A stretch of DNA of 64,000 bases. It comes from an uncultured Eubacteriales bacterium (GTDB taxonomy: Bacteria > Bacillota > Clostridia > Peptostreptococcales > Anaerovoracaceae). The notes beneath the pieces are model-generated. The model had not been told where the DNA came from. It made no database searches and saw nothing but the letters and a program-made list of their open reading frames with translations. The translations under genes were made by a program, and so were the position numbers. Where the stretch lies: the NCBI GenBank assembly GCA_902786355.1, contig CADABZ010000010.1, positions 62,001 to 126,000 of the forward strand. Reading direction: 5' to 3'. The stretch's first letter is position 1. Every line of letters starts with the position of its first letter. Below are positions 1 to 64,000 of this stretch, one piece after another.

Positions 1-238
1 CAAGAGCAAGCGCGCATATAAGTGCTGCTATCGCAATAAATCCGGCAACTGCAGCAATTACTATGCCGATCTCTTTGATGCCGAACTTCTTCTCCTCATG
101 GTCGTATTTCTCTTCCGGATCATAATCTGTCAATCCGAGTTTCGTTGATGAATTTACAAGCATGCGGTCATCAAGATGCCTCAGTAAGCTTTTCTCCGGA
201 CTCTTCTGTTCATTATTCTTAGTTTCTTCTGCGTTCAT
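1..238 (-). CDS. Membrane protein of unknown function, N-terminal part only
   Basis: The gene runs off the left edge of the window, so only the first ~79 residues are visible. It starts at an ATG (238-236) preceded by AAGGAAG. A charged, Asn/Glu/Lys-rich cytoplasmic stretch of about 55 residues leads into a hydrophobic segment (IVIAAVAGFIAIAALICAL) that reads as a transmembrane helix. No family is recognised. It diverges from the sigma factor gene downstream. Confidence 0.6.
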   Translation of the reverse strand, partial: MNAEETKNNEQKSPEKSLLRHLDDRMLVNSSTKLGLTDYDPEEKYDHEEKKFGIKEIGIVIAAVAGFIAIAALICALAL

Positions 239-335
239 TAGTTCTTCCTTTTTATTATCCAATGCAAAAGGAGACTGAGCATATGCGTCCAGTCCCCGTT
301 CCCTCAGAAGTATACCACAGTTGCGGGACCCTTTC

Positions 336-365
336 TGCCCTTATGAATTATGCCCTTATGAATTA
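336..365. repeat. Two perfect tandem copies of a 15-bp unit
   Basis: TGCCCTTATGAATTA occurs at 336-350 and again immediately at 351-365. It lies in the divergent intergenic region upstream of the ECF sigma gene. The rest of 239-483 is AT-rich. A TGTAACC at 397-403 resembles an ECF -35 element, but no -10 element at the usual spacing was found. Confidence 0.8.
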
Positions 366-483
366 ATAAATAATTTTTTCCGAATGATGTGATTTTTGTA
401 ACCCGGGAATCGTATCCTATATGTAAGCGTCAAAACAAACGGATCCCGGGGTCCGTATCACATATACAGAGGAGCTGACAGCT

Positions 484-975
484 TTGCAGGACAGAGAAAG
501 AATCAAGGAAATATACGACCGGCAGGTCGACAGGGTGTACAGAACGGCGATGGTTTTCATGAAGAACAGCCAGGACGCCGAGGATATTGTGCAAAGTGTA
601 TTCCTGACACTGATCGAGAAAGGCATACAGTTTGATACACCCGAACACGAAAAAGCATGGTTCATCGTGACCACAAGAAACCGGTGCAAGGACATACTCA
701 AAAGCTACTGGCGAAAGAGCGTGGATTTTGTAGATGAAGGAATGAACGAGACGGCGGACATCGTCAGTACGGATCCGCCGGACAGCGATATCAGGGCCGA
801 GGCACTGGATATCATCATGAGCCTTCCCGAGGATCAGAGAGAAATGATCCTGCTGCACTACTATGAAGGCTACACGGTGAACGAGACAGCAGATATGCTG
901 AAACTCAGCGAGAGCAAAGTCAGGTCGCAGATCGCTTCTGCCAGAAGAGCTCTCAGCAAACTTACACGGAGGTAA
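484..975 (+). CDS. ECF-type RNA polymerase sigma factor
   Basis: 163 residues, the usual size for an extracytoplasmic-function sigma-70 family member. Region 2 (about residues 8-75) has the typical RVYRTAMVFMKNSQDAEDIV core, which contacts core polymerase and the -10 element. Region 4 (about 108-160) has a helix-turn-helix (GYTVNETADMLKLSESKVRS) for -35 recognition. The start is a TTG at 484 with GGAG at 471-474 nine bases upstream; no in-frame ATG fits the family start. Four bases separate it from the next gene, a predicted membrane protein with the layout of an anti-sigma partner. It probably directs a small stress or envelope regulon and its own operon, but the signal cannot be read from the sequence. 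Confidence 0.9.
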   Translation: MQDRERIKEIYDRQVDRVYRTAMVFMKNSQDAEDIVQSVFLTLIEKGIQFDTPEHEKAWFIVTTRNRCKDILKSYWRKSVDFVDEGMNETADIVSTDPPDSDIRAEALDIIMSLPEDQREMILLHYYEGYTVNETADMLKLSESKVRSQIASARRALSKLTRR

Positions 976-979
976 CGAT

Positions 980-2530
980 ATGGACGAGAACAAGATTATT
1001 AAAGAAGCTTTGGATTCGCTCATACCTGATGATCAGCAGAAGGACGACATCTGGCAGAGGATCGAAGCCTGCACTGATGTATACAAACTGGATAAGGCAG
1101 CAAGAACAGAAGTCACAGCTAAGAAATCTTCAAAGAAGAGCAGCAGGCCATCCGGCTCCATGGCAGCAAGGATCGTAGCAATAGCGGCAGCGTTTGTTCT
1201 GGTATTCGGAGGCATCGCATGGTTCTCTTCGACGACAGAAGAACTCCCGCAGAGCCTTTCCGGATACGTTTACGCAGCAGAAAGCAGGGCAACAGACATG
1301 ACAGCAAATGAAGTGCTCGTGTTTACAGGTGATCCGGCCGCCCATAAGGATCTTGATGTATATGCGCCGGCTATCTATTATCTGGATTCAGATATGCTGA
1401 TATTCGGTAACGGTACCGGCCTTGTCATATACGATCTGGCAGAATCCAGAGTGGACGGTCTTGTGGACATGCAGGCGATCTGCAGCGGATATTACAATAC
1501 GGATACGATAAGGACTCATGTGCTTGTTCAGGACGACAAGCTCATCGTATACAACACCAAGTCGAGCGGAGGAAAGCTGACCGCGAATGCAGGAGATGAT
1601 TTTGAAAACACTGAAGAATCCCTCGAGCCGTGGGGATACTATCACGTATTTGATCTCAGCCGGACCGGGACTGATGTGTCACTGATGGAATGCATCGAAT
1701 CTGGTGATGACAAGGACAAGATCAATGGATTCATCGAAGCAGGCAGTGCATATGAACACGAACACCTGCTGGATGCATTTGAACACATGGCGTACATACA
1801 GTCGAATGAAATGGACGATATAGTCGGATACGGCCTCGGATCGTACAGCGAAAAAGCCTTCGTTTCCGGTTCGGACGAGAAGACGCTTGCCAAAAGCGTT
1901 CTGGTCTGCCGCAGCAAAGACGCTCATGCATATGAGCTTTGCACTGAGACAGGCAAGAAGGGATCTGAACCCGTATTCACACAGCTCAACCTCGGCATCA
2001 CAGATGCTATGAGAGATGAAGTCGATGAGCTGAACAGGCTGCCTGAATATAAATACAACGATGATGATCCGGCCATCGGTGTCATCTGCGAATATCTGGC
2101 AGGCGAGTATTCTCAGGAGAATTACGATGCCGGCAAGAACGTTGCTATCCCGGCTCCGACCATTTACAGACAGGAGCAGGTAAGCGGAGAACTGCTTGTC
2201 TTCGGATACTTCTGGACAGACACTTACTGCAAGAACGGCAACACGCTTATATCAGTCAGCGGCGGGGCTGTTCCGGGATGCTTCCACCTTGTCAAAGACG
2301 GGGACACATATAAGATCGCAAGCATAGATGCCGCCGAAGACGGAGATAAATATGAAGAGAGCATCAGAAAGATGACCGAAGGATTCCCGGGTCTCTACGA
2401 GAAGTACTTTGCAGGCGACGGCATTGATGAAAAGGTCAGAAAAGAAGCGATCAACGATTACGTACTCAGCAACGGACTCGGCATTGATTATTACAAAGAC
2501 TACGGCTGGGATCCTGTAGCACTTAATTAA
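980..2530 (+). CDS. Probable membrane-anchored anti-sigma factor with large extracytoplasmic domain
   Basis: 516 residues. An acidic and basic cytoplasmic N-terminus (1-60) is followed by one transmembrane helix (about 62-81) and a large exported region of about 430 residues. That part has repeating beta-rich segments such as LDVYAPAIYYLDSDMLIFG and VLVQDDKLIVYN, which suggest a beta-propeller-like fold. I do not recognise a named catalytic family. The overlap-like spacing to the sigma gene (4 bases) and the one-helix topology are the basis for the anti-sigma call, which is inference. A strong hairpin follows the stop. Confidence 0.6.
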   Translation: MDENKIIKEALDSLIPDDQQKDDIWQRIEACTDVYKLDKAARTEVTAKKSSKKSSRPSGSMAARIVAIAAAFVLVFGGIAWFSSTTEELPQSLSGYVYAAESRATDMTANEVLVFTGDPAAHKDLDVYAPAIYYLDSDMLIFGNGTGLVIYDLAESRVDGLVDMQAICSGYYNTDTIRTHVLVQDDKLIVYNTKSSGGKLTANAGDDFENTEESLEPWGYYHVFDLSRTGTDVSLMECIESGDDKDKINGFIEAGSAYEHEHLLDAFEHMAYIQSNEMDDIVGYGLGSYSEKAFVSGSDEKTLAKSVLVCRSKDAHAYELCTETGKKGSEPVFTQLNLGITDAMRDEVDELNRLPEYKYNDDDPAIGVICEYLAGEYSQENYDAGKNVAIPAPTIYRQEQVSGELLVFGYFWTDTYCKNGNTLISVSGGAVPGCFHLVKDGDTYKIASIDAAEDGDKYEESIRKMTEGFPGLYEKYFAGDGIDEKVRKEAINDYVLSNGLGIDYYKDYGWDPVALN

Positions 2531-2545
2531 CGGAATATGATCCGG

Positions 2546-2585
2546 AAAAGGCACCTGCCGCCCATCGATGCGGCAAGTGCCTTTT
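2546..2585. terminator. Bidirectional rho-independent terminator
   Basis: The stem AAAAGGCAC..TGCCGC / GCGGCA..GTGCCTTTT has T-runs on both strands. It serves the sigma/anti-sigma operon on the plus strand and the convergent thiamine operon on the minus strand. Confidence 0.85.
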
Positions 2586-2600
2586 CATCTTATCCTTTTT

Positions 2601-3254
2601 TTACGAATACAGCTCATCCCACAATTCATTTTCATATCCAGCGCATCTCACGAATATATCTTTCAGCATCTTTGCCGTTTCAAGGCTGATGCCCTGCGTT
2701 TCGCGGTCGAGAACGTCGATCCACATCTGATTTGCTTCAAGATACTCCCTGCATGTGTATGCGTCAAACCAGAACTTATACGGAGAAGCTGCTATGCTGT
2801 CCGCATGTTCTGAAACAACCTTTTCACATATGTATGCATACAGCCATGAGCACTGAAGGAGGGCCGTAAGCCCGGCGATCAGCCCGTGATCATGCACCTG
2901 TCTCTGCATATAGCCGATGTACTCAGATATCACCGGCAGCCTGGCAGCGCAGCTGATTTCCTCGTCGCTTACGCCGAGCTGCTTCATGTGCGGGACGTGG
3001 ACACGGTACGTCTCGTTCTCCGTCTCCGCGATCACTGCATCCATGAAAGCTGTCATCTCCGCATCATCGGTCCTGCTCTGTATCAGTCTCAGGGTATCGA
3101 TGTAGTCGAACAGATACAGATAATCCTGGATCATATAACGGCGGAAAAGCCCCTCATCGAGGGACCCTTCCGCCATTTCTCTTACAAAAGATTTTTCTGC
3201 CGCTTCGCCCCACAGATCCTGTGCGGCCTCATACAGCATATCAGAGATTTTCAT
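2601..3254 (-). CDS. tenA: TenA-family aminopyrimidine aminohydrolase (thiaminase II)
   Basis: 217 residues from ATG 3254, which overlaps the cytX stop by ATGA. TenA hydrolyses aminomethyl-HMP from degraded thiamine to HMP, feeding ThiD. Residues known to matter in Bacillus TenA fall at the same numbers: D44 and Y47 (in QDYLYLF), Y112, the nucleophile C135 (in LLQCSWLY) and Y139. The C-terminal glutamate is probably E208 in YENELW. It is the last gene of a TPP-riboswitch operon and follows a putative HMP transporter, which fits salvage of imported pyrimidine rather than de novo synthesis. No thiC was seen. Confidence 0.93.
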   Translation of the reverse strand: MKISDMLYEAAQDLWGEAAEKSFVREMAEGSLDEGLFRRYMIQDYLYLFDYIDTLRLIQSRTDDAEMTAFMDAVIAETENETYRVHVPHMKQLGVSDEEISCAARLPVISEYIGYMQRQVHDHGLIAGLTALLQCSWLYAYICEKVVSEHADSIAASPYKFWFDAYTCREYLEANQMWIDVLDRETQGISLETAKMLKDIFVRCAGYENELWDELYS

Positions 3255-4429
3255 TGCTTTGATCCTATAGCCTTTTCTGCAATTCCTACTACAACACATA
3301 TTAGTATAGTTGCGGCTATATCTACAAGTGTACTCCCGATCGGAAGATCTATCGTCATCATCTTTCTGTAAAGAAGGAATCCGGCGAACCAGATGATCAG
3401 GTTCTTCACGCATACCGTCTCCCCGTTATGATCCCTCCTGAGGATGAAAAAGTCTGCTATCATGACAGCGATCATCGGAGCAAACACCGATCCTATGAGA
3501 TACAGAAAGTCTGTAAAGTTGTCCATCGGGAATATTATAGCAGCTGCTGTTCCTATAGCGGCTGCAGCTATCGCGACCTTACGTCCGTCTACCTTCTCCG
3601 AAAACAGTTCACTGGAGATACCGGCTGAATAAGCATCGAGGAACGTAGTCGTCACAGTTGACAAAACGATGATTATCAGGCCTGCTATCCCAAGACCCGC
3701 GCTCAGCATTATCTCAGCGATATCCGAAGTGCCCGCCAGCAAAGCGGATCCCAGTCCGATTATGTACATCCAGCAGCTGACAACTCCGTATACCACTGCC
3801 GAACAGGCTGATGCAGCGACAGGTTTCTCCGCCTCTCTGGTGTAATCGCTTATGAGCGGAAGCCATGACAGCGGCATGGCCACATTGAGCTCGATGGCCG
3901 CTCCGAACGACAGGCCTCCCTCCGCGGCAGCAGACAGATCGCCTCTGCGGAATATGAGGAACGAGAGCACGACAGTAAGTATGAACAATGCACTCATCGC
4001 TATGAGATTCACCTTGCCGAGACTCTTGATGCCTATGATGAGCCAGACCATGATCAGTCCGCCTATGACGACCGCCCAGATCCAGTGACCGCATGGCAAT
4101 GCTCCGTTTGCGGCAAGGGCTCCGTCATATATCATGATCGCAGTCCACCCGACAAGCTGAAGAACATTCAGCATTGCGAAAAGGAACGCTCCCTTGCTAC
4201 CAAAGCTCAGCGTAACAGTCTCCATGGCGCTCATTCGCCTTTTGCCACCCATACATCCCGCAAGAAACAGCAGGAAGCATCCTATGACATGACCTATGAT
4301 TATCGACAGCAATCCCTGGGAGAAGCCGAGCGGCGCCAGGAAGGTCCCTGTCATTATTTCGGCCAGACTAACACCCGCGCCAAACCATATCAGCGCGTTC
4401 TCAAATACCGAAGTCCTTTTCCCGGTCAT
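3251..4429 (-). CDS. cytX: NCS1-family transporter, putative hydroxymethylpyrimidine permease CytX
   Basis: 392 residues with about 12 hydrophobic segments. The N-terminal signature ENALIWFGAGVSLAEIMTGT is that of the cytosine/purine/thiamine (NCS1) permeases. CytX members sit in thiamine operons and are thought to import the HMP moiety or its derivatives; that substrate is inferred from context. It is placed two bases after thiD and overlaps tenA by four bases, so the three are probably translationally coupled. Confidence 0.88.
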   Translation of the reverse strand: MTGKRTSVFENALIWFGAGVSLAEIMTGTFLAPLGFSQGLLSIIIGHVIGCFLLFLAGCMGGKRRMSAMETVTLSFGSKGAFLFAMLNVLQLVGWTAIMIYDGALAANGALPCGHWIWAVVIGGLIMVWLIIGIKSLGKVNLIAMSALFILTVVLSFLIFRRGDLSAAAEGGLSFGAAIELNVAMPLSWLPLISDYTREAEKPVAASACSAVVYGVVSCWMYIIGLGSALLAGTSDIAEIMLSAGLGIAGLIIIVLSTVTTTFLDAYSAGISSELFSEKVDGRKVAIAAAAIGTAAAIIFPMDNFTDFLYLIGSVFAPMIAVMIADFFILRRDHNGETVCVKNLIIWFAGFLLYRKMMTIDLPIGSTLVDIAATILICVVVGIAEKAIGSKQ

Positions 4430-4431
4430 AA

Positions 4432-5241
4432 TTACACCTCCCTTATGAACTCTTCAGGAAGGGCGTAATTATGCATCAGCGGTCCGGATCCCTTGCCGAG
4501 ATCTAGCATCGCTCCCAAAGCACCTGAAAGGTATGCCTTGGCGCGCTCTACAGACTCTGTGAGGCTGCAGCCTTTGGCAAGATTGGACGCTATCGCACTG
4601 GAAAGAGTGCATCCTGTTCCATGCGTATTAGGATTGTCTATTCTTCTGCCCATGAACCACACAGCTTCCCCGCTCTCAGCGCAGAAAAGGACATCGTTGG
4701 CATCATTGATGCTGTGTCCTCCCTTGACAAGAGCAGCGCATCCGTAGCGCTCAAAGAGTGTCTTTGCAGCCTTCTCCATGTCAGCCTCAGTCCTGATAGT
4801 CATATCCGCCAGGATCTCAGCCTCAGGAATGTTAGGTGTGATGACTGTTGCAAGAGGAAGCAGTCTGGCCTTAAGGGTATCTATCGCAGTATCCTCTATC
4901 AGGCGGGCTCCGCTTGTAGCCACCATGACAGGGTCAACGACAATATTGACTGCTTTGTATTCCGTAAGGCAGTCCGCGATGACCCCGATAAGTTCGGATG
5001 AGGAGACCATTCCTATCTTGACTGCGTCAGGGAAAATGTCCTCAAACACTGCATCTAGCTGTTTCCTGAGAAACTCCGGTGATGCTTCAAGTATACCTGT
5101 CACGCCGGTGGTATTCTGCGCCGTGAGTGCCGTGATCGCGCTCATTGCGTATACCCCATTCATGGTCATCGTTTTGATGTCTGCCTGAATACCGGCGCCT
5201 CCGCAGGAATCCGACCCTGCGATTGTCAATGCTTTTCTCAT
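4432..5241 (-). CDS. thiD: Hydroxymethylpyrimidine / phosphomethylpyrimidine kinase
   Basis: 269 residues from ATG 5241, chosen because AAAGGAG lies just upstream. It phosphorylates HMP to HMP-P and HMP-PP. Ribokinase-fold markers are present: AGSDSCGGAGIQADIKT at the N-terminus for substrate binding, VVDPVMVATSGARL mid-protein, and GTGCTLSSAIASNLAKG near the C-terminus with the catalytic-type anion hole. It lies 80 bases downstream of the HAD gene and is probably still within the riboswitch-controlled transcript, since no terminator is seen in the gap. Confidence 0.95.
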   Translation of the reverse strand: MRKALTIAGSDSCGGAGIQADIKTMTMNGVYAMSAITALTAQNTTGVTGILEASPEFLRKQLDAVFEDIFPDAVKIGMVSSSELIGVIADCLTEYKAVNIVVDPVMVATSGARLIEDTAIDTLKARLLPLATVITPNIPEAEILADMTIRTEADMEKAAKTLFERYGCAALVKGGHSINDANDVLFCAESGEAVWFMGRRIDNPNTHGTGCTLSSAIASNLAKGCSLTESVERAKAYLSGALGAMLDLGKGSGPLMHNYALPEEFIREV

Positions 5242-5321
5242 CTTTTCTCCTTTCTGCTGAAAGCATTCACTTTTATATAGCGACATCGAGTGGTGCCCCC
5301 GGGATGCCGCTTATTCAGTTT

Positions 5322-5987
5322 TTATTGAAAAAGTGCAGTTATTTCGCACAGTTCGTGTATATATATTTCTGCTGATCCTCTCAGCCCTTCCTGATCGCTC
5401 TCACCCTTGCTGTCGAACACACCCACAGTGTGGTATCCGGCAGCTGCCGCTGTCCTGAGGGCATAGAGAGAATCCTCGAATACGCAGGTTTCTCCCGGCG
5501 CTGTCCCCATGTGGCCGGCGGCCGCATCATATATATCCGGAGAGTGCTTGCTCTTTCCGATCTCGGCATTTGTAAACATCCTGTCCACATAGCTGAGAAG
5601 ACCGTTCCTTTCAAGAGCTCTCTCTATATGTTCACGGGGGCTTGAGGTCGCCGCGGTGATCTTTATGCCTGCCCCGCTTACTGCCTGCAGCAGCTGCTTC
5701 GCACCAGGCTTGGCCTGGACTTCATAGTAGTAGAAGTCGCGAAGCATCTCCTGCAGGCCGCTGCCTATCTCCTCTACGGTCAGGTCGATGGAGTAATGCT
5801 CCCTGAGGTACTCCGTACCCTGCTCCATGCTCATTGAGAAAAGTATCTCCTCAAGGCCTTCCTCAGGTGTCTTTCCAATGCTCACCAGATATCTGGCTCC
5901 GAGGTCCGTCCAGATCCCCATCGAATCCAGCAGGACCCCGTCAACATCGAAGATCACCCCTTTTATATCCCGTCTGAAGTTCTTCAT
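5322..5987 (-). CDS. HAD-family phosphatase, candidate thiamine-monophosphate phosphatase
   Basis: 221 residues of the beta-phosphoglucomutase-like HAD class. Motif I is FDVDGVLLDS (D14 nucleophile, D16 acid/base), motif II is the ATSS stretch, the lysine is in KSKHSPD and motif IV is FEDSLYAL. It starts inside thiE (ATGA overlap) within the thiamine operon. Some bacteria dephosphorylate thiamine-P to thiamine with a HAD enzyme before pyrophosphorylation, and no thiL is visible here. That role is inference from context; a general sugar-phosphate phosphatase is the alternative. Confidence 0.8.
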   Translation of the reverse strand: MKNFRRDIKGVIFDVDGVLLDSMGIWTDLGARYLVSIGKTPEEGLEEILFSMSMEQGTEYLREHYSIDLTVEEIGSGLQEMLRDFYYYEVQAKPGAKQLLQAVSGAGIKITAATSSPREHIERALERNGLLSYVDRMFTNAEIGKSKHSPDIYDAAAGHMGTAPGETCVFEDSLYALRTAAAAGYHTVGVFDSKGESDQEGLRGSAEIYIHELCEITALFQ

Positions 5988-6640
5988 GCCCTGACCATTT
6001 CCTCAGTTACTTTCTTCAGCGAAGCGGTTGCTTCGTAAATGTTTTTCTGTCCGTAGATGGCACTGATCACGGCTATGCCGCAGATACCGCTGCCGGCAAG
6101 CTCAGGAGTGTTCTTCTCTGTGATGCCGCCTATGGCAACGACCGGTATCGACACGGCTTCGCATATGGCCTTAAGTGTTTCGAAGGAAACATCGTCCGCA
6201 TCATCCTTGGAACTGGTAGGGAAAACAGCACCGACTCCGAGGTAGTCAGCTCCGCGCTTCTCTGCGAGCACTGCCTGCTCGACCGTCTGCGCTGAAACGC
6301 CGAGGATCTTGTCCGGACCGATTAGTGCGCGCACATCGCCCGCTTCCATATCGCTTTGTCCTACGTGGACGCCGTCAGCATCCATTCTTACAGCGATATC
6401 CACATTGTCGTTGACTACGAACGGAACGCCGTACTCTCTGGCCATTGCCTGGAGTTCGACCGCTTCCTGATAGAACTTCTCATCGTCAAGGTCCTTCTCT
6501 CTCAGCTGCAGGAATGTGACCCCGCCGTCAAGGCTTTCGCGGACCACGTCATACAGAGTCCTTTCTCCCAGCCAGTGCCTGTCTGTCACTGCGTACAGCA
6601 GCAGCGACTCTGCCAGCTTATCTCTCATGTCTGCTTTCAT
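5984..6640 (-). CDS. thiE: Thiamine-phosphate synthase
   Basis: About 218 residues from ATG 6640; a TTG six bases upstream is nearer the AAAGGAG site and is possible too. The enzyme joins HMP-PP and hydroxyethylthiazole-P to give thiamine-P. TIM-barrel signatures visible are LQLREKDL, VNDNVDIAVRMDADGVHVGQ, GVSAQT, GVGAVFPTSSKDDA and PVVAIGGI, all at family positions. The stop overlaps the HAD start, and thiM ends 16 bases upstream. Confidence 0.95.
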   Translation of the reverse strand: MKADMRDKLAESLLLYAVTDRHWLGERTLYDVVRESLDGGVTFLQLREKDLDDEKFYQEAVELQAMAREYGVPFVVNDNVDIAVRMDADGVHVGQSDMEAGDVRALIGPDKILGVSAQTVEQAVLAEKRGADYLGVGAVFPTSSKDDADDVSFETLKAICEAVSIPVVAIGGITEKNTPELAGSGICGIAVISAIYGQKNIYEATASLKKVTEEMVRA

Positions 6641-6656
6641 ATGCAAAACTGCTCCT

Positions 6657-7478
6657 TTATCTGATCTCGTACTTTGCGCCTTCATCCAGCGTTTTGCCGT
6701 CCATGTTGAAGATGGCATCGATTATACGGTTTCTGTATGTTGAATTTCCATCGCCTTCCTGCATGCGGCTCCAGCCGATCTCTCCGGCAAGGCCCATGGT
6801 GCATACAGCTGCCGCAGCTGCATCAAGAGGTGCTTCAGGGTTGGCCACAAGGAAAGCTGTCATCATGCCTGAAAGCTGGCAGCCTGTGCCGGTGATCCTG
6901 CCCATTTCAGGTCTGCCGTTTCTGATGATATAGCATCTGTCAGCATCGGCAACCAGGTCGATAGCTCCTGTGATGGCTATGACAGAGCCGGTCTTCTTTG
7001 CCAGGTCCTTTGCGAACTTTACTGCGCTGTCAAGTGATTCCTCGGTTACTGCATCTGCTACATCGGCATCTACACCCTTGGTGGTGCCGCTTCCGAGAGC
7101 GAGAGTCTTGATCTCGGAGATGTTGCCGCGGATCACGTTAAATTTGATTTTATCCATCAGTCCCACAGCTGTATTGGTACGAAGAGCTGATGCCCCGGCA
7201 CCGACAGGGTCGAGAAGAACGACATGTCCGAGCTCATTGGCTCTCTTTCCTGCGCGGTACATTCCCTCGATGCTGCTCTTGTTGAGCGTACCGATGTTGA
7301 TGTTGAGTCCGCCGCAGATAGTCGTGATGTCTTCAACGTCTTCCGGCTCGTCCGACATAATAGGACTCCCCCCGCATGCAAGCAGCACGTTAGCTACGTC
7401 GTTTACCGTCACATAGTTAGTGATGTTGTGGACCAGCGGTACATTCTTTCTCACATTCTCAATACACGTTCCAAGCAT
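6657..7478 (-). CDS. thiM: Hydroxyethylthiazole kinase
   Basis: 273 residues from ATG 7478, which has AAGGAGGAG just upstream. It phosphorylates salvaged thiazole for ThiE. Family marks are LVHNITNYVTVNDVANVLLA at the N-terminus, LLDPVGAGAS mid-protein and GTGCQLSGM near residue 200, with the conserved Cys. It is the first gene after the TPP riboswitch and its terminator. Together with ThiD, ThiE, TenA and CytX it points to thiamine made from salvaged halves. Confidence 0.95.
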   Translation of the reverse strand: MLGTCIENVRKNVPLVHNITNYVTVNDVANVLLACGGSPIMSDEPEDVEDITTICGGLNINIGTLNKSSIEGMYRAGKRANELGHVVLLDPVGAGASALRTNTAVGLMDKIKFNVIRGNISEIKTLALGSGTTKGVDADVADAVTEESLDSAVKFAKDLAKKTGSVIAITGAIDLVADADRCYIIRNGRPEMGRITGTGCQLSGMMTAFLVANPEAPLDAAAAAVCTMGLAGEIGWSRMQEGDGNSTYRNRIIDAIFNMDGKTLDEGAKYEIR

Positions 7479-7499
7479 ATTCTCCTCCTTGTACAAACT

Positions 7500-7531
7500 A
7501 AAAAGCAGATATGCCTGTAGGTCATATCTGC
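7500..7531 (-). terminator. Intrinsic terminator, expression platform of the TPP riboswitch
   Basis: On the minus strand a 9-bp perfect stem (GCAGATATG / CATATCTGC) is followed directly by TTTTT. It sits between the aptamer and the thiM ribosome site, so ligand-bound aptamer is expected to favour termination. Confidence 0.88.
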
Positions 7532-7564
7532 CTTAATTACTTGCTTATACAAAGCGGCTATGTA

Positions 7565-7648
7565 TATCCCTACGTTGGCATTATCCAAATCAGGTTATGG
7601 GTCCGGGACGCACCTCCCGTTCTCAGCCTGCCTACGCAAGCTCCCCTT
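7565..7648 (-). promoter_or_regulatory. TPP riboswitch (THI element)
   Basis: The minus strand carries the conserved TPP-aptamer blocks in order: AAGGGGAGC, GGCTGAGA, then ACCCATAACCTGATTTGG, ATAATGCCA and ACGTAGGGA. It is upstream of thiM and followed by a terminator, so high TPP should shut off the salvage operon. Confidence 0.96.
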
Positions 7649-7659
7649 TTGTCTATATT

Positions 7660-7688
7660 AGATTACTCTACACCGTGTATGTATGCAA
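7660..7688 (-). promoter_or_regulatory. Sigma-A type promoter of the thiamine operon
   Basis: On the minus strand TTGCAT (7688-7683), a 17-base spacer and TAATCT (7665-7660) lie just upstream of the riboswitch 5' end. Confidence 0.75.
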
Positions 7689-7742
7689 GACGTTTTTAAT
7701 TATTTATTACCGGTTTACAGGACCGGCGCTGTTCCCCGCCCG

Positions 7743-8614
7743 TCATGCTGCATGATCAGTGCTGTGCTGTGCCTCATTTTTCCTTATGACTGTGTCGGAT
7801 ATAGTGATCACCGATGCGATCACCAGAAGCACGATGCCTACGATGGTGTTCCAGTACACGGTCTCATGCAGGATTATGACTGCGAATACAGGTGCGATCG
7901 CAGGCTTGATCTGATCGCCAGGAAGTAGAAGAGATAGCCGATACCTGTTACAACGATGCCGCAGTACAGTACGACCGCCAGGTTCTCAGCAAGTCCCGCA
8001 ACTACCGGGTGGCCTGTCGCAGCAGTGAACACCAGCAGTATCAGTGCGCCGACTATGAAGCTGACGCTGGTCTGAGTTATAGTGCCGATCCTCTTTATCG
8101 ATCTCTTGCCCATGACTGTATATGCGGCAAAAGTCACAGCTGCAAAGACCATGATGACCATTCCGAGAGCGGTATTTCCTTCCTGTACATCCCAAGGTCT
8201 GATCATAAATATTGCTGCTACTACACCGAGCGCAAAAGCTATCCACTTGCGGGTATCCATTTTTTCTGATGTAAAGATGTGCGCTATTACCATCGCGTAC
8301 AGCGGATTGGTGCAGAAGAGCGGAGCTGCTGTTGCAGCATTACACCTCAGAACTCCCATCTGGAAAGCGACCATGCTGATTGCAATGCCCACGATTCCCA
8401 GGAGTGCCATCCACGCGACATCCTTCCCGTTCAGCCTGTACCCGCTCTTCCTGCATTCGAAATATGCAGCAGGCGCGAGGATCAGCCCGCCTATGAGGAA
8501 CCTGACGGCAGTCAGCTGGAACGAATCCAGATTGACGCCTCCGATTTTGAGAGCTACCTCCATCGTTGCGAAGATAGTCGCGGCCATTATTATACAAGCA
8601 ACAACTTTTTTCAT
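7743..8614 (-). pseudogene. EamA/DMT-family transporter gene with a frameshift near its 3' end
   Basis: From ATG 8614 an open frame gives 246 residues with eight hydrophobic helices of the EamA type and then goes out of frame near 7905-7917, ending at 7874. In another frame the missing C-terminus continues with IKPAIAPVFAVIILHETVYW, the typical last helix of this family, and ends at a TGA at 7743-7745. The two frames meet at GGCGATCAG, which reads sensibly in both (LAIR and GDQ), as if about 11 bases between short direct repeats were lost. It could be a real pseudogene or an assembly error. The substrate is unknown. Confidence 0.82.
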
Positions 8615-8669
8615 CTCATAGCACTTCTTTCAATCAGATTCCGCCCGTAAGAGGCGGTTGACCTGTAAC

Positions 8670-8697
8670 AGTATACTCTCTTTGCCCGTCATGTGAA
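8670..8697 (-). promoter_or_regulatory. Probable promoter of the EamA transporter gene
   Basis: On the minus strand TATACT (8675-8670) is preceded at 16 bases by TTCACA (8697-8692). It lies 56 bases upstream of the ATG. Confidence 0.6.
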
Positions 8698-8771
8698 CGA
8701 AGTATTTTTATACATCCACCGCCCGAGCAGATAACAGGGCGGAACCGGTGCTCTGCCCTTTGCGAAACAAG

Positions 8772-8795
8772 AAAAACGCTGCCTCACGGCAGCGC
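8772..8795 (-). terminator. Intrinsic terminator of the flavin oxidoreductase locus
   Basis: On the minus strand the stem CGCTGCC / GGCAGCG with a 3-base loop is followed by TTTTTC. Confidence 0.85.
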
Positions 8796-8828
8796 TCTTC
8801 TCTCAAAGGATATCGATTATGACAATGA

Positions 8829-9438
8829 CTAGTCAATGAATCCTCTCTTCTTGAGAACCTTAGCCCTCTTCTGTTCCATCGATGATCCTTCTCTGTCTCT
8901 TGGAGTCACCGATGTTCATGATCTCAACAGTACCGTCGCCGAATTCTGTATTCAGCATGTCGAGTACAGGGTTGTTGGACTTGAGTCCCATGCAGATGCA
9001 TCCGTAGTCGAATTCAACCTCTTCGATCGATCCGTCCGGATTCTTTACTACGAAGCAGTCAGGCTTTACTTCCTGAAGAGCTGTGGACGGTCTCTGGTGT
9101 ACGTTGTACTTATTCATCAGATCAACAATGCTGACCTTTGTGATAGGATCGAGTGCCGGTCCGACGATATACGGCAGCATCTCGATTACCGTGGTGTCCG
9201 CTCCTCTAGGCGCAAAGAATTCCACTACATCGAGTCCTACGGCGCCGGCGCCGATAACAACGACCTTCTTGCCTGTGCCGCCCTTTGCTCTGAGTCTGTA
9301 ATAATTGATGTGATCGTCATTGATTCCGCCCTCCGGATCAGCGTAGTTGGTTCCCATCGGAGTCATGACTACTCTGTTCTTGAATATAGTTCTCTTGACT
9401 GTGATCGGCTCGAAAATATGTTGATAATCCTTCTTCAT
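8829..9438 (-). pseudogene. Remnant of an Old Yellow Enzyme / 2,4-dienoyl-CoA reductase-type flavin oxidoreductase
   Basis: ATG 9438 follows GGGAGGAAAG. The first ~55 residues match the start of the FMN-binding OYE barrel (FKNRVVMTPMGTNYADPEGG, then YYRLRAKGGTG). The frame then jumps to a C-terminal NAD(P)-binding segment (KKVVVIGAGAVGLDVVEFF) through to GDSKRQRRIIDGTEEG. Full-length relatives have about 640 residues, so more than 400 are missing at about 9270-9282. The open frame stops at 8860. A one-base shift in the GGG restores AKVLKKRGFID and a stop at 8829, so there is a second lesion. It lies under a LysR operator shared with the quinate/shikimate genes. Function of the intact enzyme is unknown. 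Confidence 0.85.
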
Positions 9439-9514
9439 AATCTTTCCTCCCTGAGATTATCAATGATCGTAGGCCAAGGGTTATCTTCATTTTCTTGTGG
9501 CAATTAAATGATAA

Positions 9515-9551
9515 TAAAAAACGAGCGGAAGAAAAATATCTTTTCCGCCCG
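9515..9551 (-). terminator. Intrinsic terminator of the lysR gene
   Basis: On the minus strand CGGGCGGAA ... TTCCGCTCG is followed by TTTTTT, just after the lysR stop. Confidence 0.82.
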
Positions 9552-9552
9552 T

Positions 9553-9577
9553 AATTGATACTCTGAATGCATCAATT
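9553..9577. promoter_or_regulatory. LysR-type operator, copy 1
   Basis: A palindrome TTGAT-N11-ATCAA at 9555-9575, extended by AA/TT on each side. It matches the copy at 10604-10624 at most positions including the centre. It lies between lysR and the flavin oxidoreductase remnant. Confidence 0.75.
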
Positions 9578-9602
9578 GTCTGAAATTGATAGATACGCCC
9601 AT

Positions 9603-10499
9603 CTATATGTGGTCATATTCTATATCTGAAGTTTCTTTCATGAAATCTATGAATCTCCTGATCGCAGGCATCTGATAGTGGTTGCGGAGCCAGACCATGT
9701 TGACATAATGTACCAGGTCGACATCAGAGACTCTGTGGATCTTTATGTTTGCTTTGGCCAGTACATTGACCATCGCAACGAGTGCGATCCCGAACTTCTC
9801 TCTGACAAGCGCCTGTATCGCATTCTCATCTGAGCACTCACATATGATATCCGGCTTGATGCCAAGATTTCTGTACAGTCTGTTCGTATATCCTCCGAGT
9901 TCTGATATCCGGTCATATCCGATAACCGGATAGTTCTCCAGTTCTCTTATTGACAGTTCCTCCTTTTCCGCAAGCGGATGATCCATGGCTGTGATGATCA
10001 CCATCTCCTGTCTGAGTATCGGAACAAACTCCAGGTCCTCCTCCCCTTCAGCATATGCGCAGAACCCTACATCGAGAAGGCCCTTCTTGATGTCGCGGAT
10101 GATCGATGAAGTCCTGTTCTGCGTAAAGCCGAATGTTACGCTCTCATTCCCCGGCGTATCGAGGAAGGTCCTTACCTTGTGAGGAATGTAATAATTCGCA
10201 AGAGGGAAGACATATCCGATGTCTATCCTGCCTCCTGAAGAAGACAATTCCTTCATTTTATATACAGCGATATCGCACTCTTCAATAATGCGGTTGACAT
10301 AGTCGAGAAAAAGTCTGCCGCTCTTGGTAAGTGATATACCCCGGCCTGTACGTTCAAAGAGCATGACTCCCAGCTCTTTTTCAAGCGAGTCGATCGACCT
10401 GGAAAGAGATGGCTGAGATATGTAAAGCTCTTCTGCCGCCGCTCTGAAGTTCTCTGTTCTGGCTACTGTCTGAAAATAGTGAAGCTGGTTGAGTGTCAT
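9603..10499 (-). CDS. LysR-family transcriptional regulator of the quinate/shikimate locus
   Basis: 298 residues. The N-terminal winged helix-turn-helix (about 1-60, NFRAAAEELYISQPSLSRSI) is followed by a LysR substrate-binding domain of periplasmic-protein fold. It is divergent from the ydiB-aroD-TRAP genes, with one predicted operator in the shared 300-bp region and a second downstream of itself. The operator in the shared region overlaps its own presumed -35, which fits autorepression. The effector is probably quinate, shikimate or a dehydro derivative; that is inferred from the neighbours. Confidence 0.88.
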   Translation of the reverse strand: MTLNQLHYFQTVARTENFRAAAEELYISQPSLSRSIDSLEKELGVMLFERTGRGISLTKSGRLFLDYVNRIIEECDIAVYKMKELSSSGGRIDIGYVFPLANYYIPHKVRTFLDTPGNESVTFGFTQNRTSSIIRDIKKGLLDVGFCAYAEGEEDLEFVPILRQEMVIITAMDHPLAEKEELSIRELENYPVIGYDRISELGGYTNRLYRNLGIKPDIICECSDENAIQALVREKFGIALVAMVNVLAKANIKIHRVSDVDLVHYVNMVWLRNHYQMPAIRRFIDFMKETSDIEYDHI

Positions 10500-10602
10500 A
10501 AGTCCGTCCTTTCCGGTGCATTAAGTCTGGTCCCGGCACCTTGTTTTCCCCCCCAAACAGCAATTACAACTGTTCCTAGTAGTTTATCAGAAAAGGACCC
10601 GG

Positions 10603-10626
10603 ATTGATACATTGAAAGCATCAATT
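10603..10626. promoter_or_regulatory. LysR-type operator, copy 2 (divergent region)
   Basis: TTGAT-N11-ATCAA at 10604-10624, nearly identical to the copy at 9555-9575. Its centre is about 65 bases upstream of the expected start of the ydiB transcript, the classic position for LysR activation. Confidence 0.8.
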
Positions 10627-10642
10627 ATAAGTTAAACAGGCA

Positions 10643-10672
10643 TTGGATTCTATCGAAGAAATAAATTAGAAT
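10643..10672 (+). promoter_or_regulatory. Probable promoter of the ydiB operon
   Basis: TTGGAT (10643-10648), an 18-base spacer and TAGAAT (10667-10672). The non-consensus -35 and long spacer suit an activator-dependent promoter. A leader of about 120 bases follows, with AAGGAG before the ydiB ATG. Confidence 0.65.
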
Positions 10673-10799
10673 TATATCAACAAATAGTTACAGTTTTAAC
10701 AAAGTTATCTTCAGACTTGTGGCAGAGCTTAGAAAACAGCACTTAAAGGATTCGATAATCATTACCGGATTCATTATCCATTAACAAGGAGAAAGAACA

Positions 10800-11678
10800 A
10801 TGGCAGAAAGAATCACAGGACACACCGAGCTTATCGGACTTATGGCTTACCCAATTCGTCACTCCAGCTCCCCTGCTATGCAGAACGAAGCTTTTGCAGA
10901 AGTAGGCGCTGACTATGCATATCTCGCATTTGAGGTAGGCGCAGACGAAATCGAAGACGCTGTAAAGGCTATCAGAACACTCAAGATGAGAGGTTCCAAC
11001 GTATCGATGCCTAACAAGACTCTTGTAGGTCAGTACCTCGACGAGCTTGATCCTGCTGCAGAGCTCTGCGGCGCAGTAAACACTATCGTAAATGACAATG
11101 GCCACCTGAAGGGATACATCACAGATGGTATCGGCTTCATGGCAGCAATGAAGGACAACGATATCGATCCTATCGGCAAGAAGATGACTATCGTAGGAGC
11201 AGGCGGTGCTGCTACAGCTATCGAGATACAGGCTGCACTTGACGGAGTTGCTGAGATCTCCATCTTCAACATCAAAGATAAGTTCTACGAAGTAGGCGAA
11301 GACACAGTAAAGAAGATCAACGAGAACACAAACTGCAAGGCTAAGATGTTCGACCTCGCTGACACTGAGGCTCTCCGCGCTGAGATGGCTGACAGCTACC
11401 TCTTCGTAAACGCAACAGGCGCAGGCATGAAGCCGCTCGAGGACGTTTCCGTAGTTCCTGACAAGAGCTTCTTCAGACCTGAGCTCATCGTAGTAGACGT
11501 TCCTTACGGAACACTTCTCACCAAGATGAGAAAGATGGCCAAGGAAGTAGGCTGCAAGACAATGAACGGCCTTGGCATGATGCTCTTCCAGGGTGCTGCT
11601 GGCTTCAAGCTGTGGACCGGCAAGGAGATGCCAATCGAGCACATGAAGGAAGTCCTTGGAATTTCCTATGATGACTAA
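10800..11678 (+). CDS. ydiB: Quinate/shikimate dehydrogenase, YdiB-like
   Basis: 292 residues. It oxidises quinate or shikimate to the 3-dehydro form with NAD(P). It resembles E. coli YdiB more than biosynthetic AroE: LIGLMAYPIRHS at the N-terminus, VSMPNK carrying catalytic K73, AGYITDG-type motif with D109, GAGGAATAIEIQ dinucleotide loop and LWTGKEMP near the end. The biosynthetic enzyme is separately encoded in the aroE-aroK fusion at 17.9-19.1 kb, so this copy is presumably catabolic. The order ydiB - MFS - aroD parallels the E. coli ydiN-ydiB-aroD region. Confidence 0.9.
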   Translation: MAERITGHTELIGLMAYPIRHSSSPAMQNEAFAEVGADYAYLAFEVGADEIEDAVKAIRTLKMRGSNVSMPNKTLVGQYLDELDPAAELCGAVNTIVNDNGHLKGYITDGIGFMAAMKDNDIDPIGKKMTIVGAGGAATAIEIQAALDGVAEISIFNIKDKFYEVGEDTVKKINENTNCKAKMFDLADTEALRAEMADSYLFVNATGAGMKPLEDVSVVPDKSFFRPELIVVDVPYGTLLTKMRKMAKEVGCKTMNGLGMMLFQGAAGFKLWTGKEMPIEHMKEVLGISYDD

Positions 11679-11724
11679 AGTTGACTTGACCTAACGAACA
11701 GATTAAGAAAGGGTTTTAATAAAA

Positions 11725-12620
11725 ATGACTAATAAGTAATATTTACCAAGTGTCATCGTGCTCTACCTCAACTACTTCCTGCACGGTGTCGGATATTCCA
11801 TCCTCGGACAGGCTGTTATCAAGGAAGCTCTTGCAGGCAGCTGGAACGTTGAAGTAATGGCTATCACTGCTATCTCCGCAGCTCTCGGACTCGGAAGACT
11901 TATCGCTCTTCCATTCGCAGGCCCTCTCTCCGACAAGCTCGGACGCCGCGTATCCGTAGTTATCGGCGGACTTTCATACGCGATCTACCTGATTGGACTC
12001 GCTATGGCATACAACGCAGGCGGCGGCGCAGGCTACAGGATCGCATACATCTGCGCAATCATCGGCGGTATCGCTAACTCCTTCCTCGACACAGGAATCT
12101 ACCCTGCTGTTGCAGAGATCATCCACAAGGCTCCTGGTGTTGCTACAATGGGAATCAAGTTCGCTATCGCTATCTCCCAGATGCTGCTCCCGTTCTTCCT
12201 CGGAGTAACCGTAGCTACAACAGCTACAGGCGCAACATCATACAACAGACTGTTTTACATCTGCGGTATTTGCTATCTTGTACTTATGGTACTTATCATA
12301 TTCTTCCCGCTGCCTGATTCAGACAAGAGCAAGGCTGCAGAGAAGAAAGAAGGCCTCATCGAGAGCATCAGGCACACAAAGTTCTCTGCAGGTTCAATCG
12401 CTCTGATCCTCATCGGATTCACATGCACAGGTACATTCCAGCTCTCGTTATGATCGCATCATCACTCTGCAACTACACTATCCTGACAGCTGCTGCTCAG
12501 ATGACTCCATCCGGAGTAATGACAATGAACATCGTTCTGACAGCTATCGGCGTACTGCTCGGACTCTTCGTAAACAAGAACTACGCTAAGATGCTCGAGG
12601 CAGCTGAGGCTGACGCATAA
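11725..12620 (+). pseudogene. Broken MFS transporter (YdiM/YdiN-like quinate/shikimate transporter)
   Basis: The natural start appears to be ATG 11725 after AAGAAAGGG, but codon 5 is TAA (11737-11739). After it the frame continues without a break (YLPSVIVLYLNYFLHGVG), closely matching the start of E. coli YdiM. About seven helices follow, with the MFS motif GRLIALPFAGPLSDKLGRR, to a stop at 12451-12453. A different frame from 12423 supplies the last helix and tail ending at 12620. About 140 residues (roughly helices 8-11) are missing at the junction, CATTCCAGCTCT. With both a nonsense codon and a frameshifting deletion it cannot make a full transporter. Confidence 0.85.
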
Positions 12621-12696
12621 CAGAAAGACAACAAGCGCTGCCGTGTGCATGCATGCGGCAGCATCACCTGAACTTATAACTGAAAGGAATAAAGCT

Positions 12697-13458
12697 ATGA
12701 ATACAGTTAAAGTCAGAAATACCGTAATCGGCGAAGGAATGCCTAAGATCTGTATTCCTATCGTAGGTGTGACCAAAGAAGCTATTCTTGAAGAAGCAAA
12801 AGCTATCACAAAGCTCCCTGCTGACGTAGTTGAATGGCGTATAGACTGGTTTGAAAACGTATTTGATTTCGCTAAGCTCGAGGACGTACTCAAAGATCTC
12901 CGCGAGGTACTCGGCGACATGCCTATCCTCATGACATTCCGTACTTCCAAGGAAGGCGGCGAGAAGGCAATCGAGGATGATGTCTATGCTGACATCAACA
13001 TCAAAGCTGCTCAGACAGGCTATGTTGACATGGTAGACGTTGAAGTCTTCACAGGCGACGAGATCGTCAAGAAGATCATCGACGGAGCTCATGCTGCCGG
13101 TGTTAAGGTCGTAGCTTCCAACCATGACTTCTTCAAGACTCCTGACAAGGATGACATCGTAGGACGTCTCCGCAAGATGCAGGATCTCGGAGCAGACATC
13201 CCTAAGATCGCAGTAATGCCTCAGAACAAGAAGGATGTCCTGACGCTCCTTGCTGCAACAGAAGAGATGGCAACAGAGTATGCTGACAGACCTATCATCA
13301 CTATGTCGATGGCAGGCACTGGCGTTATCAGCCGTCTTGCAGGCGAAGTTTTCGGCTCCGCTCTTACATTCGGTGCCGCTGCTAAGGCTTCCGCACCTGG
13401 ACAGATGGGAGTTGAGGATCTCAAGGATGTCCTCACCAAGCTTCACAATGCACTGTAA
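12697..13458 (+). CDS. aroD: Type I 3-dehydroquinate dehydratase
   Basis: 253 residues from ATG 12697, preceded by AAGGAA. It dehydrates 3-dehydroquinate to 3-dehydroshikimate through a Schiff base. The catalytic H143 (in SNHDFF) and Schiff-base K170 (in PKIAVMPQ) fall at exactly the numbers of the enterobacterial enzyme. Here it lies in a degradative context behind the YdiB-like dehydrogenase, although it could also serve biosynthesis; no other aroD or aroQ is in the window. Confidence 0.95.
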   Translation: MNTVKVRNTVIGEGMPKICIPIVGVTKEAILEEAKAITKLPADVVEWRIDWFENVFDFAKLEDVLKDLREVLGDMPILMTFRTSKEGGEKAIEDDVYADINIKAAQTGYVDMVDVEVFTGDEIVKKIIDGAHAAGVKVVASNHDFFKTPDKDDIVGRLRKMQDLGADIPKIAVMPQNKKDVLTLLAATEEMATEYADRPIITMSMAGTGVISRLAGEVFGSALTFGAAAKASAPGQMGVEDLKDVLTKLHNAL

Positions 13459-13525
13459 CAAATAATTCTCTAACGCATGTATTTTCTCAGGGGAGTACAT
13501 GCGTTAAGTACAATGGGAGATAGCC

Positions 13526-14101
13526 ATGAAGAAAATATTGAAATGGCTGGATCATTACCTTGAAGAATACATACTGGCATTTCTGCTTCTGGGCATGGCT
13601 GTCATCATGGGAATACAGGTATTCTCCAGATTCGTTCTGAAAGAATCACTCTCATGGACAGAGGAGCTCACCCGGTATCTGTTTATCTGGGCAGGCTTTC
13701 TCAGCGTCAGCTACTGCACCAAGAGATGCATATCCATCAAGATAGAGCAGTTCGTCGCCAGATTCTCGAGACGTACCAAGGCAATACTTAAGGTGATCAA
13801 TCACACCTGCGAGCTGGCATTCTTCTTCTACATGATACCGTTCGCATGGTCATATATGATGTCTGCCGTAGAGAGCGGACAGGTCAGTCCTGCACTCTCC
13901 ATACCTATGTACTACGTGCAGGCGGCACCTTTCGTGTCATTTGTGCTGGTCGCATTCAGAATACTGCAGAGATGGATAATAGAGTTCCGCATCGCAAGAG
14001 GCGAGAACGTCTATGATCCGGCTCATCCGGAGAGGAATACTCCGGAATCCTTCATCGAAGCCAATCAGGCGGCTCCGGCCGCCGGTGGCGGAAAGGAGTA
14101 G
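13526..14101 (+). CDS. TRAP transporter small permease (DctQ family)
   Basis: 191 residues with four hydrophobic helices and the DctQ signature VFSRFVLKESLSWTEELTRYL. It forms the membrane complex with the DctM-type subunit three bases downstream. A hydrophilic Pro/Ala-rich tail of about 30 residues is unusual. The binding protein is encoded third, an order Q-M-P. The locus suggests a cyclic polyol acid such as quinate or shikimate as substrate; this is inferred. Confidence 0.9.
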   Translation: MKKILKWLDHYLEEYILAFLLLGMAVIMGIQVFSRFVLKESLSWTEELTRYLFIWAGFLSVSYCTKRCISIKIEQFVARFSRRTKAILKVINHTCELAFFFYMIPFAWSYMMSAVESGQVSPALSIPMYYVQAAPFVSFVLVAFRILQRWIIEFRIARGENVYDPAHPERNTPESFIEANQAAPAAGGGKE

Positions 14102-14104
14102 GTC

Positions 14105-15394
14105 ATGCCGGCAATAGTATTATTCATCATTTTCGTGATACTGCTAATTATCGCGATCCCGGTCGGTATAACGCTGGGAATAACGGCAGTGCTGCCAAGT
14201 GTACTCGATCCGTCCTTTACGGTCGGTGCAAAATATCTCATAAGGGCGATGTTCGGCGGTCTCGACAGCTTCCCGCTGCTGGCAGTTCCGATGTTCGTCC
14301 TCTCAGGCATCATCATGGCCAAGGGTGGCATATCCCGTAAGATATTCGATGTATTCGCATATTTCTTCGGAAGATTCACAGCGGGAATGCCATGTGCAGT
14401 CGTCATTACCTGTCTTTTCTACGGAGCGATCTCAGGATCAGCCCCGGCGACAGTTGCAGCTGTAGGCAGCATGACGATCCCTGTCCTGATAGGTCTGGGG
14501 TATGACAAGACTTTCTCCACATCACTTGTAGCCGTTGCCGGCGGACTCGGAGTCATCATTCCTCCGAGCATCCCGTTCATCATGTACGGCATGGCTTCAG
14601 GCGCATCGGTCAGCGACCTCTTCCTTGCAGGCATAATTTCGGGCTTTGTCATAGCGTTCCTGCTCATGTCTTATGCAGTCTATTACTGCAAGAGGTTCGG
14701 AGAGGACAAGGATAAGATCAACGCTGAGATCGGACTGCTCCGTGAGAAAGGTCTCGGATCGGTTCTGAAGGAGAGTTTCTGGGCACTCCTGAGTCCTGTC
14801 ATCGTACTCGGATGCATATATTCCGGTATCACCTCACCGACAGAGGCAGCTGTAATATCCGTATATTATGCTCTCATAGTGAGCCTGTTCGTATATAAAG
14901 AGATCAAGATCTCCGACCTGTGGGGAATACTCGTAGAGGGTATCAAGACTTATACGCCTATACTCTTCATTCTGGCTGCGTCGACGGCATTCTCAAGAGT
15001 GCTGACGCTGATGCAGGTACCGCAGACGGTAAGCACCTTCATCCTTGAGAACTTCTCAAGCAAGGTCGTCATACTGCTCGTCATCAACATATTCCTGCTG
15101 ATAGTCGGAATGGTAATGGACACGACACCTGCGATCCTGATCCTTACTCCGATCCTGCTGCCTATCGCACAGGGAATCGGAATGGATCCGATACAGTTCG
15201 GTGTCATCATGGTAGTCAATCTGGCAATAGGATTCGTTACTCCGCCTATCGGAGTCAATCTGTTCGTCGCCAGTGCGCTTACAGATGTACCTGTAATGGA
15301 TATAGCGAAGAAGGCTCTGCCGATGATCGGGCTCTTCCTGATCGCGCTGCTGCTGTTCACATTCGTGCCGGCCTTCTCACTGGTGCTTCTATAA
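14105..15394 (+). CDS. TRAP transporter large permease (DctM family)
   Basis: 429 residues, the normal length, about 12 helices. DctM hallmarks include FPLLAVPMFVLSGIIM, FYGAISGSAPATVAAVGSM and VIIPPSIPFIMYG in the first half, and a matching second half with DTTPAILILTPILLP and FVTPPIGVNLFVA. It couples Na+ or H+ flow to uptake of the ligand brought by the binding protein encoded 12 bases downstream. Confidence 0.95.
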   Translation: MPAIVLFIIFVILLIIAIPVGITLGITAVLPSVLDPSFTVGAKYLIRAMFGGLDSFPLLAVPMFVLSGIIMAKGGISRKIFDVFAYFFGRFTAGMPCAVVITCLFYGAISGSAPATVAAVGSMTIPVLIGLGYDKTFSTSLVAVAGGLGVIIPPSIPFIMYGMASGASVSDLFLAGIISGFVIAFLLMSYAVYYCKRFGEDKDKINAEIGLLREKGLGSVLKESFWALLSPVIVLGCIYSGITSPTEAAVISVYYALIVSLFVYKEIKISDLWGILVEGIKTYTPILFILAASTAFSRVLTLMQVPQTVSTFILENFSSKVVILLVINIFLLIVGMVMDTTPAILILTPILLPIAQGIGMDPIQFGVIMVVNLAIGFVTPPIGVNLFVASALTDVPVMDIAKKALPMIGLFLIALLLFTFVPAFSLVLL

Positions 15395-15406
15395 GGAGGT
15401 GGAGAT

Positions 15407-16420
15407 ATGTTCAGTAACAGCAAAAAGAAAAATATCCTCATCTCACTTCTGCTCACAGCGGTCCTTGCCGCTTCAGTCACGCTGACCGGATGCGGCAGCA
15501 AAGACGGAGAGCAGAGATATGCATACCCGCTGGCAACAGCGAGTCCTGAGGACACAGTAACTCAGATATACGCAGAGAAGTTCGCTGAAGAAGTATCGAG
15601 GCTGAGCGACGGCAGGATCAAGATCCAGGTCTATGCCAATTCGACGCTCGGCGGAGACAGAGAGCTCCTCGAGTCATGCAAGGACGGCGACATACCTTTT
15701 GTCGTACAGAACACTGCACCGCAGGTAACATTCATGCCTGACCTCGCAGTCTTCGATGTGCCATGCGCATTCGAAGATCTGGATGAATGCAGAGAGGTAC
15801 TCGATGACCCTTCATTCAGCAGCCTTATAAGCGATGTGTACAAGGATGGCGGTTATCACCTCCTCGGGATCGCAGATCAGGGCTTCAGAGTCATGAGCAC
15901 CAACAAGGCAGTCCGCTCAATGGCGGATTTCAAAGGCCAGAAGATACGTACGATGGAGAATCCCTACCACCTCGCATTCTGGAAATCCATCGGAGCCAAC
16001 CCGACGCCGATGAGCTTTTCGGAGGTATATATCGGTCTTCAGCAGAACACTATCGATGCTCAGGAAAACCCTTATGAGGTAATCGTATCCAACAGGCTCT
16101 ACGAGCAGCAGGACTATGTGGTTGAGACTAACCACCTGCCGCACCTTATCACTCTGATAATGAATGACGAGTTCTTCAATGATATGCCTGCAGAAGATCA
16201 GAAGATCATGCAGGAAGCTGCAGCGACCGCTACAGAATATGCGCGCAAGGCATCCGATGACAGAATCGCTGACAGAATAAAGACCATTGAGGACAGCGGG
16301 ACAGAGATCATCACAGTAGACGAGGAGACTCACAACGAGCTGGTCGAAGCCAGCAGTTCAGTGAGAGAGTCAATAGAAAAGGCCGTTGATCCGGCTATAT
16401 ATAAAGCTTATATCAAATAA
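15407..16420 (+). CDS. TRAP transporter solute-binding lipoprotein (DctP family)
   Basis: 337 residues with a lipoprotein signal peptide ending in LTGC (Cys 29), as expected for a Gram-positive binding protein tethered outside the membrane. The DctP fold is clear: FAEEVSRLSDGRIKIQVYAN, then GFRVMSTNKAVRSMADFKGQ and the carboxylate-binding arginine region KIRTMENP. It closes the presumed ydiB-aroD-TRAP transcript and is followed by a strong terminator. Confidence 0.93.
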   Translation: MFSNSKKKNILISLLLTAVLAASVTLTGCGSKDGEQRYAYPLATASPEDTVTQIYAEKFAEEVSRLSDGRIKIQVYANSTLGGDRELLESCKDGDIPFVVQNTAPQVTFMPDLAVFDVPCAFEDLDECREVLDDPSFSSLISDVYKDGGYHLLGIADQGFRVMSTNKAVRSMADFKGQKIRTMENPYHLAFWKSIGANPTPMSFSEVYIGLQQNTIDAQENPYEVIVSNRLYEQQDYVVETNHLPHLITLIMNDEFFNDMPAEDQKIMQEAAATATEYARKASDDRIADRIKTIEDSGTEIITVDEETHNELVEASSSVRESIEKAVDPAIYKAYIK

Positions 16421-16445
16421 ATACCCTCCCAAGGATACATAGCAG

Positions 16446-16493
16446 AAAACCGCAGGACAGACATGTGATCAGACATGCCGGCCTGCGGTTTTC
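16446..16493 (+). terminator. Intrinsic terminator after the TRAP operon
   Basis: AAAACCGCAGG ... CCTGCGGTTTT with an inner ACATG/CATG pairing. The stem is flanked by A- and T-runs, so it may also end the convergent aromatic operon. Confidence 0.85.
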
Positions 16494-16530
16494 CGTTATT
16501 CGGATTTTCTTTTTGATATATACGGTATTC

Positions 16531-16684
16531 TTACTGATTCGCCGCCTTGTTCAGATCGCCGGTGTCTTTTATATAGCTGACACTCAGTGCTGTATCCTAT
16601 GTCCTCGTAATCCTGTCCTTCGAAAAATATCCTTACCGCAGACTCGCTGAATGCGCCTTTTACCCCCTGATAGCCTACCTTCAT
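16531..16684 (-). pseudogene. pheA: Gutted prephenate dehydratase gene
   Basis: ATG 16684 overlaps the aroA stop by four bases. The first ~31 residues are the start of prephenate dehydratase (VGYQGVKGAFSESAVRIFFE), then similarity is lost at about 16588. The nearest sensible continuation is in another frame, ending SYIKDTGDLNKAANQ and a TAA at 16531-16533, which looks like the tail of the same protein. About 230 residues, including the catalytic TRF region and the ACT domain, are absent. As it stands it cannot make phenylpyruvate. Confidence 0.72.
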
Positions 16685-17910
16685 CTGACACTTACCCCCA
16701 TCTCTGTCAGTCTCTCAAAGAAGTCCGGAAAGCTCTTGTTTACCGCTTCTGCTCCTTCTATAACTCCGCCTGTATGAGCGCAAATGACCGAAAGCGCCAT
16801 GACTATCCGGTGATCGTTATGTCCATACAGGCACTCTGCAGGAGTTACCGCACCGCATCCGACAGTGATAGAATCCTCTTCGACATCCACGCTGACTCCG
16901 AATTTTGCGAGTTCCGCTTTTATCGAATTGCCGCGGTCGGATTCTTTGTACATCAGCCGCTTCGTCCCGGTCATTACGCATCCGTTTCTGCATGCGGCAT
17001 ATGCTGCGATCACCGGACCCAGATCCGGACAGTCAGTAATATCAAGCTGTGTCTGCCCCTCATCGAGTTTTCTGAAGTATTCAGTGCATATCTTGTCGCC
17101 CTGCGTGCTGCCTGCATCAAGGCCTGTTACTTCCGCTCCAAGAGCTATCAGAAATGCAGCTCCGGACCAGTCTCCTTCCACCTCTGCATCATGAGCTTTA
17201 TAACTCTGTCCACCGGGAATGCTGATGATGCGGCCATCCTGCCCCCATCCTGTCCATACGCCGAAATCCCGGAGAGTCTCAATTGTCATATCTATGTACG
17301 GCCTGCTCTCTGCACGGCCTTCAATCACGATACGACTGTCGCCATCCGCAAGAGGAAGAGCGAAAAGCAGTCCGCTGATGAACTGGCTGCTGATATTGCC
17401 AGGGACCTTATATGTTCCCGAAGCAAGTCTTCCGCCGACGCGCATAGCTTCCCCGGTCCGTTCTGTCGTCATGCCCTTCTCTCTGAACAGATCATCATAT
17501 ACTGTCAAAGGCCGGCTCATGAGCTTGCTGCTGCCGGTCAGAATCATTTCTCTTCCGCTGAGTGCGGCAACAGGTGCCATGAATCTCAGTGTGCTCCCGC
17601 TTTCTCTGCACCTCAGCACAGCGCTGTCTGCGAATGCAGGATCCGTTCCTCTTACTCTGATAACAGCATCCTGCGCAAGCGTGATATTCTCTGTCTCTTC
17701 CCCGCCAGCATTAATCACGGTTACTTCTGCTCCGAGGGCGCGGAGACAGTCTATAGTTGCAAGAATATCTTCTGATATGTCGACCCCTCTCACCGTGCTG
17801 ACGCCGGATGCAAGGCCCGCACATATAAGCATTCTGTGTGCTGCGCTCTTGGAATGCGGTGCTTTTACCGCTGCCGGCTGTCTTTCAAATTTTCTGATTT
17901 CCACCCTCAT
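16681..17910 (-). CDS. aroA: 3-phosphoshikimate 1-carboxyvinyltransferase (EPSP synthase)
   Basis: 409 residues from ATG 17910, chosen because GGAGGG precedes it and ATGA overlaps the upstream stop. It adds enolpyruvate from PEP to shikimate 3-phosphate. Signatures are KAPHSKSAAHR (PEP/S3P lysine and serine), RCRESGSTLRFMAP, a PGNISSQFISGLLFALPLA stretch and GHNDHRIVMALSV. It has the usual two-domain length and is the middle gene of aroEK-aroA-pheA. Confidence 0.95.
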   Translation of the reverse strand: MRVEIRKFERQPAAVKAPHSKSAAHRMLICAGLASGVSTVRGVDISEDILATIDCLRALGAEVTVINAGGEETENITLAQDAVIRVRGTDPAFADSAVLRCRESGSTLRFMAPVAALSGREMILTGSSKLMSRPLTVYDDLFREKGMTTERTGEAMRVGGRLASGTYKVPGNISSQFISGLLFALPLADGDSRIVIEGRAESRPYIDMTIETLRDFGVWTGWGQDGRIISIPGGQSYKAHDAEVEGDWSGAAFLIALGAEVTGLDAGSTQGDKICTEYFRKLDEGQTQLDITDCPDLGPVIAAYAACRNGCVMTGTKRLMYKESDRGNSIKAELAKFGVSVDVEEDSITVGCGAVTPAECLYGHNDHRIVMALSVICAHTGGVIEGAEAVNKSFPDFFERLTEMGVSVR

Positions 17911-19142
17911 TGAAGCGCCCTCCATATAACATCAGCGGTGTGATTTTCTGTTCCTTCCACCCTGACGGTGACATCCGCTGCATCAGTATATATAGAATAA
18001 CGCTCAGCATACAGCTTTCTGATCTTATCTGCGTCATTGGCAAGCGGTCTGTCGTCAGACGGGAGCAGATCCTCGAGCGGTCTGTCAAGAAATACTATCG
18101 TGCCGTTCATCCTGAGGGCATCTACATTTTCCTTTCTCAGGACTGCACCTCCGCCGGTCGATATGACTTTACCGCCGGTTGAAGCTGCTTTCAGTATCGC
18201 CTTGCTCTCAAGGTCTCTGAAATGTTTCTCTCCGTATCTGCTGAAGATCTCAGTGATAGGCATGCCTGCTTCGGCTATGACCTCATCATCCGTTTCGACC
18301 AGCTCGCGGCCCAGTCTCTCTGAAAGGATCCTGCCGAGCGTAGTCTTGCCGCTGCAAGGCATCCCGGTCAGAACTATGCTGCTCTTCTCAAAGATCAGCT
18401 CTCTGTATATCCTGTCGATCTCGTCCCTTTCGATCGATGTCCCAGTGAACAGCTCTGCTGCCAGAACAGCCTGGGCGACCAGCATGTACAGTCCGTTTAC
18501 AGCAGGAATGCCTCTGTCTGCAGCATCACGGATGAAGGCTGTCATCAGCGGATTGTATACTGCATCGAGAACGCCCTCTAAGCTGTCAAAACGGCTTATG
18601 TCGAACGGTTTGCCGTCAATCTCCGGATACATGCCGACAGGTGTCGTGTTGATCAGTATGCTGGCTCCGGAATAGTTTCTGTATGCCTCATCATACGTGA
18701 CAGCTCCGTCTCTGCCGCTTCGGCTGACCCTGATGATTTCAGCAGCACCGAGGTCCTTCACTACGCGCTCCGCCGTCCTGCTGGTTCCTCCGGAACCTGC
18801 GATAAGAACTGTTTTGCCCGCAGGATCAAGACCCATCCTGGTGATCAGGTACTTCATGCCGCCGACATCAGTGTTGTATCCGATGAGCTTGCCGTCTCTG
18901 TTGATGATCGTATTGACAGCACCTACATCGCGTGCAAGATCACTCAGCTCGTCAAGATACGGAATCACAGTCTGCTTGTACGGAATCGTAACGTTAAGTC
19001 CGTCAAAGCCGCGTGCCTGAAGGAATCCCCCAACTTCTTCAGGCTCAAGCTCTATGTGTCTGTACGGGTATTTGCCTATCTTCTCATGTATGTCTCTCGA
19101 GAAGCTGTGTCCCAGCCTCTGTCCGATAAGTCCGTATTTCAT
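17907..19142 (-). CDS. aroE-aroK: Fused shikimate dehydrogenase - shikimate kinase
   Basis: 411 residues. Residues 1-250 are biosynthetic shikimate dehydrogenase, with GHSFSRDIHE, catalytic K56 in NVTIPYK, D92 in YNTDVGG and the GSGGTSRT nucleotide loop. Residues 254-411 are shikimate kinase, with Walker A GMPCSGKTT (260-268), the shikimate-binding DDEV/FR..E stretch and STGGGAVLR. The fusion performs two consecutive steps, 3-dehydroshikimate to shikimate 3-phosphate, and is followed directly by aroA for the next step. The kinase follows the dehydrogenase with almost no linker. Confidence 0.95.
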   Translation of the reverse strand: MKYGLIGQRLGHSFSRDIHEKIGKYPYRHIELEPEEVGGFLQARGFDGLNVTIPYKQTVIPYLDELSDLARDVGAVNTIINRDGKLIGYNTDVGGMKYLITRMGLDPAGKTVLIAGSGGTSRTAERVVKDLGAAEIIRVSRSGRDGAVTYDEAYRNYSGASILINTTPVGMYPEIDGKPFDISRFDSLEGVLDAVYNPLMTAFIRDAADRGIPAVNGLYMLVAQAVLAAELFTGTSIERDEIDRIYRELIFEKSSIVLTGMPCSGKTTLGRILSERLGRELVETDDEVIAEAGMPITEIFSRYGEKHFRDLESKAILKAASTGGKVISTGGGAVLRKENVDALRMNGTIVFLDRPLEDLLPSDDRPLANDADKIRKLYAERYSIYTDAADVTVRVEGTENHTADVIWRALQ

Positions 19143-19212
19143 ATGTCCCTCTCTCCCTTATAGTATACCTTTTTGCTGAATTATTCGCAGGAGCGGAATC
19201 TGTTCTAAAACT

Positions 19213-19243
19213 GAAAAGCGCCGGCCCAGAAGGACCGGCGCTG
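19213..19243 (-). terminator. Intrinsic terminator of the DUF554 transcript
   Basis: On the minus strand an 8-bp GC stem (AGCGCCGG / CCGGCGCT, extended by one or two pairs) is followed by TTTT. It begins one base after the stop of the small open frame at 19244-19351. Confidence 0.85.
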
Positions 19244-19351
19244 TCAGTATCGTATTACATCAAGGACCTGCCTTCTGGCATCACAATTTGCGACTGCTGA
19301 AGCTGCCGTACATTCATCCGAACAATACCTGTACACTCTTAATGCTGCCAT
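19244..19351 (-). CDS. Possible 35-residue protein coupled to the DUF554 gene
   Basis: Its ATG overlaps the TGA of the DUF554 gene (TGATG), and its stop abuts the terminator, so it fills the space between them exactly. The product (MAALRVYRYCSDECTAAS then about 17 more residues) has three cysteines and no recognisable family. There is no good ribosome site, so translation would depend on coupling. It may be chance. Confidence 0.35.
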   Translation of the reverse strand: MAALRVYRYCSDECTAASAVANCDARRQVLDVIRY

Positions 19352-20070
19352 CAGATCAGTGCTATCAGAACCGTTATGACTAGAGCCGGCAGCAGATTGG
19401 CAACTTTTATCATCTTCGGCCACATCAGATTGAAGCCTATGCAGAAGATCAGGATGCATCCGGTCATCGACAGCGCGTCCAGCATTGTGTCAGTCATAAA
19501 CCCCGCCAGTACAGATGCAAGAGCAGTCATCGATCCCTGCAGTACAGCAACAGTGAGCGAGGAGAAAATGCAGCCTTTTCCCATAGATGACGCCATGACG
19601 ATCAGAAGCACAAAATCGATAGTAGCCTTGGCTGCAAGAATGCTGTAATCGCCATATACGCCATCCTGGATGGATCCCATGATACCCATAGCTCCTATAC
19701 CGCAGGTAAGCGAGGCTGTAACAAATCCGTCAATAAACCTGTTGTCTCCGTCACTGCCTGACTTGTGTCTGAGCCATGCGCCGATACGTTCAAAGAAGCC
19801 ATCTATATCTATCACTTCTCCAATCAGTGCACCCAGCGCAAGGGATATAACAATATTGACCGTTCCTGTCGCAGCGAGCGATCCGTCTTCACCCACTACT
19901 ATCATCTTTGAGAAAGCGCCCGATGCTCCGACAAACATTATGGATATGGCGGTCGCTTTCAGTACGATGTCCTGATACCGCTCTCTGATGAATCTTTTTC
20001 CTGTTATGCCAACCAGTCCGCCGGCGATTATTGCCAGCGCATTAATGAGAGTTCCTAGTCCTTTGATCAT
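19351..20070 (-). CDS. DUF554-family membrane protein
   Basis: 239 residues from ATG 20070, with AGGGAG upstream. Seven or so hydrophobic segments carry the family features: GTLINALAIIAGGLVG at the start, ASLTCGIGAMGIMGSIQDG mid-protein and GCILIFCIGFNLM near the end. The family is widespread in Firmicutes (YdfK-type) and has no established function; transport is often guessed. It reads away from the small conserved-looking gene at 20214. Confidence 0.85.
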   Translation of the reverse strand: MIKGLGTLINALAIIAGGLVGITGKRFIRERYQDIVLKATAISIMFVGASGAFSKMIVVGEDGSLAATGTVNIVISLALGALIGEVIDIDGFFERIGAWLRHKSGSDGDNRFIDGFVTASLTCGIGAMGIMGSIQDGVYGDYSILAAKATIDFVLLIVMASSMGKGCIFSSLTVAVLQGSMTALASVLAGFMTDTMLDALSMTGCILIFCIGFNLMWPKMIKVANLLPALVITVLIALI

Positions 20071-20213
20071 ATTGCTCCCTGAGAATCCGTCAATTATCAC
20101 TGTGCGCTATTCTAACACAATGCGGCATCAATGTGCATCACTCTGTACAGGGAGTTTCAGATTTTTTCACAGCATGCAATTTTCCGCTTTATCTTTTCAT
20201 ACCTAGGAAAAGT

Positions 20214-20465
20214 ATGCTGGGCATAATGGATATTACCGGAACCGTTTCAGACTCCAACGAAGATTCAGTGGTCATGTATCTGGATACCGGAGGAAAAATA
20301 GACATATCCGGGGAAGTACAGCAGGGATGCTGGCGTACAGGAAAGATGTTCGGCATTGAACATTATGATATAATACCTGATGGCATTATCATGGGTAAGT
20401 CAGTAGACGCTTCCCTCACACTCGGATGCTTCATGGCACGTTCAGAGATAAAGGAGTTTATATAA
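20214..20465 (+). CDS. Hypothetical 83-residue protein upstream of the aminotransferase
   Basis: ATG 20214 has AGGAAAA 5-8 bases upstream. The product is soluble and beta-rich (DITGTVSDSNEDSVVMYLDT, GKIDISGEV, GCWRTGKMFGIEHYD) and ends just two bases before the aminotransferase start, so the two are almost certainly co-transcribed. No family is recognised. A small regulatory or chaperone-like partner is possible but unsupported. Confidence 0.65.
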   Translation: MLGIMDITGTVSDSNEDSVVMYLDTGGKIDISGEVQQGCWRTGKMFGIEHYDIIPDGIIMGKSVDASLTLGCFMARSEIKEFI

Positions 20466-20467
20466 CT

Positions 20468-21643
20468 ATGGACATGAGCAGACTTAAGATCAAGCAGCAG
20501 CTGATCGAGCAGGAAAAGATCAGTTACGCAATGGACCACATCGAGCTTCCTGAGGGAGGTATCGACTGCAGCGAGGGATGCAATCCTTATGGGTTCCCGC
20601 AGGAGTGCGCAGAGGCACTTAAGAATTTTGACCCTGCCAGACTGGCGCCTTATCCTCACAGCCAGGCGATGTATGATGCGATCAGAAAGTACTGGGCGGA
20701 GTTTATAGATGTAGAGAGAGACAACATCATACTCACTGACGGAAGCATCAGCGCTCTCTATACTGTCAACAATATTTTTGACACTCACAACGCTGTAGTT
20801 CTCGGTATATCTCCTCAGTTCACAGACTACTACATGCACGCTGAGATGATCGGCATTGAGTACGCGCCTTATCAGCTGCACAAGGAGGACAACTTCAGGT
20901 TCAACCTCGATGAGTTCCTTGCCATGCACTATGAGGAGAGCAGCGGCGATGCTGCCGGTTCAGGCAAATCCTACAACTATATATACATAGACAATCCGAA
21001 CAACCCGACCGGGCAGTGCATCAGCATAGAAGATATCGAGAAGATCGTAGCTGAAGCGGTCAGGTACGACATCACTGTCATCATCGATGAAGCATACGGC
21101 GACTTCATGCCTAAGAACAACTCGGCTGTACAGCTTTTCGCCAAATATCCGAACCTTGCAGTCGTCAGGACCATGTCCAAGGGCTTTGGCCTCGCAGGCA
21201 TGAGAGTCGGATACATAGTAGCGCACAAGAACCTCATAAGCTGCATGAACAAGATGACCAACCCTTACATGGTCGGAGAGCTGTCAAGGGAGATCGCAGC
21301 AGCTGCTCTCGGATGCGATTATTTCGTAGAGAAGAGCAAAGAGGATTTCAGAAAGATGAAAACTGAGATCCGCAAGGTTCTCGGCTGCAGCGAGGAGTGC
21401 CCTGCCGGCAATTCGGGACATCTGCACATGGCAGAGACGCTGGACACCAACTCCATCTGCCTGCTGTATCATGACAACAGCGATATCAACCTTCGAGAAG
21501 AGTTCTTCAGGCGCGGAGTCCTCGTGATCGACGGCTATGACTTCAAGGGCCTCGACTCGAGCGCTGCCAGAGTCAGGATGCCCCGCATCGATGAGTTCCC
21601 TAAACTCATCAGCGCGATCGATGAGATCAGCAGGCTGAACTGA
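20468..21643 (+). CDS. Class I/II PLP-dependent aminotransferase (histidinol-phosphate aminotransferase-like)
   Basis: 391 residues from ATG 20468, with AAGGAG 11 bases upstream. The fold-type I signs are all present: YIDNPNNPTGQCIS, VIIDEAYGDFM (PLP-binding Asp/Tyr) and TMSKGFGLAGMRVGY with the Schiff-base lysine. Arg in VRMPRIDEF near the end should bind the substrate carboxylate or phosphate. No his genes are nearby, so the natural substrate is uncertain; aromatic or threonine-phosphate-type substrates are alternatives. A strong terminator follows. Confidence 0.85.
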   Translation: MDMSRLKIKQQLIEQEKISYAMDHIELPEGGIDCSEGCNPYGFPQECAEALKNFDPARLAPYPHSQAMYDAIRKYWAEFIDVERDNIILTDGSISALYTVNNIFDTHNAVVLGISPQFTDYYMHAEMIGIEYAPYQLHKEDNFRFNLDEFLAMHYEESSGDAAGSGKSYNYIYIDNPNNPTGQCISIEDIEKIVAEAVRYDITVIIDEAYGDFMPKNNSAVQLFAKYPNLAVVRTMSKGFGLAGMRVGYIVAHKNLISCMNKMTNPYMVGELSREIAAAALGCDYFVEKSKEDFRKMKTEIRKVLGCSEECPAGNSGHLHMAETLDTNSICLLYHDNSDINLREEFFRRGVLVIDGYDFKGLDSSAARVRMPRIDEFPKLISAIDEISRLN

Positions 21644-21694
21644 CAGCCTCATCCCGTCTCCTTCAGAGCGGGACATTGACTCGTATTACTATCT

Positions 21695-21732
21695 GCAAAA
21701 AAACTGGCGCCTCTCAAAGGCACCAGTTTTTT
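21695..21732. terminator. Bidirectional intrinsic terminator between aminotransferase and cysK
   Basis: AAACTGGCGCC ... GGCACCAGTTT is flanked by seven A on the left and six T on the right, serving both convergent genes. Confidence 0.85.
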
Positions 21733-21800
21733 AAGTGATATTGTTCACGTCAGAGTTAATGACATCCTGACTGCTCCGCAGCGGGAACACCAAGTATATC

Positions 21801-22733
21801 TTACTCTGTAAAGAGGGCTGTGGAGTAATATCTGTCTCCGCTGTCAGGCAGAAGTGCAACTATCACCTTGCCCTTGTTCTCCGGATTCTTAGCATACTCT
21901 ATAGCAGCGTGCAGCGCAGCGCCGGATGAGATACCGACTGAGATACCTTCCTTCTTCGCAAGATACTTAGCTGCGGCAAAAGCATCATCTCCGTTGGCTC
22001 TGTAGACCTCGTCATACACACCGGTATCAAGAGTGTCAGGAACGAATCCTGCACCGATGCCCTGGATCTTGTGAGGTCCTGACTTGCCCTCCGAGAGAAC
22101 AGGAGAGTCTGCAGGCTCGAGTGCTACGATCTTCACTTCAGGCTTCTGCTCCTTCAGAAACTCACCGACACCTGTCAGTGTACCGCCCGTTCCTACACCT
22201 GCAATGAATATATCTACTGCACCATCTGTATCATTCCAGATCTCAGGTCCTGTCGTAGCTTTGTGAATTGCAGGATTGGCAGGATTTACAAACTGTCCCG
22301 GAATGAATCCTCCCTCTATCTCCTGTGCAAGCTCTTCAGCCTTGGCGATCGCGCCTTTCATGCCCTGAGATCCGTCTGTCAGCACGATCTCTGCGCCGTA
22401 TGCCTTGAGGATGTTTCTTCTCTCAACGCTCATCGTTTCAGGCATTGTCAGTATTGCCCTGTATCCTTTTGCCGCTGCTATGGATGCAAGTCCGATTCCG
22501 GTGTTTCCGGAGGTAGGCTCGATGATAACGGAGCCTTCTTTGAGCAGACCCTTTTCTTCCGCATCTTCGATCATTGCCTTTGCGATCCTGTCCTTGACGC
22601 TGCCTGCAGGATTGAAATACTCGAGTTTTACGAGCAGTGTTGCCTCAAGTCCCAGGTCTTTCTCTATATTAGTTACCTCGACCAGTGGTGTGTTTCCTAT
22701 AAGTCCCAGTGTTCCCTTGTAGATATTAGCCAT
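21801..22733 (-). CDS. cysK: Cysteine synthase A (O-acetylserine sulfhydrylase)
   Basis: 310 residues, normal length. It makes cysteine from O-acetylserine and sulfide. The PLP lysine is K47 in [22 protein letters not shown] and GTGGTLTG bind PLP phosphate, and [11 protein letters not shown] is conserved near the end. AAGGGG precedes the ATG. Upstream is a 340-base leader with a Cys-containing peptide and mutually exclusive hairpins, so its expression is probably set by attenuation. Confidence 0.95.
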
Positions 22734-22866
22734 TTTGTTTTCCCCTTTCTCTACTGATCCTCAGATGGATCTTTTTATCTCTTCTCAGATTCTTATCTGT
22801 ATAGTTGTCATCTCTGAAGGTAAGATGTTCTGCGCTCTCTGATGGTCTGTGATCTCTGTCTATCAT

Positions 22867-22899
22867 AAAAGCCCGGAAGCTTTATTATGCTCCCGGGCT
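22867..22899 (-). terminator. Attenuator terminator in the cysK leader
   Basis: On the minus strand GCCCGGGAGC (22898-22889) can pair fully, with one G-U, with GCTTCCGGGC (22880-22871), followed by TTTT. The same GCCCGGGAGC is perfectly complementary to GCTCCCGGGC at 22985-22976, so the upstream segment can form a competing antiterminator. Confidence 0.75.
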
Positions 22900-22947
22900 G
22901 AATGACTTCAGAGATCCATATCCGATCTATGTCTGGAGTCTGTCACC

Positions 22948-23043
22948 TCAAGACAGGACTCCGGTCATACATCGTGCCCGGGAGCCTGACATCAGACAAC
23001 ACCACTCCATATTCATAATATAAATCCTGTCGTTGATAGTCAT
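22948..23043 (-). CDS. Predicted cysteine leader peptide of cysK
   Basis: 31 residues from ATG 23043, or 22 from ATG 23016, which has AGGA eight bases upstream. It contains MEWCCLMSG, with two adjacent Cys codons (TGT TGT), and a third Cys further on. The Cys pair lies nine bases before the antiterminator arm (22986-22976), and the stop (22950-22948) lies in the loop of a strong hairpin at 22935-22962. That is the geometry of ribosome-mediated attenuation: stalling at Cys codons frees the antiterminator, reading to the stop covers it. Function is inferred. Confidence 0.55.
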   Translation of the reverse strand: MTINDRIYIMNMEWCCLMSGSRARCMTGVLS

Positions 23044-23082
23044 AATCGTTCTAACCTGTTCTCTGGTATAACTGATATGCCT

Positions 23083-23111
23083 ATGATAGTTCTTAAAACC
23101 TACTAAGTCAA
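23083..23111 (-). promoter_or_regulatory. Promoter of the cysK leader transcript
   Basis: On the minus strand TTGACT (23111-23106), a 17-base spacer and TATCAT (23088-23083). The expected start is near 23076, about 30 bases before the first leader-peptide ATG. Confidence 0.8.
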
Positions 23112-23176
23112 TAGGTTTTTAATTTTTCTCATGTTTTTTTCCAGGTCCTCTCATGACCGGCCCGGAGAAGCAGCCT

Positions 23177-24994
23177 CTATGCTTCAAGGATCTTCATGAA
23201 TTCCTCGCCGGTGATAGTCTCTTTCTCATAGAGGAACGCAGCGAGTTCATCGAGCTTCTCTTTGTTCTCTGTCAGGATGCTGACTGCTTTCTCATGCTGC
23301 ATCTTAACAAGCTCGACTACCTTCTCATCGATCTTGGCCTGTGTCTCGGCAGAGCATGCAAGTGTTGTGTCGCCGCCAAGATACTGGTTCTGGACTGTCT
23401 CCATAGCGACCATATCAAAGTCATCGTTCATGCCGTACCTTGTTATCATCGCTCTGGCGAGCTTAGTAGCCTGCTCGATATCATTGGAAGCTCCTGTAGT
23501 GACAGATCCGAATGCTACCTCTTCAGCAGCACGGCCGCCTGTCAGCGTAGCGATCTTGTTCTCGAGCTCTTCCTTGCTCATGAGATAGTGATTTCCTTCA
23601 TCCACCTGCAGTGTATAACCGAGAGCGCCGGATGTGCGAGGGATGATAGTGATCTTCTGAACAGGAGCAGAATTGGTCTGCATTGCAGCAACAAGAGCGT
23701 GTCCTATCTCGTGATAAGCTACGATCTTCTTCTCCTGATCTGTCAGTATCGAATTCTTCTTCTGGTAGCCCGCTATGACGACTTCTATACTCTCTTCGAA
23801 GTCTGTCTGGTTAGCGGCCTTTCTTCCGTCACGAACAGCTCTGAGCGCTGCTTCGTTGACTATATTGGCAAGCTCAGCACCGGACGCACCAGCTGCCATC
23901 CTGGAGATGACGCTGTAGTCGATGTTCTTCTCAGTCTTGATCTTCTTCGCATGCACTTTGAGGATCGCTTCTCTTCCCTGAAGATCCGGCAGGTCTACCG
24001 GTACTCTTCTGTCAAAACGTCCAGGTCTTGTAAGAGCAGGGTCCAGCGATTCCGGACGGTTGGTTGCCGCGAGGATGATAACGCCGCTGTTGCCTTCGAA
24101 GCCGTCCATTTCTGTAAGCAGCTGGTTGAGAGTCTGTTCTCTTTCGTCATTGCCGCCTAAATTGCCGCTGTTACGCTTCTGTCCTATAGCATCGATCTCG
24201 TCTATGAACACGATGCAAGGAGCTTTTTCCTTGGCCTGCCTGAACAGATCACGCACCTTCGATGCTCCCATACCAACGAACATCTCCACGAACTCGGATC
24301 CGGACATGGAGAAGAACGGAACGTTAGCCTCGCCGGCAACTGCTTTTGCCAGCATGGTCTTACCTGTTCCCGGAGGGCCTACAAGCAGTACGCCCTTAGG
24401 CATGGATGCTCCTATCTCGCGGTATTTCTCAGGATCGTGCAGATAGCTTACGATCTCCTGGAGATTCTCTTCTGCCTCATCAACACCCTCGACATCACTG
24501 AACTTGATACCGTCGGATGACTTGACATACACTCTGGCATTGCTCTTGCCCATGTTGAATATCATGGATCCCGGGCCGCCGCCTGCTTTGTCCATCATCT
24601 TGCGGCTCATATACTGTCCTATGAACACGAAGAGGACTATCGGAAGCACCCAGCTTATCAGGAAGCTCGTAAGAGGAGACATCTCCTCAACGATCTTGCT
24701 TGTGAATTCAGCTCCGGATTCATGCAGTCTGTTGACAAGATCAGGATCGTTCATGACTCCTGTCTTGTACACCTTGGACTTATCCTTGTTGGTGAACAGG
24801 ATCTTGTTGTCTTCGATCTGAACGGATCCTATCTGATGCTTCTCTGTCATGGTCATGAAAGTACCATAGTCGACTTCCTTGATTTCCTGCTCGGCCATCT
24901 TCGGCATGATCAGGGAATTGAAGCAGAAGAGCAGCGCAAGGACTGCTAAGTAAAACAGCAGTATCGGCCTCCGCGGCCTGTTAACTTCATTCAT
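23177..24994 (-). CDS. ftsH: ATP-dependent membrane zinc protease FtsH
   Basis: 605 residues. Two membrane helices (about 11-28 and 108-127) flank the extracytoplasmic loop. The AAA+ module has Walker A GPPGTGKT (206-213), Walker B IVFIDEID (261-268) and the second region of homology [20 protein letters not shown]. The M41 protease has HEIGH at 428-432, where most FtsH proteins read HEAGH; the two His ligands and Glu are retained. It degrades misassembled membrane proteins and unstable regulators. AGGAGG precedes the start, and a racemase gene ends 18 bases upstream. Confidence 0.97.
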
Positions 24995-25012
24995 TAATGT
25001 ACCTCCTGTGTT

Positions 25013-25690
25013 CTATCTTACCGGCAGACCTGTCATCGCGCTGAACATCTCATCAGCCGGATCGATGACCGGGATGCTGCACAGTCTGCCAAGCTCTGCC
25101 TTGAAATACGGAAAATGTGTGCATCCGAGTATGATCGCCTCGCAGCCGCAGGCTTCCATGTATCTTACGAGCGCCTCGATCCCACACTCGCTGACTATTT
25201 CTTCCGGTGTTTTACCGGCCTCCACAGCGCTCACGATGGCCATGTTGCCTGTTCCGATCACATACATATCCGGATCGGCCTCGAGCAGAGTCTTCTCTAT
25301 ATTATATGCTGAGAGGTTGTGCGCCGCTATGACGCCTACCCTGCTGTATCTGCTTCCGAGATTCCTGTAGACCTGAAGCGGTGTGTAGACCTTCACGCCT
25401 TTCTCAGCAGCATAAGTTTCAAAGTCAAAAGCGCCCGAAAGCGAGTTGCAGTATATGAAGAAGTCTTCTATCCCGTCTGCTATAGCCGGATCGAAGATCT
25501 CATCAAGGCGTCTGCGCTTGTTGGCTTCATCCGTATACTGGAATTTTATCTGCGCATCGCAGTCCTCTGCCACAGGCATGTAGAGAGGATCACACACAGG
25601 AGCGCAGTATTCCCCGCTTCTGCCCTGCAGATAATCTACTCCCATTTTCGTATCTACCGGTGTTCCGGCAATGACCGCTACCCTTAGCAT
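25013..25690 (-). CDS. Aspartate/glutamate racemase-family protein
   Basis: 225 residues with the two catalytic-type cysteines of the family, C81 in FIYCNSLSG and C190 in ILGCTHFPY, one in each alpha/beta half. This points to a cofactor-independent amino-acid racemase. The first half lacks the exact DSGVGG start of canonical MurI (it reads VIAGTPVDTKMG), so assignment to glutamate racemase for cell wall is uncertain. It lies between a cyclophilin and ftsH. Confidence 0.8.
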   Translation of the reverse strand: MLRVAVIAGTPVDTKMGVDYLQGRSGEYCAPVCDPLYMPVAEDCDAQIKFQYTDEANKRRRLDEIFDPAIADGIEDFFIYCNSLSGAFDFETYAAEKGVKVYTPLQVYRNLGSRYSRVGVIAAHNLSAYNIEKTLLEADPDMYVIGTGNMAIVSAVEAGKTPEEIVSECGIEALVRYMEACGCEAIILGCTHFPYFKAELGRLCSIPVIDPADEMFSAMTGLPVR

Positions 25691-25706
25691 AACATTCCCC
25701 CTGATA

Positions 25707-26366
25707 TCAGTCTATGATCCTGACTGCAGTGATGACCGGCTGTGCCTCCGGAGCTACTGTTCCGTTATCATCGAGCGGTTCAGCGTCAGCAGCGATCTTG
25801 TCTGCGACTTCCTGTCCCTCTGTAACATGACCAAAAGCAGCGTACTGGCCGTCAAGGAATGTCGCATCATCAACTGTGATGAAGAACTGCGAGCTTCCGC
25901 TGTCCGGGTCCTGGGCTCTTGCCATCGAAATGACACCTTTGACATGCGAGATGTTATTCTCCACACCGTTCATTGCGAATTCGCCCTTGATATTCTTATC
26001 CGATCCGCCTGTACCGTCGCCGTTAGGATCTCCTCCCTGAATCATGAATCCGTCCATGATCCTGTGGAAAGTCAGGCCGTCGTAAAACCCTGCATTAGCA
26101 AGGTCCATGAAGTTCTGTACCGTGATCGGTGCTGTGTCTCCGTCGAGCTCGAGCTTGATAGTGCCGTAGTCTGCGATCTCGATCTCCGCATGGTGGATGC
26201 CGATAGGCTCAGCAGCCGGTTCAGCTGCAGGTGCTGTTTCAGCTTCAGTTTCAGGCTCCTGGCTCTCTGCCTGCTCTTCACTTGATGAGCCGCCGCATCC
26301 TGCCATCACCATCATGAGCGATGCGATAAGCATCAGTATTCCTGCAAGTCTGATGAACTTTTTCAT
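25707..26366 (-). CDS. Lipoprotein cyclophilin-type peptidyl-prolyl isomerase
   Basis: 219 residues. A lipobox MAGC (Cys 24) ends the signal peptide, then an acidic Glu/Ala/Pro linker to about residue 55, then a compact cyclophilin domain with FYDGLTFHRIMDGFMIQGGD (catalytic Arg and Phe), SGSSQFFI and YAAFGHVTEG. It likely folds exported proteins at the outer face of the membrane. The downstream racemase is 16 bases away. Confidence 0.92.
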   Translation of the reverse strand: MKKFIRLAGILMLIASLMMVMAGCGGSSSEEQAESQEPETEAETAPAAEPAAEPIGIHHAEIEIADYGTIKLELDGDTAPITVQNFMDLANAGFYDGLTFHRIMDGFMIQGGDPNGDGTGGSDKNIKGEFAMNGVENNISHVKGVISMARAQDPDSGSSQFFITVDDATFLDGQYAAFGHVTEGQEVADKIAADAEPLDDNGTVAPEAQPVITAVRIID

Positions 26367-26410
26367 TATTGATATCTCCTCTCTTATCTGAAACTATTCT
26401 TTTCTGTCTG

Positions 26411-27304
26411 TTATTCCTTCTGCCCCAGAAGGGTCGCCGCGAAGATTATCGCTGCGCCTATGATCTCTCTTACGCTCATCATTTCATGCAGTATAAGCAT
26501 GCCGAAGATCAGAGCAAAGACTGACTCAAGGCTCATGATAAGAGCTGCGGAAGATGAGTCAGTGTATTTCTGTCCCACGATCTGCAGGGTGAACCCTGTT
26601 GCCGTCGGGAAAAAAGTCATGTACAGCAGCAGTGGAAGGCCTTCAATGACCGCTCCGAGCTGCGGATGTTCGACGGCAAGCGCGATCGCGATGCCCACTA
26701 TCCCGCAGAAAAACATCTGTATCACTGACAGCAGTATATCGTTGTTCCTGTCAAGGAAGCGATTTACTGCAACTATCTGGGCCGCAAAGCAGGCTGAGCT
26801 TATAAGTGTTATCCAGTCGCCTGTGCCGATGGTCCCGAGGCCGCCCTTGAGGCACATCACTCCAAAGCCTGCGATCGCCATGAGGATGCAGAATACGGAT
26901 CTTCTCCTGACCTTGCTTCCCAGTATGACACTAAACAGCGGGACGAAGACTATATATATTGAAGAAATGAATCCTGATTTGCCGGCTTCAAGTGTCACAA
27001 GACCGATCTGCTGCAGCATGCTTCCTGCCATCATGAAGATACCGCATATCAGTCCTCCGATCAGAGCTTTGCGCTTTCTGAACGCGAGCTGCGAAGCTGA
27101 TGCCTTGTCCTTTGAAAGGTATCCGCTCGTGTGAAGGCTCATTGCCAGTACAGGCAGCAGGACAAAGCCTGCCATTATCTGCCTTATTGAATTAAATGCC
27201 ATCGGCGGTAATATCTCATTGCCGAGTCTCTGGGCCACAAAGCCGGAGCCCCATACTATTGCTGTCATCAGGAGGGCTATATTGCCCTTAGTGCGGTCTG
27301 TCAT
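26411..27304 (-). CDS. EamA/DMT-family transporter
   Basis: 297 residues, ten predicted helices in two EamA repeats. Typical marks are WGSGFVAQR in helix 1, ESVFALIFGMLILHE in the second repeat and a short C-terminus. The substrate is unknown; relatives export amino acids or other metabolites. It starts three bases after the stop of the CPBP protein gene, so the two are co-transcribed. Confidence 0.88.
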   Translation of the reverse strand: MTDRTKGNIALLMTAIVWGSGFVAQRLGNEILPPMAFNSIRQIMAGFVLLPVLAMSLHTSGYLSKDKASASQLAFRKRKALIGGLICGIFMMAGSMLQQIGLVTLEAGKSGFISSIYIVFVPLFSVILGSKVRRRSVFCILMAIAGFGVMCLKGGLGTIGTGDWITLISSACFAAQIVAVNRFLDRNNDILLSVIQMFFCGIVGIAIALAVEHPQLGAVIEGLPLLLYMTFFPTATGFTLQIVGQKYTDSSSAALIMSLESVFALIFGMLILHEMMSVREIIGAAIIFAATLLGQKE

Positions 27305-27307
27305 TAA

Positions 27308-28372
27308 CTATATCTCTGCCTTCTTCTGGTTTGTTTCTGTATTGTCCTGAACGTCTGCTTCATAGGCGTTCTCCTGAGCGTCTGCTTCAGCAGCCTGCTG
27401 AGCTTCCTGTGCAAGAGCCGCTCTCTTCTCATAGCTCATCATCAGCTCTCCGAGTCTGCCGTCTCTCCTGGCAAGAAGCAGGCATGCGACTCCAAGAAGT
27501 CCATCGACGAAGAGCGCAGGAATAGCAGCTTCAACGCCGAATTCATAGCTGTATATCAGGTTGCTGATACCTGTAGCTGCATCGAGATGGAAGATCGATG
27601 CTTCAGATACGAGTCCGCTGTTAGGCAGACCGAAAATGAAATTCTGCGTGAAGTTCCACATAGTGTGGATGCCCATAACTACCCAGATGCTCCCTGTATA
27701 CCAGCGGACGAGTGAATATGATATACCGCAGATGGCTATGCCTACGATAGCAAGTACGCTGACGCCCGGATTGAAGCAGTGCAGAAGTCCGAAGAAGATC
27801 CCGTTGATGATCACAGATACCCACAGAGGATAGTGGATATTGATCCTCTCATACATGAAGCCTCTGCACCAGAGTTCTTCTGATGTGCTCTGGATGAATA
27901 CCATCAGCAGGGCATATAAGAATATCGGTATCATCGATGCGCTGCAGTCAAAATACAGCTTGATGTCTCCGTGGATGAGCGCGCACAGTATGCAGAAGAA
28001 ATTCGTCAGGAATCCAAGCAGCAAGCCTATAAGCAGATTCCTTGCTGTGTTTTCCTGCGTCGGCTTATATGTGTCCTCGATCACTACCGGCCTGAAGTTG
28101 TTTCCCATGCCTTTCGGCAGGAATGATCTGAGGATGAATCTGTTCTTTCTGACTACTAAGCAGACGATCACAAGAGTGACTATCGCGCCGATCGTAGGCG
28201 TGTAGTACTCATTGATAAATCTCATCGCAGGCGACTGCCCCGGGCTGTAGACAAGTCCCTGTACAAATACCTCTGCGAACGACGCAAGAAACATGTACAG
28301 CAGAGTCACCAGGATCAGGATCCAGATGAGATTGTTTCCCTTGAATCTTCTTGTATCTTTTATTTCTGTCAT
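27308..28372 (-). CDS. CPBP-family intramembrane metalloprotease-like protein
   Basis: About 354 residues from ATG 28372 (AGGTG upstream); ATG codons at 28414 and 28393 are alternatives with poorer ribosome sites. Eight or so helices carry the CPBP motifs: STSEELWCRGFMYE (paired Glu and Arg), FFGLLHCFNPG (His) and VVMGIHTMWNF (His). These form the metal site of Rce1-like proteases. A Glu/Ala-rich tail of about 55 residues is added at the C-terminus. Substrates are unknown. Confidence 0.85.
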   Translation of the reverse strand: MTEIKDTRRFKGNNLIWILILVTLLYMFLASFAEVFVQGLVYSPGQSPAMRFINEYYTPTIGAIVTLVIVCLVVRKNRFILRSFLPKGMGNNFRPVVIEDTYKPTQENTARNLLIGLLLGFLTNFFCILCALIHGDIKLYFDCSASMIPIFLYALLMVFIQSTSEELWCRGFMYERINIHYPLWVSVIINGIFFGLLHCFNPGVSVLAIVGIAICGISYSLVRWYTGSIWVVMGIHTMWNFTQNFIFGLPNSGLVSEASIFHLDAATGISNLIYSYEFGVEAAIPALFVDGLLGVACLLLARRDGRLGELMMSYEKRAALAQEAQQAAEADAQENAYEADVQDNTETNQKKAEI

Positions 28373-28559
28373 TTTTAATGCACCTGAGGTCATGCGGGAT
28401 ATCCCCGCATTCATATTACAAAACGGCCTTTTCCTGTTATCGGTCCGGAATACACAGGCCGATGATCATATTTCTCGAATCGCCTACAATAATACGGCAC
28501 GGAAGCCATATTTTTCAAGGAGAAACAGCGATTTTTCACCTGTTTTACACCATTTTCGC

Positions 28560-28588
28560 TTGACTTCATGCCATATCACTAATATACT
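28560..28588 (+). promoter_or_regulatory. Strong promoter of the rplM-rpsI operon
   Basis: TTGACT (28560-28565), a 17-base spacer and TATACT (28583-28588). Confidence 0.8.
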
Positions 28589-28594
28589 ATTCAA

Positions 28595-28860
28595 GTGTCT
28601 GCGCCGACTGGCGTTCAGGCATATCGGCTGCACTTCCGCAAGCGGGAGGCGGCAGTGAGGCAGGCAGCTTTTGCCGGCAGCTTCACAGCTAATAATTATT
28701 TACTAGTTATGCCGAAACAGTACAAGTACCGAGTAGGCGGACCGAACACATTTCATCTGATCACAGCGTACCCAAGGACGCAGAGCAAGTATTTGATGCA
28801 GCAGAGTACTGTAAGTATGCGGTCAGATCCGGAATCAAGTAGGTAGAAAGGAATCAAGAA
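28595..28860 (+). other. Long rplM 5' leader
   Basis: About 265 bases separate the promoter from the rplM ATG. The first part can fold (GGCTGC...GGCGGCAG and GGCAGCTTTTGCCGGCAGC). An L13 autoregulatory leader would be expected here in Firmicutes, but I cannot match the known consensus by eye. AAAGGAA is the ribosome site. No convincing gene lies between 28415 and 28860. Confidence 0.35.
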
Positions 28861-29289
28861 ATGAAGTCTTACATCGCTAAGCCATCCGATATCGACCGCA
28901 AGTGGTACGTTATCGATGCAGAAGGCAAGACTCTCGGAAAGCTCGCAGTTGAAGCAGCTATGATCCTGAGAGGAAAGAAGAAGCCGACTTACACTCCTCA
29001 CATCGATACTGGTGATTATGTCATCGTTATCAACGCTGAGAAGGTAGCAGTAACAGGCAAGAAGGAAACTGACAAGATCTACAAGAGACACACTGGTTAT
29101 CCGGGTGGTCTCAGAGAGACAACTCTCGGTGAGATGAGAGCTAAGAAGCCTGAAGAGATCATCATCCACGCTGTTAAGGGAATGATGCCAAAGGGCAAGC
29201 TCGGTCGTCAGATGTTCAAGAAGCTTAAGGTTTATGCAGGCCCTGAGCACCCACATGCAGCTCAGAAGCCGGAAGTATGGAATTTCTAG
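28861..29289 (+). CDS. rplM: 50S ribosomal protein L13
   Basis: 142 residues, full length. Family marks are [16 protein letters not shown] near the start, [28 protein letters not shown] and [21 protein letters not shown]13 binds 23S rRNA early in large-subunit assembly. It pairs with rpsI 17 bases downstream, the standard bacterial order. Confidence 0.97.
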
Positions 29290-29306
29290 GAAAGGAGGAA
29301 TAAGAA

Positions 29307-29673
29307 ATGGCAAAGACTATGTATCAGGCAACAGGCAGAAGAAAGTCATCCGTAGCCAGAGTAAGACTTCTCCCGGGTGCTGGAAATATCATCATCAACA
29401 AGAGAGACATCGACACTTATTTTGGCGAGAAGGATATCGTCAAGAACGAAGTAAAGAGACCTCTCGAGCTGACAGGAACCATGGGCAGCTTCGACGTTAT
29501 CGCTACAGTTAACGGCGGCGGCTTCACAGGTCAGGCAGGCGCACTCAGACACGGTATCTTACAGACCAATGCTCAAGGCAGCAGGCTTCCTGACAAGAGA
29601 CCCAAGAATGAAGGAAAGAAAGAAACCTGGTCTCAAGAAGGCAAGAAGAGCAAGCCAGTTCTCCAAGAGATAA
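29307..29673 (+). pseudogene. rpsI: 30S ribosomal protein S9 gene with a frameshifting internal deletion
   Basis: From ATG 29307 (AAAGGAGG upstream) the first ~84 residues are normal S9 up to [15 protein letters not shown]. At about 29559 the frame breaks. In the shifted frame the true C-terminus follows: [20 protein letters not shown], then a basic tail ending QFSKR and TAA at 29671-29673. The conserved SRALLQ-type helix between them is missing, which implies about 29 bases lost. The original frame instead runs to 29774 with unrelated residues. S9 contacts P-site tRNA with its C-terminal tail and is normally essential, so an assembly error or a second rpsI copy is likely. Confidence 0.85.
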
Positions 29674-29715
29674 TCTCCGCGGAGCGATTGCTCATCAGAA
29701 AACGAGCCAACCACA

Positions 29716-29752
29716 AAAAGGGGTTCCCCATTTTGGGCGAACTCCTTTTTTC
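29716..29752 (+). terminator. Intrinsic terminator of the ribosomal protein operon
   Basis: AAAAAGG-GGTTC ... GAACTCCTTTTTT. The T-run lies on the plus strand; the A-run upstream would also serve the minus strand. Confidence 0.8.
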
Positions 29753-29778
29753 ATGCTCACATTTTGCACAGTGAATCG

Positions 29779-29976
29779 TCAGCATTCTGATGGTTCACCT
29801 TCGTCTGCGGCCTCTTCTTCCACAGGCACGCTGACCATGCTCTGTGATTCTATCATGCGTCTGTGTTCTTCTTCAGCCCTGCGAAGAGCTTCCTCAAGTC
29901 CGCCTACCGCCTGAAAAGGCGCGAACTGTTTGGCCCTCTGCTCACGCGGCATCCTGCTTCTCGGCTTTTTCCCCAT
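29779..29976 (-). CDS. YolD-like small protein
   Basis: 65 residues, basic at the N-terminus and acidic at the C-terminus. It carries MPREQRAKQFAPFQAVGG, close to the RAAQFAPF motif of YolD-like proteins that accompany Y-family polymerases in Firmicutes. It starts 11 bases after the polymerase stop, with GAGAGG upstream. A role with the polymerase is likely, but the mechanism is unknown. Confidence 0.75.
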   Translation of the reverse strand: MGKKPRSRMPREQRAKQFAPFQAVGGLEEALRRAEEEHRRMIESQSMVSVPVEEEAADEGEPSEC

Positions 29977-29987
29977 TTGCCTCTCTC

Positions 29988-31358
29988 CTACTCTCTGTGG
30001 CCGCCTCTCTGGTGATTTCTCTCAAGCGTTGTCGCTGCTTCCTCAAGGTCCATGCCTCTGATCATGGCATCTTTGCCGTATTTCTTCCTGATAGAGTTGA
30101 CCGCCTCCTGGAGGGCAGCATCTCTTCTGAGCCTGGTCTGAGTCTCGGTTATCGGATCCGAAAGACCGGCCTTTCTCTGCTCTCCTGCAGTCTTACCCTC
30201 GTCATCTGCTTCCATATCTGAAAGATCGAACAGGGTCATCTGCTTATCTTCATCGCGGTCTTTTATATCGTTGAAATTGACGAAGATACGTCTGACCGGA
30301 TAATCAGGTTCAGTTATCTGCCTGTAAAGCTTTGCAACTGCCGGAATGATAACTGATGAAGCATTGGTCAGCACGGCGAAGCTGACAGATCCATGCGACA
30401 TAGGCACCTTGAGCGCATTGGAATATCCGACTGCTATCGAGACGTTTTTCGTGACTTTTCTGATATCTGTCATCTCGTGGCAGATCTGCTCTGTCATCTC
30501 CTTGACTATCAGTTCGCCTTCATCATTGCTGTAATCGCGCATCAGCACCTGGCCGCGGCTCAGCGAGTGACTTTTATTCCTGTAGCCTTTGATATCTGAT
30601 ATCTTAGTCGGCTCTATACCATATGCGTGGTCTATGAGGAGTTCTGCATCGATCCCGAATATGCGGTACAGAAGCTCTTCATCTGCCCCCACTATATCCC
30701 GCATCGTAGTGATACCGATCTTCTCAAGCCTGCGGGCTGTGCCGGACCCTATTCTCCAGAAATCTGTCAGCGGCCTGTGATCCCAGAGCAGCTGCCTGTA
30801 AGTCTGCTCGTCAAGTACGCCTATGAAGTCCGGAGCATGTTTTGCAAGGACATCCAGCGCGATCTTGCACAGATACATATTGGTCCCGACTCCGGCGGTC
30901 GCCCTGACTCCTACCCTGCGCTGGACTTCTCCCATAAGGAGCTCTGCCATCTGCTTCGGGCTGAGACCATATCTCTTCAGATAGTGCGTGACATCGATGA
31001 AGACCTCATCAATGGAATAGACGTGCATGTCCTCAGGTGCTATGTAGTCGAGATACACCTTGTATATCTCCGCAGCGTAATCTATATACAGGTTCATCCG
31101 CGGAGGCGCCATGATGTATTCAAAGCTCTTGGGGATCTCGAACACTCTGGCACGGCTGCTGACTCCGCGCGCGCGAAGAGACGGCGAGACCGCAAGACAT
31201 ATGGTCTTATCGCTCCTGCTCGGGTCAGCGACTACCAGGTCTGTCGTCATCGGATCAAGCCCGCGCTCAACGCATTCCACACTTGCATAGAACGACTTGA
31301 GGTCTATGCACATGAACACATCGCCATATTCGCCATTTACGCATTGAAGATCTTCCAT
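29988..31358 (-). CDS. Y-family DNA polymerase (UmuC/UvrX-like)
   Basis: 456 residues. The palm has CIDLKSFYASVECVERGLDP with the metal-binding Asp, and YSIDEVFIDVTHY with the second catalytic acidic pair. HhH-type fingers follow (IGSGTARRLEKIGITTMRDI), then the little-finger domain. QMTLFD near residue 392 is a clear beta-clamp binding motif. It performs lesion bypass. The length and the YolD partner fit the UvrX branch rather than DinB. No LexA box was identified upstream. Confidence 0.93.
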   Translation of the reverse strand: MEDLQCVNGEYGDVFMCIDLKSFYASVECVERGLDPMTTDLVVADPSRSDKTICLAVSPSLRARGVSSRARVFEIPKSFEYIMAPPRMNLYIDYAAEIYKVYLDYIAPEDMHVYSIDEVFIDVTHYLKRYGLSPKQMAELLMGEVQRRVGVRATAGVGTNMYLCKIALDVLAKHAPDFIGVLDEQTYRQLLWDHRPLTDFWRIGSGTARRLEKIGITTMRDIVGADEELLYRIFGIDAELLIDHAYGIEPTKISDIKGYRNKSHSLSRGQVLMRDYSNDEGELIVKEMTEQICHEMTDIRKVTKNVSIAVGYSNALKVPMSHGSVSFAVLTNASSVIIPAVAKLYRQITEPDYPVRRIFVNFNDIKDRDEDKQMTLFDLSDMEADDEGKTAGEQRKAGLSDPITETQTRLRRDAALQEAVNSIRKKYGKDAMIRGMDLEEAATTLERNHQRGGHRE

Positions 31359-31401
31359 TTAAAGCCAGTATTACTCCGCTGTCAGCTGCAGTCCGTCGGT
31401 A

Positions 31402-32133
31402 CTACAGGAAGCTTTTACGGTATTCTACCGGTGTCATCCCCTGTGTCTGTGTAAAATTCTTGGTAAAGTAGCTCTGGGAGCAGAACGCAAGCCTGTCAGC
31501 GATCGCTGCTACGGTCATGTCTGTCTCGCGGAGCAGCCTCTTGGCTTCGAGCATGCGCTCTCTTAAGATAAACTCGCTGATATTGATGCCGAGTTCCTCT
31601 TTGAAGATGGCCGAAGCATATGTCCTGCTGACATTGACATGCTCCGCTATGTCTGCAAGCTCGATCTTTTCGTAGAGATGATCTTCGATATATGTGACCA
31701 TCCTAGAGAGCCTCGGAGATTTTTTCTTCTCCCTGAGGACGTATTTCATCTTGACTGCATAGTTGTAAGCCATGCCGTGAACCAGGTCGTACAGATCCGG
31801 CAGAGCCGAAGCATTATCAAATTCGCTGATAAATTCGTCTCTTATATCATATGCGACCATATCCAGCAATCCGCCTTCGATAGCCACAAGGCACATCTCA
31901 GAGGCAGCACACACAGACTCATAGTACATCTTGTTCATCGCCTCACTGTAGGAGCTGCATCTGTTGAACAGAGCCGTAGGATATTCATAGTTCTCCTCTG
32001 ACAGTGCAGTTATGCGCTCGGCATTGCCGGCCTTTATCGCATCGAAGTACTTTTTCTTTCTGAGATACGGAAGATATATCTGATTTCTCCTGGTACGGCT
32101 CAGGATCATGTTGGTTCTTTTGCGGTCGCTCAT
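31402..32133 (-). CDS. AraC-family transcriptional regulator
   Basis: About 243 residues from ATG 32133 (AGAGGT upstream). The C-terminal ~100 residues contain two helix-turn-helix units (IELADIAEHVNVSRTYASAI and MTVAAIADRLAFCSQSYFTK) ending in the family signature GMTPVEYRKSF. The N-terminal ~140 residues are helical and match no sensor domain I recognise. A perfect 11-bp inverted repeat sits in its leader. Targets are unknown. Confidence 0.88.
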   Translation of the reverse strand: MSDRKRTNMILSRTRRNQIYLPYLRKKKYFDAIKAGNAERITALSEENYEYPTALFNRCSSYSEAMNKMYYESVCAASEMCLVAIEGGLLDMVAYDIRDEFISEFDNASALPDLYDLVHGMAYNYAVKMKYVLREKKKSPRLSRMVTYIEDHLYEKIELADIAEHVNVSRTYASAIFKEELGINISEFILRERMLEAKRLLRETDMTVAAIADRLAFCSQSYFTKNFTQTQGMTPVEYRKSFL

Positions 32134-32174
32134 CGTATGTATACCTCTGCATAGCCTGCTTGGCTTCTGTACAA

Positions 32175-32204
32175 GCAAAATGCCCATGCAAGCGGGCATT
32201 TTGC
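32175..32204. promoter_or_regulatory. Perfect inverted repeat in the AraC gene leader
   Basis: GCAAAATGCCC and GGGCATTTTGC form an 11-bp perfect palindrome with an 8-base loop. It lies between the -10 element and the ATG, so it could be an operator for the regulator itself or an RNA hairpin. Confidence 0.6.
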
Positions 32205-32230
32205 AATTTATTTACAATAATAATAACAAA

Positions 32231-32239
32231 ATTATAACA
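32231..32239 (-). promoter_or_regulatory. Extended -10 promoter of the AraC gene
   Basis: TGTTATAAT on the minus strand, a perfect extended -10 element. The -35 region is poor. Confidence 0.6.
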
Positions 32240-32496
32240 TATCAACCTGTTTTTTAATACAATAAATACACAAATGTGCTGGTTGTACAGGCTGTCAGTT
32301 CACTTCTTATTATATCTGTCAACAGCACATGTTACGTTCTTCAGTCTACGGGAAGGACGTATCAGACTCGATATGAGATAGTGCTTTGAAGAAACGACTG
32401 TGCGCATACCGATTGGGGTTCGGTTTGTTCAGAGGCGTTTTTTCATTGTGCCGGTTTTGGCGCACCCGCACATATAAGACGCAGCAGGAGGATCAT
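32240..32496. other. Intergenic region without an identified gene
   Basis: About 257 bases between the AraC promoter and the next terminator. It contains short stems (ACCGA/TCGGT at about 32417-32433) and GCGTTTTTTC, but no open frame or known RNA family was recognised. A small RNA cannot be excluded. Confidence 0.4.
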
Positions 32497-32526
32497 TAAA
32501 AAACGGCGGGATGATATCACCCCGCC
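32497..32526 (-). terminator. Intrinsic terminator of the small membrane protein gene
   Basis: On the minus strand GGCGGG-GTGATATCAT-CCCGCC is followed by GTTTTTT; the loop itself is palindromic. Confidence 0.88.
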
Positions 32527-32535
32527 ATATGCACC

Positions 32536-32838
32536 TCAGTGCCTGCCTTTGTATTTTGGTTCTCTTCTCCTGTTGACCGCTCCGATCACCTTTATCACTA
32601 TGACCAGGACCACCAGTCCTCCGACTCCCATCGCTACATATTTTATATTATCTTTCACCGCTTTGATGACCATATCCTTGAAGCTGAGATCGTAATCATC
32701 TTCCACCTCTTCCACGGCCATCGAATCCGAATGAGCATCCGCGCCATGGTCATCGTCTTCCGCAAAGACCGCAGCCTGAGCAAACACAGTCATAATGATC
32801 GCGAAAATGAATGTTATTATCAGTAATCTTTTCTTCAT
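32536..32838 (-). CDS. Small exported membrane-anchored protein
   Basis: 100 residues. A signal peptide (about 1-26, ending AVFAED) is followed by an acidic stretch rich in Asp, His and Glu (27-55), a short amphipathic part and one transmembrane helix (about 66-86, YVAMGVGGLVVLVIVIKVIG), then a basic tail. No family is recognised. It follows the lysozyme gene by 67 bases on the same strand, so co-expression is possible. Confidence 0.7.
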   Translation of the reverse strand: MKKRLLIITFIFAIIMTVFAQAAVFAEDDDHGADAHSDSMAVEEVEDDYDLSFKDMVIKAVKDNIKYVAMGVGGLVVLVIVIKVIGAVNRRREPKYKGRH

Positions 32839-32905
32839 GGTTTTGCTCCGATCCCTTCTCTATGATGACCAATAGATATTATGATGCAACTGCTGTTTCT
32901 TGCTG

Positions 32906-34726
32906 CTAGAGCTTCATGTTCAGATATCTCTGAAGAGATTTCATCGAATTCGGTCCGAAAAATCCGTCGACTGCTATATTCAGTCTCTTCTGCAGAGCCT
33001 TTGATGTACCCGGTCCCCACAGCCCGTCAGCAGCGATACCGAGCCACTTCTGAAGCCTGGTGATGGTATTCGTATCTTTGCTTCCGTACTGGATGGCCTG
33101 AAGTGATTCATTGTACTTATGGGTGCTCTTGGTCACTGTTATTTTGCCAGTCTGGCTTGCTCCGAGGAATTTCTGCAGAGCCTTAACTGTTGCAGTCCCG
33201 CCTGACCCATCAACCGCCAGTTTTCCGGAAGAAGATGATGATGCTGTTGTCGCCGAAGCAGTCGTTGTCGTCGTGGAAGCTGTTGTTCCTGTAACCGACT
33301 TGCTTCTGTTGACCTTGATGAGGTAGTCGCCCGATACATTGTTGAGCGCCTTGCCGATGACTGTGATATCTGCCGTTCCCTTCAGGGTCGAGCCGCTGTA
33401 TACGCCAAGCATCATGCCTGCGCTGATAGCAGTGTTAGAAGCCACTTTCTTGCCTCTTGCATCGATGACAGCAATAGTATATGAGCTGTTATTGACCTTG
33501 AGTTTGCTGATGAGCGTTCCGGCCTTGGTACCTGCCGGCACGTTTCTGATGTAGCTTCCATAAACGTTGGTACCGATTTTATACGAACCGCCCTGAACAT
33601 TGGATACTACGTTTTTGCCTACTGATGAAAGCCCGATGTGTTTGATAAAGCCGGTGCTGATCGTAATCGGCACGAGCGCATACCCGCCGTAAGCGCCTAT
33701 ACCCTTGATGTATGCATATGCGCCGCTCGAGCTCTTATTGACATTGTTGATTCCTCCGACTACATAGTCGGTGCCTTCCTTAAGGAGCCTGTTGTTGGCA
33801 TAGATCTCAAATGTAGGTCTGACCGGCTTGCCGGTGTAGTTGAGATTAGTGTTTCCATACAGCACCGCTATCGGCTTCGGATTGGCTTTTCTCTTGAGAT
33901 ACCAGAAGTCCGCATCTGCATTGCCTTCACTGTCTGTCGAGTAGAACTTGATCCCGTTGACTCTGGCCGAGCTTGTATACTGCCATTTTGTGTAATTGCT
34001 AGGCGATTCGCATCTGCTGTAGTACTGTGCGCACCACAGATCAACATCTGATGCGATGCCCTTGCCGTTGGCAAGATACTTGTTGAAGAAACTCGTATTG
34101 GCATATACTCCCGGATCGTAGCCGTTGGCTCTGATAACGTCTGCAAAAGCATTGACGCTCTTGATAGCGTTGGCTCTTGTCAGTCCGTAGAGTCTTCCTC
34201 TGTTGCTTCCGCTCGAGCTGCCCGCGAACTCATAGTCCATATATACCGGAAGTTCAACGTCCTTAGGGCTTATGCCAAGGGCTTTGAGACGGTTGACAGC
34301 GTACTGCGCTTCTTTTCTCGCCTCAGATGCATTTCTTGCCTGAGAGAAAACATATATACCTCTCATGACTCCTGCTGCACGGGCTTTTCTGAAATGTGTC
34401 GCGAACTTGCTGTCTATATTGAGACTGCCGTTTCCGTATGTGGTATATGTGACTCTCAGGATCGCAAAATCGCATTTGTTTCTCTTGGCTGCGTTCCAGT
34501 CGCTTGCTGTTGACTGGAAGTATGATGCGTCCACGCCATGTACGATCAGGTTGCCGTCAAATCTGCTGTTGTGCTGATATGTCGATCTTGTATTCCTGTA
34601 TGGCGATGGTGAACTCGAAGCATATGCGTCATTTCCATATGCCGCAAGGCCCGTTACGAGAGTGATCGTCAGCATCAGGACGATCGCGTGTATCGAGATC
34701 CTTGTTATCTTCTTCGAAATACTCAT
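32906..34726 (-). CDS. Secreted GH25 muramidase with peptidoglycan-binding repeats
   Basis: 606 residues. A signal peptide (about 1-36) is followed by a GH25 lysozyme domain (about 60-285): VHGVDASYFQSTASDW with the catalytic-type Asp, and LPVYMDYEF with the D-x-E pair. Residues ~290-470 form beta-rich repeats, then a Thr/Ser linker. The C-terminus has a peptidoglycan-binding domain with two short repeats, GIAADGLWGPGTSKALQKRL and AVDGFFGPNSMKSLQRYL. It would cleave the MurNAc-GlcNAc bond in cell-wall turnover or competition. Confidence 0.92.
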   Translation of the reverse strand: MSISKKITRISIHAIVLMLTITLVTGLAAYGNDAYASSSPSPYRNTRSTYQHNSRFDGNLIVHGVDASYFQSTASDWNAAKRNKCDFAILRVTYTTYGNGSLNIDSKFATHFRKARAAGVMRGIYVFSQARNASEARKEAQYAVNRLKALGISPKDVELPVYMDYEFAGSSSGSNRGRLYGLTRANAIKSVNAFADVIRANGYDPGVYANTSFFNKYLANGKGIASDVDLWCAQYYSRCESPSNYTKWQYTSSARVNGIKFYSTDSEGNADADFWYLKRKANPKPIAVLYGNTNLNYTGKPVRPTFEIYANNRLLKEGTDYVVGGINNVNKSSSGAYAYIKGIGAYGGYALVPITISTGFIKHIGLSSVGKNVVSNVQGGSYKIGTNVYGSYIRNVPAGTKAGTLISKLKVNNSSYTIAVIDARGKKVASNTAISAGMMLGVYSGSTLKGTADITVIGKALNNVSGDYLIKVNRSKSVTGTTASTTTTTASATTASSSSSGKLAVDGSGGTATVKALQKFLGASQTGKITVTKSTHKYNESLQAIQYGSKDTNTITRLQKWLGIAADGLWGPGTSKALQKRLNIAVDGFFGPNSMKSLQRYLNMKL

Positions 34727-34776
34727 AGCTTCTCCTTTTATCTATGTATCTTCTTCCCTTATACCCCGGTGCTCCG

Positions 34777-35718
34777 TCAGAACGTTGCGACCTCAGGGCT
34801 GCAGGCTTCGCATCTTTCCAGCTTTCTGATATACAGTACAGGTCCTTTTTCCTGATAAGCCTGTGCGTACTCTACTCTTACCTTGGCTGTGATCTCTACC
34901 CAGTCTCCTACGCTGAGCTTCTCTTTACCGGAGTAGTATGCCAGCAGGCCGGCGAACTGTATGTCTGCCTCGCAGCATGTCATCACGTGTCTTCCGAACG
35001 CGAACTGTCCGTCTGGCAGTTCCTCTGACAGTGCGACTCTTCCTTTGATTATGAAGGTCTTGCCGTCATAGTTGTCTTCGTTCTCATTGATATCTCTGTA
35101 CCACTCCGCGTACCAGTCATCCTCGATCCTGATCTGCGACTGATTCATGTCGTATGGCAGCGGATCGATGATGTCATCCGGCTCTATGTCATCCGGACCG
35201 TACTCATATACGATGAGGTTTTTCCTGTTGGCGATCCTGACTTCCTTGTGGAAAGGCATTTTGTCAAAACCTTTCTCGCAGCGGTTGAATACCACCATGT
35301 CAGCTGTCTGCATCTTGTTGAAGCAAAGCTGACGCATATTGCGGTTGTACATCATGAATGTCCCTGCGTCGAACAGTGCCATCTCCTGCTGTATCAGCCA
35401 GTTCCTCGGCATCGCCTGGAAAAGTTTCTGGTTCTCCCACATGCCGTTGTACTCAACGACTACTCTGTCATATGCGCCCTTGGCTGAGATCATTCTCAGG
35501 TTGGCTTCATTGAGCTCGTCGAGAGATTTGATATGCTCGACCCTGACCCCAGGTCCGACGAATTTCTCTGGTTCGTATGCTGTCTCGCCTCTCTCGCAGA
35601 TCAGCAGCAGCGTTCTGCCGTCATCGCCGAACTCATGATTCTCAAGAGTCTCTTTTATGAAAGTTGTCTTACCGGATCCGAGGAAGCCGGTAAAAAGATA
35701 TACGGGTTTATCGTTCAT
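34777..35718 (-). CDS. CobW/G3E-type GTPase-like protein without CxCC motif
   Basis: 313 residues. Walker A is GFLGSGKTT (11-19). The usual CxCC metal motif of CobW proteins is replaced by LICERGETAYEPEKF. The C-terminal ~100 residues (FIIKGRVALSEELPDGQFAF to VLYIRKLERCEAC) resemble the TIGR03943-like domain found in putative metal-handling permease partners. It follows the His-rich CobW gene by 81 bases on the same strand. A role in metal insertion or supply is likely; which metal is not clear. Confidence 0.8.
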   Translation of the reverse strand: MNDKPVYLFTGFLGSGKTTFIKETLENHEFGDDGRTLLLICERGETAYEPEKFVGPGVRVEHIKSLDELNEANLRMISAKGAYDRVVVEYNGMWENQKLFQAMPRNWLIQQEMALFDAGTFMMYNRNMRQLCFNKMQTADMVVFNRCEKGFDKMPFHKEVRIANRKNLIVYEYGPDDIEPDDIIDPLPYDMNQSQIRIEDDWYAEWYRDINENEDNYDGKTFIIKGRVALSEELPDGQFAFGRHVMTCCEADIQFAGLLAYYSGKEKLSVGDWVEITAKVRVEYAQAYQEKGPVLYIRKLERCEACSPEVATF

Positions 35719-35799
35719 TTTGAATTGCTCTTTCTAAGTGTATTGCCGGAGGTTTTTGTCTGCCCCTCCACGGCAGATCGCTGTATGTGTCGTTCTTAC

Positions 35800-36963
35800 C
35801 TAAGCCAGACGGAAGAGCTTGTTGATCTTGTCCTTCTTAAGGCTTGTTCCGATCACTACTATCATTCCTGTAGCTTCTGCTTCAGTCTCTCTGACTTCGC
35901 CCTCGCCAGGTACATAGTCAAACTCGAGCCATCCGCCTTCTGTATTCTCTACGATGCCCTTAGCTCTGAGTACCTCGCCGCACTCATCGAGGCTGTCAAC
36001 GATCTCCTCGAGCTCTGCTCTGGAATACTTGTTGCTTGTCTGTGTTCCCACTTCCTCGAAGACCTCATCAGCATCATGTCCATGGTGGTGATGATGGTGG
36101 TGATGGTGATGGTGATGATGTTCGTGCTCGTCGTCATCATCGTCGTCATCAGGGTGATGGTGGTGATGCTCATGCTCATCGTCGTCATCGTCATCGTCGT
36201 CGTGATGATGGTGGTGGTGATGCTCATGCTCGTCTTCGTCATCATCGTGATGGTGATGATGGTGATGTCCGCAGTCGCATGAATCATCATCGCACTCGTG
36301 CTCATGCTCATGTGCTTCGAGCTCTTCATATGCTTCCTGTCTCAGTTTATCGAGCTCAGCGCTCAGAGTCTGTTTTGACTCCATGACTTCGAGGATCTTA
36401 GCGCCGCTGAGCTGATCCCAGTCAGTAGTTACTATAGTAGCCTCTGCATTGAGTGCTCTGATCGCTTTTACGACTTTGTCGAGTTCCTCGCTGCTCATGC
36501 CCTGCTGATGTGACAGGAAGATCGAGCTTGCATGCTCTACCTGGTTCTGATAGAACTCACCGAAGTTCTCCATATACATGTCGAATCTCTTGGCATCAAC
36601 TACAGTAGTGAAACCGTTGAGTACTATCTTGTCATTCTTCAGGTCCTGTACCGCGATGATAACGTCTGAAAGTTTGCCTACTCCGGATGGCTCGATCAGG
36701 ATCCTGTCCGGATTGTATTTCTCGATTACCTCATTGAGCGCCTTGCCGAAATCTCCGACCAGAGTGCAGCAGATGCATCCTGCTACCATCTCATTGATCT
36801 GGATCCCTGTATCTCTGAGGAATCCTGTATCAACTCCTATCTCACCAAACTCATTCTCAATGAGAACGATGTTCTTGTTCTCATAACCTTCAGCTATAAG
36901 CTTCTTGATAAGAGTTGTTTTTCCTGCTCCGAGAAAGCCGGAGAAAATATCGACTTTTGTCAT
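35800..36963 (-). CDS. CobW/ZNG1-type metallochaperone GTPase with large internal His/Asp tract
   Basis: 387 residues from ATG 36963 (GAGG upstream). Walker A is GFLGAGKTT (9-17) and the metal-binding C-x-C-C is CICC (63-66), as in G3E GTPases that hand zinc or nickel to client enzymes. Residues 218-298 are an insertion of about 81 residues with about 39 His, the rest mostly Asp and Glu, preceded by ECDDDSCDCG. A CobW C-terminal domain follows. The tract could store or buffer metal. Its promoter has a palindrome over the -35, and 52-bp repeats lie further upstream. Confidence 0.9.
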   Translation of the reverse strand: MTKVDIFSGFLGAGKTTLIKKLIAEGYENKNIVLIENEFGEIGVDTGFLRDTGIQINEMVAGCICCTLVGDFGKALNEVIEKYNPDRILIEPSGVGKLSDVIIAVQDLKNDKIVLNGFTTVVDAKRFDMYMENFGEFYQNQVEHASSIFLSHQQGMSSEELDKVVKAIRALNAEATIVTTDWDQLSGAKILEVMESKQTLSAELDKLRQEAYEELEAHEHEHECDDDSCDCGHHHHHHHDDDEDEHEHHHHHHHDDDDDDDDEHEHHHHHPDDDDDDDEHEHHHHHHHHHHHHHGHDADEVFEEVGTQTSNKYSRAELEEIVDSLDECGEVLRAKGIVENTEGGWLEFDYVPGEGEVRETEAEATGMIVVIGTSLKKDKINKLFRLA

Positions 36964-37047
36964 TTTACGTTGCCTCTTTTCCTTATTATTTCTTACTTTT
37001 TCATGTAAAACCGTCTTTACATGCATTCTTTTAACTGTACAGTTTGC

Positions 37048-37076
37048 AATATAGCACTCGCAGAAGCAAGAGTAAA
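37048..37076 (-). promoter_or_regulatory. Promoter of the His-rich GTPase gene
   Basis: On the minus strand TTTACT (37076-37071), a 17-base spacer and TATATT (37053-37048). Confidence 0.65.
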
Positions 37077-37087
37077 GTTTCCTTTAC
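37072..37087. promoter_or_regulatory. Palindromic operator overlapping the -35
   Basis: GTAAAG-TTTC-CTTTAC is a perfect 6+6 inverted repeat that covers the -35 of the GTPase promoter, the position expected for a repressor. A metal-sensing repressor is a reasonable guess only. Confidence 0.6.
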
Positions 37088-37173
37088 AATTATTCAGCAA
37101 AATTAACAGTCCAGGCTATGCCCAGGATCAGGTTTTTCCAGCCGAATCAGACTACTTCTCGCAGCCTTATGGA

Positions 37174-37343
37174 CATACTGAGTATGGCAATATCGATGCG
37201 AAATAAACTGACGATGCGATATGCGCATACTTAGTATGTCAAAACTGATGCGGATAAAACCGCAGATGCGAATGGCGCATACTTATTATGGTAAAATCGC
37301 TGCGGCAGGAACGTAACTTTTGCACCGCGCATACTGACAGGCG
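37174..37343. repeat. Degenerate tandem repeat, 52-bp period, each unit starting with a palindrome
   Basis: CATACT recurs at 37174, 37226, 37278 and 37330, exactly 52 bases apart. The first three copies extend to CATACTGAGTATG, CATACTTAGTATG and CATACTTATTATG, 13-bp inverted repeats (the third has a mismatch), followed by similar A-rich and GATGCG-containing sequence. The fourth copy is partial. The region (36964-37416) has no gene. Confidence 0.75.
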
Positions 37344-37348
37344 CAAAA

Positions 37349-37388
37349 GAAAAAAGCGCGCGTATCCCGTGTCCGGATATGCACGCGT
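37349..37388 (-). terminator. Intrinsic terminator of the downstream-facing EamA gene
   Basis: On the minus strand a long imperfect stem (GCGTGCATATCC / GGGATACGCGC) is followed by TTTTTT. Confidence 0.75.
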
Positions 37389-37416
37389 ATTGATCTGATT
37401 CGCGCCGGCCTACTGT

Positions 37417-38328
37417 TTACTGTGATGCGCTACGCGTTTCGCGGCGGCTCTTTCTGTCCTCTGCCCATGCAGGTGCTAGGATAGAGATCAGTATGAGGAT
37501 CGATCCGATGATCATGCTTCCGGTCATCTTCTCGTGAAGGAAGACGACACCCAGTATGGCCGCGGTAAGAGGATTGAAGACCGCAAGTATACCGGCTCTT
37601 TCCGGAGTCGTATACTTCTGGCCGAAAGGCTGGATCGTAAAACCGACGCCGCTGCATATCACAGCGAGAGCCAGAACAGCGCCCCACTCCTGACCGCTCT
37701 GCGGGAGACGTATCTCTTCGAATATAAATGCGCCTATGTATGCGAAGATCGCGATGAACAGAAGCTGGTAGATCGCAACAGTCATCAGGTCATCGTTTTT
37801 GGCAGCCTTGTCAGTAACAAGCACGGACAGGGAATACCAGACTGTGCCTCCGAGCACGAGCAGTTCACCTACAGTAAATCCCGGATGGTCTCCCTTGAGT
37901 GTCAGGAAACCGACTCCGATCATCGCTATAAGAGCCGAGAGCACCGTCATCCTGTCCGGCAGCTTTCTCTGGATCAGACAAGTAAAAAGCGGAACGAATA
38001 TGACTACGGCGCCTTCAAGGAACGCCGTCACCGATGACGGGGTCGTCTGCAGGCCGTACATCTCGAACACCATCGCGAGGAAAAAGAAGATCCCGATCTC
38101 CGCACAGTGCAGCAGAGTCTTCGCATCGACCTTCGTAAGATTTTTGCGGAAGAGGATCGCGACAATCACAAAAGCGATGGTGAACCTGAGTCCTATCGTC
38201 AGGAAAGGCCCCATGGTCCTCATCGCGATCTTGCCGAACAAAAGCGAGCTTGCTCTCAGAGCAAGAGCAAGCCCGACAAGGAACTCCCCTTTCCGTTCGT
38301 TCATGTTAAGTTTCTCTTCCCAATTCAT
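37417..38328 (-). CDS. EamA/DMT-family transporter
   Basis: 303 residues with ten predicted helices in two EamA repeats. Visible marks are KIAMRTMGPFLTIGLRF in repeat 1 and FGQKYTTPERAGILAVFNPL plus FLHEKMTGSMIIGSILI in repeat 2. Helix 1 reads ALRASSLLFGK instead of the usual W-G-S/T motif. It lies 39 bases downstream of the aconitase X operon start region on the same strand and may be read through from it. Substrate unknown. Confidence 0.87.
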   Translation of the reverse strand: MNWEEKLNMNERKGEFLVGLALALRASSLLFGKIAMRTMGPFLTIGLRFTIAFVIVAILFRKNLTKVDAKTLLHCAEIGIFFFLAMVFEMYGLQTTPSSVTAFLEGAVVIFVPLFTCLIQRKLPDRMTVLSALIAMIGVGFLTLKGDHPGFTVGELLVLGGTVWYSLSVLVTDKAAKNDDLMTVAIYQLLFIAIFAYIGAFIFEEIRLPQSGQEWGAVLALAVICSGVGFTIQPFGQKYTTPERAGILAVFNPLTAAILGVVFLHEKMTGSMIIGSILILISILAPAWAEDRKSRRETRSASQ

Positions 38329-38367
38329 TCAGTTATCCCTCCTTCGCAAAATCATTGCAGGACTACT

Positions 38368-38829
38368 TTATGCGTCTTTCCAGCTTTCCCCCACAAGAAC
38401 AACGCCGCCTTCCTGAACGATTATATCCATGCCGTCCTTTACATAATCGAGGAACTCATCTCCAAGAGAATCGACCACCGGCATTCTGTTGTTTTCGATC
38501 CATACATCAGCGAGGACAGTTCCTGCTGCCGCAAGTGAATCGATCGGCTTCGAGAAAAGCATGCATGCCGGCTGGCGTCCCATCGAGCAGGCGCAGTACA
38601 GAACGAGTCCGCCCGTCGTGGAGCCTATAGTCTGAGGCAGGCACAGCGCTTTTCCCGCCATCTTCTTGCCGTAGAGGTCCGGATTATTCTGGTCACCGCA
38701 GGTCGCCTCTTTGTCACCGAACTGCAGAGCCTTCTGGAAAGAAGCCAGTGTATTGAGCCCCTGGTGCGATACCAGCGCTTCAGCAGCTATTCTTCCCGGT
38801 ACGACTACACGTCCTTTGAAAGATCTCAT
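38368..38829 (-). CDS. Aconitase X small (swivel, DUF126) subunit
   Basis: 153 residues. It matches the DUF126/AcnX swivel domain: GRVVVPGRIAAEALVSHQGL at the start, then GKALCLPQTIGSTTGG and the LVLYCACSMGRQPACML region, which supplies the mobile substrate-binding wall. One base separates it from the large subunit gene. AcnX enzymes are non-canonical aconitase-superfamily dehydratases, for example cis-3-hydroxy-L-proline dehydratase in bacteria and a mevalonate-5-phosphate dehydratase in archaea. Confidence 0.9.
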   Translation of the reverse strand: MRSFKGRVVVPGRIAAEALVSHQGLNTLASFQKALQFGDKEATCGDQNNPDLYGKKMAGKALCLPQTIGSTTGGLVLYCACSMGRQPACMLFSKPIDSLAAAGTVLADVWIENNRMPVVDSLGDEFLDYVKDGMDIIVQEGGVVLVGESWKDA

Positions 38830-38830
38830 A

Positions 38831-40168
38831 CTACCTGCCTCCTTTCTTTCTTCCGAGTGCAGGGATGCTTATCTTCCTGTCACCCTTGCCCGGAGCAGTT
38901 ATCTGCTCGAGTATTTCATCATCAGTGTAATAGCGGGCCGAAGTATACGTTCTCAGCTTGTTGCTCGAAGTGATGACAGGCATCTTCTCGCTGAGAGGAT
39001 TGTTCATATACATAAGCGGGCAGATATATGATGTGATGACACCTGTAGCAGCAAGTCTGTCTGCATAAGGGGTCCTGGCAAAAGCTTCGAGTACGTCAGG
39101 CGCAGCGGTGAAGACTGTCGGAACGGATACCTTCTCCGCGCCGTTTTTCCTGAGACCTTCCTCGACCTTGTCCGTCCAGTCCTTGAGCTGCTGAAGGCTC
39201 ATATGCGGGCACCCCATGAAGCACAGCTTAGGCTGCGCGTCTTTGTTCTTCCAGATAACAGGATACTCTCTGTACACCCGCTCCAGCTCAGCATCATCTA
39301 TGACATAGACCTGAGCATCAGGCTTTATCAGGTCTTCACCGTATCTGACAGCCTCAGGCGTCAGTCCGTCTATGTGATAGAGACCGACAGCTCCGTTGGA
39401 AGCAGTTGCAGCGCCAAAATCCTTAAGGTATGTGCAGGCCTCGTCATCGAGCTCATTGCCGAGCCACTTGTCCAGACCTTTGACGTAAGGAACGTCCTCC
39501 ATGACCTTCATGCCTATGGCAGATCCGAGGAGCTGAGCTTCCGGCTTGCCGGACGTTCTGATCTCGACGATCCAGTCAGCTTTTCGGCCTTCATCGGTAA
39601 GGAGGCCGAATTTCGGCACGTATCCGATGACAGATCCCATGAGATCTATGATGCCGGAGTTGCGGTTGCATCTTGCTCCGAGAACAGAGTTGGCATAGAC
39701 AACAGCCGACGACTCCGACCAGCTGAGGATCTCGCCAAAGCCCGGTTTGTTGCCGACTTCATCCATGTAGCACGTGCATGTAAAAGCATTGTCCGAAAGA
39801 AGTCCGAGCTCGCGAAGCTGCTCTTCATAGTCCTTCTGCCGGCTGTACATGAAGAATTTGAACACTATATCCTGCAGCGGACTGCTCGGAACATTTTTGT
39901 CAAGAGGCTTCGGGTCTACCGAAAACTTCTGTCCGGACGGAGCCCCTGCTGCAAGCAGCTTGTCCATAAGTTCATATACCGGACCCAGAGCCTTAAGTCC
40001 GAATGACGTCACGAGATGGTTGTATTTGCTGCTGATCGGCACCATCTCATCAGCACCGAAAAGCTCTCCGTACCGTACGAGCGATTCCATGACCTTGGCA
40101 AGAGTCTCGCCTTTCGAGCCGTCAAGTATCGCCCGCTGCTCATCAGTCAGTTTCATTTTATATTCCAC
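38831..40168 (-). CDS. Aconitase X catalytic (DUF521) subunit
   Basis: 445 residues, probably starting at GTG 40168 with AAAGGGGG upstream (ATG 40156 is the alternative). The AcnX core is clear: SKYNHLVTSFG, TCTCYMDEVGNKPGFGE, SSAVVYANSVLGARCNRNSG and CFMGCPHMSLQQL, with cysteines that would hold an Fe-S cluster or iron. The substrate cannot be told from sequence; hydroxyproline is one option, but no proline-catabolic genes flank it. The upstream gene is an eIF2B/MtnA-like isomerase, an unusual partner. Confidence 0.88.
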   Translation of the reverse strand: MEYKMKLTDEQRAILDGSKGETLAKVMESLVRYGELFGADEMVPISSKYNHLVTSFGLKALGPVYELMDKLLAAGAPSGQKFSVDPKPLDKNVPSSPLQDIVFKFFMYSRQKDYEEQLRELGLLSDNAFTCTCYMDEVGNKPGFGEILSWSESSAVVYANSVLGARCNRNSGIIDLMGSVIGYVPKFGLLTDEGRKADWIVEIRTSGKPEAQLLGSAIGMKVMEDVPYVKGLDKWLGNELDDEACTYLKDFGAATASNGAVGLYHIDGLTPEAVRYGEDLIKPDAQVYVIDDAELERVYREYPVIWKNKDAQPKLCFMGCPHMSLQQLKDWTDKVEEGLRKNGAEKVSVPTVFTAAPDVLEAFARTPYADRLAATGVITSYICPLMYMNNPLSEKMPVITSSNKLRTYTSARYYTDDEILEQITAPGKGDRKISIPALGRKKGGR

Positions 40169-40265
40169 TTGCTCATCCCCCTTTCCTCTTACTTCTGTAA
40201 GGTGTCACCCCCCTGCATATTACAGTCAGGGATCTGTCCTGTTGCAGATTTATCTGGTCAGTTTC

Positions 40266-40274
40266 AGTATAGCA
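40266..40274 (-). promoter_or_regulatory. Extended -10 promoter before the aconitase X genes
   Basis: TGCTATACT on the minus strand, in the 123-base gap between the isomerase and aconitase X genes. The -35 region is poor, so the genes may have their own weak start in addition to readthrough. Confidence 0.45.
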
Positions 40275-40291
40275 CAAAACAGGGTCCGCCC

Positions 40292-41347
40292 CTATACGAG
40301 TAGATCATCTGAGTCCCGTCTGTACTCGCTGAGGCTGTAAGGCGACAGCACCCCTCTGTCAGTCACGACTCCGGTGACCAGTTCAGGCGGAGTTATGTCG
40401 AAGGCCGGATAGTATCCGTGCACATTCTGATTAGCCGTCGGTGTTCCCATCGCCTGAAGCACGAAGGACGGCTCTCTCATTTCTATCTTTACTGTATCGA
40501 TCGTCGGATGCCCTACATCCGGAGCTCCGGAAACATAGTAAGGTATATCGTGATACTTAGCCGCGATCGCGATCTGATATGTTCCGACCTTGTTGACGAC
40601 ATGGCCGTCTTCGCATATGACATCAGCAGCCGAGGTGAAGATGTCGATGCCTTCATTCTTCATAACGAAAGCAGGCATATTGTCAGTTATGACAGTGACA
40701 TCAAAGCCCATATCATAGATGACCGATGAGGTAAGCCTCGATCCCTGGAAATACGGTCTTGTCTCCGGGCAGAAGAATCTGACATCCTTGCCCTGTGCCC
40801 TGGCTTCTCTGAGCATCATGCCGACTATTGTCTCAGCAAAACACTGTGTCATGACAGCCCCGTGCTGAGGGAACAGATCCGCAAGGTATTTTCCGGCGCG
40901 TCCGATGCGTGCGTAGCGGATATTGTTCTGCTCGACCGCGTGATCTCTGAGGAGATCGCTTACATCGCTTTTGCCCTCTGCCAGCGCAGCCTTTGCCGCT
41001 TCGAGGCTCGCCTGAGTGATCAGGACCATGCGCTTGGATGTAGTCGGACGGGCATGGGAGATCACATATGCAGCATCAGTCAGATAGCTGATCTGCTCTT
41101 CCTCACTCTTTCCTCTGCATTCATATGCTGCAAGTGCCATTCCCATAGCAGCTGCCACATACGGGCCGGCGCTCTGAGTCACCATATCTCTGATAGCCTC
41201 TGCCACCTGCCTGTGATCGGTGCAGGTCACAAATCTGACTTCTATAGGGTAGATCCTCCTGTCGAGTATTCTGACCTTTCCGTCCTCATACCAGGCGATG
41301 TTATCGAACTGCAGCATCCACGCCAGGTCTTTGTCCTGTCTTTCCAT
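40292..41347 (-). CDS. eIF2B/MtnA-family sugar-phosphate isomerase-like protein
   Basis: 351 residues of the family that includes methylthioribose-1-phosphate isomerase and ribose-1,5-bisphosphate isomerase. The catalytic-type Cys is C169 in VMTQCFAET and the Asp is D242 in TSAADVIC; VNKVGTYQIAIAAKYHDIPYYV is the strongest family stretch. The local context around both residues differs from canonical MtnA (GCNAG and GADRI), so the substrate probably differs. No other methionine-salvage gene is present. It likely works with the aconitase X enzyme encoded downstream. Confidence 0.8.
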   Translation of the reverse strand: MERQDKDLAWMLQFDNIAWYEDGKVRILDRRIYPIEVRFVTCTDHRQVAEAIRDMVTQSAGPYVAAAMGMALAAYECRGKSEEEQISYLTDAAYVISHARPTTSKRMVLITQASLEAAKAALAEGKSDVSDLLRDHAVEQNNIRYARIGRAGKYLADLFPQHGAVMTQCFAETIVGMMLREARAQGKDVRFFCPETRPYFQGSRLTSSVIYDMGFDVTVITDNMPAFVMKNEGIDIFTSAADVICEDGHVVNKVGTYQIAIAAKYHDIPYYVSGAPDVGHPTIDTVKIEMREPSFVLQAMGTPTANQNVHGYYPAFDITPPELVTGVVTDRGVLSPYSLSEYRRDSDDLLV

Positions 41348-41376
41348 ATTCTCTTCCTTTCTGTCTGTTGATTCGC

Positions 41377-41404
41377 AAAAGGCACCGGAAACCGGTCCGG
41401 TGCC
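41377..41404 (-). terminator. Intrinsic terminator of the acyl-CoA ligase gene
   Basis: On the minus strand GGCACCGGA / TCCGGTGCC is a 9-bp perfect stem followed by TTTTG. Confidence 0.85.
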
Positions 41405-41422
41405 TTCTTCAGCTGTTATCTT

Positions 41423-43225
41423 CTATTTTGTTTCACCGGCAGCCTCTTCCTCTGCTGCTTTTCTCTTAGCTTCTTCCTCTTCCTCAAGCACACGGTAAGC
41501 GACCTTGCCGACGAGAGTCTTAGGCAGCTCAGCGCGGAACTCTATGTCATAAGGCAGAGAGTACTTTGCAATGTGCTTTCTTGCGTAGGCCATGAGTTCC
41601 TCTTTGAGTTCATTCCTGCCCTCTTCAGTCGACGGCACACCGCCTACAGGCATGACGAACATCTTGACCTTCTGCATCCTGTAGCTGTCAGGCACTCCGA
41701 TCGCGCAGCTCATCTGGACCTTCTCATGAGCATCGAAAATATTCTCAAGCTGAGCAGGATAGATGTTGTAACCGGAGGATATGATCATTCTCTTGGCTCT
41801 TCCCTTGAAATAGACGAAGCCTTCCTCGTCCATGTATCCGAGGTCGCCTGTGTATACCCAGCTGAGACCATCTTCATGTTTTCTTATAGTCTGAGCTGTC
41901 TCTTCAGGCATATCGAGATAACCGCTCATTACGGTCGGACCGGAGAGAAGGATCTCGCCTTCTTCACCATACGGGAGCTCCTTGTCTGTGCCCGGTTCTA
42001 CTATCTTGTAATATGTGTCAGGGAACGGGATGCCTATGCTGCCTTCCTTGTGCATCTGAGGAGGCGTGAGGCATGAAGCTGTGACACACTCTGTAGTTCC
42101 GTAACCTTCTCTGACCTGTATCTTGCCCTTGTGGTCATAGAGGAATTTGTCGAATTTCTTCTTGAGTTCTACGGAAAGCGAATCTCCTCCCGAGAAAACA
42201 CCTTTGAGGCATGAGAGGTCTGCGCCTTTCATCGACGGAAGTCTCAGAAGAGCCTCATAGAGAGTCGGAACTCCTGCGATGAAATTGCATTTGTATTTCG
42301 TGATCAGCTTAGCGTAGCTCTTAGGTGTGAACCTCGGAACAAGTACGCATCTGCCGCCTTCTGCGAGCATAGTATGGATGCATACGCCAAGTCCGAATCC
42401 GTGGAAAAGAGGCATGGCTGCAAGCATCTTATCGCCCGGCCTGAAGATCGGGTTAGCCGCTATGACCTGTCTTGCCAGCGCGTTGAAATTGAGGTTGGTA
42501 AGGACGATACCCTTGGTCGTGCCGGTAGTTCCGCCCGAGTAGAGGATGGCTGCAGGATCATCAGGATTCCTTTTGACTCTGTATTCATAACCGCAGTGTC
42601 TGCCAAGCTGCATGAAATCAGGCCACTGGAAGACCGGTGCTTCCTTAGGGATCTTGGCGATCTTGCGTCCTTCAGTCAGCATGTAGCCGACCTTGATAGG
42701 TCTGGTCAGCTCATCTCTGATGCGTGCGATAATGACATTCTGCACTCTGGTATTCTGTCTGATCGCTTCGATCTTGTGATAGAACTGATCGAGTGTGACG
42801 ACCATAACACTTCCTGACATATTGAGATAGTTCTCTATCTCTTTCTCAGCAGAAAGCGGGTGGATCATGTTGGCAATAGCGCCGACAAGATTAGTCGCAT
42901 ACAGCATATAGATCGCCTGCGGGCAGTTAGGCATTGCGATAGTGACCTTGTCATTCTCACGGATCCCGAGAATACGCAGAGATTTCGCACAGAGATTGAT
43001 CTGATCGATCATGTACTTGTAGGTGATATGTTTGCCCATGAAGTCCATCGCGATACTGAGCGGCTGTTTCTTTGCAGTCGCCTCGATCTTCTCATACATC
43101 GTGCCGTTGAAGTATTCGCAGGTGTGCGGCAGATCACCGCTGCTTCTGAACCATGGGGTCTTAACTGTTTCAGGTACAGGGAATTCAATGTTCCCTGCTT
43201 CATTGATTGTCCACTTGTATTCCAT
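41423..43225 (-). CDS. AMP-forming acyl-CoA ligase
   Basis: 600 residues of the ANL superfamily. The phosphate loop is SGGTTGTTKG (230-239); GYGTTE, YTGDLGYMDEEGF and PKTLVGKVAYRVL (with the adenylation lysine) follow in order. It activates a carboxylate as acyl-AMP and passes it to CoA. Long- or medium-chain fatty acids or an aromatic acid are possible. The last ~20 residues are a Glu/Ala/Lys coiled tail. It has its own terminator, so it is separate from the isomerase/AcnX genes. Confidence 0.9.
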   Translation of the reverse strand: MEYKWTINEAGNIEFPVPETVKTPWFRSSGDLPHTCEYFNGTMYEKIEATAKKQPLSIAMDFMGKHITYKYMIDQINLCAKSLRILGIRENDKVTIAMPNCPQAIYMLYATNLVGAIANMIHPLSAEKEIENYLNMSGSVMVVTLDQFYHKIEAIRQNTRVQNVIIARIRDELTRPIKVGYMLTEGRKIAKIPKEAPVFQWPDFMQLGRHCGYEYRVKRNPDDPAAILYSGGTTGTTKGIVLTNLNFNALARQVIAANPIFRPGDKMLAAMPLFHGFGLGVCIHTMLAEGGRCVLVPRFTPKSYAKLITKYKCNFIAGVPTLYEALLRLPSMKGADLSCLKGVFSGGDSLSVELKKKFDKFLYDHKGKIQVREGYGTTECVTASCLTPPQMHKEGSIGIPFPDTYYKIVEPGTDKELPYGEEGEILLSGPTVMSGYLDMPEETAQTIRKHEDGLSWVYTGDLGYMDEEGFVYFKGRAKRMIISSGYNIYPAQLENIFDAHEKVQMSCAIGVPDSYRMQKVKMFVMPVGGVPSTEEGRNELKEELMAYARKHIAKYSLPYDIEFRAELPKTLVGKVAYRVLEEEEEAKRKAAEEEAAGETK

Positions 43226-43549
43226 ATATTATTTCCTTACTGTTCTTACCTTATTGAGCTGCGGCTGCCTTCCATCGCATGATCGCAGAAAACAGCACCG
43301 CGTTGATTGTAACACTAAGCGGCATTTAATTCCAGCACCTAGAAAATTCAGTCCGGATCGTCTGTGGTTATTCAGTTTCGCTATAACACTGCTGCCCCGA
43401 AGCGATCTCAGACTATTGCGGAAGGCCGATGTGTTTTGTATATTAGTGTTACTTATGGGACATCACATACCTGATACCCCGCGGGATTATGACCGGTTTT
43501 AACTTCATGGGGATCAGGGGGCTCTGTTTCCGCGGAAAGGAAAAGCATT
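43226..43549. other. Divergent intergenic region with repeated TAACACT motifs
   Basis: No gene. TGTAACACTAA at about 43309-43319 and TTAGTGTTAC at about 43443-43452 are inverted copies of the same 10-mer, and TATAACACTGC near 43383 is a third, weaker copy. They flank the presumed promoters of the acyl-CoA ligase and msrC genes. Confidence 0.5.
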
Positions 43550-44008
43550 ATGACTGATTATGAACTGAAAGCAAAACAGCTCGAAGCTCTTATAGAAGAT
43601 ACCGGATGGGACATCTCGGTACTCGCCAACGCTTCGGCTCTCATATGGGAGGCCCTCGGGGATATCAACTGGGCCGGCTTCTATATTATGAAGAAAGGAA
43701 CTCTTGAACTTGGACCTTTCCAGGGCAAGACCGCATGTGTGAGCATACGATCCGGAAAAGGTGTATGCGGCACGGCTGTCGCTGAGGACAAAACTCAGCT
43801 TGTACCTGATGTCCATCAGTTTCCGGGGCACATCGCATGCGATTCAGCAAGCAACTCAGAGATAGTCATCCCGCTTCACGCCGGGGGCAGGATATACGGG
43901 GTGCTGGATATAGACAGTCCGCTGAAAGCGAGATTCAGCGAAGATGACAGGGCCGGGCTTGAATTGCTCACATCTGTGCTCGAGAAAAGGCTTGACGAAA
44001 TACTGTGA
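43550..44008 (+). CDS. msrC: Free methionine-(R)-sulfoxide reductase (GAF domain)
   Basis: 152 residues, a single GAF domain. The family signatures are GPFQGKTACVSI, GKGVCG and PGHIACDSASNSEIVIPL. The three redox cysteines are C63, C73 and C97. The enzyme reduces free, not protein-bound, methionine R-sulfoxide with thioredoxin. Start ATG 43550 has GGAAAGG upstream. The next gene begins 66 bases on with its own promoter. Confidence 0.93.
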   Translation: MTDYELKAKQLEALIEDTGWDISVLANASALIWEALGDINWAGFYIMKKGTLELGPFQGKTACVSIRSGKGVCGTAVAEDKTQLVPDVHQFPGHIACDSASNSEIVIPLHAGGRIYGVLDIDSPLKARFSEDDRAGLELLTSVLEKRLDEIL

Positions 44009-44027
44009 CATTGGTTCTTTTTATGGT

Positions 44028-44062
44028 CCGTTAGTGTATAATGAGTTACTCGCAACTAACGG
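44028..44062. promoter_or_regulatory. ABC transporter promoter with flanking inverted repeat
   Basis: TATAAT at 44037-44042 is enclosed by CCGTTAGT (44028-44035) and ACTAACGG (44055-44062), perfect 8-bp arms. A second smaller palindrome, AGTT-N6-AACT, lies within. This looks like a MarR- or TetR-type repressor site, but no such regulator gene is adjacent. Confidence 0.6.
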
Positions 44063-44074
44063 AGACAACTACTA

Positions 44075-47000
44075 ATGCTTGAACTTAAGAATGTTTCAAA
44101 AGAATACAGGACCGGCGCAGAAGTGGTGCATGCCCTGAGGGGCGTGAACCTCGCTTTTCGTGAGAGTGAATTCGTTTCGATCCTCGGGCCGTCCGGCTGT
44201 GGAAAGACAACGATGCTCAATATACTCGGAGGTCTCGATCAGTACACCTCCGGAGATCTTGTGATCAACGGCATCAGCACCAAAGAATATAAGGATGCAG
44301 ACTGGGATGCATACAGAAATGACACTATCGGTTTCGTATTCCAGAGCTACAACCTTATCTCCCACCAGACTGTCCTTGCCAATGTCGAGCTTGCGCTGAC
44401 TCTTTCCGGGATCCCAGCAGCAGAGAGAAAGCAGCGGGCCATTGCCGCCCTCGAGCAGGTCGGTCTCGGAGATCAGATCTACAAGAAGCCGGCACAGATG
44501 TCCGGCGGACAGGTGCAGCGTGTAGCTATCGCAAGAGCTCTTATCAATGACCCGGATATAATCCTCGCAGATGAGCCTACCGGCGCCCTTGACTCTGAGA
44601 CAAGCGTGCAGATCATGGCAATACTCAAGGAGATATCCAGGCGCAAGCTGGTTATCATGGTCACTCACAACCCTGAGCTTGCCGAGCAGTACTCGACAAG
44701 AATAGTCAGGCTCTCAGACGGACAGGTGATCAGCGACAGCGCTCCGTTCGATCCTTCTGCAGCGGAAGCTGCAGCCAGCGTGCAGGCTGCGGAAGCAGCA
44801 ACCAGTGCTCGTGCACTCGGCCGGCGCAACCGCTCGATGTCGCTGCTTACAGCCAACCAGCTTTCACTCAACAACCTGATGACCAAGAAGGCCAGGACGC
44901 TCCTTACAGCTTTTGCAGGAAGCATAGGCATTATCGGGATCGCACTGATACTCTCTGTCTCCAGCGGTTTCCAGAAATACATAGACAAGCTCGAAGAAGA
45001 CACACTTTCCTCGTACCCTCTGCAGATCCAGTCCGAGACAGCGGACATGACATCCATGATCACGGCTTTTGCAGCCAATGCGCAGGATACGGAAGGCGAA
45101 AACTCCGGCGACAAGATCCACGAGCAGCAGGTCATGACAGATATGCTTGCCAGCATCGGTTCCAATGACCTTGCGTCCTTCAAGAAGCATGTGGATTCCC
45201 ATCTCAATGAGATCGGAGGCTGGTTCAACGATTATTCATACAACTACGGTATATCACCGACGATATACTCCCTTGATACTGAAGACGGCATCCTTCGTGT
45301 CAGCCCGGGTTCCATCATGCAGTCATACATGAATGGCATTCAGACATCGATGGTCTCCTACGCCAACACCGATGTATTCTTCCAGATGATGAACAACAAA
45401 GAGCTGCTTCAGTCTCAGTACAAAGTCCTTGCCGGAAAGTGGCCGGAAAAATACAACGAGCTTCTCCTCGTCCTTGACAGTGAGGATCAACTCAATGATT
45501 ACATCGTATATACTCTCGGACTCCGCGACCCTCAGGAGCTCAAGGACATGATCAACGAGGTCATGAAGGGCAACGAGGTAGAGGGAAACGATGATCAGCT
45601 CGAATGGACATATGATGATTTTATCGGTATGGAGTTCGCCCTCGTCAACAGCTGCGACACATATCGCCGGAATTCTTCCTATTCCGTATGGGAGGATATG
45701 TCTGAGGATGAAGCCTTCATGAAGGATCTGATCAACAGCTCCGAGAAGCTCCGGATCACAGGCATAGTATGTGCAAAAGACAAGTCAGGCGCTTCCGCCA
45801 TGAGCAGCGGTATAGGATATCTGCCGTCTCTCACAAAGCATATGATCGACTATGCCGCAGAATCGGATATAGTCAGCATCCAGAGAGCAGACAAGGAAAC
45901 CGATGTGTTCTCAGGCAAGACATTTGAATCTATCCGCAACAAAACTGATCAGGGCCTCGGCTTCGGGGACATGATAAGCATCGATCAGGATAAGCTCAGA
46001 AGTGCCCTCGGTGGCGATATCGACCCGAATGCTGTTCAGAGCGCTATAGTCCAGACCGGCGAAGATGAGCTGAAGGCGATCGCGGCAGCAGACTCCAAGG
46101 AAAAGATCCAGGCAGATGTCACAGATTCTGTCAACGCCGGATGCAAAGGCATGATCGACTATATCGTCGAACAGTACAGCAAGGATCCGGAGAATTTTGC
46201 CATCGATGCTGATATGGTCAACAAAGCCCTTGCTGAAAACACCGACACAAGCAAGCATGCGGCATTAGTCAATCAGCTTCTGGCCGGTTACGGTGAAGTT
46301 CTCAAGGCATCAGGCGATAAGATAGTTGAAGCGATCGAAGCCGCAACAAGTCCGGAGGCTGCAGAGGCAGCGAAGGCTGAAGCTGAGAAGCAGGCTGCAG
46401 CGCAGATAGTCAAATACTTCGAGGACGCCGGCCTCACTATCACAGAGGAAGACGCGATAAGATTCTTAAACAGCGGTGTCACGGCAGAAGATATCATTGG
46501 ACTCTCCGGAGGAGTGGTTCCTGAAGAGCAGGCTGCAGCTCTGGCAGAATCTGTCAATAAGCAGATCGAGACGGCCAGGCAGCAGGCTGAGCAGCAGCAG
46601 CCTCAGCAGCAGGTCGATCCTGCCGCCATGCTCAAAGAGGCACTGACCGCCACGGTTGAGCCATACACTGGTGCTGACGGTGTGCAGGAAGGTGTCCGCC
46701 GCTATGCAGAAGGAATAGAGATGCTCAAGCTCTCCGAAGAAGTCTTCCCTGCCCTCGGCAAGGTTGCTGAAATAATCGGAGGCCAGTTCAATGTAGATCC
46801 TTCCGGAATAGCGGACGCTTTCCAGATGAAGATGAGTGAGGAAGAGCTTACCAGACTTATCAGCGCATACATGTCCGGAGATGCTGAGTCCAGCTATGAA
46901 TCCAACCTTCGCAAGCTGGGATACGCAGATCTGGCCAAGCCTGTGTCGATGTCTTTCTATTTCAAAGACTTTGACTCAAAGCAGAACTTCCTTGATTTCC

Positions 47001-47515
47001 TCGACACATACAACAACGACATGCAGGACAGAGGAGACGAGGATCTCGTCATAAGCTACACAGACATAACCGGTGTAATGATGAAGTCCGTCAAGACGAT
47101 CACCAACGCTGTCAGCTACGTGCTTATCGCATTCGTTGCTATATCTCTGGTTGTATCTTCGATCATGATCGGAGTCATCACATATATCTCAGTACTTGAA
47201 CGAACCAAGGAGATCGGTATCCTCCGCGCTATCGGCGCAAGCAAAAGGGATATCTCCAGGATCTTCAATGCTGAAACGATCATCGTTGGTCTGTGCGCAG
47301 GTCTTATAGGAATAGGAGCCAGTCTCCTCCTTCTTATACCGATCAACAGGATACTTTTCAACCTTACGGGGATAGCTGCACTCAAAGCTATACTGCCTGC
47401 GGCAGGCGCTGTAGCTCTCATACTGATCAGTATCTTCCTGACATTCATAGCAGGACTCATACCTTCAGGTATGGCTGCACGCAAGGACCCTGTAGTGGCA
47501 CTCAGGACTGAATAG
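44075..47515 (+). CDS. Fused ABC ATPase - FtsX-type permease
   Basis: 1146 residues. Residues 1-225 are a MacB/LolD-class ATPase: Walker [10 protein letters not shown] (38-46), signature MSGGQ (142-146), Walker [10 protein letters not shown] (161-169). A linker leads to a first membrane helix (about 275-300), then an extracytoplasmic domain of some 700 residues rich in Asp, Glu, Ala and Gln, and three helices (about 1020-1130) of the FtsX permease with [17 protein letters not shown]. The fusion of ATPase and permease is common in Firmicutes. Such systems act in antimicrobial-peptide resistance or export, or transmit force rather than transport; the substrate is unknown. Confidence 0.9.
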
Positions 47516-47556
47516 TCCTGCGCCAGGCTGCACTGAGCAGCACAACTCAATAAGGC

Positions 47557-47593
47557 AAAAAAACAAGAGCGGTGATCTGCATCACCGCTCTTG
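47557..47593 (-). terminator. Intrinsic terminator, mainly for the GH20 gene
   Basis: A 13-bp perfect stem (CAAGAGCGGTGAT / ATCACCGCTCTTG) with seven T following on the minus strand. On the plus strand no T-run follows, but the stem may still slow the ABC transcript. Confidence 0.82.
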
Positions 47594-47753
47594 CCATTGT
47601 CTAAGGTATTATATGGAAATTTTATATGGAGGTTTCAGAGGTTTCTCTCTCTGTTGCAACTTCATATTACAGGAGAATTATGTAGAAATGGTGATACTTG
47701 TGAGAACAGAATCTGTCTTTTTTCTGTCGTCATTCTTCTTTTTTCTTCACCGG

Positions 47754-49745
47754 TCACTGCTGAAGCTCGTTTCTGATCTTCCGGATAATAGATCTGCTCT
47801 CCAGAGCCTTTCCGGCAGCTTTGAAGGCCGGCGATTTCTCAGGGTCTCCTGTGAATCCCGGGAAACTGTTCATCTTCACGGCAAAAGCCTTCATCATGTC
47901 GTAATCGATCGCTGACCTTATGCCTGAAGAGTCTGAGTTCGCCTCGCAGTTCCACATCCTCGACGCATTGGCCCATGTCTTCATCTCCGTCTCTTTCCAT
48001 ACTGTTTCAGAGTCTTTATAGTCCGGCATATCACACCATATAGCGAAATATCCGCCTCCATGCCTGTCTGCAGGTACCGTCATGCTGTCGCCCGCCTTTC
48101 TGGCGAATGACCTTGGGTCCCAGTTTTCCCAGATATTGGACGCAGTAACTGACGAGTACTTATTGTTCATTATATCTTCGCCTTTGTGCTCGCGCAGCAC
48201 ATAGAAGCACCATGATTCCATGAAATTGTGGACGACATGTCCCTTCTCTGCAAAATGCCCTGCAGTGTTGTCCGCATCGAACCAGTAGGTTATCTCTATG
48301 GAGTCTTTCAGTTCAACATGCTGCTCTGGATCGATATCTATCTCGTCATTGAAGACTCTCGTGGTGAAGCCTTTCTTCTCGAGACGGTCTGCAAGATCAT
48401 TGATATACGAGATGAGGACATCACTGGCTCTGCCGCCTTCTATTCCAAGATCGTTGACGGCATAACTTTCCCAGTGCTCAAGAGCCTGCCAGCGGTTGTC
48501 ATAGCTGAAGCTCTCGCCGCCAAGCTCGAAATTGTACCATCCCAGGAGCTCATCGCTCCCTATGTCTATCTTGCTGCATCCGAGTTCCCTGAAAAAGTCC
48601 GCATAGCCGCATATAAGCGCATTGGTGAATGCCACGGCATGCTCCTTGGTGAGATCTATACCTATATAATCGGCCTTTTCAGTCTCTCCGCCATTCGAAT
48701 AATGGTTGGCTATGGATCCGAATCCGCTTATGCTGCTGTCATATGTCTTTCCGTCGTATTTGAACGAAAAATCAGGGTCATCCGCAGCATGCTCTGCATA
48801 CTTCCTGACCATGAATGTATTATGTCCCGGTGTGTCGAACGAAGGTATGATCTCGATATGATACCTGCCTGCGGTCTCTGTTATCTCTCTCATGTCTTCG
48901 ACACTGAGTGATTCGATGTCCTCTGTAAGCCACGGAAACTCCCTTGAATCGAGTCTTATCCCCTCAGCCTCTGCAAAATGCAGCACTATAGCATTGTATC
49001 TCTGAAGAGATGCCCTTCTGATCAGGTTTTCTATCCATTCCTTGCTGTAATACTTGCGTCCGCAGTCGAGCATAAGAGTCCTCTCATACAGATCAGGACC
49101 ATCACTGATGCTGCAGCATCTCAGTTTCTCTCCTCCTGCAGCCATCTCCATAAGTTCGGTCAGGCCGTACCATATGCCGTCAGTACCGCAGGCCACGATG
49201 GTGATCCTGTCAGGAAGGATATCCAGCGTGTAGGTCTCACTCATATCCGCAGTCTCGATCCCCGGATGGAAATCATCCATATCCCTGAGGCTGACGATGA
49301 TGTCGCCGCTCTGTGCCTGATCCATAGTTCCGTACGCGACAGGCATCGGTCCGCTGCCATTGATCCCGTATGATGCATACAGCGAAGACATAGTCCTGAC
49401 CGTCTCGATAAGCTCTGCCGAAGGCTTGCTCTCCCCTGCAGGTCCGCTTTCGACATCTATGAAAAATCTGCTCTCAGGAGTCAGTGCAAAAGACCCTTCC
49501 TGCGGCATGTACTCCTGCGCGAGAGCCTGAGCAAAGCTGCCGCTCCCTGCCTCCATGCGGGGACCTTCCGGAGCCTCCTCTTCGGTTTTTTCCGTATCAG
49601 AAGCAGACTGATCGTTTCCGACCAGTCCGAGAGCTACATATTTATCAAGACCGCCGGTCGCGTATGAATTCACTGCAGCGCCCGACGCGGTGATCATGCA
49701 TGCTATTACAGTTATGATCAGAGTTTTAACGGCGATTTTTCTCAT
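47754..49745 (-). CDS. Exported GH20 beta-N-acetylhexosaminidase
   Basis: 663 residues with a signal peptide (about 1-30). An N-terminal domain (to about 215) of the GH20b type is followed by the GH20 barrel: LMLDCGRKYYSKEWIENLI, EIIPSFDTPGHNTFM and SKIDIGSDELLGW, whose D-E pair is the catalytic couple that uses the substrate acetamido group. A Trp-rich end (SNIWENWDP) lines the -1 site. It would trim GlcNAc or GalNAc from wall fragments or host glycans. The mntP gene lies seven bases upstream on the same strand. Confidence 0.92.
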   Translation of the reverse strand: MRKIAVKTLIITVIACMITASGAAVNSYATGGLDKYVALGLVGNDQSASDTEKTEEEAPEGPRMEAGSGSFAQALAQEYMPQEGSFALTPESRFFIDVESGPAGESKPSAELIETVRTMSSLYASYGINGSGPMPVAYGTMDQAQSGDIIVSLRDMDDFHPGIETADMSETYTLDILPDRITIVACGTDGIWYGLTELMEMAAGGEKLRCCSISDGPDLYERTLMLDCGRKYYSKEWIENLIRRASLQRYNAIVLHFAEAEGIRLDSREFPWLTEDIESLSVEDMREITETAGRYHIEIIPSFDTPGHNTFMVRKYAEHAADDPDFSFKYDGKTYDSSISGFGSIANHYSNGGETEKADYIGIDLTKEHAVAFTNALICGYADFFRELGCSKIDIGSDELLGWYNFELGGESFSYDNRWQALEHWESYAVNDLGIEGGRASDVLISYINDLADRLEKKGFTTRVFNDEIDIDPEQHVELKDSIEITYWFDADNTAGHFAEKGHVVHNFMESWCFYVLREHKGEDIMNNKYSSVTASNIWENWDPRSFARKAGDSMTVPADRHGGGYFAIWCDMPDYKDSETVWKETEMKTWANASRMWNCEANSDSSGIRSAIDYDMMKAFAVKMNSFPGFTGDPEKSPAFKAAGKALESRSIIRKIRNELQQ

Positions 49746-49752
49746 ATATGTA

Positions 49753-50361
49753 TCAGAAGAATACTCCTCTTACCCAGATTTCTATACCTATTCCGATGAG
49801 GATCACTCCGCCCAGTATAGACGCGCTTCCTGAGAGGCGTGTTCCTATCTGCCTTCCTATGATAAGTCCGGCAATGCATATGAATAATGTAACGATACCA
49901 ATGATCGCTGATGATCCGAATGCGGCTGCAGCGGTATACGATGCGATCGTGAACCCGACCGACAAGGCGTCTATTGATGTGGCAACCCCCTGAACCAGTA
50001 TCTCGCCTGCGGTGAGGACTGTTTTGCCGCCTTCAGTCTCAACTGATACTCCGGCAGCCTTCTCTCTCCTCGTCCGGATCCCTTCTGCGAGCATCTTTCC
50101 TCCTATATACAGCAGGAGAAGCAATGCTATCCATGGTATGAATTTCTGAAGCGAGCTGAACCGCTCCTCGGCAGTATGCACCAGCAGCCATCCGGTCAGC
50201 GGCATGAGAAACTGAAACGCTGCGAATACTCCTGCTATCAGAAGCACTCTCCCCGCGTTCAGATTTCTTTCGCTCAGGCCATCTGCCAGGGATACCGAAA
50301 ATGCGTCCATGGCAAGACCGGCCCCAAGCATAATACTTGTAATGATCAGTTCCGTGTTCAA
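49753..50361 (-). CDS. mntP: MntP-family manganese efflux pump
   Basis: 202 residues, six helices in two repeats. The metal-binding aspartates lie in GLAMDAFSVSLADGL (D19) and VATSIDALSVGF in the second repeat. MntP exports excess Mn2+. YtaF-type sporulation paralogs are similar and cannot be fully excluded. No manganese riboswitch could be seen in the 51-base gap upstream. Confidence 0.85.
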   Translation of the reverse strand: MNTELIITSIMLGAGLAMDAFSVSLADGLSERNLNAGRVLLIAGVFAAFQFLMPLTGWLLVHTAEERFSSLQKFIPWIALLLLLYIGGKMLAEGIRTRREKAAGVSVETEGGKTVLTAGEILVQGVATSIDALSVGFTIASYTAAAAFGSSAIIGIVTLFICIAGLIIGRQIGTRLSGSASILGGVILIGIGIEIWVRGVFF

Positions 50362-50412
50362 TTATTTTCCCTCTTATCCCCCGCAGAAAAGGCCTCGTCT
50401 GAAATCTACGGT

Positions 50413-51354
50413 TCAGAACAGACCCATTGTTTTAAGTATAAACAGCCACACAGGTATCGTCAGGCAGGAGAGAAGTGTAGATGAAACGACTATCTCTCCG
50501 GCAAGCCTTCCGTTTCCTCCCATCGAGCTTGCCATCGCAAAAGACGCCAGCGCGACAGGTGCGGATGCCATCAGTGTGACAGCGATCAGCGGCACTCCGG
50601 TGAATCCCATAAGAACAGCGCCTGCGATCCCGAATGCCGGGAAAAATATAAGCTTCCCGAATGTGCATATAGCGACTTTACGCTTGTCGCTTTCGAAGTC
50701 ATTGAAATTGAGTCCGGCTCCGAGCAGGATCAGCGCGATCGGAGACGTACAGTCTGAAAGTGTAGTGATCGTCTTCTCTATCGTTTCCGGCAGCGTGATG
50801 CCCAGCAGCATCACGACAGCAGCAGCGATACCGCCGTCGATTATCGGGTTGGTCAGTATTCTTTTGACCATATCCCGGATATCGATCTTACCGCCTCTGA
50901 AGGTCTCGAACACCACGACAGCTGATGCATTGTAGAAAGGCACCACGAGCATCATGATGATCGCGACAGGTGTTATATTGCCCTTGCCGAACAGATTGAT
51001 CGCGATAGGGAATCCCAGCAGCACGAAATTGCTCCTGTACAGCGCCTGTATCATTGCGCCTCTGTCATAGTCATCTTTCTCTATCCTGCACACGAAGATC
51101 CATGAGGCAGCGAGCTGCACGAAAGTGAAGCCAAGTGCGTATATGCCAAGCCTGAAATCAAGATTCTCCCCGATATTCTTGCCGTAGAGATTATCGAACA
51201 TGATAAAAGGATAGAGAGCCACGAACACAAGGTGCGTGAATCTCTTCACATCTCTGTCATCGACCACTTTGCACATCCTGAGGATGATTCCGATGATCAG
51301 ATATATCATTGAGGGAAGCACTGCGTTGAAGCAGATTATAAAATTATGAAGCAT
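50413..51354 (-). CDS. AEC-family transporter
   Basis: 313 residues, ten predicted helices of the auxin-efflux-carrier/MdcF-like type, with IYLIIGIILRM at the start, NPIIDGGIAAAVVMLLGI mid-protein and GVPLIAVTLMASAPVALASF near the end. Members beside citrate lyase or malonate decarboxylase genes carry carboxylates. It is 50 bases downstream of citXG, so citrate or a product such as acetate or malate is a plausible cargo, by context only. Confidence 0.83.
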   Translation of the reverse strand: MLHNFIICFNAVLPSMIYLIIGIILRMCKVVDDRDVKRFTHLVFVALYPFIMFDNLYGKNIGENLDFRLGIYALGFTFVQLAASWIFVCRIEKDDYDRGAMIQALYRSNFVLLGFPIAINLFGKGNITPVAIIMMLVVPFYNASAVVVFETFRGGKIDIRDMVKRILTNPIIDGGIAAAVVMLLGITLPETIEKTITTLSDCTSPIALILLGAGLNFNDFESDKRKVAICTFGKLIFFPAFGIAGAVLMGFTGVPLIAVTLMASAPVALASFAMASSMGGNGRLAGEIVVSSTLLSCLTIPVWLFILKTMGLF

Positions 51355-51404
51355 ATACGCCTTTCGGTTACCTGTCTGTGTGCCTGAATTAAGATTATAA
51401 CATG

Positions 51405-52802
51405 TCAGACTTCTATCAAAGCGGTTGTTTTGAGATACATCTGATCATTTTCAGCGAGCCTTTCAGTGAGACTTCTCCATTTTAAGATAAGGAATGCCAG
51501 AGCAAGCATATCCGCGCTTCCTCCCGGCGAAAGACCCCTCTTTGTCATCTCTCCGTCGAGTTCTGTCAGCTCACTGATCCGTTCTTCGAAGCTGCTGAGA
51601 GCGCTTATGCGCTCAGCCTGGCTGCGTGCGTACTCAAGGCCCTGCGATCCTCCCCTGTGGAGGAGATTGGTATCCTCAAGCCTCGCCATGCTGTCGCAGA
51701 AGGCAAGGACTCCTGCGCGGTCCTGTCCGAGACCTGCATCAATGTAATACCGAAGCCGCTCTTCGCAGCAGAGTGCATCAGGAAAACCAGCTGCCGCCTC
51801 TCCCTGAGCACCTCTGGCGCCATAGGCTCTCAGCACTTTTGCCCCGTTAGTCACAGGCTTCTCAAGCGCTTCAGCTATCTTCTCCTCTGCATCCTCTTCT
51901 GCAAGCTCCGAAGCATATTTCACCGCCGCGTCTGCCATCGGATCGGCAGTGTTCATTTCTCCTGCTTCTGCCTCTGATACGGCTCTTCCCATTCCTGCAA
52001 GGAGAAGTCCCATTGAATATATGAGACCTTTGTGGGTGTTGACACCTCCTGTTGCTTCGAACATCTCCTTCTCGGCCCGGATCCCCCTCTGCCTCAGCTC
52101 TTTCATGCCGCATCCGCCCATACCAAGGAGCACTGCGTCGTAGAAATAAGGTCTGAGGCTCTCAGCACTTTTCCTGAACAGCGGAATGTCCATGTCATTG
52201 TGAGCACCGTTGCTCGCCATATCGACAAGCCCCGGCTTCGGCGTAGTATAGAGTTCTTCAAGAAGAGCTTCACATGCTGCGCCGGCAAGAGTCTCAGCAC
52301 ACGACGATCTGAGAAGCTCCCATGTCACATCTCTTATCGCATCAAGTCCATGCGCCCGGCTCCTTGCACACTCAGCCGCCGGTCTGCCGCATATAAGGCA
52401 CTTTCTGGCTTCCTGCCTCGACAGCTTGCGCGGGATCATTCCCTGCATCGAAACCAGCACATCAAAGTCAAACAGCCTGGCAGCCGGAAATGAATCCTCA
52501 ATGGCTTCGAGCTGCCTTTTGACCGTCTCCGCATCACCTCTTACAAGCCAGAAAGCCTCGCTTCCTGTCACATCGTCGATCACAAGACTGTCAGCAACAT
52601 TCAGCTCAAGCGCATCAAAAGCAGCCATGCCTCTTTCGAAAAGCATCGCTGTCAGATAAGTCCTCTTGACCTCTCCCGCTATATTGAGAGTAAGGCAGAC
52701 AAGCACTGCATCCTTCTCTCTGCCGAGAAGCTCAGTCTGCAGGGCTGCCCTCCTGTCACGGGCCGCAAGGACCTGCTCGAGTGTTACGCTCTTGTTCTTC
52801 AT
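51405..52802 (-). CDS. citXG: CitX-CitG fusion: apo-citrate lyase phosphoribosyl-dephospho-CoA transferase and triphosphoribosyl-dephospho-CoA synthase
   Basis: 465 residues. The N-terminal ~160 match CitX (ending ARKCLICGRPAAECARSRAH), which attaches the prosthetic group to CitD. The rest matches CitG (LYTTPKPGLVDMASNGAHND, GGVNTHKGL, SPGGSADMLALAFL), which makes triphosphoribosyl-dephospho-CoA from ATP and dephospho-CoA. Fusion of the two is known in some bacteria. It works with CitC, 100 bases upstream, and with CitDEF across the divergent promoter. Confidence 0.93.
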   Translation of the reverse strand: MKNKSVTLEQVLAARDRRAALQTELLGREKDAVLVCLTLNIAGEVKRTYLTAMLFERGMAAFDALELNVADSLVIDDVTGSEAFWLVRGDAETVKRQLEAIEDSFPAARLFDFDVLVSMQGMIPRKLSRQEARKCLICGRPAAECARSRAHGLDAIRDVTWELLRSSCAETLAGAACEALLEELYTTPKPGLVDMASNGAHNDMDIPLFRKSAESLRPYFYDAVLLGMGGCGMKELRQRGIRAEKEMFEATGGVNTHKGLIYSMGLLLAGMGRAVSEAEAGEMNTADPMADAAVKYASELAEEDAEEKIAEALEKPVTNGAKVLRAYGARGAQGEAAAGFPDALCCEERLRYYIDAGLGQDRAGVLAFCDSMARLEDTNLLHRGGSQGLEYARSQAERISALSSFEERISELTELDGEMTKRGLSPGGSADMLALAFLILKWRSLTERLAENDQMYLKTTALIEV

Positions 52803-52902
52803 CAGTAATATCTGGTTCTTATATTTATTATCTGTTTCTTTTTTACGGATTACGTTCTCAGCAAGCGCCTAAGAATCGGTCGATAAGCACTTCAGCATCA
52901 TC

Positions 52903-53922
52903 TCACATGTGCTTCAGTATCATCTCATATGTACTCTCCGGGACCATCTCCCCGATAAGTCTGAGTTTCTCCGAAACCTTGCCGTTGTCTTCTTCATTCA
53001 TTTCTGCGGCTTCACGCATCAGCGCTCTCACGCGGCTCGCGCTTATCACCTCTCCGTTCCCGTCAGTCAGCCTCGGTATCTCCTCCAGACTGATCCCGTG
53101 CTCAGGCAGCAGAGCTTTCATGCGCCTGTTATATGCACCTGTCACAGGATCCAGTGGCTCTTCTCCGACGAACCTCTTAGTTATCCCAAGTGCAGGCGCG
53201 AGCTTCTCTGCGAAGAAGCATATGTCCAGATCCGCTTTGACCTCTTCAGCGCGGACCTTGTCTTTTATGAAATAAGCAGGGAATGTCGCGCGGGATACGA
53301 GATAGAGATCGCTGGCATATACATGGCAGCCCGGAATGTCCGCCGTGCCCTTTCTGATCATCTCAAGCCGCTCATCAGGCGTGAACACAGAGCCGCTTTC
53401 AGATACCGCAAAAACATACAGCGAATCGCAGGCGGATGCTGCATGCTCTATTAGTCGGCGGTGTCCGAGCGTAAAAGGATCACAGTTGCAGACGACAGCT
53501 CCGCATACCCCCGGATGCCGCGGGACAGATCCGATGAAGACCTCTGCTCCGCCCCTGCGGTTTTCCATCAGCAGCGCATCATCTGTCGAGATCACCTCAT
53601 AGAAGCCCATCGAAGCGAACATGCTGCGGTTGGCCGGTTTTGTGCACAGGAACAGTCTGTATATCCCTCTTGCGGCCGCCTCGCTTATGACGGCCGACAG
53701 TACTGTCGCCATGACGCCCTGACCCTCGGCCGCCTCCGCTACCGCAAGCTGCTTGATGGTGTGTCCTGCGAGTGCTCCCGTCGCCATCAGCCGGCTGTCT
53801 TCAGATGCCCATACTATAAAATCCGCATCCTCCTCATCCCTCAGGCCGCAGGCTGCAAGAAAGGTCCGGTATTCTTTTCTCTGGTACCCGCTGAGCGGTG
53901 TATTGTAAATGCTTATATCCAT
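52903..53922 (-). CDS. citC: [Citrate (pro-3S)-lyase] ligase
   Basis: 339 residues from ATG 53922; a TTG nine bases upstream is an alternative. The N-terminal ~130 residues are GNAT-like (LAVAEAAEGQGVMATVLSAV), and the rest is a nucleotidyltransferase with CNCDPFTLGHRRLIEHA (HxGH-type motif) and ISASRVRALM. CitC acetylates the CitD prosthetic thiol with acetate and ATP, turning citrate lyase on. It heads the minus-strand arm of the citrate locus. Confidence 0.94.
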   Translation of the reverse strand: MDISIYNTPLSGYQRKEYRTFLAACGLRDEEDADFIVWASEDSRLMATGALAGHTIKQLAVAEAAEGQGVMATVLSAVISEAAARGIYRLFLCTKPANRSMFASMGFYEVISTDDALLMENRRGGAEVFIGSVPRHPGVCGAVVCNCDPFTLGHRRLIEHAASACDSLYVFAVSESGSVFTPDERLEMIRKGTADIPGCHVYASDLYLVSRATFPAYFIKDKVRAEEVKADLDICFFAEKLAPALGITKRFVGEEPLDPVTGAYNRRMKALLPEHGISLEEIPRLTDGNGEVISASRVRALMREAAEMNEEDNGKVSEKLRLIGEMVPESTYEMILKHM

Positions 53923-53963
53923 AACGCGCAACTTAATATACGATCAGTCTTTTGTTCATGAGG

Positions 53964-54087
53964 ATTGTATCATACTATGGGCGGGCAGGGAACTCACCGC
54001 ATATCTGCATATGCGATGGCAGGGCAAAAAAAATCACAGCTGACTAGCTCAAGAATTATAGGGATGCGCTCACAAATATGATAGAAT
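53964..54087. promoter_or_regulatory. Divergent citC / acn promoter region with palindrome
   Basis: Extended -10 elements face outward: TGATACAAT on the minus strand (53972-53964) toward citC and TGATAGAAT (54079-54087) toward acn. Between them is a perfect palindrome, CGCATAT-CTGC-ATATGCG (53998-54015), a candidate operator that could control both arms. Confidence 0.6.
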
Positions 54088-54150
54088 CTGATTCAGACAA
54101 GGCTGAAGAAGCCAGACGGATTCAGAATAACAACTACCGGGAGGGAGATT

Positions 54151-56394
54151 ATGATCAGATATTACGACCAGGGAACTGTATGGACAGGCGGAGCTCCTCA
54201 GGCTGCGCCGGAGAGTACAGACAAAGCGGCAGGAAGGAACGGAACTATCGCATACCAGATCCTGAATGCACACCGCAGAGAAAGCGATGACGGGATCTTC
54301 CACATCAGCTTCGATGCACTCGTTTCACACGATATCACATATGTGGGGATCATCCAGACAGCAAGAGCAAGCGGCCTTAAGGAGTTCCCGATCCCTTACG
54401 CTATGACCAACTGCCACAACAGCCTCTGCGCTGTCGGCGGCACTATCAATGAAGACGACCATGTTTTCGGGCTTTCTGCCGCTAAGAAATACGGCGGTAT
54501 ATATGTTCCTGCCAACCAGAGCGTCATCCATTCATATGCCAGAGAAGAGCTTGCTCAGTGCGGCAATATGATCCTCGGCTCCGACAGCCACACACGGTAC
54601 GGAGCTCTGGGCACTATGGGCGTTGGAGAAGGCGGACCTGAGCTTGTCAAGCAGCTTCTTAAGAACACCTGGGACATCACACCTCCGGAGGTAGTTCTCT
54701 GCTACGTGACAGGCAAGCCTCGCAAGGGCATAGGTCCTCACGATGTAGCCATCGCACTTGTCAAAGAGACTTTTGCAGGCGGCAAAGTCAAGAACAAGGT
54801 CCTTGAATTCGCAGGCCCTGGCCTCGAATATCTGCCGTATGACTTCAGAAGCGGCATCGATGTAATGACCACAGAGACCACTTGTCTGTCCTCGATCTGG
54901 GCTACAGATGCAGAGATAGAGAAGTACTATGAGATACACAAGCGTCCTGAATGCTACAGGGAGCTTTCACCGAAGGAAGGTGCTTACTATGATGCGATCG
55001 TAACTATCGAGCTCGATAAGGTCGAGTCGATGATCGCTCTGCCGTTCCACCCTTCCAACGCTTACACAATACACGAATTCCTGAGCAACGCTGACGAGAT
55101 CCTTGCAGGAGTAGAGGCCGAGGCCGCTAAGAAATTCCCTAAGGCTCATCTCGATCTCCGCTCGAAGATCAGCGAAAAAGGCGTTCTCGCCGATCAGGGC
55201 ATCATCGCAGGCTGCTCAGGCGGTATTTTTGACAACATAGTTGAAGCTTCGGATATTCTTGCAGGCGGAAGCACCGGCAACGGATACTTCTCGCTTTCGG
55301 TATATCCTACAAGCGTTCCGACAAGCCTCGCGCTCACCCGAGCAGGCAAGACAGAGGCCCTGCTTGAAGCAGGTGCAGTGATCAAGCCATCCTTCTGCGG
55401 ACCTTGCTTCGGTGCCGGAGATGTCCCTGCCAACAACGGGTTCTCTCTCCGCCACACCACAAGAAACTTCCCTAACCGCGAAGGCTCCAAGCCTGGCGAA
55501 GGTCAGATCAGTGCTGTCGCTCTTATGGATTCCAGATCGATCGCAGCCACCGCAAGAAACGGCGGATATATCACAGCCGCGACCGATATAGATTACTCAA
55601 CAGAACATGTGCCGTATACATTCGACAATGCAGTATACAAAAACCGCTGTTACTACGGATTCGGCAAAGCAGATCCGGACGCTGAACTCATACTCGGACC
55701 GAACATCACAGACTGGCCGAAGATGTATCCGCTCGCAGATAACATGCTGCTCGAGCTTGCGGCAGTTATCAGAGATCCAGTCACAACGACTGACGAGCTC
55801 ATCCCTTCCGGTGAGACCAGCTCGTACAGGAGCAATCCTCTGAGGCTCTCTGAATTCGCACTTTCGAGACGGGTTCCTGAGTATGTCGGCCGTTCAAAAG
55901 CTGTTGCAGCTGACGAAGCGGCTCGCCGCGCCGGAGAGAAGCCGGCTAAGATGGCCGCTGCTCTGAGTGCCGTAGGCGATGCCGATGCACTGATGCAGAA
56001 CACTCAGTTCGGCTCATGTGTCTTCGCCAACAAGCCTGGCGACGGATCAGCTCGCGAGCAGGCAGCATCATGTCAGAAGGTGCTCGGCGGTTTTGCCAAT
56101 ATCTGCTATGAATATGCGACCAAGAGATACCGCAGCAACTGCATCAACTGGGGTATCCTGCCGTTCACACTTGCCGAGGGTGCTGACTTCCCTTATGAAG
56201 ACGGCGACTTCGTATTCGTTCCTGGGATCCGCTCCGCTGTCGAAAGCGGTCAGGAAGAGATCCCGGCAAAAGCTATCCGCAAAGACGGTTCTGTAAGCGA
56301 CCTGACTCTCTACATCAAGGGCCTTACAGAAGACGAGAAGACTATCATCCTCGAAGGATGCCTGATGAATTACTACGCCGCGCAGAACAGATAG
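54151..56394 (+). CDS. acn: Aconitate hydratase
   Basis: 747 residues, with GGGAGGGAG before ATG 54151. Cluster ligands lie in IIAGCSGGIFDN and SFCGPCFGAGDVPANN; GSDSHTRYGALGTMGVGEGG and the C-terminal swivel NTQFGSCVFANKPGDGS are as in aconitases. It converts citrate to isocitrate, here between Re-citrate synthase and IDH in the same locus. It leads the plus-strand citrate genes, with citD 16 bases downstream. Confidence 0.94.
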   Translation: MIRYYDQGTVWTGGAPQAAPESTDKAAGRNGTIAYQILNAHRRESDDGIFHISFDALVSHDITYVGIIQTARASGLKEFPIPYAMTNCHNSLCAVGGTINEDDHVFGLSAAKKYGGIYVPANQSVIHSYAREELAQCGNMILGSDSHTRYGALGTMGVGEGGPELVKQLLKNTWDITPPEVVLCYVTGKPRKGIGPHDVAIALVKETFAGGKVKNKVLEFAGPGLEYLPYDFRSGIDVMTTETTCLSSIWATDAEIEKYYEIHKRPECYRELSPKEGAYYDAIVTIELDKVESMIALPFHPSNAYTIHEFLSNADEILAGVEAEAAKKFPKAHLDLRSKISEKGVLADQGIIAGCSGGIFDNIVEASDILAGGSTGNGYFSLSVYPTSVPTSLALTRAGKTEALLEAGAVIKPSFCGPCFGAGDVPANNGFSLRHTTRNFPNREGSKPGEGQISAVALMDSRSIAATARNGGYITAATDIDYSTEHVPYTFDNAVYKNRCYYGFGKADPDAELILGPNITDWPKMYPLADNMLLELAAVIRDPVTTTDELIPSGETSSYRSNPLRLSEFALSRRVPEYVGRSKAVAADEAARRAGEKPAKMAAALSAVGDADALMQNTQFGSCVFANKPGDGSAREQAASCQKVLGGFANICYEYATKRYRSNCINWGILPFTLAEGADFPYEDGDFVFVPGIRSAVESGQEEIPAKAIRKDGSVSDLTLYIKGLTEDEKTIILEGCLMNYYAAQNR

Positions 56395-56410
56395 ACCAGG
56401 AGGACGTATA

Positions 56411-56710
56411 ATGGAAATCATCAAAACAGCAGTAGCGGGAACACTCGAGAGCAGTGACTGCATGGTCACCATCGAGCCTGCTCAGAAAGGTCTCGAGCTC
56501 GATCTTGAGAGCGCTGTTATCCGCCAGTACGGCAAAAGAATAATGGAGGTCGCTCTGGAGACACTGGACCGCCTGGATGTGCAGAACGCCAGAGTCAGCA
56601 TAGTCGACAAGGGCGCACTTGACTGCACGATCAAAGCGAGAGTTGAATGTGCTGCGATGAGGGCTGCAGAACACGAAGGCAGGATCAGCTGGGGAGGTGT
56701 TATAAGATGA
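56411..56710 (+). CDS. citD: Citrate lyase acyl carrier protein, gamma subunit
   Basis: 99 residues, the normal length. The prosthetic-group serine is S14 or S15 in AGTLESSDCMV. It carries the acetyl/citryl group between the CitF and CitE active sites after modification by CitXG and acetylation by CitC. AGGAGG precedes the start; the stop overlaps citE by ATGA. Confidence 0.95.
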   Translation: MEIIKTAVAGTLESSDCMVTIEPAQKGLELDLESAVIRQYGKRIMEVALETLDRLDVQNARVSIVDKGALDCTIKARVECAAMRAAEHEGRISWGGVIR

Positions 56711-57609
56711 ACAATCCGAACAAATACCGCTTGCGCAGGACTATGATGTTTCTCAACTGCCAGAAGCCGGGCCTGATCAAGGATCCGTACATCTACAAGC
56801 CGGATTCGATCATGCTTGACCTTGAAGACGCTGTAGCTGAGAGAGAAAAAGACGCTGCCCGCTTTTCGCTTTACCATGCTCTGCAGGAGATCGACTACAG
56901 AGGTGTAGAGCGTGTCGTCCGTATCAACGGACTGGATACTGACCTGTGGAGAGAGGATGTAAGATGTGCTGTTGCAGGAGGATGCGACTCGATCCGCATA
57001 CCTAAGACAGAGACAGCTGATGATGTCCGCACTGTCGAGTATGCAATAGCAGAGGCAGAGAGAGAATTCAGAAGACCTGTCGGAAGCGTGCTCATCATGG
57101 CCGCTCTTGAGTCTGCAAGAGGTGTTATCAACGCCATGAGCATATGCGATTCATCTGAAAGGCTTTTCGGGATCGCCCTTTCCGGAGGAGACTACTCGAG
57201 AGACCTTCAGATATCCATATCCGGTACAGGTGTTGAATTCATGGGTGCAAGGCAGCACATGATCATAGCTGCCAGAGCCGCCAAGATACAGTGTTTTGAC
57301 ACGGTATGGACCAATCTTGACGACATGGAAGGCTTCAGGCGCGAAGTAGAGACTATACACTCCATGGGTTTTGACGGCAAGTCCATTATCAACCCGCGTC
57401 AGATACCTGTAGTGCACGATATATATACTCCTAAGGAAAAGGATATAATTTTCGCAGAAAAAGTTATCAAAGAGATCGATGAGAAGAAAGCCAGAGGCAT
57501 AGGAGTTTTCACCGTAGACGGAAAGATGATCGACATCGCTTTCTACGACGGCGCCAAGAGAACCATAGCCCTTGCCAAGGCTTCCGGTGTATATGAGGGG
57601 GATCTGTAA
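56707..57609 (+). CDS. citE: Citrate lyase beta subunit (citryl-ACP lyase)
   Basis: 300 residues from ATG 56707. HpcH/HpaI-type barrel with LRRTMMFLNCQKPGLI, SIMLDLEDAVAEREKDAAR and SGGDYSRDLQ, and metal-binding acidic residues in the DLEDAV and ALESARG strands. It cleaves citryl-ACP to oxaloacetate and acetyl-ACP. Translation is coupled to citD by overlap, and citF follows one base later. Confidence 0.95.
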   Translation: MNNPNKYRLRRTMMFLNCQKPGLIKDPYIYKPDSIMLDLEDAVAEREKDAARFSLYHALQEIDYRGVERVVRINGLDTDLWREDVRCAVAGGCDSIRIPKTETADDVRTVEYAIAEAEREFRRPVGSVLIMAALESARGVINAMSICDSSERLFGIALSGGDYSRDLQISISGTGVEFMGARQHMIIAARAAKIQCFDTVWTNLDDMEGFRREVETIHSMGFDGKSIINPRQIPVVHDIYTPKEKDIIFAEKVIKEIDEKKARGIGVFTVDGKMIDIAFYDGAKRTIALAKASGVYEGDL

Positions 57610-57610
57610 T

Positions 57611-59242
57611 ATGATTAACGCAGTAGGAAGAGATATCCCGGAAGAAATACTGGAGATCACCGGAAAAGAACCTTTTCAGGGCAATTTCTATAAAGATGAC
57701 AAGTCCACAGTCATGAGAGGACCTACCATCCGCCCTGTAATGAACAATCAGAAATCAAAGCTCGTCGCGAACATCAGGGAAGCTCTCATAAAATGCGAGG
57801 CTCATGACGGCATGACTGTCTCCTTCCACCATCACTTCAGAGACGGAGACCTCATCGTCAACATGGTCATGAAAGAGATCCACGATATGGGCTTCAGGAA
57901 TATCACGATATGTGCGACCTCGCTCGGCAAGGCTCATGATCCTCTCGTCCCTATGATAGAGGACGGTACGATCACCGGCATCGAATCTTCCGGCGTCCGC
58001 GGCAAGATAGGCGAAGCCATATCACAGGGCAAGCTCAAAGGGCTTGCGGTAATGAGGTCGCACGGCGGCAGAGTCAGGGCCCTCGCTACCGGTGAAGCGC
58101 ATGTAGACATCGCTTTCATCGGTGCACCGACCGCAGATGATTACGGCAACCTTCGAGGGATCGGCGGAAAAGCCGACTGCGGCGTACTCAGCTATGCGAT
58201 CGTAGACGGTAATCATGCGGATCACTGCGTAGCCATCACTGACTGCCTGGTGCCATATCCGAACTTCCCGGCTCACATCTCGCAGACCAAGGTAGACTAT
58301 GTCTGCGTCGTGGATGAGATCGGAGTTCCGTCCAAGATAGCAAGCGGAGCAGCCAAGCCTACAACAGATCAGCGCAAGCTTCTGATGGCTCAGTACTGCA
58401 CCGATGTAGTCGTCAACACTCCATGGTTCAAGGATGGTTTTTCATATCAGACGGGCGTCGGCGGAGCTTCTATAGCTTCCACACAGTATCTCGCCGAGAT
58501 AATGAGAGAACGCAATATCCACATGGGTTTTGGCGTAGGAGGTCTCACCAAGGCAATGTGCCAGCTTCTCGACGATGGAATGGCCCGCGTGATGCTCGAC
58601 GTACAGGATTTTGACCTGGATGCCGTTCACAACCTCAAGAATGTCAACCACCACAGGATACCTGCCGGTGTATACGCCAACCCGCTCAACAAAGGAGCTG
58701 TAGTAAACAAGCTCGACTATGTCGTTCTCGCATCCCTTGAAGTCGATGTGCACTTCAATTGCAATGTCGTCGTCGGATCGGACGGAATGATCACAGGAGC
58801 TCAGGGCGGACATCCTGATACCGCTCAGGGTGCAAAATGCGCTATCGTCATCTGTCCTCTGCTTCAGGGCAGGATACCGGCGATATGCACCGATGTAACG
58901 ACAGTCACCACGCCTGGTGAGAGCATCGATGTAGTCGTCACCGACTACGGAGTCGCTGTCAACCCTGCAAGGCAGGATATACTCCAGGCGCTGAAGGAAG
59001 CTGACTGCGTTCCTCTGAAGACCATCGAGGAGCTTCGCGATATAGCGTACTCCATCGTAGGAGAGCCTGAGAAGGTTGAATTCGAAGACCGCATTGTAGG
59101 TATAATCGAAGCCCGCGACGGCACTATAATGGATGTCGTAAGACAAATCAAAGACATCGAGCAGCCGACAGTATACAGGCGCAAGACTGCAAAAAGAAAA
59201 GCCGGCGGCACGGCAGCATCACGTTCTTCCAGAGCAAAATAG
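57611..59242 (+). CDS. citF: Citrate lyase alpha subunit (citrate:acetyl-ACP transferase)
   Basis: 543 residues from ATG 57611, with GAGGGG upstream. The CoA-transferase-like fold is shown by GMTVSFHHHFRDGDL, SSGVRGKIGEAIS, VRSHGGRVRALATGEAHVD-type sequence and AQGGHPDTAQGAKCAIV. It exchanges acetyl for citryl on CitD. A Lys/Arg/Ser-rich tail of about 30 residues is longer than usual. The icd gene begins 55 bases downstream. Confidence 0.95.
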   Translation: MINAVGRDIPEEILEITGKEPFQGNFYKDDKSTVMRGPTIRPVMNNQKSKLVANIREALIKCEAHDGMTVSFHHHFRDGDLIVNMVMKEIHDMGFRNITICATSLGKAHDPLVPMIEDGTITGIESSGVRGKIGEAISQGKLKGLAVMRSHGGRVRALATGEAHVDIAFIGAPTADDYGNLRGIGGKADCGVLSYAIVDGNHADHCVAITDCLVPYPNFPAHISQTKVDYVCVVDEIGVPSKIASGAAKPTTDQRKLLMAQYCTDVVVNTPWFKDGFSYQTGVGGASIASTQYLAEIMRERNIHMGFGVGGLTKAMCQLLDDGMARVMLDVQDFDLDAVHNLKNVNHHRIPAGVYANPLNKGAVVNKLDYVVLASLEVDVHFNCNVVVGSDGMITGAQGGHPDTAQGAKCAIVICPLLQGRIPAICTDVTTVTTPGESIDVVVTDYGVAVNPARQDILQALKEADCVPLKTIEELRDIAYSIVGEPEKVEFEDRIVGIIEARDGTIMDVVRQIKDIEQPTVYRRKTAKRKAGGTAASRSSRAK

Positions 59243-59297
59243 CCCCTGCAGCAGCAGGATCACCTATAAGACATACAGTTAAACATAAGGAGAATAC

Positions 59298-60512
59298 ATG
59301 GAAAAAATCAGAATGACCACTCCTCTCGTCGAAATGGACGGAGATGAAATGACCAGGATACTGTGGAAGATGATCAAGGATGAACTCATCCTTCCTTTCG
59401 TCGACCTCAGGACAGAATACTACGATCTCGGGCTTCCTGTCCGCGACGAGACAGGCGACAAGATCACTACTGATGCCGGAAATGCCATCAAGAAATACGG
59501 CGTAGGTGTCAAGTGCGCAACTATCACACCTAACGCTCAGCGCATGACAGAATACAATCTCCACGAGATGTGGAAGAGCCCTAACGGCACCATCCGTGCA
59601 ATCCTCGACGGCACTGTTTTCCGCGCACCTATCACCATCGACAGCATCAAGCCTGTCGTCCGCAACTGGAAAAAGCCTATCACTGTCGCCCGTCACGCTT
59701 ACGGCGACCTGTACAAAGGCACAGAGTACCGTGTACCTGAGACCGGCAAGGCAGAGCTTGTTTTCACAGGTGACAACGGCGCAGAATTCCGCGAGACCGT
59801 ATATGATTTTGAATGCCCTGGCATCATTCAGAGCATCTACAACAAGGACAGCTCCATCGAGTCCTTCGCTCATTCATGCTTCAAGTATGCTATAGATACA
59901 AAGCAGGATCTGTGGTTCTCCGCCAAGGACACCATTTCCAAGAAGTATGACATGCGCTTTAGGGATGTTTTCCAGAGCGTATATGATGAATGCTATAAGG
60001 AGAAGTTCGAAGAGCTCGGTCTCACATATTTCTACACTCTGATTGATGATGCCATCGCGCGCGTTATCCGCAGCGAAGGCGGCTTCATCTGGGCTCTCAA
60101 GAATTATGACGGAGATGTCATGAGCGATATGGTCTCCACAGCTTTCGGCTCACTTGCAATGATGACCTCTGTTCTCTGTAGCCCGGACGGCAAATTCGAA
60201 TATGAGGCAGCCCACGGAACCGTGACCCGCCACTATTACAAATATCTGAACGGCGAAGAGACTTCGACCAACCCTATGGCAACCATCTTCGCATGGAGCG
60301 GCGCACTCAGAAAGCGCGGCGAGATGGACGGTCTTGCTGACCTTCAGGCTTTCGGAGACAAGCTTGAAGAAGCCTGCATAGATACTCTGAACGACGGCAT
60401 CATGACAAAAGACCTTGTCGGCCTCGTAGACGGAATGGAAGTAAAGTCAGTCAACACCAAAGACTTCATCGCTGCGATCCGCGAGCGCCTCGAGAAAAAG
60501 CTCGAAGCATAG
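59298..60512 (+). CDS. icd: NADP-dependent isocitrate dehydrogenase (eukaryotic-like type)
   Basis: 404 residues. It resembles the homodimeric mitochondrial/cytosolic NADP-IDH branch rather than E. coli Icd: [19 protein letters not shown] at the start, [35 protein letters not shown] and [14 protein letters not shown]. It makes 2-oxoglutarate, NADPH and CO2, so with aconitase and Re-citrate synthase it supplies glutamate carbon. AAGGAG precedes the ATG, and a strong terminator follows. Confidence 0.95.
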
Positions 60513-60532
60513 GCAGAATTTTGAAAACACTC

Positions 60533-60572
60533 AAAAAGCGTGAACCACAGATATGTGTGTTCACGCTTTTTT
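60533..60572. terminator. Bidirectional intrinsic terminator
   Basis: A 13-bp perfect stem AAAAAGCGTGAAC / GTTCACGCTTTTT separates convergent icd and the citrate synthase gene. Confidence 0.9.
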
Positions 60573-60580
60573 AACGCATC

Positions 60581-62044
60581 TTACTGCTGGGTGTACTCGT
60601 TGACCTTGCTGTAGATCTCGGACGCTCCTATCTCAGCGACACGCCCGCTCGCATATTCACTGTCGATCCAGTCTTTGATGTATTTTACGACAGGGCTGTG
60701 CTTGTCTACCTGCTTGTCTCCCTTCAGGCCGTAGCTTGCATTGAGCCAGTGAGCGACTCCTGCAGCTCCGGAGTTCTGGTTGATGTTGACCAGCGGCGGT
60801 CTGTTAAGGAATTTTCCGGTATCGAAGATGTTATAGATCTCTTCGTTCTTGAGAAGACCATCTGCATGGATACCAGCTCTGGTAACATTGAAGTTCGCGC
60901 CGGCAAAAGGTGTCTGTGCCGGAAGAGTGTATCCGATCTGGGTCTCATAGTATCTCGCAAGATCCGTGATGGCAGTTGTGTCCATCCCGTCGAGGGTTCC
61001 CTTGAGCTGTGCATACTCAAACACCATAGCCTCAACAGGGATATTTCCCGTTCTCTCTCCTATTCCGAAGAGTGTGCAGTTGACAGCGCCGCAGCCATAG
61101 AGCCATGCTGTAGCAGCGTTGGTAACAGCTTTGTAGAAGTCATTATGTCCGTGCCACTCGAGATCTTCACTCGGCACCTCAGCATACTGCTTGAGTCCGT
61201 AGATGATTCCGGCTACCGATCTAGGCATTGTGGCGCCCGGATACGGAACACCGAAGCCCATAGTATCGCAGACTCTGATTTTTGCCGACATTCCTGCCTG
61301 ACGGGCCATGTCCTGTACGGCTCTTACGAACGGAACGACGAAACCATAGAAGTCCGCTCTGGTAACATCCTCCAGATGGCATCTAGGCTTGATCCCGGCT
61401 TCGAAAGCGTCATATACGACGGAGATATAATGATCGAGGGCCTGCTGGCGGGTCATACCGAGCTTGTAGAAAATATGATAGTCCGAGCAGCTTGTGAGGA
61501 TCCCTGTTTCCTTGACGCCCATTTCCTTGACTATCTTAAAGTCCTCTTTCTTGGCTCTGATCCATGTGGTGATCTGCGGGAACTCAAGGCCGAGATCCTG
61601 GCAGGCTCTTATGGCAGCCTTGTCCCTGTCACTGTAGGTGAAAAACTCTGTCTGCCTGATGATACCGTTAGGACCGGACAGTCTTGACAGGAGCTTGAAG
61701 ATCTCTGTGATCTGCTTGGTCGTATAAGGTTCCCTCGACTGCTGTCCGTCACGGAAAGTCGAGTCAGTGATCAGTATCTGATCCGGCATATCGTACGGAC
61801 TCGTTCTGAAGTTGAATCCGATCTTAGGTACTTCTGTATATTCGAAGAATTCTCTGAACAGATTAGGCTTAGGTACATCCTGCACCTCGTAGTGAACAGC
61901 TTCCATCTCCAGCAGATTGGTCCTGCGGCTCAGCTTAGTCCTCTGCGGACCATTTCCCGCACTGTCGACATCTCTGCTTATAGTATCCGGATCACTGTTG
62001 ATGTTCACTGCACCGTCTTTGATAAGTCTGTCTTTGGTATCCAT
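60581..62044 (-). CDS. Re-citrate synthase (HMG-CoA-lyase-like fold)
   Basis: 487 residues. It belongs to the isopropylmalate/homocitrate synthase superfamily, as does the Re-face citrate synthase of Clostridium kluyveri, and not to the GltA family. Motifs are ITDSTFRDGQQSREPY (93-108), CHLEDVTRADFYGFVVPFVR and EWHGHNDFYKA, which bind metal and catalyse condensation. An N-terminal extension of about 85 residues precedes the barrel, as in Re-citrate synthases. It condenses oxaloacetate and acetyl-CoA with opposite stereochemistry to GltA. Assignment rests on these features plus aconitase and IDH in the locus; a homocitrate synthase is less likely. Confidence 0.85.
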   Translation of the reverse strand: MDTKDRLIKDGAVNINSDPDTISRDVDSAGNGPQRTKLSRRTNLLEMEAVHYEVQDVPKPNLFREFFEYTEVPKIGFNFRTSPYDMPDQILITDSTFRDGQQSREPYTTKQITEIFKLLSRLSGPNGIIRQTEFFTYSDRDKAAIRACQDLGLEFPQITTWIRAKKEDFKIVKEMGVKETGILTSCSDYHIFYKLGMTRQQALDHYISVVYDAFEAGIKPRCHLEDVTRADFYGFVVPFVRAVQDMARQAGMSAKIRVCDTMGFGVPYPGATMPRSVAGIIYGLKQYAEVPSEDLEWHGHNDFYKAVTNAATAWLYGCGAVNCTLFGIGERTGNIPVEAMVFEYAQLKGTLDGMDTTAITDLARYYETQIGYTLPAQTPFAGANFNVTRAGIHADGLLKNEEIYNIFDTGKFLNRPPLVNINQNSGAAGVAHWLNASYGLKGDKQVDKHSPVVKYIKDWIDSEYASGRVAEIGASEIYSKVNEYTQQ

Positions 62045-62143
62045 CTCTTTACCCCTTACTATTCCAGCCCGAAGCTATTATCGCCCGAATAAATGCATAT
62101 CTGTAATTGAGCAATTAATTAATCGAGTAAAATGTATACATGT

Positions 62144-62172
62144 ATTCTACTTTACGATGCGCCAGATGTCAA
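62144..62172 (-). promoter_or_regulatory. Promoter of the Re-citrate synthase gene with palindromes at the start site
   Basis: On the minus strand consensus TTGACA (62172-62167), a 17-base spacer and TAGAAT (62149-62144). Immediately downstream are interlocking palindromes ATGTATACAT and ATACATGTAT (about 62133-62145), a good place for a repressor. Confidence 0.8.
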
Positions 62173-62496
62173 CTGCAGTCTTGCGCAGAACGTAAGATTT
62201 CGGCATATTCTTCTGTTTTTCTTTGCATTTCTTCTTAACTTCGCATTTTCTGCGGCTGAAGCACCAATGGCGGAAGCTGAGAAGACACGACGTTTTTCGT
62301 CCTATATTGTATACAATTTTGACGATTGTCGACAGTCCAGTCCTTTTCCTTCGCCCTGTCCGAAAGACTGCGGGATCTCTTTTTTCACAATGAAAAACAC
62401 ATGGCACCTCCTGACTGATGTACCATGTGCATTATTACTGAATCGTCATGACTGCCTTCTGTCTGATATCTCTAGGTCATCCGGCAGATATAGTTA
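62173..62496. other. Intergenic region with a GntR-like palindrome
   Basis: Contains ATTGTATACAAT (62306-62317), a perfect 12-bp palindrome of the kind bound by GntR-family regulators. An 86-codon Lys/Arg-rich open frame (62147-62407, minus) overlaps the citrate synthase promoter and has no family match, so I do not call it a gene. Confidence 0.5.
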
Positions 62497-63153
62497 TCAG
62501 AGGAACCACTCTGATGCTCTGCGTCTTACTGCCAGCCTCTCGAGTATCCCCTGGGCAGCTGCTGCAGCTTTCGGAGAGATCCTGCTGATCCTGTGGATCG
62601 GCAGACGGCCTGCGACTTCAAGCGGTGCCGGCTTGACCCTGAGACTCTTGATCTCGCTGCCGCCAAGTCTGGCGATCTTGGCTGCTGCTGCTTTGCCGAA
62701 CTGCTCAAGTGATTCGCGGTCTCCTGTGTACTGATACCCCGAAGATCCTGCTCCGTGACGCCTGTATCTTGCCGTAAACGCCCCTGCCCCGATTATCCTG
62801 AAGCCCAGCTCCTCTGCATAGTGCTGAAGCTCATACAGAGCATTGCCGTATGTTCTGGCGCCATATGAAACCACAACAACAGCCATGGTCCCGTTCGCCC
62901 GGATATTCTCCAGAGCACTGATAGCAGGAAGCGGAACTTTTCCCACATAAACAGGCATACCTATAACAGCAACGGCTTCGTCGTCAAGAACGACAGACTC
63001 ATCGTTCAGTTCCAGCAGCTCATATGTTTCAGTTGTGACCGTTTCAGCACTGCAGCTGTTCAGGATCTCAGACAGCTGCTTTGCCAGCCTGTCTGTCATT
63101 CCTGCCGCAACACCTGCCGGGCTGAAATGTATACCTACTACTTTTCTGATCAT
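62497..63153 (-). CDS. Flavodoxin-like protein, apparently lacking its ferredoxin domain
   Basis: 218 residues from ATG 63153. The first ~160 residues look like the flavodoxin-type half of EFR1-family ferredoxin proteins: VVGIHFSPAGVA (FMN phosphate loop region), AVIGMPVYVGKVP and VVVSYGARTYGNALYEL. Such proteins usually end with a 4Fe-4S domain after an ISPKAAAA-type segment. Here the chain ends LERLAVRRRASEWFL with no cysteine cluster, so it may be truncated or a natural short form. An electron-transfer role is probable only if FMN is bound. Confidence 0.7.
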   Translation of the reverse strand: MIRKVVGIHFSPAGVAAGMTDRLAKQLSEILNSCSAETVTTETYELLELNDESVVLDDEAVAVIGMPVYVGKVPLPAISALENIRANGTMAVVVVSYGARTYGNALYELQHYAEELGFRIIGAGAFTARYRRHGAGSSGYQYTGDRESLEQFGKAAAAKIARLGGSEIKSLRVKPAPLEVAGRLPIHRISRISPKAAAAAQGILERLAVRRRASEWFL

Positions 63154-63286
63154 TTTTATACCCCGCTCAGCAACCTGCACAGTCTGTGCGATGTTGCTGT
63201 AGAGATAGAAACATCATCACATATGACACATAAATGATTGTAGCATCTGTCCGCTCAGCATATTCGTTGATATTGTGAAGAATCTG

Positions 63287-63322
63287 CAAAAAAACGGCCA
63301 GAAGCATTTCTGCCTCCGGCCG
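63287..63322 (-). terminator. Intrinsic terminator of trpS
   Basis: On the minus strand GGCCGGAGGCAGAA ... TTCTGGCC is followed by TTTTTTT, about 10 bases after the stop. Confidence 0.85.
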
Positions 63323-63332
63323 CCTTATGTGC

Positions 63333-64000
63333 TTATTTGTACTCTTCTGCCCAGCTCTCGAAGTAATCTATCTTCATTGCGTGCTTGACTTCGGAAAGTG
63401 TCTGCTCTGCTTTTGCCCTTGCTGCAGCTGTTCCTTCTGTAAGAGCTGCTATGACTTCCTCAGGATGAGCTTCATAGTATGCCCTTTTCTCTCTGATCGG
63501 CATCAGGAACTCGTTGAGGACTGCAAAGAGGAACTTCTTGACTTTGACATCGCCGAGTCCGCCCCTCTGATAGTGAGCCTTGAGTTCATCGAGGTCCTTG
63601 TATTCAGGGAGGTATTTCTCGAAGGAATCAGGCTGGCAGAAAGCATCGAGATATGTGAATACTGTATTGCCTTCGATCTTGCCCGGATCTTCTATTCTCA
63701 AGTGTCCAGGGTCTGTGAACATGGACATTACCTTCTTCCTGAGCGTAGCTTCATCATCAGACAGATATATCGTATTGCCGAGGGACTTGGACATCTTGGC
63801 CTGTCCGTCTGTGCCAGGGAGTCTGAGGCATGCTTCATTCGGAGGCAGATAAATCTCAGGCTCGACAAGAACGTCAGCTCCGTATGTGCGGTTGAATGAT
63901 CTGACGATCTCTCTGCACTGCTCAAGCATCGGCTCCTGGTCCTCGCCTACCGGAACGATAGTAGCCTTGAATGCTGTGATATCGCTGGCCTGGCTGATAG
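63333..64000 (-). CDS. trpS: Tryptophan-tRNA ligase, C-terminal part (5' end outside window)
   Basis: About 222 residues are visible; the N-terminal HIGH region lies beyond position 64000. The frame enters as ISQASDITAFKATIVPVGED, followed by LEQCREIVRSFN and the class I KMSKS loop (TDGQAKMSKSLGN). GDVKVKKFLFAVLNEFL and a helical end are typical of bacterial TrpRS. It charges tRNA-Trp with tryptophan. The right edge of the window truncates the gene; it is not broken. Confidence 0.95.
   Translation of the reverse strand, partial: ISQASDITAFKATIVPVGEDQEPMLEQCREIVRSFNRTYGADVLVEPEIYLPPNEACLRLPGTDGQAKMSKSLGNTIYLSDDEATLRKKVMSMFTDPGHLRIEDPGKIEGNTVFTYLDAFCQPDSFEKYLPEYKDLDELKAHYQRGGLGDVKVKKFLFAVLNEFLMPIREKRAYYEAHPEEVIAALTEGTAAARAKAEQTLSEVKHAMKIDYFESWAEEYK

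Follow-up and report, generated by a model that had tools for sequence, protein, structure and literature searches.

Introduction

Leader-peptide attenuation is textbook knowledge for the Proteobacteria. The trp and his attenuators of E. coli combine stall codons with an antiterminator and a terminator that are mutually exclusive, and both traits are shared by the element described here. Among the Firmicutes, a common sensor of tRNA charging is the T-box, which differs in that it binds tRNA directly and needs no ORF. As for cysteine, mycobacterial poly-Cys leaders were reportedly treated by Canestrari in 2020.

The closest described system is the uORFC-8-2 motif upstream of cysS in Rhodobacterales, proposed to act by ribosome-mediated attenuation on Cys-tRNA; it resembles the present element in its short ORF, two tandem Cys codons, stems and terminal U run (PMC8632094). 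A Cys-codon leader ORF also stands before the cysteine genes of actinobacterial cys operons, but there the runs of Cys codons lie near the stop codon, and there is no conserved terminator hairpin (PMC1262725). For M. smegmatis, another report speaks of translation attenuation (PMC13236596). Within the Firmicutes, the hisS*/hisZ genes of Bacillus are preceded by His leader peptides that are likewise described as attenuators, and the authors stress that this is unusual there; they are set apart by their His codons and their histidyl-tRNA synthetase paralogues (PMC2965389). This survey, of 2010, knew, besides ermC, no leader-peptide system outside Proteobacteria and Actinobacteria before it reported the His case in bacilli (PMC2965389). 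A search of the literature by title and abstract, with most subscription journals and supplements lying outside it, found no description of a clostridial Cys attenuator, nor is one mentioned in the accessible parts of three RNA-discovery papers.

Results

Anatomy of the leader in front of cysK

The window, by which we mean the whole analysed stretch of 64,000 nucleotides from an uncultured Eubacteriales bacterium, contains on its minus strand a 5' region between an FtsH-like ORF (24994-23177, named by reading) and cysK (22733-21801). The features of this region and of the gene are given below, each with its evidence in brackets.

23095..23119, minus strand: palindrome AAAACCTA-N9-TAGGTTTT around the -35 box, a putative operator, tentatively named Rrf2/CymR-like (sequence)
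23083..23111, minus strand: sigma-70-type promoter TTGACT-17-TATCAT (sequence, promoter scan)
22948..23043, minus strand: leader ORF MTINDRIYIMNMEWCCLMSGSRARCMTGVLS* (sequence, open frame in the family)
22996..23001, minus strand: adjacent Cys codons UGU-UGU, the proposed stall site (sequence, Cys codon count in the family)
22993..22998, minus strand: segment A, UGUCUG, overlapping the second Cys codon, the proposed 5' strand of an anti-antiterminator (6 bp, z -0.95 in the window)
22976..22985, minus strand: arm C (arm1; DNA GCTCCCGGGC, RNA GCUCCCGGGC), 5' strand of the antiterminator (sequence, pairing tests)
22964..22968, minus strand: 5' strand of helix P2, AUGAC (L009 row of the alignment, covariation in the family)
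22951..22962, minus strand: 5' strand of hairpin P3 (folding, covariation)
22935..22944, minus strand: 3' strand of hairpin P3, whose loop holds the stop codon (folding)
22930..22935, minus strand: segment B, CAGACA, the proposed partner of segment A (L009 row, swap test)
22902..22906, minus strand: 3' strand of helix P2, GUCAU (L009 row)
22889..22898, minus strand: arm D, GCCCGGGAGC, partner of C in the antiterminator or of E in the terminator (sequence, ensemble, pairing tests)
22871..22880, minus strand: arm E (DNA GCTTCCGGGC, RNA GCUUCCGGGC), 3' strand of the terminator (sequence, terminator scan)
22867..22870, minus strand: U run of the terminator, TTTT (sequence, T run in the family)
21801..22733, minus strand: cysK, the regulated gene, encoding the 310-aa cysteine synthase A (ORF list, NCBIfam, Pfam)

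A preliminary description of the locus, which had read it as a leader-peptide attenuator, was right in every coordinate, all the pieces it named being found at their places on the minus strand. Its promoter was recovered base for base: TTGACT (23111-23106) and TATCAT (23088-23083) are 17 nt apart, and the promoter scan returned the identical pair with 10 of 12 matches. In the leader ORF, TGG-TGT-TGT occupies 23004-22996 and a third TGT 22971-22969. The Trp-Cys-Cys series and the third Cys that had been pointed out are thus both present in the window; across the family, the Cys codons directly in front of arm C are conserved but the third Cys codon is not. The hairpin said to hold the stop codon exists as well, GGAGTC (22962-22957) pairing with GACTCC (22940-22935) and TGA (22950-22948) lying in the loop.

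A terminator scan reported a stem of 11 pairs with a T tail at 22899-22870. The 211-nt leader folded 5.5 sd better than dinucleotide shuffles (z -5.5), and the domain from arm C to arm D alone had a z of -5.7, with 0/200 shuffles as good in either case. P2 was absent from the window's own minimum-energy fold. The product of the downstream gene scored 442 bits against TIGR01139 of NCBIfam (cut-off 351), which makes it a cysteine synthase A, in agreement with the earlier name cysK; its Pfam domain is PALP.

As had been noted for the locus, no T-box (RF00230) matched in the window, and the three matches elsewhere in the genome were all sub-threshold. Rfam scans gave no family at or near the gathering score at the element, either in the window or at the loci of five relatives; neither a T-box nor another Rfam family fits there.

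Elsewhere in the window, a TPP riboswitch exceeded the Rfam gathering score (7550-7657, minus strand), and an ORF of 411 aa (17907-19142, minus strand) looks, by reading, like a shikimate dehydrogenase fused to a shikimate kinase. A ribosomal protein S9-like ORF (29307-29774, plus strand), presumably as expected for S9 to about residue 84, has an unlike tail after that, as if a small indel, an assembly error or real, had shifted the frame.

The element belongs to a family

A DNA similarity search with the leader matched 13/296 genomes of the bacterial family, that of the window included, or 11 without two 21-nt chance matches (L020 and L021), which were left out of the collection. Covariance model R1, built from these 11 sequences, gave matches in 36/296 family genomes (E up to 0.1) and in 14/391 genomes of the class, two of the latter being weak partial matches; the partial matches L063 and L064 are regarded as doubtful. 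An exact pattern run over named genomes yielded at least 119 stretches. Among the matches listed (80), the labels were Lachnospiraceae, Ruminococcaceae, Saccharofermentans, Mogibacterium, Christensenella, Blautia, unspecified Clostridia and Bacillota, and similar ones, and there were also two Anaerovibrio (which we take to be Negativicutes), one unlabelled bacterium and one record labelled Planctomycetota (L127). No start codon was found in L127, which is taken as a chance match; it was kept in the collection described below, with its downstream gene counted as unidentified.

A second model (R2), built from 120 copies, matched 6/398 genomes across a sample of the phylum, the window's own included and one only partially (the partial match L193 is doubtful), and 81/188 genomes in the order of one class relative. 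The window's genome holds two copies, that of cysK and L066, which precedes a gene resembling that of an O-acetylhomoserine sulfhydrylase, with an Rrf2-like gene next to it.

The collection consists of 145 non-identical copies gathered by a relaxed pattern, the 39 loci L149-L187 among them; in pattern-collected copies, spacing, arms and one Cys codon are fixed by the search. A filter on shared 8-mers, together with a required T run, reduced the 145 copies to 120. A further 52 regions were picked mainly for weak scores. Alignment A3 contained seven weak reverse-strand self-matches, and A4, made with a stricter cut-off, was used instead; it also omits L266, which lies at the same place as L061. 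The anatomy of the window recurs in relatives, and the element forms a family in Clostridia and a few Negativicutes, with 145 distinct sequences plus divergent ones.

CysK was matched at the strict cut-off in 36/40 genomes of the genus, and 30 cysK loci were examined, of which 21 (the window included) encode proteins at least 84% identical to the window's CysK. A comparison of relatives, suggested in the preliminary description, largely bore it out: 16/21 of these close orthologues carry the element (E below 1e-7) and all 16 keep the adjacent Cys codons and the three arms, with a mismatch in arm C in one and a wobble in one, but 5/21 are without it. The model search did not find the element at any of the nine less similar loci; L299 was tested with the model only. 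At L297, a close orthologue, the cysK promoter has a palindrome and is followed by a very short ORF ending in MTERC*, with no arms, which suggests an attenuator in decay.

The leader frame is kept and enriched in Cys codons

Over the stretch that reaches from 11 codons ahead of where the fixed Cys codon starts to 16 codons past this point, the leader frame was open in 144/145 copies, compared with 39 and 52 for the other two frames; a stop thus occurred in 1/145 copies in the leader frame, and in 106 and 93 in the others. An SD-like start was present in 140/145 copies by a loose criterion that has no control. It is the search pattern that sets the fixed Cys codon, with TGT, TGC and ATG allowed (141, 2 and 2 copies). 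The codon before it was Cys in 100/144 copies, Met in 18 and Trp in 10, against a background Cys share of 1.4% in long ORFs of the collected loci. These preceding Cys codons were UGU in 88 cases and UGC in 12, against a UGU share of 31% in the loci's long ORFs (200 codons or more, both strands counted, some spurious ones included). The kept frame, the SD-like starts and the enrichment of Cys and Met before arm C suggest that the leader ORF is translated.

The core of arm C, CUCCCGGGC, starts 14 nt past the first base of the second Cys codon, a spacing found in all 11 similarity-found copies, where other spacings were allowed. A ribosome stalled at this codon has a footprint that ends at about this point. 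One base more precedes arm C in the divergent copies L231, L242, L244, L246, L252 and L262, which puts the arm in another frame.

This shift bears on the idea that the element encodes an arrest peptide, in which the nascent CRMxxSRA would stall the ribosome on a small molecule (cysteine, methionine or SAM) and the Cys codons would be incidental. Copies found without the pattern do keep a peptide core, MCC(C)LM..SRA or MCC(L/R)M..SRA. However, arm C encodes SRA and segment A encodes CRM, so that a constraint on the RNA can explain both. Arm C is one base out of frame in L231 (CCRMLKLPGSK), L244 (CCRMLKFPGNN) and L262 (CCRMLDNPGNR), and in other copies SRA has become ERA, MRA or LRA, or CRM has become CCCM or CCCT, with the arms kept. 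Because some divergent copies change the frame of arm C, we reject an arrest peptide as the main reading and hold it to be very unlikely; attenuation through the Cys codons themselves is preferred.

Antiterminator helices covary

Arms C and D pair to form helix P1, inside which lie P2 and hairpin P3. The antiterminator (C:D) and the terminator (D:E) share D and are mutually exclusive. Alternative pairing of D with C or with E, followed by T's, had been proposed for the locus: the arms lie where claimed, the helices of the antiterminator covary in the family, and a T run follows the arms in 142/145 collected copies.

On the 120 aligned copies, 77.6% of cells in P2 and P3 were paired, versus 31-47% for slid positions, and two-sided cells numbered 66 versus 27 in shuffles; two of five measures, the pairs with two-sided change and the further pair types, were not above shuffles. 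P2 occurs as AUGGC/GCCAU, AUGAC/GUCAU and AUGAUGG/CCAUCAU. P1 was not judged on alignment A2 because both of its arms are fixed by the search pattern, and copies found by covariance model were used for it. In an alignment of 72 such copies, which was fitted to the structure, P1, P2 and P3 together had 81.9% of cells paired (38-46% slid), 146 two-sided cells (53 in shuffles) and a two-sided change in 17/22 pairs (13.3 in shuffles). When windows for C and D were cut from this alignment, each copy's own arms paired with -18.2 kcal/mol versus -15.1 kcal/mol for swapped ones (0/2000 permutations, 69 distinct). Variants of P1 include CGGACA/UGUCCG in the second copy of the window's genome, CGGGCUGU/ACAGCCCG in L227 and CCGAACA/UGUUCGG in L261.

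Terminator stems carried an A.C mismatch in 71/117 cases (alignment A2, columns 159 and 183), which would fit a terminator held at lower strength than the antiterminator.

A proposed anti-antiterminator

Arm C stays uncovered when a ribosome stands at the stop codon, and for this reason the switch probably needs a further pairing, between the Cys-codon segment and one that comes later. Segment A (UGUCGAAUGC) comprises the Cys-Arg-Met codons, and in many copies a complementary segment B (GCGUUCGGC) lies about 15-18 nt past arm C. We propose that A:B would enclose arm C, be incompatible with C:D in a nested fold and so supply the off state.

Over the 145 copies, A:B had a mean z of -0.99 (47% below -1, 21% below -2), and 73% of its cells were paired versus 34-44% when slid. 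Two-sided changes were in no clear excess (18 versus 14.6 in shuffles); the covariation score was reached in 19/500 shuffles and the number of two-sided cells in 84/500. In the divergent set, own segments paired no better than foreign ones, 545/2000 permutations being as good. Both the shuffles and the own-foreign comparison show little because A hardly varies. It does vary in the 17 copies of the CTG type, to which the window belongs, and there B varies with A. Swapping segments between CTG and CGA types gave -3.9 kcal/mol in favour of the matching type (0/5000 permutations), the related sequences not being independent and the 17 CTG copies including the doubtful L127. In the window, A:B amounts only to the 6 bp of UGUCUG/CAGACA; it reaches 8-11 bp in the relatives L011, L012 and L177.

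With several helices and conserved RNA segments, the element could also be thought of as a ligand-binding riboswitch that overlaps an ORF by happenstance. A:B and C:D would cross, which is a pseudoknot topology, and UGU is preferred over UGC at 88 to 12 despite its 31% share in long ORFs, a preference at the nucleotide level. But the kept frame, the SD-like starts (by their loose criterion) and the Cys and Met codons gathered before arm C argue for translation, and no Rfam family matched in the window or at the five loci scanned. A riboswitch is, in our judgement, most unlikely.

Proposed mechanism and its behaviour in ensemble calculations

Judging from sequence, it is highly probable that the cysK leader is a ribosome-mediated transcription attenuator, which senses the cysteine supply through translation of the leader peptide. 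When Cys-tRNA is scarce, the ribosome would halt with a Cys codon in its A site, and its footprint would cover segment A and leave C just free, so that A:B is blocked. P3, P2 and C:D would then form, D would be taken, and RNA polymerase would continue into cysK. With ample Cys-tRNA, the ribosome would pass C, A would pair with B around C, D would pair with E and transcription would stop. As in the preliminary description, we infer that the sensed signal is charged tRNA-Cys.

A nested-ensemble calculation, with a ribosome mask moved along the ORF, was run on 142 copies, the three without a T run being omitted. The family-average probability of the terminator was 0.13 when the fixed Cys codon occupied the A site. 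It was 0.33 and 0.74 when the ribosome stood one and two codons further along, and 0.82-0.83 from codon +3 to +12; for ribosome positions further upstream it was 0.14-0.20. The high values obtained with C masked follow by construction, and what is informative in this modelled profile is the place of the Cys codons, directly at the switching edge. For a ribosome at the stop codon, the terminator had a probability of 0.42 on average and 0.76 in the window. In ribosome-free RNA the average was 0.23 and the median 0.003, and with so low an average, termination must be supplied by A:B, by kinetics or by following ribosomes.

For the window itself, masking all upstream RNA gave terminator probabilities of 0.01 with a stalled ribosome and 0.93 for ribosome-free RNA. 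When the upstream RNA was left free to fold, the two Cys codons gave 0.89 and 1.0 and the codon ahead of them 0.44; a GACAGG further upstream that can take a P3 strand is perhaps the reason. The switch predicted for the window depends on how the RNA upstream of the ribosome is treated and is not robust. The reading of the locus as a trp/his-type attenuator is largely supported by the kept frame, the Cys codons and the covariation.

A palindrome at the promoter points to a probable second layer

Within 220 nt upstream of the Cys codon, CCTA-N8-10-TAGG (the CCTATTGAC-type palindrome) was found in 115/143 copies, versus 0.82 expected from mononucleotide shuffles; two copies too near a contig end were omitted. 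The -35 box lies inside the palindrome in 107 copies. At least five copies (L018, L044, L045, L046 and L066) have an Rrf2-like gene as a neighbour, and that of L046 scored over the cut-off for the Rrf2 superfamily, with the IscR and CymR models below theirs. A layer of Rrf2/CymR-like control is probably present besides the attenuator. CymR control had been set against attenuation in the preliminary description; with the -35 box within the palindrome, the promoter would probably be under an Rrf2-family regulator as well, which would give two layers.

If such an operator were the sole regulator, the leader would be a passive 5' UTR with a terminator. In favour of this, the palindrome is frequent, and two close cysK orthologues, L289 and L295, have a variant of it at the promoter, from which the gene follows without an attenuator. 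Covariation, a kept frame and the placement of the Cys codons are nevertheless unexpected in a passive UTR, and we consider control by the operator alone extremely unlikely. L289 and L295 indicate that the two layers, attenuator and operator, are separable.

Genes downstream of the element

A readable ORF follows the element in 140/145 copies and is lacking in five. The genes are for sulfur or amino-acid enzymes or transporters in 136/140 cases and for a peptidase in 2/140. By similarity clusters, 82 encode O-acetylhomoserine sulfhydrylase/cystathionine-type PLP enzymes, 32 MetQ- or cystine-type binding proteins, 12 CysK (the window included), eight amino-acid ABC permeases, two MetN-type ATPases and two M20 peptidases; two are unidentified, a class that includes the gene of L165. 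Class names were checked against NCBIfam on one to two representatives per class: those for cysK, O-acetylhomoserine sulfhydrylase and a PepT-like protein scored over the cut-offs, and those for MetQ, MetN, the cystathionine enzyme and the permease were strong matches below the curated cut-offs. We infer cystine as the permease substrate from a match below cut-off whose top names were EhuD, EhuC and cystine permease. The gene downstream in the window was confirmed as cysK, but the regulon is wider: metY-type, metQ-type, transport and other sulfur genes would be served by the same device.

Some divergent copies have other neighbours. L050 (1495-1635), outside the 145, precedes a methylenetetrahydrofolate-reductase-like (metF-like) gene, by reading; its leader is Met-rich and without the Cys pair, having Met where others have Cys (CMGMRMSGSR), and a switch of the sensed amino acid is possible. 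By reading also, L231, L242, L244, L246, L252 and L262 precede a LysR-type regulator-like gene, and L259 and L260 an iron-containing alcohol dehydrogenase-like gene; the leader core of the latter two contains just one Cys (MCGRM, MCERM).

Discussion

The element is apparently a widespread, undescribed variant of ribosome-mediated attenuation. It differs from the trp and his attenuators of E. coli in that its antiterminator arm lies inside the leader ORF, just past the footprint of the stalled ribosome, and that the proposed anti-antiterminator would close around this arm. A promoter palindrome, and an Rrf2-family gene adjoining several copies, are what it has in common with CymR/Rrf2 regulons; the latter rely on a protein repressor, which would be a separate layer. 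The uORFC-8-2 motif is alphaproteobacterial, associated with cysS, built of two prominent stems and dominated by UGC (PMC8632094), whereas the present element occurs in Clostridia before genes of sulfur biosynthesis and transport, is dominated by UGU and has a P1/P2/P3 antiterminator with one arm inside the ORF.

A broader proposition seems to us evenly balanced: that an undescribed family of attenuators with Cys (possibly Met) codons is a principal RNA-level control over how many Clostridia of gut and rumen, and some Negativicutes, make and take up sulfur amino acids, in place of the T-boxes or SAM riboswitches that one would expect. In such a family, the stall-codon segment would pair around the antiterminator arm in a crossing manner, the minor codon UGU would serve as the sensor, and an Rrf2-type system would provide the second layer.

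The 145 distinct sequences from Clostridia and some Negativicutes present attenuation by Cys codons as a widespread solution, and for genomes from gut and rumen the element offers an annotation of the 5' regions of metY-type, metQ-type, cysK and transporter genes. How RNA folding is set by a stalled ribosome can be tested directly on the element's covarying natural variants. If the proposed mechanism is true, these bacteria would sense cysteine by the charging of tRNA.
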